From positions 1-43,331 of the forward strand of contig JAQTUZ010000013.1 in NCBI GenBank assembly GCA_028707065.1: a DNA stretch of 43,331 bases, in the 5' to 3' direction. The notes under the pieces were generated by a model. That model was not told where the DNA came from. It did not search any database and saw nothing but the letters and a program-made list of their open reading frames with translations. Origin of the DNA: Patescibacteria group bacterium (lineage in GTDB: Bacteria; Patescibacteriota; Patescibacteriia; Patescibacteriales; WJLG01). Shown here piece by piece: positions 1-43,331 of the stretch. Made by a program: the position numbers and the translations under genes. How positions within the stretch are numbered: the first letter of the stretch is position 1; each line of letters begins with the position of its first letter.

Positions 1-2
1 AT

Positions 3-104
3 GACCGTTATTGGCTGTCGCGGCTTTTGACCGGAGAAAAAATCCATACCCGGTTTTATTTCGATGAAAATCATAAGATCAGCCATTGGGAAGAATTGGA
101 TTGA
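3..104 (+). CDS. C-terminal fragment of an unknown protein
   Basis: An open frame enters from the left edge and stops at TGA 102-104. It encodes the last 33 residues of a protein, rich in aromatic and basic residues and ending in HWEELD. I do not recognise the family. The -35 box of the next transcription unit (TTGACA at 101-106) overlaps its stop codon, so the fragment abuts the following RNA gene directly. The ATG at position 1 lies in another frame that closes after nine codons and is not a gene start. It could be a chance open frame, since only 33 codons are visible. Confidence 0.45.
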   Translation, partial: DRYWLSRLLTGEKIHTRFYFDENHKISHWEELD

Positions 105-129
105 CATCGGTCTTTCTTTAGTTTAGGGT
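101..129 (+). promoter_or_regulatory. promoter of the hpf-upstream RNA
   Basis: TTGACA at 101-106, then 17 bp, then TAGGGT at 124-129. The -35 box is perfect but the -10 box is weak (3 of 6). Transcription would begin near 136, at the 5' strand of the closing helix of the structured RNA. Confidence 0.5.
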
Positions 130-130
130 A

Positions 131-308
131 GAGAAAAGCGCAAATACGATCAGATAGCTGGTTGTTAATCAGTGAATCCGGCGTGATGGCGACCGCGACC
201 CGTAGCAGGAGAGAGGTGCTACCGGATAATTGCTCCTTTATAGCTTAAAGCGGGGCAACAGATCGCTTGCGTTTCAGGGGTGTCTTGTTTTATAGATACC
301 CCTTTTTT
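131..308 (+). ncRNA. structured RNA upstream of hpf/raiA (raiA-motif candidate)
   Basis: This non-coding stretch folds well by eye. An 8-bp closing helix pairs 136-143 with 267-274 (one G-U pair), and CGATC 147-151 pairs with GATCG 261-265 inside it. Inner hairpins are 158-163/167-172 and GTAGCA 202-207 with TGCTAC 217-222, and TCCGG 177-181 can pair with CCGGA 222-226. A rho-independent terminator follows at 277-308, and the RNA has its own promoter, so it looks like a discrete transcript of about 170 nt. The raiA motif is an established structured RNA found upstream of raiA/hpf genes, and position and size fit. I cannot match its consensus from memory, so the family name is inference; the structured-RNA call is firmer. 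Confidence 0.6.
277..308 (+). terminator. rho-independent terminator of the RNA
   Basis: GGGGTGTCT (277-285) pairs with AGATACCCC (294-302) around an 8-nt loop, with one G-U pair, followed by six T (303-308). Confidence 0.85.
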
Positions 309-310
309 AA

Positions 311-339
311 TTGACTTTTGGCCATTTTTGCCGTAAAAT
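311..339 (+). promoter_or_regulatory. hpf promoter
   Basis: TTGACT (311-316), 17-bp spacer, TAAAAT (334-339). It starts just after the RNA terminator, so hpf has separate transcription with a leader of about 110 nt. Confidence 0.75.
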
Positions 340-455
340 TTCAGCAGAATGTTAAAAAATAAAAAATAAAGAGCGAATTTGCTTTTGTTTCTAATATTAC
401 AGAATTTGATAAAAATTCTTAGATTGGGATACATTGGTAGATTCGGATTATGATT

Positions 456-770
456 ATGCAAATCCAAATCAAGGCCACCAAAATCGAGTTAACCGATGCC
501 ATCCGCGATTACGTGCAGAAAAAAGTCGATATGCTGGAAAAATATCTCGGCGATATCCCCGTGATCAATTGCCATTTCGAAGTCGGGCTCGCCGTCGGCG
601 GCCAGCAATCGGGCGAGATCTATCGCGCGGAAATCAATTTGGATCTGAACGGAAAATTGTTAAGAGTGGAAAAAACCGAAAAGGATCTGTATAAAGCGAT
701 CGATAAAGTCAAGGATCATATGGAAAGAGAGATTATCAAGTTTAAGGAGAAATTACGGGAAGTTAAATAA
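456..770 (+). CDS. hpf: ribosome hibernation promoting factor, short form
   Basis: HPF/RaiA (YfiA) proteins bind the 30S decoding region and silence ribosomes in slow growth. The protein has the beta-alpha-beta-beta-beta-alpha pattern of the family, beginning MQIQIKATKIELTDAI and ending in a basic amphipathic helix (KDHMEREIIKFKEKL). It is about 104 residues, so it lacks the C-terminal dimerisation domain of long HPF. The frame is also open from an ATG at 450; I chose 456 because the family normally starts directly with the first strand. Neither start has a clear Shine-Dalgarno site. It sits between a structured RNA with its own terminator and secA, a common hpf neighbour. A strong promoter lies at 311-339. 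Confidence 0.9.
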   Translation: MQIQIKATKIELTDAIRDYVQKKVDMLEKYLGDIPVINCHFEVGLAVGGQQSGEIYRAEINLDLNGKLLRVEKTEKDLYKAIDKVKDHMEREIIKFKEKLREVK

Positions 771-781
771 AGTAAGAAGTA

Positions 782-840
782 AAAAGTAATAAGTAATAAA
801 TAAATCGTTTTTTACTTTTAACTTTTTACTTATTACTTTT
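782..840. repeat. AT-rich inverted repeat between hpf and secA
   Basis: A 15-bp arm at 782-796 is perfectly complementary to 826-840. The hairpin can terminate hpf transcripts, but it ends 5 bp before the secA ATG and could also mask it. Related AAGTAA/TTACTT strings recur at 3766-3795, 9766-9790, 12361-12391 and 40282-40305. Confidence 0.7.
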
Positions 841-845
841 TTGTT

Positions 846-3665
846 ATGAGTTTTTTGACTGCGATTTTCGGCGATCCGAACGAGAAAGTTGTTAAGGAAT
901 TGGAGCCGATCGTTGCCGAGATAAATAAATTGGAAGAAAAATACGCTAAGATGTCCGACGAAGAACTCGCCGGGCAGACTTTAGTTTTGAAAAATCGCTT
1001 GTCGGAAATCACCGGCAAACGCAGCAGTCCCGAGGCGGAGACTGCTGCGGGGCCAGATGAGATTGAAACGGCCGTGAAGCAAAAATTGGATGAAATTCTT
1101 CCCGATGCTTTCGCCGTCATGCGCGAAGCGGCCAAGAGAAAATTAAATCAGCGGCATTTTGACGTCCAGCTGATGGGAGGCATCGTTCTGCATCGCGGTC
1201 AGATCGCGGAAATGAAAACCGGCGAAGGAAAAACTTTGGTAGCGACTTTGCCGCTTTATCTTAATGCGCTTACCGGCCGCGGCGTGCAACTGGTTACCGT
1301 CAATGATTATTTGTCCCGCGTCGGCGCCGGCTGGATGGCGCCGATTTATAATTTTTTGGGACTCTCGGTCGGCGTGATCGTCAATCAAGCCTCGTTCATT
1401 TATGACGCCAATTATATCAACGAAGAAGAAAAATATGATGAGCGCCTGGCCCATTTCCGCCAAGCCGATCGCCGGGAAGCCTACGCCTGTGATATCGTTT
1501 ATGGCACTAATAATGAATTCGGCTTTGATTATCTGCGCGACAACATGGTTCCGACTCTCGCGGATAAAGTCCAGCGCGGCTTGAATTACGCCATCGTCGA
1601 CGAGATCGATTCGATCTTGATCGATGAAGCCCGCACGCCGCTGATCATTTCCGCGGCGGCCGAGGAATCAACCGATAAATATTTTAAATTCGCCGATCTG
1701 GTGCGCCGTTTGAAAGAGAACGAAGACTATAATGTCGATGAAAAAATGCGCGCCGTCACTTTGACTGAAGGCGGCATCGAAAAGATGGAAGGCTGGCTGG
1801 GCATCGGCAATATTTACGTGGAAAAAGGCATCGGTGAAGTTCATCATATCGAGCAGGCTTTAAAGGCGGAAGTGATCTTCCATCGCGAAAAAGATTATGT
1901 CGTCAAGGACGGCGAAGTTCTAATCGTCGATGAATTTACCGGCCGCTTGATGCCGGGCCGCCGCTATAGCGAAGGCTTGCATCAGGCGATCGAAGCCAAG
2001 GAAGGCGTGGCGATCCAGCGCGAATCGCAGACTTTGGCGACCATCACTTTTCAGAATTATTTCCGCATGTATAAAAAACTCGCCGGTATGACCGGTACGG
2101 CCGTGACCGAAGCGGAAGAATTCGCCAAAATTTATAAATTAGAGGTAGTCATTGTTCCCACCAATAAAGTGATGATCACAAAAGACCTGAACGATCTGGT
2201 CTATAAAACCGAGCTGGGAAAATTTCAGGCGGTGATCAGGGATATTAAAGAGAGGCATTCGCTGGGCCAGCCGATTTTGGTCGGTACGATCTCAATCGAG
2301 AAAAACGAACTGCTGTCCGAACTGATGCGCCGCGAAGGCTTGCAGCCGGAATTTTTGAATGCCAAAAACCATGAACGGGAAGCGCGCATCATTTCCCAGG
2401 CCGGTAAACTCGGCTCGATCACGGTGGCGACCAATATGGCCGGCCGCGGCGTCGATATTATTTTGGGCGGACAGATGGAAAAGGATCTGACCCCGGAACA
2501 GCTCGCGGCCCGGAAAGAGGAAGCTGACAAGGTTAAAGCTTTGGGCGGCCTATACGTGATCGGCACCGAGCGCCACGAGGCGCGGCGCATCGATAATCAG
2601 CTGCGCGGCCGCGCCGGGCGCCAGGGCGATGAGGGCATGTCGCGGTTTTATCTTTCCTGCGAAGACGATTTGATGCGCATTTTCGGCGGCGACCGGATGA
2701 AAAAACTGATGACGACTTTAAGATTGCCCGAGGATATGCCGATCGAGAACCGGATGATCACCGGTTCGATCGAGACGGCGCAGAAAAAAGTGGAAGCCAA
2801 CAATTTCGACATGCGCAAACATCTGGTGGAATACGACGACGTGATCAACAAGCATCGCGAAACGATCTATCGCCGCCGCGACGAAATTCTGGCCACCGCG
2901 GAAAATGAACCGGAAAAATTATCGAAAATAATTTTGGCAATGGTGGAAGAAGAAATTGAACAAGTGGTTTCTTTCCATACCGCCGCCGAGGATATCAAAA
3001 CTTGGAATATCAATGAGATTTATGAGGTGGTGAACTCGATCTTCCCGGTTCAGAGCGAGCTGAAAGCTGATCTTACCGGCATTGCCGATGAGACGAAAAG
3101 ATTGGAAAAGGCGATGGTGCGGACGAAGATTATCGAGCATCTGGTCGGGCTGAGCGGCGAGCGTTACGGCAAAATGGAAAAAGATTATGCGGATGCCGGT
3201 TTGGATTGGCGCGATATCGAGAAAAATATTTTATTGCGTTCGATCGATTCGCTCTGGGTCGATCATCTTGATTCGATGGATTATATGCGGCGGGGGATCG
3301 GTTTGCGCGGCTACGGCCAGCGCGATCCGCTGGTGGAATATAAGAAAGAAGCTTATCGGATGTTCTCGGAACTGAATAATCTGATCCAGAAAGAAGTGGT
3401 CTATGGAATTTATAAATTCGGCTCGGCGCAAGGCCTCTCGGCTTTGGGTTTTTCCGCGCCGAATCTGTTGCAGCGGGCGCGGACTTTTTCCGCTCCGGCC
3501 AAAACCGCCGAAGCCTCCGCTGATGGCCGCAGCGCCTTTGACAATGTCAAACAAAAAGTACTCAATGCCGCCGGCGAAAAAGTCGGACGAAATGATCCGT
3601 GTCCGTGCGGAGCGAAAAAATCAGACGGCTCGCCGGTCAAATATAAAAATTGTTGCGGCAGATAA
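846..3665 (+). CDS. secA: preprotein translocase ATPase SecA
   Basis: SecA is the ATPase motor that pushes preproteins through SecYEG at the membrane. The 939 residues show Walker A (TGEGKT, about residue 125), the DEAD-type box and following conserved stretch (VDEIDSILIDEARTP, about 251), a helicase-like second ATPase lobe (GRAGRQGD) and a C-terminal zinc-binding SEC-C motif (CPCG...CCG). Two oddities stand out. A perfect 10-bp inverted repeat lies in frame near residues 59-68. The SEC-C spacer reads GAKKSDGSPVKYKN instead of the usual short GSGKKYKK form, and a canonical version of that tail survives downstream (3727-3765). The start follows a hairpin and lacks a Shine-Dalgarno site. Confidence 0.97.
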   Translation: MSFLTAIFGDPNEKVVKELEPIVAEINKLEEKYAKMSDEELAGQTLVLKNRLSEITGKRSSPEAETAAGPDEIETAVKQKLDEILPDAFAVMREAAKRKLNQRHFDVQLMGGIVLHRGQIAEMKTGEGKTLVATLPLYLNALTGRGVQLVTVNDYLSRVGAGWMAPIYNFLGLSVGVIVNQASFIYDANYINEEEKYDERLAHFRQADRREAYACDIVYGTNNEFGFDYLRDNMVPTLADKVQRGLNYAIVDEIDSILIDEARTPLIISAAAEESTDKYFKFADLVRRLKENEDYNVDEKMRAVTLTEGGIEKMEGWLGIGNIYVEKGIGEVHHIEQALKAEVIFHREKDYVVKDGEVLIVDEFTGRLMPGRRYSEGLHQAIEAKEGVAIQRESQTLATITFQNYFRMYKKLAGMTGTAVTEAEEFAKIYKLEVVIVPTNKVMITKDLNDLVYKTELGKFQAVIRDIKERHSLGQPILVGTISIEKNELLSELMRREGLQPEFLNAKNHEREARIISQAGKLGSITVATNMAGRGVDIILGGQMEKDLTPEQLAARKEEADKVKALGGLYVIGTERHEARRIDNQLRGRAGRQGDEGMSRFYLSCEDDLMRIFGGDRMKKLMTTLRLPEDMPIENRMITGSIETAQKKVEANNFDMRKHLVEYDDVINKHRETIYRRRDEILATAENEPEKLSKIILAMVEEEIEQVVSFHTAAEDIKTWNINEIYEVVNSIFPVQSELKADLTGIADETKRLEKAMVRTKIIEHLVGLSGERYGKMEKDYADAGLDWRDIEKNILLRSIDSLWVDHLDSMDYMRRGIGLRGYGQRDPLVEYKKEAYRMFSELNNLIQKEVVYGIYKFGSAQGLSALGFSAPNLLQRARTFSAPAKTAEASADGRSAFDNVKQKVLNAAGEKVGRNDPCPCGAKKSDGSPVKYKNCCGR
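1020..1049. repeat. in-frame palindrome inside secA
   Basis: CGCAGCAGTC (1020-1029) and GACTGCTGCG (1040-1049) are perfect inverted copies around a 10-bp GC-rich centre. They encode RSSPEAETAA within an expanded stretch just before the conserved PDAFAVMREA motif. Confidence 0.7.
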
Positions 3666-3692
3666 CTTGAGTTTTGTATAAAGCGAGCGGAG

Positions 3693-3725
3693 TCCCCCGA
3701 AGCTCCGCCGCGGAGCGAAGGGGGA
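3693..3725. repeat. GC-rich palindromic element after secA
   Basis: TCCCCC (3693-3698) pairs with GGGGGA (3720-3725), and CTCCGC (3703-3708) pairs with GCGGAG (3710-3715), with an internal loop between. It separates the live secA tail from the remnant tail. Confidence 0.8.
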
Positions 3726-3726
3726 T

Positions 3727-3765
3727 GGATCAGGTAAGAAATATAAGAAATGTTGCGGAAAATAG
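3727..3765 (+). pseudogene. remnant second copy of the secA 3' end
   Basis: Read in one frame this encodes GSGKKYKKCCGK and a TAG stop, the textbook end of a SecA SEC-C zinc motif. The live secA already ended at 3665 with KYKNCCGR. The two tails differ at the nucleotide level largely at synonymous or conservative positions. It has no start codon of its own. It may be the displaced original end of secA or the residue of an older allele. Confidence 0.7.
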
Positions 3766-3798
3766 AAGTAAGAAGTTAGAAGTGCGAAGTAAGAAATT

Positions 3799-3940
3799 TT
3801 TTTGTCATCCTGAACGGAGCGAAGCGGAGTGAAAGATCTATTATCCGAGAGGTTCGCATATTAATTTTAAAAATTTTTTTCGAGAAAATCCGCACTTACC
3901 GAAAAATAGATCCTTCGCGACACGCTCAGGATGACAAAAT
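3799..3940. repeat. GTCATCCTGA-type palindromic element, copy 1
   Basis: Outer arms TTGTCATCCTGA (3802-3813) and TCAGGATGACAA (3926-3937) are perfect inverted copies. Inner arms around GATCTATT and AATAGATC also pair. A second copy of the same design lies at 9814-10001. Confidence 0.85.
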
Positions 3941-3952
3941 GAATTAAATGCC

Positions 3953-4705
3953 ATGGAAAATAAGTCGGATAAAAAAATATTTTTTCGCAATATTAATGAC
4001 CAGAAGGTGTTGCATTCTATCGTTGATATTATTCCCCGCGGTACCAGGGTTTATTTGTATGGTGGCGCGGCACGCAATGCCCTGTATCATAAATTATTCG
4101 GTAAATGGTTACCGCAACGCGATTATGATTTAGTGGTGATTGGCGATTATAAAAAATTTATCAAAAAATTAAAAACTATCGGATTTATTTCGGGGAAGAA
4201 ATCAAAAGTTTTTGGGAAAATGGTTTTAAAAAAACCGTTGGTCAAAAAGCCGCGAACCCTTAATGATTGTTTGTGGATCGATATGGTGCTTCGCGAACAT
4301 GGGCAGATCTTAAGTCTTTTAAAAAAGCGGGCAAATTTTACCATCAATGGAATAGCTCTGCCCATTGTCCAGGCTTTTCAAAGTGATTGGCAGAAGCATA
4401 TTGTTGCCGTACCGCATGCCCTGGCCGATCTTAGAGATAAAAAGTTGCGAACCCAAGTTATCCATCCGATCGATATCTACGCCGTGATTCGCTTTGTTTC
4501 CCTTGGTTTCAGGGCGCCGACTAAGATTGAGATTAAACAAATTTTGGATAAGTTAAAAAATATTGAACGCTGGCGGTTTGAACGGGACGCTAAAAAAGTA
4601 ATTAATTACGTCGGTAGCAAAGAAAAAGTTTTAAAAATTGCCAAAAAATTGGGAATAAAAATAAATATTCTTAATTATGAAAATTGTTCACGCCAATCAG
4701 AGTAA
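3953..4705 (+). CDS. nucleotidyltransferase resembling the poly(A) polymerase/CCA-adding head domain
   Basis: The N-terminal part has VYLYGGAARNALYHKL followed by RDYDLVVIGD. This matches the glycine-rich G-G-x-x-R plus D-x-D metal-binding pattern of class II poly(A) polymerase/CCA nucleotidyltransferases. The middle (ANFTINGIALPI...LADLRDKKLRT...IHPIDIYAVIRFVSLGF) follows the family order up to the first helices of the neck. At 250 residues it is much shorter than a full CCA-adding enzyme (about 400) and lacks the body and tail domains, so tRNA CCA addition is not assured, although none of the four tRNAs here encodes CCA. The next gene begins 41 bp downstream and may be co-transcribed. Confidence 0.7.
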   Translation: MENKSDKKIFFRNINDQKVLHSIVDIIPRGTRVYLYGGAARNALYHKLFGKWLPQRDYDLVVIGDYKKFIKKLKTIGFISGKKSKVFGKMVLKKPLVKKPRTLNDCLWIDMVLREHGQILSLLKKRANFTINGIALPIVQAFQSDWQKHIVAVPHALADLRDKKLRTQVIHPIDIYAVIRFVSLGFRAPTKIEIKQILDKLKNIERWRFERDAKKVINYVGSKEKVLKIAKKLGIKINILNYENCSRQSE

Positions 4706-4746
4706 AAAATTTTAAAATAGCAGCATCAAGAAACAGATTAAACAGT

Positions 4747-5208
4747 ATGGTGAGAATTATTATCGGAAGTAAAAACGACAAACAATACTTGAATGAAATC
4801 GAAGAGATTTTCAATAGTCTTGATGTGCCTTATATGATCCAGGTAAATTCTTGCCACAGAAATTTGCGAGGATTAATAAAATTGCTTAACAGCATACGGT
4901 CGGGTAAGAAAAAAACAGATGTAATTATCGCGCTTGCTAATTCAGCGGCGAATTTGCCCGCGGTCATAGCCGGGTATTTAAAAATTTCGGCAATTCCCGT
5001 TATTGGCGTCGGACTAAGCGGAAAACGCATTGGCGGCGCGGATAGTTTGCTTTCCATAGCAACGATTCCCCGTAATGTCCCGTTATTAAATACCGGCATT
5101 GATGAAGTGGGGATGTATAATGCGGCATTAGCATGTTTGAATCTGCTCGCAATGCGAGATAAAAATTTAGCAAAGAGAGCCGCAATATTTTTCAACGGAG
5201 TAAAATAA
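4747..5208 (+). CDS. PurE-like protein (divergent N5-CAIR mutase/AIR carboxylase family)
   Basis: PurE interconverts carboxyaminoimidazole ribonucleotides in purine synthesis. The 153-residue frame aligns with PurE throughout: IIIGSKND near the start, NSCHRN in place of SAHRT (the active-site His is kept), LPAVIAGYLKISAIPVIGV, and GGADSLLSIATIPRNVPLLN in place of the DSLYSIVQMPRGIPV region. The glycine-rich AGAGGAAHLPG loop has become ALANSAANLPA, so activity or substrate may have changed. The frame is open from 4684, overlapping the previous gene, but ATG 4747 puts the first strand at the usual place. Other purine genes of the window lie more than 12 kb away. Confidence 0.7.
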   Translation: MVRIIIGSKNDKQYLNEIEEIFNSLDVPYMIQVNSCHRNLRGLIKLLNSIRSGKKKTDVIIALANSAANLPAVIAGYLKISAIPVIGVGLSGKRIGGADSLLSIATIPRNVPLLNTGIDEVGMYNAALACLNLLAMRDKNLAKRAAIFFNGVK

Positions 5209-5253
5209 ATTGTGATATTTAAAAATAATAATAAAATCATCAAAAATTAATTT

Positions 5254-6162
5254 ATGAGTAAAAAAGCCGTGGTGACCGGCGGGGCCGGATTCATCGGATC
5301 CAATTTGGTCGACGCGCTCGTCGAACGCGGGTTTGACGTCCAGGTCATCGACAATCTTGTCGCCGGAAAAAGAGAATACGTCAATTCCCGGGCGACTCTG
5401 CATGTTTTAGATATTACCGAGCAGGAATTGATCAAGCCGATCTTCAAGGATGCGGAATATGTTTTTCATTTGGCCGCTTTGCCGCGAGTCCAATATTCCA
5501 TCGAGCATCCGCGGGAAACGAATAAAGTCAATGTTGAAGGCACGATCAACGTGTTGCTCGCCGCTGCCGAGGCAGGAGTTAAAAAATTGGTTTATTCGGC
5601 TTCCAGCTCGGCTTACGGCGATCAGATCAAAATGCCCTTAACGGAAGACATGGCGGCTTTGCCGAAAAGTCCGTACGGTCTGCAAAAATATATCGGCGAA
5701 CTTTATTGCCGCCTTTGGAGCGAGGTTTATAATCTGCCTACTGTTTCCTTGCGCTATTTTAACGTTTACGGACCGCACGAAGATCCGGAAGGCGCTTACG
5801 CTTTGGTGATCGCCAAATTTTTGCGCCAGTGGCAGAACGGCGAGGCTATGACTATAACCGGCGACGGCGAACAAACCCGCGATTTCACTCATGTGCGCGA
5901 TATTGTCCGGGCTAATATCCTGGCGGCCGAAAGCGAGAAAGTCGGCCTGGGCGAAGTGATCAATATCGGCGCCGGCCATAATCATTCGGTCAACGAGATT
6001 GCCGCTTTGATCGGCGGGCCAACGGTCAATATTCCGGCGCGCTTGGAGCCGCGGGACAGCTTGGCCGATACCTCCAAGGCCCGCGAACTTTTGGGCTGGG
6101 AGCCGCAGGAAGATCTGGCCGCGGCCATTACCGAACTTAAAATTTTACTTGGGATAAAATAA
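5254..6162 (+). CDS. NAD-dependent sugar epimerase/dehydratase (UDP-glucose 4-epimerase-like)
   Basis: This extended short-chain dehydrogenase acts on nucleotide sugars. It has an N-terminal Rossmann motif (TGGAGFIGSN), the HLAA strand, the catalytic Ser region (SASSSAYG), the YxxxK pair in YGLQK, and the RYFNVYGP segment of the UDP-glucose epimerase group. The C-terminal LGWEPQEDLAAAI is typical of the family. Length (302) is normal. The exact sugar cannot be read from sequence; roles in cell-surface polysaccharide or lipid-linked sugar synthesis are plausible. The exonuclease gene follows after 5 bp, suggesting co-transcription. Confidence 0.88.
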   Translation: MSKKAVVTGGAGFIGSNLVDALVERGFDVQVIDNLVAGKREYVNSRATLHVLDITEQELIKPIFKDAEYVFHLAALPRVQYSIEHPRETNKVNVEGTINVLLAAAEAGVKKLVYSASSSAYGDQIKMPLTEDMAALPKSPYGLQKYIGELYCRLWSEVYNLPTVSLRYFNVYGPHEDPEGAYALVIAKFLRQWQNGEAMTITGDGEQTRDFTHVRDIVRANILAAESEKVGLGEVINIGAGHNHSVNEIAALIGGPTVNIPARLEPRDSLADTSKARELLGWEPQEDLAAAITELKILLGIK

Positions 6163-6167
6163 TTTTT

Positions 6168-6752
6168 ATGAAACCTTTTTCCGATAATATAATTTTTTTT
6201 GATTCGGAGTTTTCTTCTTTCGATACGAAAAGAGGGGAGCTTTTGTCAATCGGGATGGTGAAGATGAACGGCGAAGAATTGTATTTGGAATTGGAATCAG
6301 CCGCGGAACCGGATGAATGGGTGAAGGAGAATGTTTTGCCTAAATTGTCCGGCGAAAAAATAAGTCTGGCCGAGGCGGTGGAAAGAATAAAAAAATTCGC
6401 CGGCTCCAGTACGCCATTCCTGCTTTCTTACATTGATAATTACGATGCCGTCTATTTAAAGAATATCATCGGTCCGGGAAAGACCAATATTTTCCATTGG
6501 ATCACGATCGATATCGCCTCGATGTTTTTCGCGTTAGGGAAAAATCCGGAAGATTTCGGCGATGCCGACCGCGACGGCACTTTTGAAAAAATGGGCATTG
6601 ATTGGCATAAATACCGCGAGCATCACGCGCTCGACGACGCCAAACTCTTGCGGGAATTTTATTTGAAATTTTATTATGATAATCAAACTAAATCTCGGCT
6701 GCGGCCAAAAAAGGCTTCCTGGTTTCCTTGGGGTGGATCGGATAAAAACTGA
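6168..6752 (+). CDS. DEDD-type 3'-5' exonuclease-like protein
   Basis: The start IIFFDSEFSSFDTKRGELLSIGMV carries the D-x-E metal site (D12, E14) of DnaQ/RNase T-like exonucleases. YIDNYDAVYL supplies the second acidic region, and HHALDDAKLLREF (about 152-164) gives the H-x(4)-D motif. Substrate (DNA or RNA) is not evident. The last 26 codons are odd: they run in a different frame through the start of the methyltransferase gene, giving a basic tail rich in Lys, Trp and Gly, as though the original stop had been lost. Confidence 0.75.
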   Translation: MKPFSDNIIFFDSEFSSFDTKRGELLSIGMVKMNGEELYLELESAAEPDEWVKENVLPKLSGEKISLAEAVERIKKFAGSSTPFLLSYIDNYDAVYLKNIIGPGKTNIFHWITIDIASMFFALGKNPEDFGDADRDGTFEKMGIDWHKYREHHALDDAKLLREFYLKFYYDNQTKSRLRPKKASWFPWGGSDKN

Positions 6753-7185
6753 AGCGACCGACATCATCCATGATCTGGATATCCGGCCTTACCCTTTTGC
6801 CGATAATTCAGTTGCGGAAATAATGGCTGATAATGTTTTAGAGCATGTTGCTTCTTTATTGCCGACCATGGAAGAAATTCATCGCATTCTCGAGCCGAAC
6901 GGAATAATAAAGATCCGCGTGCCCTACGCCAAGAGCGACGCCGCTTTCAAGGATCCGACGCACAAAAATTTTTTCACCGAAGACACCTTTTCTTATTTTT
7001 CCGATGAGCATTATTTTTCTTTTTATTCGCGGGTCCGCTTTAAGGTGGAAAAAGTGGAATTTTACAATTATTCGGTTGATTGGCGCCATCGGTTAAGAAA
7101 TTTGCTTCCCGGCAAGAAATTACTGAAAATATTTTTATTCAACATCTATGACGAGATTTATTTTGAGTTAAGGTGTTTGAAATAA
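6676..7185 (+). CDS. SAM-dependent methyltransferase
   Basis: The protein opens with KLNLGCGQKRLPGFLGVD, the SAM-binding motif I of class I methyltransferases. It continues with DIIHDLDIRPYPFADNSVAEIMADNVLEHV (motifs II and III) and LEPNGIIKIRVPY, the post-III strand. The 169 residues cover the Rossmann core with a short C-terminal basic part. The substrate is unknown; small-molecule or surface-glycan methylation are typical of this family. Its first 77 nt overlap the exonuclease gene in another frame. ATG 6676 must be used because motif I begins four codons later. A palindromic repeat follows directly. Confidence 0.82.
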   Translation: MIIKLNLGCGQKRLPGFLGVDRIKTEATDIIHDLDIRPYPFADNSVAEIMADNVLEHVASLLPTMEEIHRILEPNGIIKIRVPYAKSDAAFKDPTHKNFFTEDTFSYFSDEHYFSFYSRVRFKVEKVEFYNYSVDWRHRLRNLLPGKKLLKIFLFNIYDEIYFELRCLK

Positions 7186-7190
7186 CAGTT

Positions 7191-7269
7191 TGTCATTTCC
7201 GCGTCGGCGGGAATCCAGATAGATTCATAATAGATAATTTTCTGGATCATCCTTGGTGCGGGAATGACA
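7191..7269. repeat. GTCATTCCCGC-type palindromic repeat
   Basis: TGTCATTTCCGC at 7191-7202 and GCGGGAATGACA at 7258-7269 are imperfect inverted copies, and AATCCAGA pairs with TCTGGAT inside. It is the same architecture as the GTCATCCTGA elements but a different family. Confidence 0.8.
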
Positions 7270-7281
7270 TTGACTAATTTT

Positions 7282-7680
7282 ATGACTAAAATTATCATTG
7301 TTTCCGGTCCGGTGATCGTGGAAAACGGCCAAGTGCTTTTGAATAAGCACGGCGACACAACTTTTTGGAAATTCTGCGGCGGACAAGTCGAGGATTTTGA
7401 TCTTGACCTGGAGGAAGCCGCGGCTAGAGAAGTAAAAGAGGAAATGGGGATCGGCATAAAAGTGATCGACCATGAACCTTTTATCACTCACGCGGTCAAG
7501 GAAACTCCGGCCGGAAAACTTGATGTGATCTTGGTCCATTATTTGGCCGAGCGGATCGGAGAAATAAAACCCGGCGCGGATATCCAAAAATGGGAATGGA
7601 TTCCGCTCGAAGATCTAAAAGAAGAAGAGCTCGGGCCGAACGTTATTCCGGCTTTGCGGCATTTTGGATTTTGGGAATAA
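7282..7680 (+). CDS. Nudix hydrolase
   Basis: Nudix enzymes cleave nucleoside diphosphates linked to another moiety. The box reads GGQVEDFDLDLEEAAAREVKEEMGI; relative to the canonical spacing it has one extra residue between the glycine and the REVKEE helix, but the catalytic helix is intact. WKFCGGQ before the box and QKWEWIPLEDL after it fit the fold. The frame is open from ATG 7264, but that start lies inside a palindromic repeat, so I use ATG 7282 (132 residues). The gene converges on a minus-strand gene across a shared terminator. Confidence 0.85.
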   Translation: MTKIIIVSGPVIVENGQVLLNKHGDTTFWKFCGGQVEDFDLDLEEAAAREVKEEMGIGIKVIDHEPFITHAVKETPAGKLDVILVHYLAERIGEIKPGADIQKWEWIPLEDLKEEELGPNVIPALRHFGFWE

Positions 7681-7695
7681 TTTTTTAGACAAAGA

Positions 7696-7725
7696 AAAAA
7701 GGAACAACCGAAGTTGTTCCTTTTT
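7696..7725. terminator. bidirectional terminator
   Basis: AAAAAGGAACAAC (7696-7708) and GTTGTTCCTTTTT (7713-7725) form a 13-bp stem with a CGAA loop and an A/T tract on both sides. It serves the converging Nudix and minus-strand genes. Confidence 0.9.
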
Positions 7726-7746
7726 GTTACAGGTGGACTTGTTTTT

Positions 7747-8247
7747 TTAGTAGCCGTTGGCTATTCTCATCGCTTCAGCCGATCGTTCTGCCAATTCTTT
7801 TTTCGTTTGCTCCTGGATTTCCTTCCGGGTAGGCAGACGATGGCCGGCGTTGGCAATCCGGTCTTTCCGCATCGCGAGATACGCCTTGGCCTGAAATTCG
7901 ATTTCCGCTACTTCCTTGTCGGAAATCAGCGGAACCATTTTGGCCTTGACGATTTTCGGAACCGACAAATTGACCGTGTCGGTGCGGTGGGCAATGCCGA
8001 TGATGGTTGCGGTCGGCATGACATTGGCCTGACCAGCCGTGGCAATGTAAGTGCCTTCGCTGACCGATACTCCTTCTTCCTGAATCACTACGTTGTTCAT
8101 GTTTTCACATTCGACTTGAATGTTGGGGGAAAGGATAATCTGCGTTTCCTGGGAAAAGACAGGGCTTAAGAACATAGCGACGAATGTTATCGCAATTGCG
8201 AGAATTCCGAGCGAATCAGTAATCTTCCCCAAAATCTTTGTAAACAT
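7747..8247 (-). CDS. exported protein of unknown function
   Basis: The 166-residue protein has an N-terminal hydrophobic segment (ILAIAITFVAMFLSPVF) with a likely signal-peptidase site near FS-QE (about residue 32), or it may stay as an anchor. The mature part has a beta-rich middle (VVIQEEGVSVSEGTYIATAGQANVMPTATIIGIAHRT) and a charged helical C-terminus that looks like a coiled coil. I do not recognise the family. It has an excellent minus-strand promoter at 8325-8353, an AGAGG Shine-Dalgarno site, a hairpin in its 5' leader (about 8266-8283) and a strong terminator, so it is a monocistronic unit that may be well expressed. Confidence 0.75.
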   Translation of the reverse strand: MFTKILGKITDSLGILAIAITFVAMFLSPVFSQETQIILSPNIQVECENMNNVVIQEEGVSVSEGTYIATAGQANVMPTATIIGIAHRTDTVNLSVPKIVKAKMVPLISDKEVAEIEFQAKAYLAMRKDRIANAGHRLPTRKEIQEQTKKELAERSAEAMRIANGY

Positions 8248-8324
8248 ATACGCCTCTTTCTTTCTGCCCTTTTTTCAAGGGCTGGTTTGGTTTATGAGGA
8301 GCAAGAATTATTTTTGATATTATC

Positions 8325-8353
8325 AGTATAGCATAAAATATAAAATATGTCAA
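8325..8353 (-). promoter_or_regulatory. minus-strand promoter of the exported protein
   Basis: On the minus strand TTGACA (complement of 8348-8353), 17-bp spacer, TATACT (complement of 8325-8330). The leader to the ATG is about 70 nt. Confidence 0.8.
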
Positions 8354-8462
8354 GAGTATTAGTCATATTGTGTCTAATTTTATTTAATTTTAGCCATATA
8401 TTATTATAATGATTCTATATAATTTTGTAAATTATGGTGAGCCAAACAACCCTATTGCTTGC

Positions 8463-8491
8463 TTGATGTCAGCTTAATAAAGTGATAAAAT
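8463..8491 (+). promoter_or_regulatory. rmuC promoter
   Basis: TTGATG (8463-8468), 17-bp spacer, TAAAAT (8486-8491), giving a leader of about 28 nt to the rmuC ATG. The remainder of 8354-8462 is AT-rich and shows nothing I can assign. Confidence 0.55.
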
Positions 8492-8525
8492 TGAGTAATA
8501 AAACATTAATTTTTTATTAATTTAT

Positions 8526-9659
8526 ATGCAGAATTTTTTGGCAATCATCTTGCTTGTCGGTTTGGCCGTAATTATTTATTTATTGTTAAGTAAAAAAAGC
8601 GGCGGGAACGACGAAAAGATCGCCGCGATGATGGAGCGGCTGGCGAATCTGGGCGCGCAGAATGAAGAGATGCGCAAAGCGCTCGATGCCAAACTTTCCG
8701 AAGCCTATAAGACCACGCAGGACCAGTTCGGCAAGACCGCCGGTTTGATGCAGGGCGTGACCGGGCAGGCGAATAAGATGATGATGGAGATGCACGTCCA
8801 ATCGCAGAAAGTTATTTCGGAAGTGTCAGAAAAATTGGCCAAGCTGGACGAGACCAATAAGCAAGTGGTCAACTTTTCCGGCCAGCTGCAGAATTTGCAG
8901 GACATTTTGAAAAATCCCAAACAGCGTGGCATCTTAGGTGAATTCTTTTTGGAAGAAACTTTGAAAAATGTTCTGCCGCCTAACGCTTATGAGATGCAAT
9001 ACAAATTGGGCAAAGATAAAGAGGGGAAAGCCGATCTGATCGTCGATGCGGTCGTCTTTGTCAAAGATAAGATAATTCCGATCGATTCCAAATTTTCTCT
9101 GGAAAATTATCAGAAGATCCTGGATACTTCTGACGCGGCTGAGCGGGAAAATTTGGAAAAAGTTTTCCGGCAGGATCTGAAAAATCGCATTGATGAAACT
9201 TCCAAATATATCAAGCAGGAAAAGGGGACGATGGATTTTGCCTTTATGTTCATCCCGAGCGAGGCGATTTATTATGATTTGCTGATCAATAAAGTCGGCG
9301 CGGTGAAAATAAACACGCGCGACCTGATCGAATATGCTTTCCGCGACAAGAAAGTCATTATCGTTTCGCCGACATCGTTCCTGGCTTATCTGCAAACCGT
9401 CTTGCAGGGCTTGAAGGCGATGAAGATCGAAGAGACGGCCAAGGAAATTCAGGAGAACGTCGAAAAACTCGGCCGGCATCTTGTCGCCTATGATGATTAT
9501 TTCAAGAAGCTCGGCAATTCCTTGTCCACGACCGTCAATCATTACAATTCCGCCTATAAAGAATTTAAAAAAGTCGATAAAGACGTTATCCGCATCACCG
9601 GAGGCGAGTCGGATATTGAGCCGTTGGAGCTTGAGAGGCCAAAAATTAACGAGGAATGA
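8526..9659 (+). CDS. rmuC: RmuC-family DNA recombination protein
   Basis: RmuC proteins limit inversions at short inverted repeats and carry a PD-(D/E)xK nuclease-like core. The protein has one N-terminal membrane anchor (about 4-21), a long coiled coil (about 30-130), then LKNPKQRGILGE, the family signature, and KADLIVDAVVFV...IIPIDSKFSLENY containing the nuclease-like acidic and Lys residues. Length (377) is normal for the short form. Its presence is notable because this window is full of short inverted repeats. The live C-terminus is GGESDIEPLELERPKINEE; a second, diverged tail lies downstream. Confidence 0.93.
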   Translation: MQNFLAIILLVGLAVIIYLLLSKKSGGNDEKIAAMMERLANLGAQNEEMRKALDAKLSEAYKTTQDQFGKTAGLMQGVTGQANKMMMEMHVQSQKVISEVSEKLAKLDETNKQVVNFSGQLQNLQDILKNPKQRGILGEFFLEETLKNVLPPNAYEMQYKLGKDKEGKADLIVDAVVFVKDKIIPIDSKFSLENYQKILDTSDAAERENLEKVFRQDLKNRIDETSKYIKQEKGTMDFAFMFIPSEAIYYDLLINKVGAVKINTRDLIEYAFRDKKVIIVSPTSFLAYLQTVLQGLKAMKIEETAKEIQENVEKLGRHLVAYDDYFKKLGNSLSTTVNHYNSAYKEFKKVDKDVIRITGGESDIEPLELERPKINEE

Positions 9660-9679
9660 TTTTTAATTGTACTAAGAAG

Positions 9680-9764
9680 CCGGAGGCCCCGTCGAATGAC
9701 TGGGGCGGGCGATGAATCAAAAATAGAAGTGCTTGAGTTGGAAAGACCAAAAGGAGAGGAATGA
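9680..9764 (+). pseudogene. remnant second copy of the rmuC 3' end, split by a palindrome
   Basis: CCGGAGGC (9680-9687) matches the start of the live tail (near 9597). Then comes a GC palindrome (GCCCC...GGGGC, within 9685-9706), then 9708-9764 encoding GDESKIEVLELERPKGEE plus TGA. The live tail is GGESDIEPLELERPKINEE. Differences are largely synonymous or conservative. The palindrome thus sits inside a duplicated tail. Confidence 0.75.
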
Positions 9765-9813
9765 AGTAAGAAGTATGAAGTTAAAAGTAAGAAATTTTTC
9801 GACATTCTTTCTT

Positions 9814-10001
9814 TTTTGTCATCCTGAGGAGGAAGCCGTCGCGGCTGATGACGAAGGATCTATTTTACAGTAAGCGGGATATTTATTTTCTGAATTTAGA
9901 AACTCTAAGGTTGTAATAGAGCCAATCGATTAAAATCTTGTTCGGCGAAATTATATGTTTTTACAAAATAGATCCTTCGCGCGGCGCTCAGGATGACAAA
10001 A
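9814..10001. repeat. GTCATCCTGA-type palindromic element, copy 2
   Basis: Arms TTGTCATCCTGA (9816-9827) and TCAGGATGACAA (9988-9999) match copy 1 exactly, as do the inner GGATCTATTTT and AAAATAGATCC arms. The centre is unrelated to that of copy 1. With the rmuC remnant it accounts for most of the gene-free stretch 9660-10031. Confidence 0.85.
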
Positions 10002-10031
10002 GGGAGGAGGACAAAAAGAAAAAAGGAAAAA

Positions 10032-10062
10032 TAAAAACAGCCTTCGGTAAGTTGAAGGCTGT
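10032..10062 (-). terminator. minus-strand terminator
   Basis: ACAGCCTTC (10037-10045) pairs with GAAGGCTGT (10054-10062). The A-rich run on the left becomes a U tract on the minus strand, ending the small membrane protein transcript. Confidence 0.85.
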
Positions 10063-10085
10063 GTGGCGGATCATTGGATGATTGT

Positions 10086-10331
10086 TTATCCCGCGCTATG
10101 GTTCTTTTTTTCTTCGGTTTTAGTAGAGCCAAACTTCTCATCAAGTTTTTTCAGGATTTCTTTTTTGGCCATATCTAATCCATTTTCAGCATAGCAAAAT
10201 CCGCTCACCAGTAAGCAGAGAATACTCCCGGCATAGTAATTAATAGGATGAACATGCATTATTCCCATGACAAGCAAAACGATAGTCGCAAGAAAGAACA
10301 CGACGCCGAGGATGAGGTTTTGAGTTACCAT
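10086..10331 (-). CDS. small two-helix membrane protein
   Basis: The 81-residue protein has two predicted transmembrane segments (LILGVVFFLATIVLLVMGIM and AGSILCLLVSGFCYA) and a charged C-terminal tail (KKEILKKLDEKFGSTKTEEKK). It has a strong AAGGAG Shine-Dalgarno site at the right distance, a terminator, and a possible minus-strand promoter (TTGACA from 10404-10409, 18-bp spacer, TAATAT). These signals make it a real gene despite its size. No function is recognisable. Confidence 0.75.
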   Translation of the reverse strand: MVTQNLILGVVFFLATIVLLVMGIMHVHPINYYAGSILCLLVSGFCYAENGLDMAKKEILKKLDEKFGSTKTEEKKNHSAG

Positions 10332-10345
10332 TTTTTATCTCCTTT

Positions 10346-10376
10346 TTGAAATGTAAGGAACCAATTCTGTTATAAT
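10346..10376 (+). promoter_or_regulatory. promoter upstream of the 10409 gene
   Basis: TTGAAA (10346-10351), 19-bp spacer, TATAAT (10371-10376). It overlaps the divergent promoter of the minus-strand gene, so the two may influence each other. Confidence 0.5.
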
Positions 10377-10408
10377 GGTATATTATCCATTTTTTATTAA
10401 TTTTGTCA

Positions 10409-11551
10409 ATGGTTAGTCAAGAAGACATTATAAAATCCCTGTTTTTTCTGGATATTTTCGATTATCCGCCGACCGCCATGGAAATCTGGCGGTTTTTGCC
10501 AGTGAAGGCGGAATTGGGGGAGTTGATGGAAAAATTCCCCTCTCGAGAGGGGTGGACCGCCGCCGCGGCGGGACGGGGTGTGTTAAGCATGAACGTGAGA
10601 AATGATGTTGGTGCACAATCAGCCGTAACACACCCCGCCTCGCAGGGCTCGGCACCCCTCTCGAGAGGGGATGCCCACCCCGTCCGCCCAGGGCGGACAC
10701 CCCTCCAGGGAGGGGAATATTCTGGTTTTTATTTTTTGCCCGGAAGAGAGGAGTTAATCGAAAAGAGAAGGGAATTTTTTTATTTGAGCGAGAAGAAATT
10801 TAAGATCGCCAAGCGGGCCGCCTGGCTGCTGCATTTTATCCCGAGCGTGAAGATGGTGGCGGTCTGCAATAATTTTTATTATCGCCCGGAATCGGACATT
10901 GATTTTTTCATCATTACCAGTCCAAAAAGGCTTTGGCTTACTCGTTTTTTCGCTACATTAATTTTAGATCTATTTCATCGGCGAGCCCGCGGCAAAAAAA
11001 CCGCCGATCGAGTTTGTTTAAGTTTTTATCTTAGTGAAGATAATTTAAATCTGGAAAATATCGCCTTAAAGCCCGCAAAATATTGCGGGCCTACGGACAT
11101 GGCCGACCCGTATTTTTATTATTGGCTGGGTTTTTTGGAGCCGATCTACGGCGAAGATTGTTATAATAAATTCTGGCAGGCCAATTCCTGGTTAAAAAAT
11201 ATTTTTCCCAATATTTTGCCGAAGCAGCCGGTGCTGCGATGGCGAATTAACAGCGATAATGATTTAACGATCATAACACACCCCGTCGCGTCAGGGACGC
11301 GCCACCCCTCTCGAGAGGGGACTGACTGGCTTGAAAAAATCGCCAAAAAAATCCAATGGTGGAAAATTTCGCCTTTAGTCAAAAAAATGGCGGCGCTGGG
11401 CGATACGCGCGTGGTTATCAATGATCGGATGTTAAAATTCCACGAGAATGATCGGCGCGAATTTTTCAGAGAAGAATTAAGAAAGCCTGCCCGCGGATGC
11501 GGGACGCGGCCAGGGAAGAGAGAAGAAATAAACTTAATTCTTAAATCTTAA
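10409..11551 (+). CDS. nucleotidyltransferase-like protein carrying several in-frame palindromic insertions
   Basis: The N-terminus (IIKSLFFLDIFDYPPTAMEIWRFL) resembles a winged-helix segment. The centre (VKMVAVCNNFYYRPESDIDFFIITSPKRLWLTR) carries the S-D-I-D signature of minimal nucleotidyltransferases. The role is unknown. The gene is remarkable for GC-rich palindromes inserted in frame: 10535-10585, 10626-10671, 10673-10716, 11071-11090, 11274-11321 and about 11487-11512. They add Pro/Gly/Arg-rich peptides such as THPASQGSAPLSRGD and account for much of the region between the winged helix and the catalytic part. ATG 10409 is preferred to an upstream TTG at 10403. The ligase-like gene follows 22 bp later. 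Confidence 0.65.
   Translation: MVSQEDIIKSLFFLDIFDYPPTAMEIWRFLPVKAELGELMEKFPSREGWTAAAAGRGVLSMNVRNDVGAQSAVTHPASQGSAPLSRGDAHPVRPGRTPLQGGEYSGFYFLPGREELIEKRREFFYLSEKKFKIAKRAAWLLHFIPSVKMVAVCNNFYYRPESDIDFFIITSPKRLWLTRFFATLILDLFHRRARGKKTADRVCLSFYLSEDNLNLENIALKPAKYCGPTDMADPYFYYWLGFLEPIYGEDCYNKFWQANSWLKNIFPNILPKQPVLRWRINSDNDLTIITHPVASGTRHPSREGTDWLEKIAKKIQWWKISPLVKKMAALGDTRVVINDRMLKFHENDRREFFREELRKPARGCGTRPGKREEINLILKS
10535..10585 (-). repeat. THP-type palindromic element, reverse orientation
   Basis: Reverse complement of the family: CCCCTCTCGAGAGGGG, a GCCGCCGCGGCG hairpin and the GGGGTGTG end. It is translated within the host gene as SREGWTAAAAGRG. Confidence 0.8.
10626..10671 (+). repeat. THP-type palindromic element in a coding gene
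   Basis: ACACACCCCGCC, a variable hairpin, then CACCCCTCTCGAGAGGGG. Encodes THPASQGSAPLSRGD in the host frame. Confidence 0.85.
10673..10716 (+). repeat. THP-type palindromic element in a coding gene
   Basis: Directly follows the previous copy. TCCGCCCAGGGCGGA forms the first hairpin and CCCCTCCAGGGAGGGG the second. Encodes AHPVRPGRTPLQGGE. Confidence 0.85.
11071..11090. repeat. in-frame short palindrome
   Basis: GCCCGCAA (11071-11078) and TTGCGGGC (11083-11090) form a perfect 8-bp stem within the coding sequence, encoding PAKYCG. Confidence 0.65.
11274..11321 (+). repeat. THP-type palindromic element in a coding gene
   Basis: ACACACCCCGTCGCG, variable hairpin, CACCCCTCTCGAGAGGGG. Encodes THPVASGTRHPSREG in the host frame. 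Confidence 0.85.
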
Positions 11552-11573
11552 TTCATAATTCCAATTTTTTGAA

Positions 11574-13004
11574 ATGTTTCAAAAGTTACAAAAAATGATT
11601 GAATATGGATTGTATGCCTTGGTTTTCCTCTTGCCTTGGCAGACGAAGCTGATCTTACGGCAAGGAAATCTGGGCGGCGGCGATTGGGAATACGGGACGA
11701 TCGCTTTGTATGGGACGGATATTTTATTGATCGGTTTATTGATTTTATTTCTTATTTCATATTGGCAGAAAAAAAGTTCAGGCGATAATAAGGGGGCTGT
11801 TGTGGAACCCGCGATAACCCACCCCGTCGCCGCGGCGGCGCCACCCCTCCCGGGGAGGGGAATTATTATTATTTTGTCCGGACTGGATTTGTTCCTTTTT
11901 CTTTCGATATTTTTTGCGCCGGATACTATTTTGGCGGCTTATCGCTATGTTTTGTTTTTGCTGGGATTGGGTTTGTTTTGGCTGATCATCAAAGCCGAAT
12001 ACAGCCGAACCAAATTAGCCATCGCTTTTTTTTCGAGCCTGATAATCCAGGGGGGGCTGGCAATCGGGCAGTTTTTGCTGCAGAATACTTTTGCTTTTAA
12101 ATGGCTCGGGCTGGCTATCCATTATTCCAGCGATCTAGGAGTTTCGGTGATTGAAACCCTCGACGCGCGCGGCATTCCCGAGCGCTGGCTCCGCGCTTAC
12201 GGCTCGCTGGATCACCCGAATATTCTCGGCGGGCTTTTGGCGATAGGACTGACAATTTTGGTCTGCATTTATTTACAAAGTTACTTTGAAAAAAACAAAA
12301 TTACAAATTACCCTGGCCGCGCACCGTGGCCACGGGCAGGCAAATTAAAAATTATAAATTTTTTTACTTTTTACTTTTTACTTTTTACTTTATTTGCCGC
12401 TTTGATTTTCACTTTTTCCCGTTCGGCGGCGCTGGCTTTGGCGGTTGGCCTGATTTTATCGGTCATTTTTTATCTGTTTAAAAAGGATCGGCCGGCGTTA
12501 AAGCGGTTGGGATTAATAGCGGTTATGGCGGCTGTTTTGTTTGGCATCATTTTTTTCAATTATCAGGATTTATTCATCACCCGCGCTCAAGACACGTCTC
12601 GGCTGGAACTTAAATCAATTTCCGAAAGAAAAACGTATCAGGACGATTCGCTCGGTTTGATCAAAAAAAATTGGCTCTTCGGCTCAGGGATCGGCAATTA
12701 TACCAAGGCGCTCGCGGAAAAAGATCCGCAGCGCAGCTGGGACAAGCTTAATCCGGTCCATAATGTTTTTCTGCTGGTCTGGTCGGAGAGCGGAATTTTC
12801 GGCCTGTTATTTTTTACGGCATTGCTGGTTTATTTATTCGTCGGCTCGTTCCGAAAAAAAATTATTCTAAACTTGTCGATACTCTCGATTTTAGTTATAA
12901 TAATGATGTTCGATCATTATCTTTGGAGCCTGCATTTCGGAATTTTATTATTTTGGCTCTCGATCGGCTTTGTTTATAAAAGTTTAAATAAATATTATGG
13001 CTAA
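11574..13004 (+). CDS. O-antigen ligase/polymerase-like membrane protein
   Basis: This polytopic protein (476 residues, roughly ten or more membrane segments) has the Wzy/WaaL signature GSLDHPNILGG before a helix. Late in the protein it has a periplasmic-type loop ending NPVHNVFLLVWSESGIFGLL, both typical of O-antigen ligases. It probably joins or polymerises lipid-linked glycans for the cell surface; its substrate is unknown. Two stretches look inserted. A THP-type palindrome sits at 11815-11862, between the second and third hydrophobic segments. An AT-rich repeat with a GC palindrome sits at 12301-12393 and encodes NYPGRAPWPRAG plus a Phe/Leu-rich run. The M16 protease gene overlaps its end by 8 nt. 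Confidence 0.82.
   Translation: MFQKLQKMIEYGLYALVFLLPWQTKLILRQGNLGGGDWEYGTIALYGTDILLIGLLILFLISYWQKKSSGDNKGAVVEPAITHPVAAAAPPLPGRGIIIILSGLDLFLFLSIFFAPDTILAAYRYVLFLLGLGLFWLIIKAEYSRTKLAIAFFSSLIIQGGLAIGQFLLQNTFAFKWLGLAIHYSSDLGVSVIETLDARGIPERWLRAYGSLDHPNILGGLLAIGLTILVCIYLQSYFEKNKITNYPGRAPWPRAGKLKIINFFTFYFLLFTLFAALIFTFSRSAALALAVGLILSVIFYLFKKDRPALKRLGLIAVMAAVLFGIIFFNYQDLFITRAQDTSRLELKSISERKTYQDDSLGLIKKNWLFGSGIGNYTKALAEKDPQRSWDKLNPVHNVFLLVWSESGIFGLLFFTALLVYLFVGSFRKKIILNLSILSILVIIMMFDHYLWSLHFGILLFWLSIGFVYKSLNKYYG
11815..11862 (+). repeat. THP-type palindromic element in the ligase-like gene
   Basis: ACCCACCCCGTCGCC, GCGGCGGCG, CCACCCCTCCCGGGGAGGGG. Encodes THPVAAAAPPLPGRG in frame. Confidence 0.87.
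12301..12393. repeat. AT-rich intergenic-type repeat inside a coding gene
   Basis: TTACAAATTA, a GC-rich inverted repeat (CCTGGCCGCG...CACGGGCAGG), AAATTAAAAATTATAAATT, then four TTACTTTT-like units. Similar AT strings occur between genes (for example 15517-15570 and 36035-36065), so this is an intergenic-type sequence captured in frame. Confidence 0.65.
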
Positions 13005-14793
13005 AGTTAAAATCGACAGATTGGATTTGAAAAAAAGAAAAGCCGATCTGGAGCGCGGACAGTTAGAGCAGCAAGTTCATATCCGGCTCGATAGTAAGGG
13101 TTCCCGGCAAACAGAAGCTGAAGAAGCCGAGACTTGGCAAGAATTGCGGCAAACCGAAGGAGAGCTGGGCCCCGGTGAAATTCCGCCTTCGCATTCTTTT
13201 TTGAATAAGGTTGAGGAGAAATTTTCTAAGATAAAAAAGAATGTGGCCAGTTTAAAAATGAGCAAAAAAAGAGAAGAGCCGCCGGAGCAGGCGGTGGTGA
13301 TCAGAAGTTCCCAACCGGAGCAATTCGCCGACGAGCCAAAAGACGACAACGCGGTTAATTTGCGGCAAGTGCGGATCAGAAGCGGAGCGAAGGGCAGGAA
13401 GAGATCGGGGGCCAAAACCGCGAGCAAATCGTTTGAAGAAAAGATCGCCGAGCGTACCGCGCTAAGGATCAAAGCCGGGGATGGCGTGGAGATCGTCAGA
13501 CCGCAGACTTTCGAAGCTGCCGCGGCCGGCGCGTATAACCGCAGCCTTTTGGATAACGGTTTGAAATTGATCACGGCGCCGATCCAGGGCACCAAGACCG
13601 TCACGGCGATGGTGATGTTCGGTACGGGCGCGAAGTACGAAAGCTTGTCGATGAGCGGGCTTTCGCATTTTCTCGAGCATCTGTTTTTTAAGGGCACGAA
13701 AAAAAGGCCCAATGCCCAAAAACTTTCCAGCGATTTGGATGCCTTGGGGTGCGAATACAACGCTTTTACCGCCAAAGAGTATACCGGATATTGGATCAAA
13801 GTCGACAGTTCCAAGATCGCCCTGGCCATGGATATTTTGTCCGATATGCTTTTAAATTCGGAATTTTCCAGCACCGAGATCAATAAAGAAAGAGGCGTGA
13901 TCATCGAGGAGATCAATATGTACCATGAAAATCCGATGATGTACATTGAAGATGTTTTTGAAGCCTGTCTTTACGGCGATACGCCGGCCGGAAGAGAGAT
14001 CGCCGGCACCAAGGCCAATATTCAGGCTTTTAAGCGCCAGAATTTCATGAATTATTTCACTTCACAATACGGCGCCAATTCGGCCGTACTGTGTCTGGCG
14101 GGAAATATCGATGAAAGAACGGAACGGCTGGCCGCCAGATATTTCGGCAAGATGCCCCGCTCGCCTTTTAAAGACAAGATCCGCACGGCTGACGCGCAAA
14201 GAGTACCGGCGGTCAGAATGCATTATAAGGAAGGCAACCAAGCGATCATTTCTTTGGGGGTGCGCGCTTATGACACTTATCATGAAGATAAAATAATTTT
14301 GAAAGTGCTGGCGGTTTTATTGGGCGGATCAATGAGCTCCCGGATGTTCAGCGAGTTGCGGGAAAAAAGAGGTTTGGCTTATTTTGTTCACACTACCGCC
14401 GAAACTTATACTGATACCGGTTATCTGACGACGCAGGCGGGAATTCCGGTCGGCAAACAAGATCAGGCGGTCAAGGTTATTTTGAGCGAATATAAAAAAT
14501 TGCGCACTAAATTGGTCGGCAAGGAAGAATTGAAGCGCGCCAAGGATCTGATCAGAGGCCGCACCGTAATCGGTTTTGAGGCCTCGGACAATGTGGCCAA
14601 CTGGTACGCGCAGCGGGAAGTACTGAAGGAAGCTTTGCTGACGCCGGAAGAATATTTCACTAAAATCGACAAGATCAAGGCTGAAGACATCCGCCGCGTC
14701 GCCAAAGACATCTTTAAGAATGAAAAATTGAATCTGGCCGTGATCGGGCCGTTCCAGGATGAAGCGGAATTTGAAAAAATAGTTAAATTTTGA
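12997..14793 (+). CDS. M16 family zinc peptidase with a long charged N-terminal extension
   Basis: The peptidase part begins near residue 178 (NRSLLDNGLKLITAPI). It contains the inverted zinc motif HFLEH (224-228) and the downstream acidic ligand region ERGVIIEEINMYHENP (about 297-312), followed by the second half-domain with SSRMFSELREKRGLAYFVH. Such enzymes (mitochondrial processing peptidase, PqqL and B. subtilis MlpA relatives) cut small or unfolded peptides. The first roughly 170 residues are Lys/Glu/Arg-rich, low in hydrophobics and probably disordered, with no signal peptide. This extension is unusual for the family. The start overlaps the ligase-like gene by 8 nt, indicating translational coupling. 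Confidence 0.9.
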   Translation: MAKVKIDRLDLKKRKADLERGQLEQQVHIRLDSKGSRQTEAEEAETWQELRQTEGELGPGEIPPSHSFLNKVEEKFSKIKKNVASLKMSKKREEPPEQAVVIRSSQPEQFADEPKDDNAVNLRQVRIRSGAKGRKRSGAKTASKSFEEKIAERTALRIKAGDGVEIVRPQTFEAAAAGAYNRSLLDNGLKLITAPIQGTKTVTAMVMFGTGAKYESLSMSGLSHFLEHLFFKGTKKRPNAQKLSSDLDALGCEYNAFTAKEYTGYWIKVDSSKIALAMDILSDMLLNSEFSSTEINKERGVIIEEINMYHENPMMYIEDVFEACLYGDTPAGREIAGTKANIQAFKRQNFMNYFTSQYGANSAVLCLAGNIDERTERLAARYFGKMPRSPFKDKIRTADAQRVPAVRMHYKEGNQAIISLGVRAYDTYHEDKIILKVLAVLLGGSMSSRMFSELREKRGLAYFVHTTAETYTDTGYLTTQAGIPVGKQDQAVKVILSEYKKLRTKLVGKEELKRAKDLIRGRTVIGFEASDNVANWYAQREVLKEALLTPEEYFTKIDKIKAEDIRRVAKDIFKNEKLNLAVIGPFQDEAEFEKIVKF

Positions 14794-14797
14794 ACGC

Positions 14798-14816
14798 ATA
14801 ACGCCCCTTGCGTTAT
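14798..14816. terminator. hairpin after the M16 gene
   Basis: ATAACGC (14798-14804) pairs with GCGTTAT (14810-14816) around a 5-nt loop. It is not followed by a T run, so terminator function is uncertain. Confidence 0.45.
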
Positions 14817-14883
14817 TCAGGTGTTCTTGTTATATTGTCATCAGCTTTATGGGGGCTCTTTTTTATATTCATAATGCAGTTTT

Positions 14884-14923
14884 GGCGGATAAATAGTCCG
14901 CCGCCGCTAAAGTTATGGCGGAC
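14884..14923. repeat. GGCGGA/TCCGCC palindrome
   Basis: GTCCGCC pairs with the terminal GGCGGAC (14917-14923), and the leading GGCGGA can pair with the same TCCGCC instead. It lies just upstream of the broken tRNA-Ile copy. Confidence 0.65.
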
Positions 14924-14926
14924 AAA

Positions 14927-15018
14927 GGGCAATTAGCTCCCCGCCATGAAGGCGGGGCAAGCAGCTGGCCATCCGCCTTCACCTGATGGCTTCGGCGAGG
15001 CAAGCTGAAAGACGAGGT
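14927..15018 (+). pseudogene. broken tRNA-Ile copy with palindromic insertion
   Basis: 14927-14939 is identical to the first 13 nt of the intact tRNA-Ile. At the D-arm it is interrupted by CCCCGCC/GGCGGGG and further palindromes. 15005-15018 (CTGAAAGACGAGGT) then resembles the anticodon-loop to variable-loop stretch CTGATAATGACGAGGT. No T-arm or 3' acceptor strand follows. Confidence 0.6.
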
Positions 15019-15057
15019 AAATTAAAATTAAATATTATAGAGAGATAAATTTTTTTC

Positions 15058-15131
15058 GGGCAATTAGCTCAGATGGCTAGAGCGCGTCACTGATAATGAC
15101 GAGGTCGATGGTTCGATTCCATCATTGCCCA
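15058..15131 (+). tRNA. tRNA-Ile (GAT anticodon)
   Basis: Acceptor GGGCAAT pairs with ATTGCCC, D-stem GCTC/GAGC, anticodon stem CGTCA/TGACG around CTGATAA, T-stem GATGG/CCATC with loop TTCGATT, discriminator A. The genome has CC then T after it, so CCA is added after transcription. Confidence 0.97.
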
Positions 15132-15189
15132 CCTTCGCCTCGCCGAAGCTCGGCTTCGGTGGGCGCAGCCCACTGAAGATGAGCGAAGG
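15132..15189. repeat. three-stem palindromic element after tRNA-Ile
   Basis: Outer stem CCTTCGC (15132-15138) with GCGAAGG (15183-15189) encloses a 7-bp hairpin (15143-15149/15153-15159) and a 5-bp hairpin (15160-15164/15168-15172). The cloverleaf-like layout begins at the first base after the tRNA. Confidence 0.7.
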
Positions 15190-15228
15190 CGGGACAGCTT
15201 AATCTAAAAATTTAAAATTTAAATTCAT

Positions 15229-15300
15229 CGCGGGGTAGAGCAGTGGCAGCTCGCCAGGCCCATAACCTGGAGGTCGCCGGTTCAAATCCGGCCCCCGCAA
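15229..15300 (+). tRNA. initiator tRNA-fMet (CAT anticodon)
   Basis: Acceptor CGCGGGG faces CCCCGCA, leaving the C1-A72 mismatch diagnostic of bacterial initiator tRNA. Anticodon stem CCAGG/CCTGG around CCCATAA gives CAT. Only two of the three usual consecutive G-C pairs are present, the third being A-U. T-stem GCCGG/CCGGC with loop TTCAAAT; discriminator A; CCA not encoded. Confidence 0.95.
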
Positions 15301-15343
15301 CAGAGACGGTAAAAGTAAATATTTTATTTTGAAAAGACTAAGC

Positions 15344-15504
15344 GGTCGCCGGTTCCCACCCAGAGGGTGGTCCGCCTTTGGCGGAAAATCCGGCCCCCGC
15401 AACAGAGACGGTAAAAGTAAATATTTTATTTTGAAAAGACTAAGCGGTCGCCGGTTCCCACCCAGAGGGTGGTCCGCCTTTGGCGGAAAATCCGGCCCCC
15501 GCAA
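15344..15504 (+). repeat. two tandem broken copies of the tRNA-fMet 3' part, each with a double hairpin in the T-loop
   Basis: 15344-15402 and 15446-15504 both read GGTCGCCGGTTC, a 30-nt insert, then AAATCCGGCCCCCGCAA, matching the last 29 nt of tRNA-fMet. The insert consists of two perfect 6-bp hairpins: CCACCC-AGA-GGGTGG and TCCGCC-TTT-GGCGGA. The 41-nt stretch after the intact tRNA (15301-15341) is repeated after copy 1, giving a period of 102 bp. The 5' part of the tRNA is absent from both copies. Confidence 0.95.
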
Positions 15505-15583
15505 CTAGATCAATTATAAATTATCAATTACAAATTAAAAATTAATTTTAAATTTGTAATTTGTAATTTTTAATTGCTTGCGA

Positions 15584-15655
15584 GCCGAGGTAGCTCAGTG
15601 GTAGAGCAAGCGACTGAAAATCGCTGTGTTGTGAGTCCGATTCTCACCCTCGGCA
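15584..15655 (+). tRNA. tRNA-Phe (GAA anticodon)
   Basis: Acceptor GCCGAGG/CCTCGGC, D-stem GCTC/GAGC, anticodon stem AGCGA/TCGCT around CTGAAAA, T-stem GTGAG/CTCAC, discriminator A; CCA not fully encoded. Confidence 0.97.
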
Positions 15656-15660
15656 CAGGA

Positions 15661-15818
15661 GTGGTTTCGGAAGGCATCTTTTTCCTGCTGCAACCGTAAA
15701 AATCAGGCTATAATTTTTCGGATTTTCTCAACGTACGCGAGTACGTCTCGAAAAATCCAAAAAATTCTATCTCTGATTTTTCCGGTTTCGCTACGGAAAC
15801 GATGCCTTCCGAAACCAC
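15661..15818. repeat. 158-bp nested palindrome between tRNA-Phe and tRNA-Pro
   Basis: The 18-bp outer arms (15661-15678 and 15801-15818) are perfect inverted copies. Inside, AACCG/CGGTT, AAAAATCAG/CTGATTTTT, GGATTTT/AAAATCC and GTAC/GTAC pair in order, so the whole element forms one long interrupted hairpin. It contains no ORF of note. Confidence 0.9.
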
Positions 15819-15870
15819 ATTTCCGATTTCAGATTTTCGATTTACGATTTGCCGGGCAAATGCTACGCGC

Positions 15871-15941
15871 CGGGCTGTAGTATAGCGGTAGTACGCGTGC
15901 TTTGGGAGCATGTAGTCTGGGTTCGACTCCCAGCAGCCCGA
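15871..15941 (+). tRNA. tRNA-Pro (TGG anticodon)
   Basis: Acceptor CGGGCTG/CAGCCCG, D-stem GTAT/GTAC (one G-T pair), anticodon stem CGTGC/GCATG around TTTGGGA, T-stem CTGGG/CCCAG with loop TTCGACT, discriminator A. Confidence 0.95.
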
Positions 15942-16093
15942 CACAGAAAATTACAAATTATAAATTATTAATTATAAATTAATTATAGAGAAGCTGGGAT
16001 TAGTCGGAAAATAAAATTTGGATTATTCCAAATTCCATATTCCCCCTCGGCCTGAGCTAGGGACGAAGGCAAATTCCATATTCTAACATAACT

Positions 16094-16363
16094 ATGCCGA
16101 ATATTAAATCTGCCGCGAAAGAGTATCGCAAGAACATCAAGCGCCGCGCCTTCAATAATAATATTGAAGTCCATATCCAGGACTTGATCAAGAAATCGCA
16201 TAAGGCGATCGAGGCTAAGAATGCCAAGGCCGCCGAATTGGTCAAACAAGCCATGAAAGCTTTGGACAAGGCCGCCCAGAAAGGCGTGATCAAGAAAAAC
16301 ACCGCCGCCCGCCGCAAGTCCCGCCTCAATCTGCGTCTGAACAAGATGAAAAAAGCCAAATAG
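16094..16363 (+). CDS. rpsT: 30S ribosomal protein S20
   Basis: S20 binds 16S rRNA early in 30S assembly. The 89-residue protein is a Lys/Arg/Ala-rich helical bundle starting MPNIKSAAKEYRKNIKRRAFNN and ending KKNTAARRKSRLNLRLNKM, both typical of the family. The length is normal. It follows the tRNA cluster and is closed by a palindrome and a rho-independent terminator. No Shine-Dalgarno site is evident. Confidence 0.95.
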   Translation: MPNIKSAAKEYRKNIKRRAFNNNIEVHIQDLIKKSHKAIEAKNAKAAELVKQAMKALDKAAQKGVIKKNTAARRKSRLNLRLNKMKKAK

Positions 16364-16373
16364 CTTTAAAATT

Positions 16374-16437
16374 TGCGCTCCGCCGCAGTCTTCCCTCGGC
16401 AAACTCGGGACAAGCCGCCGCGGGACTGCGGTGCAAA
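16374..16437. repeat. palindromic element after rpsT
   Basis: CCGCAGTC (16384-16391) pairs with GACTGCGG (16425-16432), with TTTGC and GCAAA strands outside. It has the CGCAGTC core also seen in the secA in-frame palindrome. Confidence 0.75.
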
Positions 16438-16440
16438 GAC

Positions 16441-16462
16441 CGCCCTTAATCGGGCGTTTTTT
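16441..16462 (+). terminator. rpsT terminator
   Basis: CGCCC (16441-16445) pairs with GGGCG (16452-16456), followed by six T. Confidence 0.85.
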
Positions 16463-16481
16463 GTTTGAAGATTCGGCGCAA

Positions 16482-16508
16482 TTGACAGTTTAATTAAAAA
16501 ATGATAAT
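16482..16508 (+). promoter_or_regulatory. promoter, TTGACA-15-GATAAT
   Basis: TTGACA (16482-16487), 15 bp, GATAAT (16503-16508); TAATAT at 16505-16510 gives the alternative 17-bp spacing. The same layout recurs at 17842 and 18708. Confidence 0.7.
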
Positions 16509-16566
16509 ATTTTTCGTCAATGAATGCACGTTTACAACCTTTAACCAAATAGAAACGAGTGATAAT

Positions 16567-17160
16567 ATGGAGGCAAATTTTTTTCAAGCCCTGAAGAATT
16601 CTCCGCTCGACCAACTCGGAGACGTTTTCAAAATGCTCGCCGACAAAGTTTTCGCACATCGGCGGGAGAATAAAGGGTATGTCCCCTTGGCGATCTTTCC
16701 GTATTGCGTCGGTATCGGCGGAATCTATCCCTGTGTCGAAATGATTGTCGAGGTCCGCTCCCTGCTGGGAACTCCGATCGGATACGCCTTAAAAAAACGT
16801 TCGGCGGAAGAACAGGCCTGGCAAGGAAAGTATCAGATCGTCGGCGTCGCCGGGCGAATAACCGACCAGCCGAAAAATATTTTCAACCGGCTGACGACGG
16901 AAATTTTCGGACAAAATAAATTAGCCGAGTATAAGAAAGCCGACTTCATCGGCATCGAGATTCATGACGAACCGGAGCGCCAAGCCACCTGCTGGACGGC
17001 GGTCTGGAAAATCTCGATCCGCAAGAATCAGTTTCCGCTGCTCTCCGGCGATTGGAAAATATTCAATCAATTTGAAAATGATGGCATTATTGACCATCAC
17101 CGGAAAACCTTGGGCTGGGCCGCTAATCCGGCGCGTGAAGTATTTGTCGATCTGCGGTAG
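16567..17160 (+). CDS. unknown protein, possibly a degenerate Nudix fold
   Basis: The 197-residue protein is not firmly recognised. The segment PIGYALKKRSAEEQAWQGKYQIVGVAGRITDQPKNIFNRLTTEIFG resembles the strand-loop-helix order of Nudix hydrolases, where GKYQIVGVAGRI stands for the beta strand and RLTTEIFG for RExxEExG. Two of the metal-binding acidic positions are missing, so catalysis is doubtful. The frame is also open from ATG 16501, but that codon lies inside the promoter, so I use ATG 16567. The membrane protein gene follows after 37 bp and probably shares the transcript. Confidence 0.6.
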   Translation: MEANFFQALKNSPLDQLGDVFKMLADKVFAHRRENKGYVPLAIFPYCVGIGGIYPCVEMIVEVRSLLGTPIGYALKKRSAEEQAWQGKYQIVGVAGRITDQPKNIFNRLTTEIFGQNKLAEYKKADFIGIEIHDEPERQATCWTAVWKISIRKNQFPLLSGDWKIFNQFENDGIIDHHRKTLGWAANPAREVFVDLR

Positions 17161-17197
17161 GCGGTAATTTTTTTTCATTCCAAGAAAGGAGGCTGCC

Positions 17198-17779
17198 ATG
17201 AAAGGTGATTTTTTCCTGACGACGATTGCCGGCTTGATTTTCATCAGCGGCCTGATTCCTTATGGCATAGCTATCTGCCGCCGCCAAAGCGATCCGAGAA
17301 AAATATCCTGGCTGATCTGGTCGATTCTCGACTCGGTAATCTTTGCCGGGATGATCAATCAGGGAACAGTCAACGCTCAAATCGCCGCCGCTTTTTTGGG
17401 AAACTGGATAATTTTTTTCCTGGTCCTGAAGTTTGGCTATCCCGGTTGGAAGCGGATGGATATGTTTTGCCTCGGCAGCGCGGGCGTCGGTATAATTCTC
17501 TGGATGATTTTCCGCGATTCTAATTTCGGCATATCCACTTGTCTGGCTGCCAATCTGATCGGTTCTTATCCGACTTTCGCATCCGCCTGGAAAAATCCCC
17601 AGTCTGAAAATGGGTTGGGCTGGATGATCATGTGGGTCGGTTGCCTGATTCAGATCGCGGCGGTCAAGCACTGGACATTTGCCGAAGCCGCCCAACCGCT
17701 GGTATTCCTTTCAGTCCAATCGACGATGATGTATATTCTATTCGTCCGCCCGCTTTTTAAAAAGCGGGTCGTCCGATAA
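17198..17779 (+). CDS. multi-pass membrane protein of unknown function
   Basis: The 193 residues form about six hydrophobic segments. Two parts resemble each other: GLIPYGIAICRRQSDPRKISWLIWS (about 13-38) and NLIGSYPTFASAWKNPQSENGLGWMIMW. Each has a proline before a short basic stretch and a Trp-rich helix, which recalls the internal repeat of PQ-loop/SWEET-type carriers, but I cannot assign it. A strong AAAGGAGG Shine-Dalgarno site precedes the ATG. It ends in a clear terminator and probably forms a two-gene unit with the preceding gene. Confidence 0.75.
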   Translation: MKGDFFLTTIAGLIFISGLIPYGIAICRRQSDPRKISWLIWSILDSVIFAGMINQGTVNAQIAAAFLGNWIIFFLVLKFGYPGWKRMDMFCLGSAGVGIILWMIFRDSNFGISTCLAANLIGSYPTFASAWKNPQSENGLGWMIMWVGCLIQIAAVKHWTFAEAAQPLVFLSVQSTMMYILFVRPLFKKRVVR

Positions 17780-17788
17780 TTCAAACTA

Positions 17789-17814
17789 AAGCATTTCCCG
17801 CGAAATGCTTTTTT
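17789..17814 (+). terminator. rho-independent terminator
   Basis: AAGCATTTC (17789-17797) and GAAATGCTT (17802-17810), loop CCGC, then a T run. Confidence 0.92.
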
Positions 17815-17841
17815 AATTTCAGCCGGATTGGTTTTTTTGTT

Positions 17842-17868
17842 TTGACTTTATCCGGGCGATATGATAAT
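17842..17868 (+). promoter_or_regulatory. promoter of the purH cyclohydrolase gene
   Basis: TTGACT (17842-17847), 15 bp, GATAAT (17863-17868). Six nt later begins TGTCGTCCTTTGGAAAAT (17875-17892), nearly identical (16 of 18) and identically spaced in the next gene's leader. Confidence 0.75.
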
Positions 17869-17948
17869 TTTGAATGTCGTCCTTTGGAAAATTGAATCAA
17901 TTGATTAGTGAATAAACATTAACCAATAACCCACAGAAAGGGGTTTGT

Positions 17949-18650
17949 ATGATTAGACCCGTGGAACAAATTAATGATCGGGTGATGGTCGAAAATGTTT
18001 TTTGTTCAGTAACGAACAAAGACAAATTGACAGCCTTGGTTAACGGATTAATTGAGGTTGTTCCGGAAGTAAATATAATTTCTACCGGAGGAACTTTTTC
18101 TCATCTCTCAACGGAGCTGGGATCGGAATCCTCGCTTTTTTTGAAAGAAATTTCCAACTACACTGGGATGAAGGAGATAGCCGGAGGCCTGGTAAAAAGC
18201 CTGCACCACAAGATGTTTTTGGGATATCTGACGGAAACTTATTGCCAGAGCCATGCAGCTGATATGGAAAGGGAAAAAGCGGTTCCCATCGATTTGTTGA
18301 TAGTGAATCTTTACGATTTCGAAAAGGCCGCAGTCAATGACGGAAACCCGGCATCTTTGGAATTAGCCCGGGGCAATATCGACGTCGGCGGACCTTCAGC
18401 CTTGCGAGCGGCGGCCAAGAATTGGTTGCGCGTAATGATCCTTCCGGAAGTCGGCGACTATGATGATTTTTTACAGAAATTGAAAGAAAATAAAGGCGCA
18501 ACAACTTACGAGATGAGATATAAGGCCGCTATAAAGACTTTCGGGATATTATCAGCCTATGATGGGGCCATTAATCGTTTCTTCCAGGACATTTCCGCAG
18601 CAGAGACGATTAGGGCGTACCAAGTCCGCAGGCCGAGTGGTGATTGTTGA
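17949..18650 (+). CDS. purH (N-terminal part): IMP cyclohydrolase domain of PurH as a separate gene
   Basis: The protein closes FAICAR to IMP, the last step of purine synthesis. It carries the MGS-fold motifs: STGGTF near residue 40, KSLHHKMFLGYL (for KTLHPKIHGGIL), DLLIVNLYDFEKA, and the conserved NIDVGGPSALRAAAKN. It ends at 233 residues, just after the cyclohydrolase domain, where normal PurH (about 520) continues into the transformylase. The stop is followed by a terminator and the other half is encoded separately from 18809. An AAAGGGG Shine-Dalgarno site precedes the ATG. Confidence 0.92.
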   Translation: MIRPVEQINDRVMVENVFCSVTNKDKLTALVNGLIEVVPEVNIISTGGTFSHLSTELGSESSLFLKEISNYTGMKEIAGGLVKSLHHKMFLGYLTETYCQSHAADMEREKAVPIDLLIVNLYDFEKAAVNDGNPASLELARGNIDVGGPSALRAAAKNWLRVMILPEVGDYDDFLQKLKENKGATTYEMRYKAAIKTFGILSAYDGAINRFFQDISAAETIRAYQVRRPSGDC

Positions 18651-18674
18651 TTTCAGACCGCGCGTATAAACAGG

Positions 18675-18703
18675 GGAGTTTTGCCAAAAGCGAAACTCCT
18701 TTT
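18675..18703 (+). terminator. rho-independent terminator between the two purH genes
   Basis: GGAGTTTTG (18675-18683) and CGAAACTCC (18691-18699) pair with one G-U, followed by TTTT. Confidence 0.85.
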
Positions 18704-18707
18704 AATT

Positions 18708-18734
18708 TTGACTTATCTCTGAAGTAGTGATAAT
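18708..18734 (+). promoter_or_regulatory. promoter of the purH transformylase gene
   Basis: TTGACT (18708-18713), 15 bp, GATAAT (18729-18734); six nt later TGTTGTCCTTTTGAAAAT (18741-18758), the twin of the element in front of the cyclohydrolase gene. Confidence 0.75.
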
Positions 18735-18808
18735 TTAAGATGTTGTCCTTTTGAAAATCAATTCGTTAAATCCTATCATCAATCACTAAACCTAATGGAG
18801 GTTTTGTT

Positions 18809-19960
18809 ATGAAGAAGTTCGCGCAATGGCTGGCTTATCTGATCGGGACGCCGTGCTTTTACTTGAGCCATTATTTGCTGGAGTTGGCTGACCGCTTGAC
18901 CGGCGGGCAGTATAAGGGATTCATGGGCAGGAGACACCAGTTTTGCCGCTACGGAGAAAATGGCTGGCAAAAACCAGCGGCCATTTATCGTAATCCGTTT
19001 GTGACTGCCGATGATCCGCTCAAGCTTACCAATTTGAAGCAAGTGGGAGGATCAGCGCCGAGCTATAACAATTACAATGACTTCCAGAGAGGCGGGTTTT
19101 TGTTCACGCATCTGGTGGAATCTTTCGTCCGTAATTTCGGGGAGATACAATATTTGGTGACGGCAGTAAAGCACGGCAACCCCTGCGGTTGTGCCGTTCA
19201 CGGGGATCGTGAAGAAGCCGTTATCCGGACTTTGAAAGGAGATCCGCTGGCGGTAAATGGCGCAGTGATGGACCTCAATTTCCTGGTGGATGGAAAAATA
19301 GCCGAGCTGATACTCCATTACAATAATCCGGAAGGCAGGCGGATTATTGACGGCGTTATGGCACCGGGTTTTACCGCTGAAGCCATCAAGGCGTTCGAGC
19401 GAAAAAAGGGCAAATGTCCCTTGATAGTTTGTCCGGCCCTGGCGACACTTGGCCGCGACTGTCTTGATCGGGCACTTCACTTCCGTTATCTGCGTGGTCA
19501 GGATTTCCTGCTCCAGCCTAATTTTACTTTCATTTTTCAGATGAGCATGCCGTACGTTGCCAAATACGGCCAGGCCACAATCCAGCAGGAAAAAGACATG
19601 GTATTCCTCAAAGCGATAATTGATTGCTGCACGAGCAACACCATCGCGATCGGGGGAGATTTTACCCTGTTTGCGGCGGCGGTGGCGCAACAATCAAGGA
19701 TCGCGGCGGCTGATTTGGGCATTGCCAATTCGACGCGATCACTTCATGATCTGCACGGGAGTGTATCGGCCAGCGACAGCTTTTTCCTCGTAACCGATGC
19801 TCCGGGAGCGCTGATCAAAGCCGGCATCGCCGCGATATTGAGCACTAGCCGGGTTACCTCAATGTCGAAAGACCCGCCGATCATTAAATTCTGCCAGGAT
19901 GCCGGCATCCCGCTCTATCTGACGCCGGACGATCAGACTCGCGGCTTTTTCCACGGCTGA
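18809..19960 (+). CDS. purH (C-terminal part): AICAR formyltransferase domain of PurH as a separate gene
   Basis: The enzyme formylates AICAR to FAICAR using 10-formyl-THF. CRYGENGWQKPAAIYR matches the RYGENPHQ entry motif, VKHGNPCGCAV contains the Lys-His catalytic pair, and later motifs (VNGAVMDLNFLVDGKIAELI, SDSFFLVTDAPGALIKAGIAAI) follow the family order. The 383 residues have about 45 extra residues at the N-terminus (MKKFAQWLAYLIGTPCFYLSHYLLELADRL), hydrophobic and amphipathic. A TGGAGG Shine-Dalgarno site precedes the ATG. Being separate from the cyclohydrolase domain is unusual in bacteria. Confidence 0.92.
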   Translation: MKKFAQWLAYLIGTPCFYLSHYLLELADRLTGGQYKGFMGRRHQFCRYGENGWQKPAAIYRNPFVTADDPLKLTNLKQVGGSAPSYNNYNDFQRGGFLFTHLVESFVRNFGEIQYLVTAVKHGNPCGCAVHGDREEAVIRTLKGDPLAVNGAVMDLNFLVDGKIAELILHYNNPEGRRIIDGVMAPGFTAEAIKAFERKKGKCPLIVCPALATLGRDCLDRALHFRYLRGQDFLLQPNFTFIFQMSMPYVAKYGQATIQQEKDMVFLKAIIDCCTSNTIAIGGDFTLFAAAVAQQSRIAAADLGIANSTRSLHDLHGSVSASDSFFLVTDAPGALIKAGIAAILSTSRVTSMSKDPPIIKFCQDAGIPLYLTPDDQTRGFFHG

Positions 19961-19987
19961 TCGTTATCAAGAGTTGAAACAGTTCGA

Positions 19988-20019
19988 GGGTTTTGCTTTA
20001 GCGAGCAAGACCCTTTTTT
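19988..20019 (+). terminator. rho-independent terminator after purH
   Basis: GGGTTTTGC (19988-19996) pairs with GCAAGACCC (20005-20013) with one G-U, then six T. Confidence 0.9.
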
Positions 20020-20036
20020 ATTTGCTTGAATCTTTT

Positions 20037-20045
20037 TGCTATAAT
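20037..20045 (+). promoter_or_regulatory. extended -10 promoter; leaderless start likely
   Basis: TGCTATAAT is a full extended -10. The downstream ATG (20052) starts 6 nt after it, so transcription would begin at or beside the start codon. Confidence 0.65.
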
Positions 20046-20051
20046 TAAAAT

Positions 20052-20948
20052 ATGCAAAGGAGGACAAAGGTTTTAATTATTTTTGGCGCGGCATTGGCTT
20101 TAATAAGTTTTTGCCTTTTTTTATTTTTTTATCATCCGCAAAAATTACTGGAAGTGGATTTTCTGAATGTCGGGCAAGGCGACGCGGAATTGATCAAAAC
20201 GCCGTACGGCCAGACGATTTTGATCGACGGCGGGCCGGATAATAAAGTGATGAGTGAGCTGGGGAGAAATCTGCCTTGGCTGGATCGAAAAATCGATCTA
20301 GTCATCAATACTCATCCGCACGATGACCATGTTTCCGGTCTGATTGATATTTTAAAAAAATATCAGGTGGAAAGAATCTTGATGACGGCCGCACTTACCC
20401 ACCCCGCCTCGCTGGGCTCGGCACCCCTCCCAAGAGGGGAATATGCGCCGCCGTTTGAAGAATTTTTAAAAGTTCGCGCCGAAAAAAAGACGCCGATAAT
20501 TATCGTTGCCGGACCGGAAAAGATAACTTTAGGGCCTGATCTGATTTTGGAAATTATTTATCCGGACAAAAATGATTTGGGCGCGGACCTGAATGAAGAC
20601 TCGATCGTCGCCAGATTGATCTATAAAAACAAAACTTTTTTGTTCGTCGGTGATGCCGGCAATAAGACCGAAGCCGAATTGCTTGCCGAAAAAATTGATT
20701 TAAAAGCTGGCGTTTTAAAAGTCGGCCATCATGGCTCGGAAACTTCCTCGTCGCTCGATTTTCTCCGCGCCGTCTCGCCGCAAATCGCCGTGATCGAATG
20801 CGGCCCGGATAATCAGTTCGGCTTTCCCAAACCGGACACGCTCTGGCGCCTCGCTAAGATCGGCGCACAAACATTCCGCACCGATTTAAACGGCACAATT
20901 AAAATCAAAAGCGATGGAAATAAAATTGAAGTAAAAAGTCAAAAGTAA
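20052..20948 (+). CDS. MBL-fold hydrolase resembling the ComEC C-terminal domain
   Basis: One N-terminal membrane segment (about 7-26) leads into LEVDFLNVGQGDAELI, the ComEC/Rec2 C-domain opening. It is followed by ILIDGGPD, the metal motif THPHDDH (87-93), VGDAGNKTEAELL and VGHHGSETSSS. Such stand-alone proteins are thought to act outside the membrane on nucleic acids or phosphoesters. Between the metal motif and FEEFLKVR lies a THP-type palindrome (20395-20442) encoding LTHPASLGSAPLPRGE. The promoter suggests a leaderless transcript. Length (298) is usual apart from the insertion. Confidence 0.87.
   Translation: MQRRTKVLIIFGAALALISFCLFLFFYHPQKLLEVDFLNVGQGDAELIKTPYGQTILIDGGPDNKVMSELGRNLPWLDRKIDLVINTHPHDDHVSGLIDILKKYQVERILMTAALTHPASLGSAPLPRGEYAPPFEEFLKVRAEKKTPIIIVAGPEKITLGPDLILEIIYPDKNDLGADLNEDSIVARLIYKNKTFLFVGDAGNKTEAELLAEKIDLKAGVLKVGHHGSETSSSLDFLRAVSPQIAVIECGPDNQFGFPKPDTLWRLAKIGAQTFRTDLNGTIKIKSDGNKIEVKSQK
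20395..20442 (+). repeat. THP-type palindromic element in the MBL gene
   Basis: TTACCCACCCCGCC, variable hairpin, CACCCCTCCCAAGAGGGG. Encodes THPASLGSAPLPRGE in the host frame. Confidence 0.87.
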
Positions 20949-20969
20949 AGTTTTTGCAGAAGTTCGATG

Positions 20970-21150
20970 ATAAATTAATTTCATTACCGCGAGCATTGAA
21001 AATTTCCGTTAAGTCACGAGCGTAGAAGCCGTGCAAAATTGCGTTGTCCGAAGTCCGCTTCCTTATTATAATTTTAATAAAGAAAAGCGGGCAAGAATAG
21101 CAATTTTGCTAGGCTTCCTAGCGGAGTGATAGGAAATTTTCACCTGCGAG
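20970..21150. repeat. long palindromic dispersed element, copy 1
   Basis: Nested inverted arms: GAAAATTTCC (20998-21007) with GGAAATTTTC (21132-21141), GAAGCC (21025-21030) with GGCTTC (21112-21117), CAAAATTGC (21034-21042) with GCAATTTTG (21100-21108), and CCGCTT with AAGCGG. Copy 2 lies at 43176-43331. No ORF of note. Confidence 0.88.
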
Positions 21151-21153
21151 CAG

Positions 21154-21188
21154 TTTTTTGCGCTACTTTTTTTAAAAAAAGTAGCAAA
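21154..21188. repeat. 24-bp perfect palindrome
   Basis: GCTACTTTTTTT directly abuts its complement AAAAAAAGTAGC, with TTTGC and AAAG outside. It could terminate transcription in either direction. Confidence 0.75.
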
Positions 21189-21211
21189 GATTTTAATAAT
21201 AATGTCAGGAA

Positions 21212-21300
21212 TAAACCCACCCCGTCGCCGAGGCACTCCGCCAGCTGGCGGAACCCCTCCCCCACGCATCGCTATCGCTTTGCGGGGCAGGCAAGAAGGG
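21212..21300 (+). repeat. THP-type palindromic element, intergenic, with nested insertions
   Basis: Starts as the family does (AAACCCACCCCGTCGCC) but contains a CCGCCAGCTGGCGG palindrome before AACCCCTCCCCC and a further GC segment up to 21300. With copy 1 of the long palindrome it fills the gene-free stretch 20949-21404. Confidence 0.65.
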
Positions 21301-21404
21301 ATTTTTTGCCCTTGAATTTTTTACCCAAAAGGCTTAAGATGATTAGCTCGGATTAAATTGAAAGTACTTTTTGTTCATATATCAACAACCTGGAGGGATG
21401 CGCT

Positions 21405-22865
21405 ATGTCATATTATTTCCTTGACGGCTCGGTAAAAGACGAACTTGATTTCGATCTGCGGGAAATGTTTCCCGAAAATTGCGGTGTTTTTTTCGGCTTT
21501 GACATCGACGACGCCGCCTTTAATTGCATTCGGTCACTGCGGGCATTGGAGCCCCGCGGCGAAAAAGGCGCCGGAGCCATTTCTTTGCATCACAATCAGT
21601 TTTATTCCCGCCGGCGAGTCGGCAAGGTCAGTCTGGAATTCCTCGGTTACGACAAAAAGCGCTGCCGCCAGGAGTTTCCCGGCCGGATCGTCTTGGGCCA
21701 CAACCGGTATGCCACGATGGGGGGAGCCAATAAGACCAGTAACGTTCAGCCGTTTTTATTGGAAATAAAATGCGGCGAATGCGCGATGGCTCACAACGGG
21801 ACATTGTATGAAGCTCAAGCGATGCGGGAAAAGTTACTTAAGCGCGGCGCGGTTTTTTCCACTAATTCGGACACCGAGATTTTCTATCATTTAATGGCAC
21901 AATCCGGAGAAAATGACGTGGAAAAAGCTATCCGCTATGCGCTGAAGCGGGTTCCTGCCGCCTATTCTTTGATTGCAGTTTTTAAGGAGAAGAGTTTTGT
22001 GATCAAGGATTATCGCGCGACTCGCCCGCTGGCTCTGGCTAAACTGGGAAAAGGCTACATCGCTTGTTCGGAAACTTTCGCGATTGATCAGATTCCCGGC
22101 GCGGAATATTGGCGCGAGGTCAACCCCGGAGAAATGTTGGTTTTCGAAAAAGACCAAGTTCCGCGCAGCGTCCAATATGCCAAGCCCGATCCGCATTCTT
22201 GCGTTTTTGAACCGATCTATTTCATGCGGCCGCGCAGCCGGATCAACGGCTGCTATGTCGAGGATTATCGTTATGCTGTCGGCTTGGCCATGGCTGATGA
22301 TATTCGCGACGAAGTAAAAGAGCGGGGATTCGATTGTGTCATTCCTATCCTTGATTCGGGAGAATATTTCGCCAAAGGGCTTGCCTACGGTTTGAATCTC
22401 GAATATTTGGAAGCCTTGGCGCGAACCAAAAATTTCTCCGATAATGTGCAAGACCGTTCATTCACGGCGCTTAACAATAAAGAAAGCGACCGAATTATCC
22501 GGGGCAAGCATAATTTGCGCCGCGATCAGGTGAAGGGGCGCAGTCCGATTATGGCCGATGACAGCATTGTCCGCGGCAATACTTTGCGGCGGATTGCCCG
22601 GTGGGTCAGGGAGGCGAAAGCTAAGTTGATTGGAGCAGCCGTCAGTTTTCCGGCAATAACAAATCCTTGCCACGGCGGAATGGCCTTTCCCACCAATCAG
22701 GAATTAATGGCTCATGCCCGGACCATTTCTCAAATCAGGCAAAGACTTGCTTTGGATTCGTTGTTTTACCTTAGCGTACCGACCTTAAACCGGGTGACAG
22801 CGGAAAAGCTGAATATCGGCATCTGCGATGACTGCTATCGTTGCAAAAATCGCTGCCAAAAATGA
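21405..22865 (+). CDS. purF: amidophosphoribosyltransferase PurF
   Basis: PurF makes phosphoribosylamine from PRPP and glutamine, the first committed purine step. The glutaminase nucleophile is Cys26 (ENCGVFFGFD), preceded by a 25-residue leader that would be removed as a propeptide. GHNRYATMGGANKTSNVQPF and MAHNGTLYEA form the Ntn glutaminase site, and STNSDTEIFYHLM follows. The PRPP loop is MADDSIVRGNT (about residue 384). The C-terminus ends ICDDCYRCKNRCQK, a Cys cluster that could hold an Fe-S centre as in the B. subtilis type, though I cannot align those Cys with certainty. A strong CTGGAGGG Shine-Dalgarno site precedes the ATG. Length (486) is normal. Confidence 0.93.
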   Translation: MSYYFLDGSVKDELDFDLREMFPENCGVFFGFDIDDAAFNCIRSLRALEPRGEKGAGAISLHHNQFYSRRRVGKVSLEFLGYDKKRCRQEFPGRIVLGHNRYATMGGANKTSNVQPFLLEIKCGECAMAHNGTLYEAQAMREKLLKRGAVFSTNSDTEIFYHLMAQSGENDVEKAIRYALKRVPAAYSLIAVFKEKSFVIKDYRATRPLALAKLGKGYIACSETFAIDQIPGAEYWREVNPGEMLVFEKDQVPRSVQYAKPDPHSCVFEPIYFMRPRSRINGCYVEDYRYAVGLAMADDIRDEVKERGFDCVIPILDSGEYFAKGLAYGLNLEYLEALARTKNFSDNVQDRSFTALNNKESDRIIRGKHNLRRDQVKGRSPIMADDSIVRGNTLRRIARWVREAKAKLIGAAVSFPAITNPCHGGMAFPTNQELMAHARTISQIRQRLALDSLFYLSVPTLNRVTAEKLNIGICDDCYRCKNRCQK

Positions 22866-22888
22866 AAAGTCGATTTAATTACGTTATT

Positions 22889-22916
22889 AGCCGGGACCAG
22901 GGGGCCCGGCTTTTTT
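22889..22916 (+). terminator. purF terminator
   Basis: AGCCGGG (22889-22895) with CCCGGCT (22905-22911), then a T run. Confidence 0.92.
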
Positions 22917-22917
22917 C

Positions 22918-22946
22918 TTGCATTTTTATCTTTTTTCCTTTAAGAT
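22918..22946 (+). promoter_or_regulatory. possible ndk promoter
   Basis: TTGCAT (22918-22923), 17 bp, TAAGAT (22941-22946); GATAAT at 22944-22949 is an alternative -10. Confidence 0.45.
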
Positions 22947-23008
22947 AATATCAGAACAAAATGTTGGTTTCGGACCAATTATTTTTTTAACTATTCATCA
23001 TTATACTT

Positions 23009-23620
23009 ATGGCTATCGTCAAAAGAGAAAGAACTTTAGTGATCATCAAGCCGGACGGCGTGCAGCGCTCGCTGATCGGCGAGATCATTCGCCGCTACGA
23101 GCGGGTCGGTTTGAAATTGGTCGCTTTAAAAATGGTCATTCCTACCGAAGAGCACGCAGTCAAGCATTATCATGAAGTCGGGGGCGATGAATGGCTGGAA
23201 TCGGTCGGCGCCAAAGCCCGGGCAGCTTATGAAAAAAAAGGTTTAGTGTCTCCTTATAAAACCAACCGGGATAACGGCTGGGCGGTTTTGAAATCCAATG
23301 CCAAATATTTGTCGGCCGGCCCGGTGATCTGCATGGTTTGGGAAGGGAACCAGGCTTGCGCCATTGTCCGCAAATTGACCGGCGAGACCGAGCCGCTTTC
23401 GTCGGATATCGGTACGATCCGCGGCGACTTTACCATTGATTCTTATCAGGCGGCCGATACTGACCAGCGGAGCGTCCGCAATCTGATCCACGCTTCGGGC
23501 AACCCGGAAGAATCCGCCAAGGAAATAAAGATTTGGTTTGATGACGGGGAGTTGCTGGAATATAATCATATCCAGGAAAGAATGATCTATGACGTTAATC
23601 TGGACGGAATCAAAGAGTAG
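23009..23620 (+). CDS. ndk: nucleoside diphosphate kinase with an internal insertion
   Basis: Ndk transfers phosphate between nucleoside tri- and diphosphates through a phospho-His. The protein has the TLVIIKPDGVQR start, GPVICMVWEGNQACAIVRKLTG, GTIRGDF, and the active-site NLIHASGNPEESAKEI (His about 161). At 203 residues it is longer than the usual 130-150. Roughly 35 residues (GDEWLESVGAKARAAYEKKGLVS and on) are inserted between the HYHE helix and the GPVICMV strand, and the C-terminus extends through DDGELLEYNHIQERMIYDV. It follows purF and fits the nucleotide-supply theme of the block. Confidence 0.94.
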   Translation: MAIVKRERTLVIIKPDGVQRSLIGEIIRRYERVGLKLVALKMVIPTEEHAVKHYHEVGGDEWLESVGAKARAAYEKKGLVSPYKTNRDNGWAVLKSNAKYLSAGPVICMVWEGNQACAIVRKLTGETEPLSSDIGTIRGDFTIDSYQAADTDQRSVRNLIHASGNPEESAKEIKIWFDDGELLEYNHIQERMIYDVNLDGIKE

Positions 23621-23652
23621 TATTTAGTATCTGGTATTTAGTATTTGGTATA

Positions 23653-23676
23653 AAGCCCCTTAAATGGGGCTTTTTT
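23653..23676 (+). terminator. ndk terminator
   Basis: AAGCCCC (23653-23659) and GGGGCTT (23666-23672) around a 6-nt loop, followed by T's. Confidence 0.9.
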
Positions 23677-23738
23677 GGTTTAGCCAGGGGATTGGGCGAT
23701 GATGGCAATTTTTTATTTATATTTTGGCATAAATGTTG

Positions 23739-23744
23739 TATAAT
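23739..23744 (+). promoter_or_regulatory. -10 box of the giant surface protein gene
   Basis: A perfect TATAAT with no convincing -35 box. The ATG follows 16 nt later, giving a very short leader with AAGG close to the start. Confidence 0.5.
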
Positions 23745-23760
23745 AAAACAAAGAGCAAGG

Positions 23761-26700
23761 ATGGAAAAATTTAATAAAAAAATTACCAAGCAGCGTAATT
23801 TCGCGCCAATTTTTTTGATTGGCGGAGTTTTTGTTTTATGCTTTGCTTTTGCCGGTACGGCGCACGCAGCCACTCTTACTTGGACGCAATCATCTTGGCG
23901 CGGCGAAGCCACTTCCACTACGGCGATTTATCCAACTGATCAAATTAATTGGATCAATTATTCTTCGGCAACTAACATTGCCAGCTCTTCGCTCGTCGCT
24001 TCCAGCGGATTGATTTCATTTTGGCCTTTTAATGGCAATGCCAATGATAGTGTTGGTTCGAATAACGGCGTAGCTTCCGGCTCGCCGGCTTTTGTCACCG
24101 GAGTTTCCGGACAAGCTTATTCTTTCGATGGCGACAATGATTACGTGGAAGTTCCCGATAGCGACAGCCTTGATCTGACTTCCGATTTTACTATTTCCAC
24201 TTGGTTTAAAAAGTCGGAAAATGGGCGGATCGAAACTATCTTGGACAAGGGTTTGTATAACCTGGGAGTTAACGCCGACGGCCGGATATTTTTTAATTTA
24301 AGCGCTGACACCGGCACTTCTTCCAATGTCGGCACCTTGGAAGGAAATACTGCCGTGGCTTTTGCTGCGCACAACAACTCTCTATACGCCGCCACCTCCA
24401 ACGGACGGATCTATAAATATTTGGGCGGCAGCAGCTGGAGTTTTTTGAAAGTAGTCAATAATTATGGCATTTATGGCATTGCTTCCATGGTTTCTTTCAA
24501 CGGGAAACTTTATGTGCTGACTGAAGGCGAAGGAGTGATCTATGTTTACGACGACGTTAATGATTCTTGGCAGACGATAACTACGCCCGGCCCGGCCAGA
24601 TCGGCGGCGGTTTGGAACAACGATCTTTATATCGGAATGAACGAAGGCACTCATTCCTTGTATAGATATGAAGGCGGGAATAGCTGGGAGTTGCTTTATG
24701 CTTTGCCGACCGGCACTTATTTGAATACCTTGATGGTTTTTAATGGCAGTCTTTATGTCGGCGGCGGCGACGATGGCAAGATCTGGCGCTATGATCCCGG
24801 AGTCGGTTTGACCGAGGTCGGCGATACAACCGCTGATTGGACAACGGCGATGGGAGAATATAAAGGCAGTATGTATGCCGGTTTTTACGGCTCGAACACT
24901 ATTTATCGCTATGACGGCGGCACAACCTGGACGAGCGTCGGCACGCCAACGGGCGGAGGCGGTATTTGGTCGCTTATTTCTTACGGGGGAGATCTTTATG
25001 CCAGCGGTCCCACAACCTATCTTAATAAATACGGGGGTGGAACGACTTGGACCCAGATCGGCGCTGTCCAGGGCGAAAGATCGATTATATATAAGGGGAA
25101 AATATATTCGGGCAAAGGCACAGTTTATTCTTACGGCGAAGGCGCCGGTCTTTTTTCCACTTCCGCTATCGGCGACGATTGGAACTATGTCGCGGTCAGT
25201 TATTCGGCCGCGACCGCGGTTTTGAGCTTAAGGCTTAACGGCCAATTGGAAGCGACCACTTCGGTTGATTTTGCTTTGGCCACTTCTTCCAATGATCTCT
25301 TTATCGGCAAGGGCTATGGAACTTTTACCGGTAATAGCGGCTCTTCCGGCGAACAGAATTTTAAAGGGCTGATCGATGAAGTGAAAATTTACAGTCGCGC
25401 TTTATCGGCCGAGGAAATATCCGGCAATTATCTGACGGAAAAGAACGGCGAGAATAAAATTTTCCTAACCAAAGCTGCCGCTGCCGTCTCGCATACCGCT
25501 GACGCTGATTTTGCCGGGACCAATGATCAGACGGTTGTTTTGAGCAACAGTATTATATTAGCCTCATCTTCCGGATATTATGCCACCGGCACTTATGTTT
25601 CCCAGGCGATAAATATTCCCAATCTTAATTTTGGCTCGGCCGATTGGACTTCGATCCTGCCCGCTTCCACGACGCTCGCGGTAAAATTCCGCACCGCGAC
25701 TACTTCGGATATGGCCGCCGCCGCGCCTTGGGTGAATTGTCAGCAATACTGGAATGGCCTGGATATTTCCAACTCCTCTTGTGTTGCTGACGGGCATCCT
25801 TATTTGCAATATCGCTTGGAAATGAGCACGGCCAGCTCTTCGGCCACGCCGCAATTATCCGATATCACCTTAAATTACAATCGCTACAATACTTCGGGCA
25901 ATCTTGTTTCCTCTGCTTTTGACTGGGGGAGCGACGATAGTTATCTTGAAAGTTTGTCCTGGGCGGAAAGTTTGTCTTCGGGAACTAACGCGCTTGTTTC
26001 GCTGCGCACGGCTAGCACGACAGTTAATTTAAGTTCCGCTTCCTGGAGCGAAATCAGCCGCGGCGATTGCAGTATTGTCGGCGGAACGGCGACTTGCGCT
26101 TCATCTTCGTTGCCGGCGGCCATGAAAGACGGCGTTGCTGATCGTCTCGTGCAGTATAAAATAAATTTTACCGGCAGCGGTTCATCCACGCCGCAATTAT
26201 CTCAAGTTTATTTGGCCGCCGATGACGAAGTTGCCACGGCAGCTCCGACCCAGATCTACCGTTCGGCCGGCCCGGGAAATACCAACGAGCTTGCTTCGGG
26301 TACGATTTCATTTCTATTGACCATCTCAAGCAGTACCGCCACTTTTTCCGGCGGAACGCTTCCTTTTAATATCGGCGCGGGCGACGCGATCGTTTACGAT
26401 TCCGATGATTCCGGAACTTTGACCGCCGCTGACGACATCGTTTTCATTCATGGCCGATCTTCTTCCACCGCTTATACCGTTAAAGATCAATTCGGCGCCA
26501 ATACGGCAACGACCACGACCGGCAATGATGTTTGGGCGGTCTATCGCGCCTACACATCACTAGCCAATGCCGAGGCCGGTACAAAAAACACTTCTCTTTC
26601 TTCCTTGGGGATTACTTATGATTCCTGGTCGGACGGAAAAGATCTGACTGCCGCAACCGGCGCCAATCAGGTTTGGAACATCGCTTGTTATGCCGACGCG

Positions 26701-29700
26701 ACAGATACCGCCGCGGTTACGGTCGACGGCTGGACGACCGGCCCGGATAATTATCTTAGAATCTACACGCCTTATCTTTCTTCCGAGGTCGGCGCGAGCC
26801 AGCGGCATTTTGGAAAATGGGATGACGGCAAATATTCTTTAGCGCCCGCTACTAACAATAACACTCTGACGATTGCCGATAGTTTTGTGCGGATCGAAGG
26901 ATTGCAAATTAAATCAACCAGCTATAATTCTCCGGGCCATAGAGCTATTCGCGTCTACGACAGCGTTATTTTTCCCCAAGGTATTTATATCAGCAATAAT
27001 ATAATTAAGGAGGGGAATGTCGGCCAAACCGGCGGGAAGGGGATAGAGCTTAATCTTCGCTCCGATGCCACTTATTCCAATAATGTTTTTAATAATTTAG
27101 TTTATAATTTTACTTCTTTCAGTATTCAGACTTATGGAGAGAGCGCGACTGCCAAACAGAATTTATTCAACAACACCGCTCTTTTTGCCGGCAGTTATAG
27201 TTTTGATGATTTTTCCGGCACTTCCGCTGTGCTGAAAAATAATTTGAGTTATAACGAAGTAGGGGATTATTGCCCTACCGGGGTCAACGCTTCTTCCACA
27301 AATAACGCTTATATAATAAATGCTCCCGCCGGCGCCGGTAATAATATAAATCTTGGCATTGCTTGCGGCGGTTCGGCTTGCGCTTCCACCACTATTTTTA
27401 TGGATCCGGCCAATGAAGATTTCCGTCTCAAAGCCGGCTCGCCAGTCATTAATGCCGGCATTAATCTTGCTGACGACCGAGGTTTTTCTTTCAACTATGA
27501 TTATCAGGAAGAAGCTCGCGGCCCGGCCTGGGATGTCGGCGCGGATGAATATTATGACTTAACCGCTCCGGAAATTTCTTCTATCGCCAGTTCAACCACG
27601 GCCTATACCGCGACGATTACCTGGACCACTGACGAAGAAGCTACCTCGACAGTAAGCTATGGCCTGACTTCCGCTTACGGCTCGGCTTCTTCTTCCGATA
27701 TTTTCGCTTCCACCACGCATTCTATTACTCTGCACGGCCTAACCGCCAGCGCCACTTATCATTTTCAGATCAGCTCAACCGACGCCTCGGGTAATCGCGC
27801 CACCTCCAGCGATTATACTTTAACCACCGACGCAGCTCCTCCTGCCACTCAAATCTACCGTTCGGTCGGCCCGGCCAATACCAGCGCGCTCGCTTCCGGC
27901 GATGTTGCTTTTTTACTGACAATCGGCGGCGGTACCGCCACTTTTTCCGGCGGAACGCTTCCTCTTAATGTCGGGGTGGGCGATGTGATCGTTTACGATT
28001 CCGACGATTCCGGAACTTTGACCGCGGCTGATGACATTGTTTTCATTCATGGCCGATCTTCCAGCACGAGCTATACGGTGAAAGATGAAACCGGGGTTAA
28101 CACTGCCACGACTACGGCGGCTAATGACACCTGGGCGGTTTATCGCTCTTATACTTCTTTAGCCAAGGCCGTCGGCCTGAACACCGGCAATTCTCCTTAT
28201 TTAACGCCAAACACCGCCATTCCGGTAATTTTTGACGATCAGCTTGGCATAAAAAATATTTCCACCAACGCGACCGGCACCAACAAAATTTGGAACGTCG
28301 CTTGCTATGCCGATGCTCCGGATAACAACAATGGCAACGCCGTCTCCACCGTCGGCTGGACGACCGATGCTGATAACTATTTAAGAATCTATACGCCTTA
28401 CCTTGCTTCCGAGGTCGGTACGAGCCAGCGGCATTCGGGAATTTGGGATAATAGCAAATATAATCTCACCGACAGCAGCGCCATGCAGGTTCTGGCCATT
28501 TTATATATTTATAGCGCCTACACCAGGGTTGATGGCTTGCAAATTAAATCGGCGACTTCACCTCAATTTGCCGGATATTCTTACGGAATTTATCTGGCTG
28601 ATTCGAACCCGGGCGGATCAATGATCAGTAATAATATCATCAAAGAAGGCAATGCGAGCTGTACCTATGACAGCGGCGTGTACAGCCTGCAAAATCCCAT
28701 TTATCTTTACAACAATATCATCTACGGATTTAAAGGAGATCACTCCAGCGGCATTGGCAATACCGCCAGCGTCGCTTACGTTTATAACAATACTGTTTCC
28801 GATTCTTATTATGGAATTACCACTTCCTATGAAGGAGCGCTGCCGATGAATAATTTAGTCTTTGATAACGCGTTCGATTATGACGGAATTTATCTCGCCG
28901 ATTTGGATTATAACGCCTATGGCAATTCGTCGCCGTATTACGAAGGGAGCGGCGCGAGAAATGAGCATGGACTTAATCTGAGCGGCATTGCCACCTCCAC
29001 GATCTTTGCCGATGCGGCGGGTGAAGATTTTCGCTTAGCCTATGGCGCGCCGCTGATCAACGCCGGCACTAGTCTTTCGGCCGATCCTCATTTGTCGTTT
29101 AATACTGATATTCAAAATCAATCCCGTCCTTACGGTACGGCTTGGGACGTTGGCGCTGACGAATTTGATCACCCGCTCATTTACTCTATTGGCACCACCA
29201 CCACTTCTTACACAGCGACTATTACTTGGACCACGGATGTATCTGCCAGTTCGACCGTGAGCTATGGCACGAGCGCGAGTTATGACCTGGCTTCTTCCTC
29301 TGACGAATTGGTTACCCCGCATTCCATTACTCTCCACGGACTTAGCTCCAGCACTACTTATCATTTTCAGATCAGCTCGACCGATGCTTCCGGCAACCGC
29401 GCCACATCGAGCGACAAAACATTTCGCACTTCTGACATTGCTCCGCCGGAAATTTCCTCCATTGCCACTTCCACCACCGCGACCACGGCCACCATCACTT
29501 GGACGACCAATGAATTAGCCAGCTCGACCGTAAGCTACGGCACCAGTACCAGTTATGGTTTGGCCTCTTCTTCGGATGAACTGGTTACTCCGCATTCAAT
29601 CACTCTTCACGGCCTAACCGCCAGCACTACTTATCATTTTCGCGTTGAATCCGCCGACGCTTCCGGCAACCGCGCTACGACGAGCGATCACGCTTTTACT

Positions 29701-32700
29701 ACGGCCGAGGCGCCCGCTACCACCAGCATTTATTATTCTGTCGGCCAAACGACCGCTGATCACAAGACTGGCTCGCCGACGATCACTATTGTTGATGGCG
29801 TCGCCACTTTTTCCGAAGCGCAAACAGCGGCTAACTTTGGCGTGGGCGATAAGATCTCTTACGGTTCGGCCGAGGCCACGACCACCGTCTATATTTCCGC
29901 TAAGCAATCAACGTTGGTTTGGAATGTTATTACGGCTACCGGTGGCGAACCCGAGGCCACTACCACTTCTCTGGTACTTAAAATTTCCCATGTCTTTTCT
30001 TCGCTGGCAGAAGCTTTGCCTGCTGGCGCCGGCGGAGCGAAGGGCGCCGCTTATCTCAATACTTCCGACCTGACTGCCGGAAATTATGTTTTAAATATTC
30101 CTTGCTATTATGATACCGGCGCGGACACGGCCGTTGTGACGGTCGACGGCTGGACGACCGGCGCGGACAATTACATAAAAATTTACACTCCGAACGATAC
30201 GGCGACGGAAGTTAATCAGAGCCAGCGGCATAGCGGCGTCTGGGACGATGATAAATATCAGCTCGTGATCGCTGATGCTGCCAGCGGGACGATAATAACA
30301 GTCAAGGAAGATTATGTGCGCATTGCCGGCTTGCAGTTAAGATTTTTAGCCGATAGCAGCTCTGGCAATGATTTTGGAATTTGGGGTAATGCCGGCGGAA
30401 GCGATGTTGATTTTCGAGTTTCCAATAATATTATCAGGGGAACTTATAATGCGGGCGGTTATTTAGTCGGCATTGTTCCGGCTTATGAGGCCGGAAGCGG
30501 CGTGGTAAAAGTTTGGAACAATCTTATTTATGATTTTACCGGCACGCACGGCCAAGCTTTCGAAATAGAAGATTTGGAATTTTTCGGCTACATTTATAAT
30601 AATACGACCGTTAATAATGATATCGGGATACGCGACCACGCCAGCGACGGGTCAGTGGTAAAAAATAATCTATCTTGTTTTAATACCGATGATTTTGACG
30701 TGCCCCGCGCCTCTTCTTCCGTTAACAATGCTTATTCCCAGGGCATTGATCCCGGTGAAAATGGCCTGGATATTTCCGCCTACGCTTCCACGACGATTTT
30801 TGTCAATCCGTCTAGCGGCGATTTCCGCCTCAAGGCTGGCTCCCCGGTTATTGATCAGGGAGTTAATTTGTCCGCTGATTCCATTATTCCTTTTAATTAC
30901 GATATCCAAAACCAAGCCCGCCCGTTCGGCTCGGCCTGGGATATCGGCGCGGATGAATATTACGATTTGACTGCTCCGGTAATTTCCAATATCGCGACTT
31001 CCACCTCCGGCACCACGGCCACTATCACTTGGACGACCAATGAAGTCGCTTCTTCTACCGTAAGCTACGGCACCAGCATAAGTTACGGCTTAGCCTCTTC
31101 TTCGGATGAACTGGTCACTCCGCATTCAATCACTCTTCACGGCCTAACCGCCAGCACTACTTATCATTTCCGCGTTGAATCCGCCGATGCTTCCGGCAAT
31201 CGCGCCACATCGAGCGACAAAACATTCCGCACTTCTGACATTGCTCCGCCGGAAATTTCTTCCATTGCCACTTCCACCACCGCGACCACGGCCACCATCA
31301 CTTGGACGACCAATGAAGTCGCTTCTTCTACCGTAAGCTACGGCACCAGCACCAGTTATGGTTTGGCCTCTTCTTCGGACGAACTGGTCACTCCGCATTC
31401 GATCACTCTTCACGGCCTAACCGCCAGCACTACTTATCATTTCCGCGTTGAATCAACCGACGCTTCCGGTAACCGCGCCACTTCCAGCGACTACACTTTT
31501 ACCACTAACGCAGCTGCTCCCGCTACGCAAATTTACCGCTCGGTCGGAGTGGGCGGAGAAAATGAAATTGCTTCCGGCACTATTACCGCGCTTTTGACTA
31601 TCGACGGTTCGGGCAATCTGACTTTTTCCGGCACGACCATGCCTGATCGCGTGGGCGTGGGCGATGCGATCGTTTATGATTCTGACGATTCCGGAACTTT
31701 GACCGCGGCCGATGATATTGTTTTTATCTATAGCCGGTCTTCTTCCACTGCTTATACTGTTAAAGATCAATTCGGCGCCAATACTGCCACGACCACAACC
31801 GGCAATGACACTTGGGCGGTTTATCGCGCCTATACTTCTCTCTCCAAAGCCGAGGCTTCAACTAACAATACTTCGATTTTGCCAAGTTATGATACTTGGT
31901 CCGGTGGCAGGAACATTTCCCAAAACGCCACTGGCACTAATGAAATCTGGAATATCGCCTGCTATGGCGACGCGACTGATACGGTGGCCGTTATTGTTGA
32001 CGGCTGGACTACTGCCACCACCAGTTATTTAAGATTTTACACTCCTTATCTTCCGTCAGAAGTTGGAACAAGCCAAAGGCATTCTGGGGTTTGGGATATA
32101 AACAAATATCATTTGGTTGACGGTGAAAGCATAAGATTGAACAGCAGTCATGTCAGAATCGAAGGTTTGCAAATAAGATCAAATGGTGGAGCTGGAATTG
32201 ATAATTTTGACGGCCCCTATGATGATATTTATATTTACAATAATATTGTTAGGGGTAGTGCGACAGTGACAGGTGGCTATAATTGGGGAATTTGGCTTGA
32301 AAACAGTACGGCTATTAACCAGAATTTTGTTTACAACAACATAGTTTATGATTTTATTGATACTTATGGATACGGTTTGTATTCAAGCAGTCTTACTTCT
32401 CTTTATAATAATACGGTCTCTAAAAATACAAACGGTATAACCAGTTATAGTGGTAAGGCTTGGAATAATTTGTCTTTTGACAACACTACCGATTATACCG
32501 GCACTTTTAATAATGATTCCGATTATAACGCTTACGGAAATACGGCGCCCAATTTTAGCGGCGGCGGAACGAACAATGCTCACGGCTTAAATCTCTCTGG
32601 CTATGCCTCAACCAGTATTTTCGCCAATCCAGCCAACGATAATTATCTATTGAAAGCCGGCTCTCCGGCAATTAATGTTGGCGCCAATCTTTCCGCCGAT

Positions 32701-35316
32701 CCCGATTTGCCATTTGATTACGATATCCAAAACCAAGCCCGCCCTAATGGAGCGGCCTGGGATATTGGCGCGGATGAATATTATGATCTCACCGCTCCGA
32801 TAATTTCTAATATCGCCACCTCTACCGCCGGCTCCGCCGCTACCATCACCTGGACGACTGACGAGGATGCCACCTCGACGGTCAGTTATGGTCTCTCCTC
32901 CGCCTACGGTTTGGCTTCTTCTTCCGACGTTTTCGCTTCCTCTTCTCATTCCATCACTCTGCACGGGTTATCTTCCGGCGCGACTTATCATTTTCAAATC
33001 AGCTCGGCCGACGCTTCGGGCAACCGCGCCACCACCAGCGACAGGCTATTATATATTTCCGACTTTGCTCCGCCGGTCATTTCCTCCATTGCCACTTCCA
33101 CCACCGCGACCACGGCCACCATCACTTGGACGACCAATGAAGTCGCTTCTTCTACCGTAAGCTACGGCACCAGTACCAGTTATGGTTTGGCCTCTTCTTC
33201 GGATGAACTGGTCACTCCGCATTCAATCACTCTCCGCGGCCTTAGTTCCAATACCACTTACCACTATCGGGTTGAATCCGCCGACGCTTCCGGCAACCGC
33301 GCCACATCAAGCGACAAAACATTCCGTACTTCTGATATTGCTCCGCCGGTCATTTCCTCCATTGCCACTTCCACCACCGCGACCACGGCCACCATCACCT
33401 GGACGACCAATGAAGTCGCTTCTTCTACCGTAAGCTACGGCACCAGCACGAGTTATGGTTTGGCCTCTTCTTCGGATGAACTGGTCACTCCGCATTCAAT
33501 CATTCTTCACGGCCTAACTGCCAGCACTACTTATCATTTCCGCGTTGAATCAACCGACGCTTCCGGCAACCGCGCCACCTCGTCTAATCATGTACTTAGA
33601 ACAACCGCGATAACCTACACCCTAACCTATGCCGCCGGCGCCCATGGTTTGATTACCGGCTCATCAACGCAAACGGTTAATTTAGGCGCGGATGGTTCGG
33701 CCGTTATTCCCGCTCCCGATATTGGTTATCATTTTGTCAATTGGAGCGACAGTTCAACGTCGAGCCCGCGCACCGACACCAATGTCACTGGTAACATTTC
33801 TGTTACTGCCACTTTCGCCATCAACACCTACACCATTACTGCTTCGACCGGCGCTCACGGTACGGTCTTACCCGGCGGAGTAACTACCAAAAATTACGGC
33901 GACAGCCAAATTTACACTATCGCCACTTCCACGGCCGGTTATCATGTCGCTGATATTCTGGTTGATTCAGTTTCAGTCGGCACCTCCAGCCTGACCTATA
34001 CTTTCACCGATATCCAAGCCAATCACACGATCTCGGCCACTTTCGCTATCAGCACCTATACCGTCGGCGGTACTGTCAGCGGCCTAAATGGCACGGTTGC
34101 GCTGCAAAATAACGGCGGCGACAATCTAAGCATCTCCGCCAACGGGTCATTCGTTTTTGCCACGGCATTAGCTAATAGCGCGAGTTATGCCGTGACCATT
34201 TCTGGTAATCCTTCGGGCCAAACTTGTTCCGTCTCTTCCGGCTCCGGCATACTTTCGAACGCTAATGTTTCCAGTGTTTTAATTTCGTGTGCCAATAACT
34301 CCGTCGCTCCCGGCGGTGGCGGCGGCGGAAGCTCGGTTGATATCACGCCTCCGGGGATGCCCGCTAATTTTGCCGCCACCAGCTCGGGCGCGCGAATTAT
34401 CCTTTCCTGGACCAACCCGACTGACAGCGATTTTGCCGGCGTGAAGCTTTATCGTAAGATCGGCTCGACCTTGACCGGACAAAACGATGCTTTGGCCCAA
34501 TTGATTTATCAGGGCAAGGCGAAAAGTTTTACTGACACGGCGACTAGCGGGCTACTTTATTATTATTCCCTTTATTCCTATGATGCCCGACCGAATTATT
34601 CCCAGCCGAGAACTATTTTTATCTATCTGTCCGCGGCTCAAGGAATTTCCACCTCGTCCGTTCCGATTTTGCCGCCGGTCGCGGCCAATCCGATCAATAA
34701 TCCGGTCAGCAATATTCCCGGCATTATCACCAGTTTGATCGGGGCGGATAGCGCGGCGGTAAACAAAGTGACAGCCGACGAAGCGAAAGATTTGCTGGCC
34801 GAAGCCGGATTTGACAATCTTTCGGAAGTGGAAAAAAATATTTATTCCCGGATCATCGCCCTGGCCGATAAACCGCTTTCCCCGGAAAATAAAAATATTA
34901 TCGCTTGTTTCATCCACCAAGGCACCCCGACGACTAAATTTCTCGGCGCCGGCGAGCGCGGCGGAACGATCGCTTCTTTCCAAACCGCCTTTGGTCATCT
35001 GCCGGAAACTTTGGCCGAGTGGCAGGACGTGATCAAGATCGGCAACGGCCGCTGGCCGAGCGCGGAAAATAAAGAAGCTTTGCGGCTGGCCAAGGTATCT
35101 TTCCAAAATATTTATTTTCGTCCGGCCGATATGAATAATAGATTGGATAATGCCGCCGTCACGATCATGGCCTATGGCTTGCGCCCGGCGGCCAGAAAAT
35201 TCGCGAGTGAAAAAGCCGCCATCATCAGCTATCACTGGATCTACAAAAGATATCCGGCCACCGCTCGTGCCTGGGACGCGGTCCGGGCAATCGCTTATTC
35301 GGGAGCGAGAAGGTGA
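23761..35316 (+). CDS. giant secreted/surface repeat protein (LamG, propeller-like, beta-helix and FN3-like modules)
   Basis: The 3851 residues start with a signal peptide cleaved after AHA (36). A LamG-like sandwich (about 83-557) is split by a propeller-like repeat insert (about 190-464, repeats of LYVGG...IYRYDGG type). Two related sandwiches follow (about 560-827). Then come four large modules (from about 828, 1361, 1984 and 2585), each an IYRSVG segment, a right-handed beta-helix-like stretch, and an end like AGSPVINAG...WDIGADEYYD. Eight FN3-like domains lie between and after them, then two InlB-type repeats (about 3282-3441), a Gly6 linker, another FN3-like domain and a conserved-looking C-terminal domain (about 3659-3851). 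Three modules contain DSDDSGTLTAADD, a dockerin/EF-hand-like calcium loop. Likely an adhesin or surface-layer protein; no enzyme active site is evident. The ORF is open upstream to 23692, but ATG 23761 begins the signal peptide. Confidence 0.92.
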   Translation: MEKFNKKITKQRNFAPIFLIGGVFVLCFAFAGTAHAATLTWTQSSWRGEATSTTAIYPTDQINWINYSSATNIASSSLVASSGLISFWPFNGNANDSVGSNNGVASGSPAFVTGVSGQAYSFDGDNDYVEVPDSDSLDLTSDFTISTWFKKSENGRIETILDKGLYNLGVNADGRIFFNLSADTGTSSNVGTLEGNTAVAFAAHNNSLYAATSNGRIYKYLGGSSWSFLKVVNNYGIYGIASMVSFNGKLYVLTEGEGVIYVYDDVNDSWQTITTPGPARSAAVWNNDLYIGMNEGTHSLYRYEGGNSWELLYALPTGTYLNTLMVFNGSLYVGGGDDGKIWRYDPGVGLTEVGDTTADWTTAMGEYKGSMYAGFYGSNTIYRYDGGTTWTSVGTPTGGGGIWSLISYGGDLYASGPTTYLNKYGGGTTWTQIGAVQGERSIIYKGKIYSGKGTVYSYGEGAGLFSTSAIGDDWNYVAVSYSAATAVLSLRLNGQLEATTSVDFALATSSNDLFIGKGYGTFTGNSGSSGEQNFKGLIDEVKIYSRALSAEEISGNYLTEKNGENKIFLTKAAAAVSHTADADFAGTNDQTVVLSNSIILASSSGYYATGTYVSQAINIPNLNFGSADWTSILPASTTLAVKFRTATTSDMAAAAPWVNCQQYWNGLDISNSSCVADGHPYLQYRLEMSTASSSATPQLSDITLNYNRYNTSGNLVSSAFDWGSDDSYLESLSWAESLSSGTNALVSLRTASTTVNLSSASWSEISRGDCSIVGGTATCASSSLPAAMKDGVADRLVQYKINFTGSGSSTPQLSQVYLAADDEVATAAPTQIYRSAGPGNTNELASGTISFLLTISSSTATFSGGTLPFNIGAGDAIVYDSDDSGTLTAADDIVFIHGRSSSTAYTVKDQFGANTATTTTGNDVWAVYRAYTSLANAEAGTKNTSLSSLGITYDSWSDGKDLTAATGANQVWNIACYADATDTAAVTVDGWTTGPDNYLRIYTPYLSSEVGASQRHFGKWDDGKYSLAPATNNNTLTIADSFVRIEGLQIKSTSYNSPGHRAIRVYDSVIFPQGIYISNNIIKEGNVGQTGGKGIELNLRSDATYSNNVFNNLVYNFTSFSIQTYGESATAKQNLFNNTALFAGSYSFDDFSGTSAVLKNNLSYNEVGDYCPTGVNASSTNNAYIINAPAGAGNNINLGIACGGSACASTTIFMDPANEDFRLKAGSPVINAGINLADDRGFSFNYDYQEEARGPAWDVGADEYYDLTAPEISSIASSTTAYTATITWTTDEEATSTVSYGLTSAYGSASSSDIFASTTHSITLHGLTASATYHFQISSTDASGNRATSSDYTLTTDAAPPATQIYRSVGPANTSALASGDVAFLLTIGGGTATFSGGTLPLNVGVGDVIVYDSDDSGTLTAADDIVFIHGRSSSTSYTVKDETGVNTATTTAANDTWAVYRSYTSLAKAVGLNTGNSPYLTPNTAIPVIFDDQLGIKNISTNATGTNKIWNVACYADAPDNNNGNAVSTVGWTTDADNYLRIYTPYLASEVGTSQRHSGIWDNSKYNLTDSSAMQVLAILYIYSAYTRVDGLQIKSATSPQFAGYSYGIYLADSNPGGSMISNNIIKEGNASCTYDSGVYSLQNPIYLYNNIIYGFKGDHSSGIGNTASVAYVYNNTVSDSYYGITTSYEGALPMNNLVFDNAFDYDGIYLADLDYNAYGNSSPYYEGSGARNEHGLNLSGIATSTIFADAAGEDFRLAYGAPLINAGTSLSADPHLSFNTDIQNQSRPYGTAWDVGADEFDHPLIYSIGTTTTSYTATITWTTDVSASSTVSYGTSASYDLASSSDELVTPHSITLHGLSSSTTYHFQISSTDASGNRATSSDKTFRTSDIAPPEISSIATSTTATTATITWTTNELASSTVSYGTSTSYGLASSSDELVTPHSITLHGLTASTTYHFRVESADASGNRATTSDHAFTTAEAPATTSIYYSVGQTTADHKTGSPTITIVDGVATFSEAQTAANFGVGDKISYGSAEATTTVYISAKQSTLVWNVITATGGEPEATTTSLVLKISHVFSSLAEALPAGAGGAKGAAYLNTSDLTAGNYVLNIPCYYDTGADTAVVTVDGWTTGADNYIKIYTPNDTATEVNQSQRHSGVWDDDKYQLVIADAASGTIITVKEDYVRIAGLQLRFLADSSSGNDFGIWGNAGGSDVDFRVSNNIIRGTYNAGGYLVGIVPAYEAGSGVVKVWNNLIYDFTGTHGQAFEIEDLEFFGYIYNNTTVNNDIGIRDHASDGSVVKNNLSCFNTDDFDVPRASSSVNNAYSQGIDPGENGLDISAYASTTIFVNPSSGDFRLKAGSPVIDQGVNLSADSIIPFNYDIQNQARPFGSAWDIGADEYYDLTAPVISNIATSTSGTTATITWTTNEVASSTVSYGTSISYGLASSSDELVTPHSITLHGLTASTTYHFRVESADASGNRATSSDKTFRTSDIAPPEISSIATSTTATTATITWTTNEVASSTVSYGTSTSYGLASSSDELVTPHSITLHGLTASTTYHFRVESTDASGNRATSSDYTFTTNAAAPATQIYRSVGVGGENEIASGTITALLTIDGSGNLTFSGTTMPDRVGVGDAIVYDSDDSGTLTAADDIVFIYSRSSSTAYTVKDQFGANTATTTTGNDTWAVYRAYTSLSKAEASTNNTSILPSYDTWSGGRNISQNATGTNEIWNIACYGDATDTVAVIVDGWTTATTSYLRFYTPYLPSEVGTSQRHSGVWDINKYHLVDGESIRLNSSHVRIEGLQIRSNGGAGIDNFDGPYDDIYIYNNIVRGSATVTGGYNWGIWLENSTAINQNFVYNNIVYDFIDTYGYGLYSSSLTSLYNNTVSKNTNGITSYSGKAWNNLSFDNTTDYTGTFNNDSDYNAYGNTAPNFSGGGTNNAHGLNLSGYASTSIFANPANDNYLLKAGSPAINVGANLSADPDLPFDYDIQNQARPNGAAWDIGADEYYDLTAPIISNIATSTAGSAATITWTTDEDATSTVSYGLSSAYGLASSSDVFASSSHSITLHGLSSGATYHFQISSADASGNRATTSDRLLYISDFAPPVISSIATSTTATTATITWTTNEVASSTVSYGTSTSYGLASSSDELVTPHSITLRGLSSNTTYHYRVESADASGNRATSSDKTFRTSDIAPPVISSIATSTTATTATITWTTNEVASSTVSYGTSTSYGLASSSDELVTPHSIILHGLTASTTYHFRVESTDASGNRATSSNHVLRTTAITYTLTYAAGAHGLITGSSTQTVNLGADGSAVIPAPDIGYHFVNWSDSSTSSPRTDTNVTGNISVTATFAINTYTITASTGAHGTVLPGGVTTKNYGDSQIYTIATSTAGYHVADILVDSVSVGTSSLTYTFTDIQANHTISATFAISTYTVGGTVSGLNGTVALQNNGGDNLSISANGSFVFATALANSASYAVTISGNPSGQTCSVSSGSGILSNANVSSVLISCANNSVAPGGGGGGSSVDITPPGMPANFAATSSGARIILSWTNPTDSDFAGVKLYRKIGSTLTGQNDALAQLIYQGKAKSFTDTATSGLLYYYSLYSYDARPNYSQPRTIFIYLSAAQGISTSSVPILPPVAANPINNPVSNIPGIITSLIGADSAAVNKVTADEAKDLLAEAGFDNLSEVEKNIYSRIIALADKPLSPENKNIIACFIHQGTPTTKFLGAGERGGTIASFQTAFGHLPETLAEWQDVIKIGNGRWPSAENKEALRLAKVSFQNIYFRPADMNNRLDNAAVTIMAYGLRPAARKFASEKAAIISYHWIYKRYPATARAWDAVRAIAYSGARR
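27560..33605 (+). repeat. eight FN3-like cassettes, several nearly identical in DNA
   Basis: Cassettes of about 270 bp begin near 27560, 29170, 29434, 30967, 31240, 32790, 33064 and 33343, in groups of 1, 2, 2 and 3. Those at 29434, 31240, 33064 and 33343 share long runs of identical bases, including synonymous sites, which points to recent duplication or gene conversion. Confidence 0.9.
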
Positions 35317-35402
35317 AATACGAAAATTGGATAATTAGAAAATTTGAAAATTAGATTGTTAAAACCGGTTGTCGAATTATTGAATATTCAAGTTTTTTGT
35401 CA

Positions 35403-35431
35403 TTGACTCGTTTTTACCTTTACTGTATAAT
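35403..35431 (+). promoter_or_regulatory. strong promoter of a small transcription unit
   Basis: TTGACT (35403-35408), 17 bp, TATAAT (35426-35431): one mismatch to the sigma-70 consensus with ideal spacing. Transcription would start within a few nt of the ATG at 35442. Confidence 0.87.
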
Positions 35432-35441
35432 ATAAAAAGAT

Positions 35442-35534
35442 ATGAATAAAACCATTTCCAAGAATCTGATTATCGTCGTCGTGTTGGCCATTGTCTTGGT
35501 CAACGTCTTTGGAAGTGGCGCGATGATTTTCTAG
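35442..35534 (+). CDS. 30-residue single-helix membrane peptide
   Basis: The peptide is MNKTISKN followed by a hydrophobic helix (LIIVVVLAIVLVNVF) and a short tail GSGAMIF. The basic start and one membrane segment would place it N-in across the membrane. It lies between a near-consensus promoter and a 13-bp terminator, so it is the only ORF of a roughly 150-nt transcript and would be translated without a leader. Alternatively the transcript is a small RNA and the ORF fortuitous, but the composition argues for a real peptide. Function unknown. Confidence 0.65.
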   Translation: MNKTISKNLIIVVVLAIVLVNVFGSGAMIF

Positions 35535-35556
35535 GAATTAGAAAATTCACATAAAT

Positions 35557-35592
35557 AAAGGCCGCTTCCGAAATAAGGAAGCGGCCTTTAAA
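35557..35592 (+). terminator. terminator of the small unit
   Basis: AAAGGCCGCTTCC (35557-35569) and GGAAGCGGCCTTT (35577-35589), 13 bp, loop GAAATAA, with a weak T tract. Confidence 0.87.
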
Positions 35593-35639
35593 ATTATCTA
35601 ACTATCAACGGTTCTTTCTTAAACTAATGGGAGGTTGGC

Positions 35640-35804
35640 ATGGACGAAGGAGCGGCTGATGTCGGTGTAATAGCGGTAAAATTGGATTATCTTTCTTTGC
35701 CGGAAAGATTAATGCTGGCAGAAGAAGCGGGCAAAAAAGAAGACGTGAAAAGAATTTTAAGCCAGGTTCATTATTGCTGGCCGCAAATTGAATTGGCAAG
35801 TTAA
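35640..35804 (+). CDS. 54-residue protein of unknown function
   Basis: A GGGAGG Shine-Dalgarno site lies 6 nt before the ATG, stronger than at most genes here. The product is mainly helical (LPERLMLAEEAGKKEDVKRILSQVHYCWPQIELA) after a short N-terminal strand. It recalls the length and heptad pattern of an Hpt-like or helical-hairpin fragment but has no definite motif. It is followed by a series of hairpins ending in a terminator-like structure. The style of its ribosome site resembles the purine block genes. Confidence 0.6.
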   Translation: MDEGAADVGVIAVKLDYLSLPERLMLAEEAGKKEDVKRILSQVHYCWPQIELAS

Positions 35805-35806
35805 CA

Positions 35807-35940
35807 GGGGAGTGAAGCGATCCTTCCCCGGATTGGTAGCGGCCAGGGCAGCGATCCTGCCCTGGTCAGAACGGCAAAACCGTTTTGACTATCAGTCAGG
35901 CCCCAAAAGCTTGGGGGAGAAAACATTTTCTCTCCCATTT
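35807..35940 (+). other. array of five consecutive hairpins
   Basis: Hairpins in order: GGGGA/TCCCC (35807-35829), CCAGGGCAG/CTGCCCTGG (35843-35865), a 10-bp stem with one G-U (35865-35889), CCCCAA/TTGGGG (35901-35916), and GGGAGA/TCTCCC (35915-35936) followed by ATTTTATTTT. The last is a probable terminator. The rest could be a structured 3' UTR, a small RNA, or clustered palindromic elements. Confidence 0.7.
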
Positions 35941-36074
35941 TATTTTATAATAAACGCATTGATTTTTTTCGAATATTGGTTTAGTATGAGATTACGGCCA
36001 AGATATATTAACGTATGCCGTTTTTTCAAAATTTATTTATAATTTATAATTTTTAATTTGTAATTGATAAAGAT

Positions 36075-36794
36075 ATGTCCGGACATTCCAAATGGGCGAC
36101 AACCCATCGAGCCAAAGAGATCGTCGACGCCAAGCGCGGCGCGGCTTTTACTAAAATTTCCAACGTCATTACCATTGCCGCCAGAAAAGGCGGGGATCCG
36201 GCAACAAATTTTGCTTTAGCTACCGCCGTTGACCGCGCCCGGGGCGTCAATATGCCCAAAGATAATATTGAAAGGGCGATTAAAAGGGGTACTGGAGAAT
36301 TGGAAGGCGCGACGCTGGAAGAATTGATTTATGAAGCGGTCGGACCGGCTAATTCCCAATTTGTCATTAAAATTTTAACCGATAATAAAAATCGTACGGC
36401 CGCGGAAGTCCGCCATTTGCTTGCCGCGCACGGCGCTGCGATGGGCGCAGTCTTGTGGAACTTTGATTTAAAGGGCGTGATCCGCGTCTCGGCAGCCGTT
36501 GCCGCTGCCAAAGGAATTGATTCTGACGAAGGCCAGCTGGAATTGATCGATGCCGGCGCCGATGACGTGAAAAAAGAAGCCGAGGGTTTGACGATTTTGA
36601 CTACCGGAGCCAATTTGCAAAAAGTTAAAACTTATTTGGAAGGCAAGGGCATTGCCACCGAGTCGGCGGAAATTGAATATGTCGCCAAAGACACCATTGA
36701 AGTTGCCGGCGATGATTCGGCCAAGATTGAAGGGCTGACCGCGGCGCTGGATGAGAATGAAGATGTATCGGACTATTATTCGAACTTAAAATAA
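36075..36794 (+). CDS. YebC/PmpR family protein
   Basis: YebC-family proteins were long annotated as transcription regulators; some members have been linked to translation of proline-rich stretches. The 239-residue protein starts MSGHSKWATTHRAKEIVDAKRGAAFTKI, the family signature. It then has the RARGVNMPKDNIERAIKRGTGE stretch and FVIKILTDNKNRTAAEVRHLL, and ends ENEDVSDYYSNL. All three domains are present. It sits 108 bp before ruvC, the common bacterial order, with a large palindrome in between. Confidence 0.95.
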   Translation: MSGHSKWATTHRAKEIVDAKRGAAFTKISNVITIAARKGGDPATNFALATAVDRARGVNMPKDNIERAIKRGTGELEGATLEELIYEAVGPANSQFVIKILTDNKNRTAAEVRHLLAAHGAAMGAVLWNFDLKGVIRVSAAVAAAKGIDSDEGQLELIDAGADDVKKEAEGLTILTTGANLQKVKTYLEGKGIATESAEIEYVAKDTIEVAGDDSAKIEGLTAALDENEDVSDYYSNLK

Positions 36795-36800
36795 GTTCTT

Positions 36801-36893
36801 CTCTACGAATTACGAATATTAACGAATATACGAAAACTTTCGAAAATTTTTTATTTGTATTCGTATATTCGTGTTTATTCGTAATTCGTAGAG
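36801..36893. repeat. 93-bp AT-rich palindrome between yebC and ruvC
   Basis: CTCTACGAATTACGAATA (36801-36818) is perfectly complementary to 36876-36893, and ACGAATATACGAA pairs with TTCGTATATTCGT inside. It ends 9 bp before the ruvC ATG. ATTCGTA strings recur at 39058-39106. Confidence 0.9.
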
Positions 36894-36902
36894 ATTAACT
36901 CT

Positions 36903-37382
36903 ATGTCCAAAATCATTCTCGGGATCGACCCCGGCATCGCCGATACCGGCTATGGGCTGATTGAAAAGCATGCGGGCGGGAAAATATCCTCGCTCGCTTA
37001 CGGTTCGATCAAAACCAAGGCCGGCGCGCCCATGGCCGAAAGACTGGAAACGCTTAATGATGAATTGGAAAAAATAATCCAGAAATATCAGCCGGCGCTG
37101 GCGGTTGTCGAAGAATTATTTTTTTACAATAACGCCAAGACGGCGATCGTAGTCGGCCAGGCCAGGGGAGTGATCCTTTTGGCTTGCCGGAAAAATAAAA
37201 TTCCCATCGTCGAATTAACGCCGCTGCAAGTCAAACAGACGATTTCCGGCTATGGCCAGGCCGGAAAAGAGCAGGTGCAAAAAATGGTCAAAATACTTTT
37301 AAATTTAAAGGAAATTCCCAAGCCCGACGACGCGGCCGACGCCCTGGCAATTGCAATTAGCGCGGTCAATGAATTAAAATAA
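36903..37382 (+). CDS. ruvC: Holliday junction endonuclease RuvC
   Basis: RuvC is a dimer that cuts Holliday junctions during recombination. The RNase H-like core is clear: ILGIDPGIADTGYG (first Asp, D9), VVEELFF (Glu 70-71), LTPLQVKQTISGYGQAGKEQVQKM, and the C-terminal KPDDAADALAIAI with the last catalytic Asp residues (142-146). The 159 residues are slightly short because the protein ends right after that helix. The end of the gene is unusual: after the stop comes a THP-type palindrome and then a second version of the last 20 codons. Confidence 0.95.
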   Translation: MSKIILGIDPGIADTGYGLIEKHAGGKISSLAYGSIKTKAGAPMAERLETLNDELEKIIQKYQPALAVVEELFFYNNAKTAIVVGQARGVILLACRKNKIPIVELTPLQVKQTISGYGQAGKEQVQKMVKILLNLKEIPKPDDAADALAIAISAVNELK

Positions 37383-37407
37383 TATTTTTAATTGAGAAGA
37401 ATTAATA

Positions 37408-37453
37408 TACCCACCCCGTCGCCGCGGCGGCGCCACCCCTCCCGAGGAGGGGA
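37408..37453 (+). repeat. THP-type palindromic element after ruvC
   Basis: TACCCACCCCGTCGCC, GCGGCGGCG, CCACCCCTCCCGAGGAGGGG, closest to the copy in the ligase-like gene. It lies exactly between the live and remnant ruvC tails. Confidence 0.87.
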
Positions 37454-37521
37454 TTTTTCAGACAGACGACGCGGCCGACGCTTTGGCGATCGCCATCAGC
37501 GCAACCAATGAGCTTAAGTGA
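37453..37521 (+). pseudogene. remnant second copy of the ruvC 3' end
   Basis: In one frame it encodes IFQTDDAADALAIAISATNELK plus TGA; the live tail ends IPKPDDAADALAIAISAVNELK plus TAA. Codons such as GCC CTG GCA ATT versus GCT TTG GCG ATC differ synonymously, so the two copies diverged while both were under protein selection. No start codon remains. Confidence 0.87.
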
Positions 37522-37568
37522 CAAGGCGAGCATCAAGACAAAACATATTATTTCGGTAAATTAAATTT

Positions 37569-39035
37569 ATGCCCCAAAAGCTGAAGATCGCTTCTGTTTC
37601 CGCCGAATTGTCGCCGTTTACCAAAACGGGCGGTTTGGCTGACGTGGCCGGCAGCCTGCCTAAAGCCTTTTTTGAGCAGGGCGCCGAGGTCATTTGTATT
37701 ACGCCGTTCTACGCGCAGGCGATCGATCGCGAAAAATTTGAGCTTAAATTGATCGGGGAAAACGTGGAATTGCGGATCAACAGCGAAGAAACCGTCAATG
37801 TGAGCTATTGGCAGGGCTGGCTGGAAGAAGGTCTGCCGGTTTATTTCATCGAAAACGCCAAATATTTTTCGCGCAAAAAAGAACTTTACGGGTCGCAGCA
37901 TGAGAACGCCCGTTTTTTTGTTTTTGACCTGGCCGCGCTCAAATTGCTTTCGCTCTTGAAATTTTCGGCCGACATCATCCATTGCCATGATTGGCAAGCC
38001 GGCCTGATCCCTTATTTCTTAAAAACAGATTTCCGCTACTCGGATACTTTAGCCAAGACCAAAACCGTTTATACGATCCATAATTTGGTTTTTCAGCTGG
38101 GGCATGATTGGTGGGAAGTGCCGGCTGAAAAAAGGGACTCGGGACATACGCCTTTGCCGCTGCTTGCCGATCCGGATTTAGAGTTCATTAATTTCGCCAA
38201 GCGGGCCATCCTTTCCGCCGATGCCATCACCACGGTCAGCGAAACTTACCGCGAGGAAATAATGACCAATGAATCCGGAGAAGATCTGCACCGCATTCTG
38301 ACTAATCGGCAAGACCGGTTTTTCGGCATCGTCAACGGCATCAATGAAGCCGCTTGGAATCCGGATAACGATCCCGGGCTTTATTGCAATTATTCCCGAA
38401 AGAATTTCAGCCTCAAAGAGGAGAATAAAAAATCTTTTCAAAAAAAATTCGGCTTGACTGTCGATACCGGCCTGCCGATAGCTTGTGGCACATCCAGGAT
38501 GACTTTTCAAAAAGGTTTTGAATTGATTCTGGAAACTCTGCCTCATCTTTTAGAATTGGATTTGCAGATCGTTTTGATCGGCGCTTGCGGCAAGGAATAT
38601 CTCGGCCGCCTGAAAAAGATCGCCAACCAGCATCCGAAAAAAATATTGCTTCTGCCGACTCACGAAGATTGCATGAAATATGAAACTTTCGCTTATGCCG
38701 CTTCGGATTTTTTTCTGATGCCTTCCGAATATGAGCCTTGCGGGCTTAACCAGATGATCGCCATGCGCTATGGCTGCGTGCCGATCGTCCACCGCGTCGG
38801 CGGGCTTAATGATACGGTGAATGATTATAATCCGGTGACGGGCCGGGGGACTGGTTTTGCTTTTGACCGATCCGACAGCTACCAGTTTTATGGGGCGGTC
38901 ATCCGGGCAATGGAAGAATACGGCCATAAGGAAAGATGGAAAAAAATAGTTGCCGAGATCATGGAAAAATCCAACGCCTGGGAAATTCCGGCTAAAAAAT
39001 ATCTCAAATTATTCCGCAAGATCATTAAGAGTTAA
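37569..39035 (+). CDS. glgA: GT5 glycogen/starch synthase
   Basis: GT5 synthases extend alpha-1,4-glucan from ADP- or UDP-glucose. The N-terminal domain has FTKTGGLADVAGSLPKAF (ADP-glucose binding loop) and IIHCHDWQAGLIPYFL. The C-terminal GT-B half has MPSEYEPCGLNQMIAMRYGCVPIVHRVGGLNDTV. Length (488) is normal. FGIVNGINEAAWNPDND is the conserved hinge. It is the first gene of a three-gene alpha-glucan set with a GH57 enzyme and a second GT5 protein. Confidence 0.9.
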   Translation: MPQKLKIASVSAELSPFTKTGGLADVAGSLPKAFFEQGAEVICITPFYAQAIDREKFELKLIGENVELRINSEETVNVSYWQGWLEEGLPVYFIENAKYFSRKKELYGSQHENARFFVFDLAALKLLSLLKFSADIIHCHDWQAGLIPYFLKTDFRYSDTLAKTKTVYTIHNLVFQLGHDWWEVPAEKRDSGHTPLPLLADPDLEFINFAKRAILSADAITTVSETYREEIMTNESGEDLHRILTNRQDRFFGIVNGINEAAWNPDNDPGLYCNYSRKNFSLKEENKKSFQKKFGLTVDTGLPIACGTSRMTFQKGFELILETLPHLLELDLQIVLIGACGKEYLGRLKKIANQHPKKILLLPTHEDCMKYETFAYAASDFFLMPSEYEPCGLNQMIAMRYGCVPIVHRVGGLNDTVNDYNPVTGRGTGFAFDRSDSYQFYGAVIRAMEEYGHKERWKKIVAEIMEKSNAWEIPAKKYLKLFRKIIKS

Positions 39036-39057
39036 AAATATTTTTTGTGAATAATTA

Positions 39058-39106
39058 TTCGATTCGTAGGGTTTGTAGTATTCGCGTATAATTCGTAGTA
39101 TTCGTA
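39058..39106. repeat. ATTCGTA-type AT-rich repeat
   Basis: Four imperfect ATTCGTAG/ATTCGCGTA units before the GH57 gene, sharing the unit of the yebC-ruvC palindrome but without the long complementary arm. A TATAAT at 39087-39092 may serve as a -10 box. Confidence 0.5.
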
Positions 39107-39117
39107 TTATATTTTTT

Positions 39118-40281
39118 ATGCTTTGGATAAATTTTCTCCATCTTTATCAGCCGCCGGATTCGGAAAGCTACATCATTAAGGAAGCGACGGAAAAAAGCTA
39201 TGAGCGGATCGTGGCGGCTTTGGAAAATAATCCGTCGACCAAGATCACCATGAACATCACCGGCTGTCTGATCGAACGCTGGCAAGAATTGCATTATTTT
39301 GATCTGCTCGAACGGTTGAAGAAATTGATCGCCTCCGGCCGGATCGAGCTCTGCGGCAGCGTGGCTTATCATTGCCTGATGCCTTTGGTGCCAAAAAAGG
39401 AAGTGGCCCGGCAGATCAAGGAAAATACCCGGATCTTAAAAGCGGTTTTTGGCGAGGACTTGAAATTGCGCGGTTTCTTCATGCCGGAAATGGCTTACGG
39501 CCCTGACGCGGCCAAGATAGTGAAAAATTCCGGTTTTGAATGGCTGATCCTTGATGAGATCTGCCATTCGGGAAAGCTGGGCGAAGTCGATTTCTCCAAA
39601 GTCTACCGCGACAAGGCCAGCGGGATGAAAGTGATCTTCCGCTCCCGCAAATTTTCCACTTGCTATGTTCCCAAAATGATCAATAAAAAATATCCTTATC
39701 AAGAATTGTTGATCACGGCCACGGACGGCGAATTGTACGGTTTGCATTATCGCGATAAGAGCGGCGAATTTGAAAAGGCTTTAAGTAATCCGGCCGTGCA
39801 GACCGCGACTATTTCCAGTTTTATCAATTCGCGGAAACCGCTGTATGTCGCGGAATTAGCGCGGGGTAATTGGGAGTCTTCCGAGGCGGAAATACAGGGC
39901 GATAATCCTTATTCGCTTTGGTCCGATCGGAAAAACCAGGTGCATTTGAAATTATGGCGGTTTGCCGAAATGATCATCTCTTTGGTGGAAAAATATCGCC
40001 TAGACCGCAACCGGAAATGGTCGCATTATTATTTGTCGCGCGGATTGGCCAGCTGCACTTTTTGGTGGGCTTCGGCCAAAGACTTCAGCCATTTATTCGG
40101 GCCGACCGCCTGGAATCCGGACGCGATCGAGCGGGGAGTGAATAATTTGATCCGCGCCGTGCGCTCGATCGAAGATAAGAACAGCCGCGACGAAAAGATC
40201 CGCGCTGAAGCGGAATGCCTGAAGATCAAGCAGCTGATCTGGCAGAAGCATTGGGAAGAGCACTGGGGCAACAAGAAGTGA
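39118..40281 (+). CDS. GH57 family glycoside hydrolase (alpha-amylase or glucan branching type)
   Basis: GH57 enzymes hydrolyse or transfer alpha-glucans with a retaining mechanism. The protein opens with INFLHLYQPPDSE, the family's first conserved region. It continues with ELCGSVAYHCLMPLV (region 2), LRGFFMPEMAYGPDAAKIV (region 3, containing the likely nucleophile Glu) and LLITATDGELYGLHY (region 4, the acid region). The 387 residues hold the core barrel with a helical C-terminus rich in Trp, shorter than full branching enzymes. Between two glycogen synthase genes, a role in glycogen branching or turnover is the best guess. Confidence 0.85.
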   Translation: MLWINFLHLYQPPDSESYIIKEATEKSYERIVAALENNPSTKITMNITGCLIERWQELHYFDLLERLKKLIASGRIELCGSVAYHCLMPLVPKKEVARQIKENTRILKAVFGEDLKLRGFFMPEMAYGPDAAKIVKNSGFEWLILDEICHSGKLGEVDFSKVYRDKASGMKVIFRSRKFSTCYVPKMINKKYPYQELLITATDGELYGLHYRDKSGEFEKALSNPAVQTATISSFINSRKPLYVAELARGNWESSEAEIQGDNPYSLWSDRKNQVHLKLWRFAEMIISLVEKYRLDRNRKWSHYYLSRGLASCTFWWASAKDFSHLFGPTAWNPDAIERGVNNLIRAVRSIEDKNSRDEKIRAEAECLKIKQLIWQKHWEEHWGNKK

Positions 40282-40322
40282 AAAGTTGAAAGTTAAAAGT
40301 AAAAAAGTGTAATCAATATTTT

Positions 40323-41756
40323 ATGGAAAAAAAGATTAAGGTTTTAATGGTTGCTTCCGAGGCCGCGCCGATCGTTAAGGTCGGCGGTTTGGGCGATGTG
40401 ATCGGCAGTTTGCCCGCGGCGCTGGCCAAACTTGGCTGTGAAGTGAGAATAATCATTCCTTTAAGTTTGGGGGTGGATAAAGAAAAATACCGGCTGAAAA
40501 AAATATGTTCCGGCCTTAAAATAAATTTTTCCGGCAAAAGTTTTGCCGTTGATCTTTGGGAAACAAGATCGGCCGTGCCCGGAGCCATTGTTTATTTGGT
40601 GGAAAATGACCATTATTTCGGGCGCGAAGCGGTTTATCCCGCCTCTTCCCTGGCCAGCGACGCCAGCTTGGCGGAAAAATTCCTTTTTTTCGAATTGGCC
40701 GCGCTGGAATCATTGCCGGTTTTGAAATTTATCCCGGACATCATCCATTGCCATGATTTTTTCAGCGGTCTGATCCCGGTTTTGTTGAAAATGGAAAAAT
40801 TTCAGCGGCTTAAAAATATTAAAACTTTATACACCATTCATAATTTCGAGCATCAGGGCAAGGTTGTTCCGAAATTATTAGAGCTGGGCGATCTGCATCC
40901 TGATAAGCTGGCTTCTTTGGCGCGGGACGCCGCCGATGGTGATATAAATTTCATGGTGCAGGGGATCATCAATGCCGATCTGGTCAATACGGTCAGCCCG
41001 GCTTACGCCAGGGAAATTTTGACCGGCGAATATTCCGCCGGCCTGGGCAAAATAACCAAGGCGTATCGGCGCAAGATTTTCGGCGTTTTAAACGGCATTG
41101 ATACGGATTTCTTCAACCCGAGCACGGATAAATTGATCAAGCAGCGCTATTCCGCCAAAGATTTGGAGAAAAAAACCGTTAACAAATTATTTTTGCAAAA
41201 AAAACTTGGTTTGCCGGCGGACGGGAAAATCCCCGTAGTGGCGATGATCTCCCGCCTGTCCGATCAAAAAGGCTGGGAGCTGATCACGGAAAAGCTGATC
41301 GAGCAAGATTGCCAATTTGTTTTTTTGGGCGAGGGCGACCAGCGCTACGCCGATCTGCTTGCTGATCTGGAAAAAAATCATCCGGAGAAAGTACGGTCGA
41401 TCATCGGCTTCGAACCGGTCTTGGCCAACCAAATTTACGCCGCCGCCGATATATTTTTGGTCCCGTCGCGCTTCGAACCGTGCGGCTTGACCCAGATGAT
41501 CTCCGCCCGTTATGGCACCGTGATCGTCGCCCGCGCTACCGGCGGATTGAAAGATACGGTGACCCCTGACATCGGTTTTACCTTCAAAGATTTCTCTGCC
41601 CCGGCGCTATTTTTGACCTTAAAAAAGGCATTGGACTGCTATTGGTATCAGCCAAAAAAATGGCTAAAATTAAAAAATAATTGCTTAAAAAAAGATTTTT
41701 CCTGGTCAAAAACAGCCAGGGGGTATTTACATCTTTACAAAAAGCTGGTAGGATAG
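40323..41756 (+). CDS. glgA: second GT5 glycogen/starch synthase
   Basis: It has the same two-domain architecture as the first synthase but is clearly diverged: VASEAAPIVKVGGLGDVIGSLP at the start (the usual KxGGL loop), IIHCHDFFSGLIPVLL, KIFGVLNGIDTDFFNPSTD, MISRLSDQKGWELI, and VPSRFEPCGLTQMISARYGTVIVARATGGLKDTV. 477 residues. The pair probably have different substrate, primer or product preferences, since both keep the catalytic loops. The upstream gene ends 41 bp before its ATG. Confidence 0.9.
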   Translation: MEKKIKVLMVASEAAPIVKVGGLGDVIGSLPAALAKLGCEVRIIIPLSLGVDKEKYRLKKICSGLKINFSGKSFAVDLWETRSAVPGAIVYLVENDHYFGREAVYPASSLASDASLAEKFLFFELAALESLPVLKFIPDIIHCHDFFSGLIPVLLKMEKFQRLKNIKTLYTIHNFEHQGKVVPKLLELGDLHPDKLASLARDAADGDINFMVQGIINADLVNTVSPAYAREILTGEYSAGLGKITKAYRRKIFGVLNGIDTDFFNPSTDKLIKQRYSAKDLEKKTVNKLFLQKKLGLPADGKIPVVAMISRLSDQKGWELITEKLIEQDCQFVFLGEGDQRYADLLADLEKNHPEKVRSIIGFEPVLANQIYAAADIFLVPSRFEPCGLTQMISARYGTVIVARATGGLKDTVTPDIGFTFKDFSAPALFLTLKKALDCYWYQPKKWLKLKNNCLKKDFSWSKTARGYLHLYKKLVG

Positions 41757-41770
41757 AACCAGTTTTGCTC

Positions 41771-41799
41771 TTGACTATTTTTATTTTTAATGCTATTAT
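41771..41799 (+). promoter_or_regulatory. promoter of the sigma-like regulator
   Basis: TTGACT (41771-41776), 17 bp, TATTAT (41794-41799) with an extended TGC (41791-41793). Transcription would start near 41806, leaving a leader of about 95 nt. Confidence 0.82.
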
Positions 41800-41824
41800 C
41801 TTATAACTTAATATATCAAATAAA

Positions 41825-41894
41825 AAGTATCAGTCGATACTTATTATTTTTTCAACGACAAGAACCCCAAGCTCTTGTTATGGGACAGCCCCAT
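41825..41894 (+). promoter_or_regulatory. hairpin-rich leader with a terminator-like stem
   Basis: AAGTATC/GATACTT (41825-41831/41836-41842) is followed by ATTATTTTTT, the form of an intrinsic terminator placed between promoter and gene. ACAAGA/TCTTGT (41858-41863/41873-41878) and ATGGG/CCCAT (41880-41884/41890-41894) follow. The layout suggests attenuation, or at least a structured leader. Confidence 0.6.
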
Positions 41895-41901
41895 TATCTA
41901 T

Positions 41902-43062
41902 ATGGCTAACGAAAACAGCACAAAATTAAACACCAACGAAATTGTGAAAAGTCTTTTAGGCAGACTTTCCAAAAAAGAACGGGACATTATCACCCGTCGG
42001 TTTGGTTTGAAGGATGGCGAAAAAGAAACTTTGGAATCGGTTGGCGGCCTGCACAATCTGACTCGCGAAAGAATTCGCCAGATTGAGAATGCCACCATCA
42101 AGAAATTGCGCGAGGTCAAGGAGCTGAAAGAGGAATTGATTGACTTGCGCGAACTCACCAATCAGCTTTTAGTCGAGCACGGCGGTTTGGCGGAAAAGGA
42201 ATATCTGTTCCATCTCCTGAACACTTTCTCTCCGGTAGAGTACCAGAGCGATGATTATGACGTGGAAAAGAATCAGTATGATTTTATGCTTTCCCGCTTG
42301 CTCCATGACGAATTCGAAGAGATCAAAGATTCCGATATCTTCAAGACTTCTTATAAATTGAAGAGCGAATCTTTGGAGCACCTGGAAGCTTTGGCCAGAG
42401 AATTAGTCAGGGGCATCACTGATTTGAAAGAAGTGATCAAGACTGATGGGGCGATCGATCTGATCACCAAGACTGATATTTACGGCGAACATAAGGATAA
42501 GTTGGCCGTGCCGTCCGAAATTGACGTTTCCAGCTATTGGAACGGCGCTTTGTTCGACGAAGATTCGGAATTGATCAATAATAATAAGATCCTTTATTCT
42601 TTGCTGGTGGCCGTCAAGGAAATCGAGCAGAACAAATTCGGCTTCTGGGGAGTTTATAGTTCGGAAGAAATCGCGCCCAAGACCATCAACCACAAGATTT
42701 ATCTGGTTTTGAAGAATCAGGGCAAACCGATGCATTTTGTCGATATTGCCAAGCGCATCAACGAAGTCAGTTTTGATCATAAGACCGCCAATCCGGCGAC
42801 CGTCCACAACGAACTGATCCTGGATCCGAAATATGTCTTGATCGGCCGCGGAATTTACGGTTTGAAGGAATGGGGTTATAAGGAAGGCGTTGTGGCTGAT
42901 GTGATCCGCGATATTTTGACTGAAAGCGGCCCGCTCTCCAAAGAAGAGATCATCAAGAAAGTCCTGGAGAACCGGATGGTCAAGAACACCACCATCAATC
43001 TCGCCTTAATGGACAAAGATGTCTTTGAAAAGGTCGGGGAAAAGTACCAGGTCAAAAAGTAA
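41902..43062 (+). CDS. sigma-70 region 4-like protein with a HARE-HTH domain
   Basis: The N-terminal part (about 20-75) is a sigma region 4: LSKKERDIITRRFGLKDGE, then the helix-turn-helix LTRERIRQIENATIKKLRE, which contacts -35 boxes in sigma factors. Regions 1-3 are absent. A helical middle (about 80-260) follows. Near 264-330 is a HARE-HTH-like winged helix (KIYLVLKNQGKPMHFVDIAKRI ... LIGRGIYGLKEWGY), then a further winged-helix-like C-terminus. It is probably a DNA-binding regulator working with RNA polymerase; similar RpoE/HARE-type proteins are frequent in CPR genomes. The frame is also open from 41875, but ATG 41902 (MANENSTK) lies after the leader hairpins and is preferred. Confidence 0.82.
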   Translation: MANENSTKLNTNEIVKSLLGRLSKKERDIITRRFGLKDGEKETLESVGGLHNLTRERIRQIENATIKKLREVKELKEELIDLRELTNQLLVEHGGLAEKEYLFHLLNTFSPVEYQSDDYDVEKNQYDFMLSRLLHDEFEEIKDSDIFKTSYKLKSESLEHLEALARELVRGITDLKEVIKTDGAIDLITKTDIYGEHKDKLAVPSEIDVSSYWNGALFDEDSELINNNKILYSLLVAVKEIEQNKFGFWGVYSSEEIAPKTINHKIYLVLKNQGKPMHFVDIAKRINEVSFDHKTANPATVHNELILDPKYVLIGRGIYGLKEWGYKEGVVADVIRDILTESGPLSKEEIIKKVLENRMVKNTTINLALMDKDVFEKVGEKYQVKK

Positions 43063-43078
43063 TTTACTTCTCATATAT

Positions 43079-43106
43079 AAAAGAGAACTCGCAAGGGTTC
43101 TCTTTT
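43079..43106 (+). terminator. terminator after the sigma-like gene
   Basis: AAAAGAGAAC (43079-43088) pairs with GTTCTCTTTT (43097-43106); the T's of the stem serve as the tract. Confidence 0.88.
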
Positions 43107-43175
43107 GTGTTTAACGAACTCACGTAACACATAGCTCATAACCCATAACACGAAGAAAATTCCACCTTTTTATTT

Positions 43176-43331
43176 ATAAATTAATTTCCTTATAGCGCGC
43201 ATTGAAAAATTTTGGATAAGACGCGCAGCGTGGAAACCGTGCAAAATTGCGTTGTCCGAAGGCCGCTTCTTTATTATAATAAATTTATAAATAAAAGCGG
43301 ACGAGTATAGCAATTTTGCTAGGTTTCATAG
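43176..43331. repeat. long palindromic dispersed element, copy 2 (cut by the window edge)
   Basis: Shares ATAAATTAATTTC, GTGCAAAATTGCGTTGTCCGAAG, CCGCTT and TAGCAATTTTGCTAGG with copy 1. Arms GAAACC (43233-43238) and GGTTTC (43322-43327) replace GAAGCC/GGCTTC, so pairing is kept by a compensatory change. The outermost right arm is outside the window. Confidence 0.87.

Follow-up and report, generated by a model that had tools for sequence, protein, structure and literature searches.

Diverged second gene ends behind hairpins as probable scars of allele recombination in a Patescibacteria genome

The stretch of 43,331 nt analyzed here (the window), from the genome of a Patescibacteria group bacterium (G000), raises the question of why the 3′ end of ruvC occurs twice, once in the intact gene and once more beyond a palindrome. 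The echo of the gene end was confirmed in the 37320-37521 region (Table 1). The initial annotation had described 20 ruvC codons recurring after a THP-type palindrome. The recurrence and the palindrome were found as described; the repeated part, however, comprises 18 codons plus the stop, and the codon preceding it is ACA (T) in the downstream copy and encodes P in the relatives inspected. The two copies, tail A of the intact gene and the displaced tail B, encode DDAADALAIAISAVNELK and DDAADALAIAISATNELK, respectively, each followed by a stop. They are offset by 139 bp, with 82 bp between them that include the palindromic repeat, which has a terminator-like layout of a GC hairpin, then CCCCTCC/GGAGGGG and then ATTTTT. 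Tail B is out of frame with ruvC, and its open frame starts within the spacer and the repeat. On the other side of the gene, the gap between yebC and ruvC is filled by a large AT-rich inverted repeat (36794-36900, with 44-nt arms that are 86% complementary). A search for structured RNA at the ruvC locus gave chance miRNA-type matches only, far under the gathering scores.

Table 1. Features of the ruvC, secA and rmuC loci in the window
Feature	Positions	Strand	Basis or remark
ruvC, intact, 159 aa, ending in tail A	36903..37382	+	NCBIfam NF000711 equivalog, 216.7 bits against a cut-off of 163
Tail A, last 18 codons and TAA of ruvC, GACGACGCGGCCGACGC...TAA	37326..37382	+	sequence
17-base identical stretch, copy 1	37326..37342	+	sequence
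AT-rich spacer, 21 bases, 3′ of the ruvC stop	37383..37403	+	
Palindromic repeat ("THP"), member of a genome-wide family	~37404..37459	+	
Tail B, displaced ruvC end, 18 codons and TGA, GACGACGCGGCCGACGC...TGA	37465..37521	+	sequence
17-base identical stretch, copy 2, right at the junction	37465..37481	+	sequence
glgA, order-wide ancestral downstream neighbor of ruvC	37569..39035	+	
secA, with tail A KKSDGSPVKYKNCCGR and stop	846..3665	+	
Hairpin after secA, 23-base GC palindrome core	3692..3726	+	core in at least four further copies in the sampled genome
secA tail B, GSGKKYKKCCGK and stop	3727..3765	+	type seen in other genera
rmuC, with tail A GGESDIEPLELERPKINEE and stop	8526..9659	+	
Hairpin GCCCC..GGGGC after rmuC	9686..9706	+	
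rmuC tail B, GDESKIEVLELERPKGEE and stop	9708..9764	+	nearer to the sister-species tail than tail A

Beyond the 17 identical bases, 11 of the 13 sense codons differ between the two ruvC tails, with a single amino acid change (V/T). The pair has 14 base differences, a codon count of 11 synonymous to 1 non-synonymous, and different stops (TAA and TGA), in agreement with the pattern of mostly synonymous changes noted originally. Its alignment score of 79 is far above the scores of other gene tails against shifted downstream regions. We simulated a neutral-duplicate model in which A was restricted to synonymous changes and B drifted freely. In 4,000 runs, there were never as few non-synonymous codons as in the ruvC pair, and the model was rejected (P<0.00025). 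Therefore, both ruvC tails evolved as coding sequence and diverged before becoming neighbors, as the initial annotation had argued.

The same result bears on a tandem duplication that copied gene end and hairpin together, after which the non-coding copy drifted. Tandem copying does occur in these genomes: a near-identical 165-bp tandem unit with two palindromes is present at C7 39306-40493, and the genome of the sister species (G001) contains one exact tandem slip (contig C8:21357-21797). However, this true slip shows 100% identity between its gene-end tails and no obvious hairpin element, whereas neutral duplication was rejected by the codon test in six of the seven echo pairs of G000 described below, ruvC included. 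In addition, tail B of secA is closer to other genera, and that of rmuC to the sister species, than the respective tail A. The early dismissal of a tandem slip was thus well founded, and we give this origin hardly any weight.

The 17-base identity is modest evidence when taken alone. For D and A, about 60% of the codons agree between G000 and its sister genome, so that five identical codons would arise by chance about 8% of the time. Along the ruvC tails, identical codons number 5/5 and then 2/13 (p=0.0025, for a boundary that was set post hoc). This contrast between core and remainder would suit site-specific integration, in which an element with a compatible ruvC end would have entered at the 17-base core, restoring tail A and displacing tail B, and would have since shrunk to 139 bp. 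Integrative elements that insert in the 3′ ends of protein genes restore the gene, and the likeness to them is clear: a synonymous tail on the element side completes the gene, the original tail is displaced past a direct repeat, and the perfect 17-base repeat begins exactly at both edges of the insert, giving ruvC an identical core. However, no core is common to the cases, with nothing comparable in secA or rmuC, the inserts are mostly about 50-140 bp, and the 139-bp insert at ruvC has no integrase or other recombinase, nor any gene. Furthermore, searches of 98 relatives revealed no second ruvC tail, and those of viral contigs no free one. We regard integration as quite unlikely. The initial suggestion of an element with gene ends as cargo is likewise disfavored, considering the lack of a free ruvC tail in the viral contigs and the fact that the remaining echoes affect genes with no relation to one another and no core in common. 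A degenerate motif of the ruvC tail matched 105 viral stretches, which turned out to be mostly unrelated proteins plus one phage ruvC-like gene, and a second motif match in the genome G018 belongs to a different protein. Our literature search on ruvC as an integration target found nothing useful.

Tails A and B and the corresponding tail of the sister species are approximately equidistant, at 13-15 base differences by a hand count over 18 codons that gives no resolved tree. A C-to-S change (AICA>AISA) is common to both tails and the sister species and absent from the other loci inspected, which places the origin of both tails in this genus or very near to it. Gene order mildly favors tail B as the resident allele. 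Across the order, the genes are arranged as yebC-ruvC-glgA-GH57, and a second glgA lies farther along. In a member of the same family (G002), this glgA2 still adjoins a sigma/delta-like gene; the sister genome is without glgA, and ruvC is followed there by the sigma/delta-like gene. The ruvC-glgA and glgA2-sigma/delta-like adjacencies in relatives place tail B in the ancestral position, directly before glgA, and the glg genes are ancestral in the ruvC neighborhood and were probably lost in the sister. The ruvC allele ending in tail A would then be the newcomer. A discordance in composition or divergence between ruvC and its neighbors, as raised by the initial annotation, found no support: identity at 4-fold sites with the sister genome is 0.54 for ruvC, 0.58 for yebC, 0.57 for rmuC and 0.62 for the sigma/delta-like gene, so that ruvC is no outlier among them, and no divergence break in or around ruvC was detected against the sister genome.

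The ruvC echo is not the only one. We scanned sampled stretches of G000 totaling 842 kb (about half the genome) with 675 called genes for C-terminal echoes running to a stop, setting tandem paralogues and repeat proteins apart. Seven echoes were obtained, comprising ruvC, secA and rmuC in the window and four on contigs C7 and C8. Those on C7 belong to thrS and a 396-codon ORF; those on C8 (C8a and C8b) involve a 325-aa gene, with a cupin-like gene in between, and a protein with an HMA-type metal-binding domain. Each B stub is 12-27 codons long, extends to a stop of its own and lies behind a stable hairpin. In the codon test, P was <0.00025 for rmuC, 0.0005 for secA, 0.0003 for thrS, 0.002 for C8a and 0.02 for C8b. 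The divergence between A and B ranges from 4 synonymous changes (C8a) to amino acid changes in 13 of 27 codons (thrS), and such variability is expected on allele import because donors would stand at various distances. Base differences of every type occur, most of them synonymous, with no adenine-directed pattern, and a diversity-generating retroelement was rejected. We also disfavor an internal deletion of a full tandem copy, as the stubs always have 12-27 codons though the genes span about 160-940 codons.

Weaker matches between tails and downstream DNA showed no excess in the G000 scan. Apart from the exact tandem slip in the sister genome, the 1,604 genes examined outside G000 yielded no echo; 612 of them came from the sister, 99 from two further genomes and 893 from loci of other genomes. 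The enrichment in G000 has p=0.0002 against all others and p=0.016 against the sister alone, or 0.07 when the exact slip is counted; these values are optimistic because the window was picked for its finding. In another genus (G008, locus L323), the sequence GGSGKKYKKCCEK about 430 bp past secA resembles the secA tail without its stop; it may be a decayed stub and was left out of the count.

Considering that G000 is a 42-contig assembly (95% complete) with an estimated contamination of 4.8%, the echoes might instead have arisen in the assembly of a mixed-species metagenome, where overlapping contig ends of two strains were concatenated at hairpins that are hard to sequence. Hairpins hinder assembly, and the distance from the A stop to the B stop is near read length. 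However, the DNA downstream of A is unrelated to that downstream of B in ruvC, secA and rmuC, each of these genes is single-copy, and A and B have just 17 bases in common at the ruvC junction, a stretch below usual assembly k-mers. An artefact thus appears unlikely.

The hairpins in front of the stubs are stable and belong to different families. The last 60 nt ahead of ruvC tail B fold to -22.7 kcal/mol, and the 60 bases before each of the seven stubs give -15.5 to -26.0 kcal/mol, within the top 3-21% of intergenic windows. A THP palindrome is found at ruvC and at C7 39306 and a GTCATCC-type repeat at C8a, with less repeated hairpins elsewhere. The ruvC palindrome family has dozens of copies in both G000 and the sister genome. 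It was rejected as a carrier of gene tails, since ruvC was the sole clear echo in a scan of about 60 copies. The family resembles REP-like and Rickettsia palindromic elements in consisting of short palindromes with dozens of copies, some of them in frame within genes. A palindrome alone leaves the gene tail behind it unexplained, and very few of the approximately 60 copies have one. Mobilization by a Y1 (RAYT) transposase was rejected as well, as PF01797 has no match in the 95% complete G000 and one in the sister genome. Our literature search on palindromes in CPR genomes found nothing useful.

Other repeats were also observed in the window. THP-type palindromes occur in frame inside protein genes (10628-10720, 11276-11323, 11817-11864 and 20397-20444) and can be likened to the Rickettsia elements; a palindrome in a ComEC-like metallohydrolase (20052-20948) adds about 14 residues relative to the sister species, and one in a membrane protein (11574-13004) is common to both species. 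The same AAGTAAGAAGT-type repeat lies directly 3′ of the secA and rmuC stubs (3765-3801 and 9763-9799, 86% identical). In a four-tRNA cluster, the tRNA-Met (15229-15301) is the starting point of two identical 102-base tandem copies (15284-15487).

We consider that tails A and B are probably the 3′ ends of two diverged ruvC alleles, joined by recombination with DNA of a related species. The replacement of ruvC by a homologous allele, proposed in the initial annotation, is thus the best reading, strengthened by the six further echoes. The event would be a recombinational import in which one end of the incoming molecule was anchored by homology and the other was joined illegitimately beside an intergenic hairpin repeat, about 40-80 bases ahead of the stop codon of the other allele. 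One copy of the gene would thereby remain complete, and the last codons of the other allele would persist behind the hairpin as a non-coding stub. The hairpin may have fixed the junction through breakage, polymerase stalling or repeat-repeat annealing. Coding selection on both tails, the same anatomy at seven genes and the hairpins abutting the stubs support this allele recombination; no donor sequence was found.

The roles of A and B may also be exchanged within the same geometry, as a sub-case of allele recombination. The B tails would then be the left edges of incoming blocks, each consisting of a donor gene end and the following genes, placed behind a resident intact gene. Relative to the sister, extra genes do follow each echo in the window, at 3953-6162 after secA, at 10086-10331 after rmuC and as the glg genes after ruvC, and the non-genus type of tail B suits secA. 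However, the ancestry of the glg genes beside ruvC and their probable loss in the sister argue against this sub-case, as does rmuC, where the sister tail is matched better by B than by A, and we find it possible but rather doubtful. For allele recombination as a whole, a single direction of transfer is at odds with the tails themselves, as secA has a genus-type A and a wider-type B, and rmuC has the B nearer to the sister species.

The proposed joining resembles homology-facilitated illegitimate recombination (HFIR) in natural transformation, in which one end is homologous and the other illegitimate, leaving insertion/deletion scars (PMC3240628). Two alleles of separate descent lie at the scar here as well, according to the codon test. 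HFIR is known from laboratory transformations, with insertions and deletions of about 1 kb and microhomology of 3-10 bp. In contrast, the illegitimate end of the stubs is at a hairpin repeat, and the deletion repeatedly halts just before the gene end. Random illegitimate joints would not predict the clustering of stubs at 12-27 codons independent of gene length; stub size and hairpin adjacency are beyond the reach of plain illegitimate joining. At Rhs loci and Vibrio type VI effector-immunity arrays, an incoming homologous allele pushes the old 3′ end downstream, where it persists as an orphan (PMC5361080), similar to the displaced ends of G000. However, those orphans, whether immunity genes or C-terminal modules, may be of use, whereas the stubs have 12-27 codons, come largely from housekeeping genes and often differ mainly synonymously.

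A match to the ComEC family PF03772 was found in G000 (C8:38270-39064, 173 bits), interrupted by one TGA and one TAA in the assembly; the match in the sister genome is an open frame. Natural competence has been demonstrated in Saccharibacteria, another Patescibacteria lineage (PMC10633639). Single transformation events commonly produce mosaic patches (PMC13344027), and such a patch might be the source of the three scars in one 43-kb contig. In a more specific mechanism, the hairpin repeats would themselves direct the exchange of gene ends: imported DNA would be cut at the foot of the hairpin by a hairpin-specific nuclease or transposase and then linked to the final 12-27 codons of the resident homologue. 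Such a mechanism would account for the fixed size of the stubs, and we consider it very unlikely. If true, it would constitute a mode of recombination that swaps essential genes between species with the reading frame kept.

Seamless interspecies allele swaps are difficult to detect in single uncultured genomes. A displaced stub, by comparison, is a direct and countable scar that names the gene and keeps part of the second allele. Should reads confirm them, these scars would make the interspecies exchange of core genes such as secA, ruvC and thrS countable in Patescibacteria without population data, and would tie the exchange junctions to hairpin repeats.
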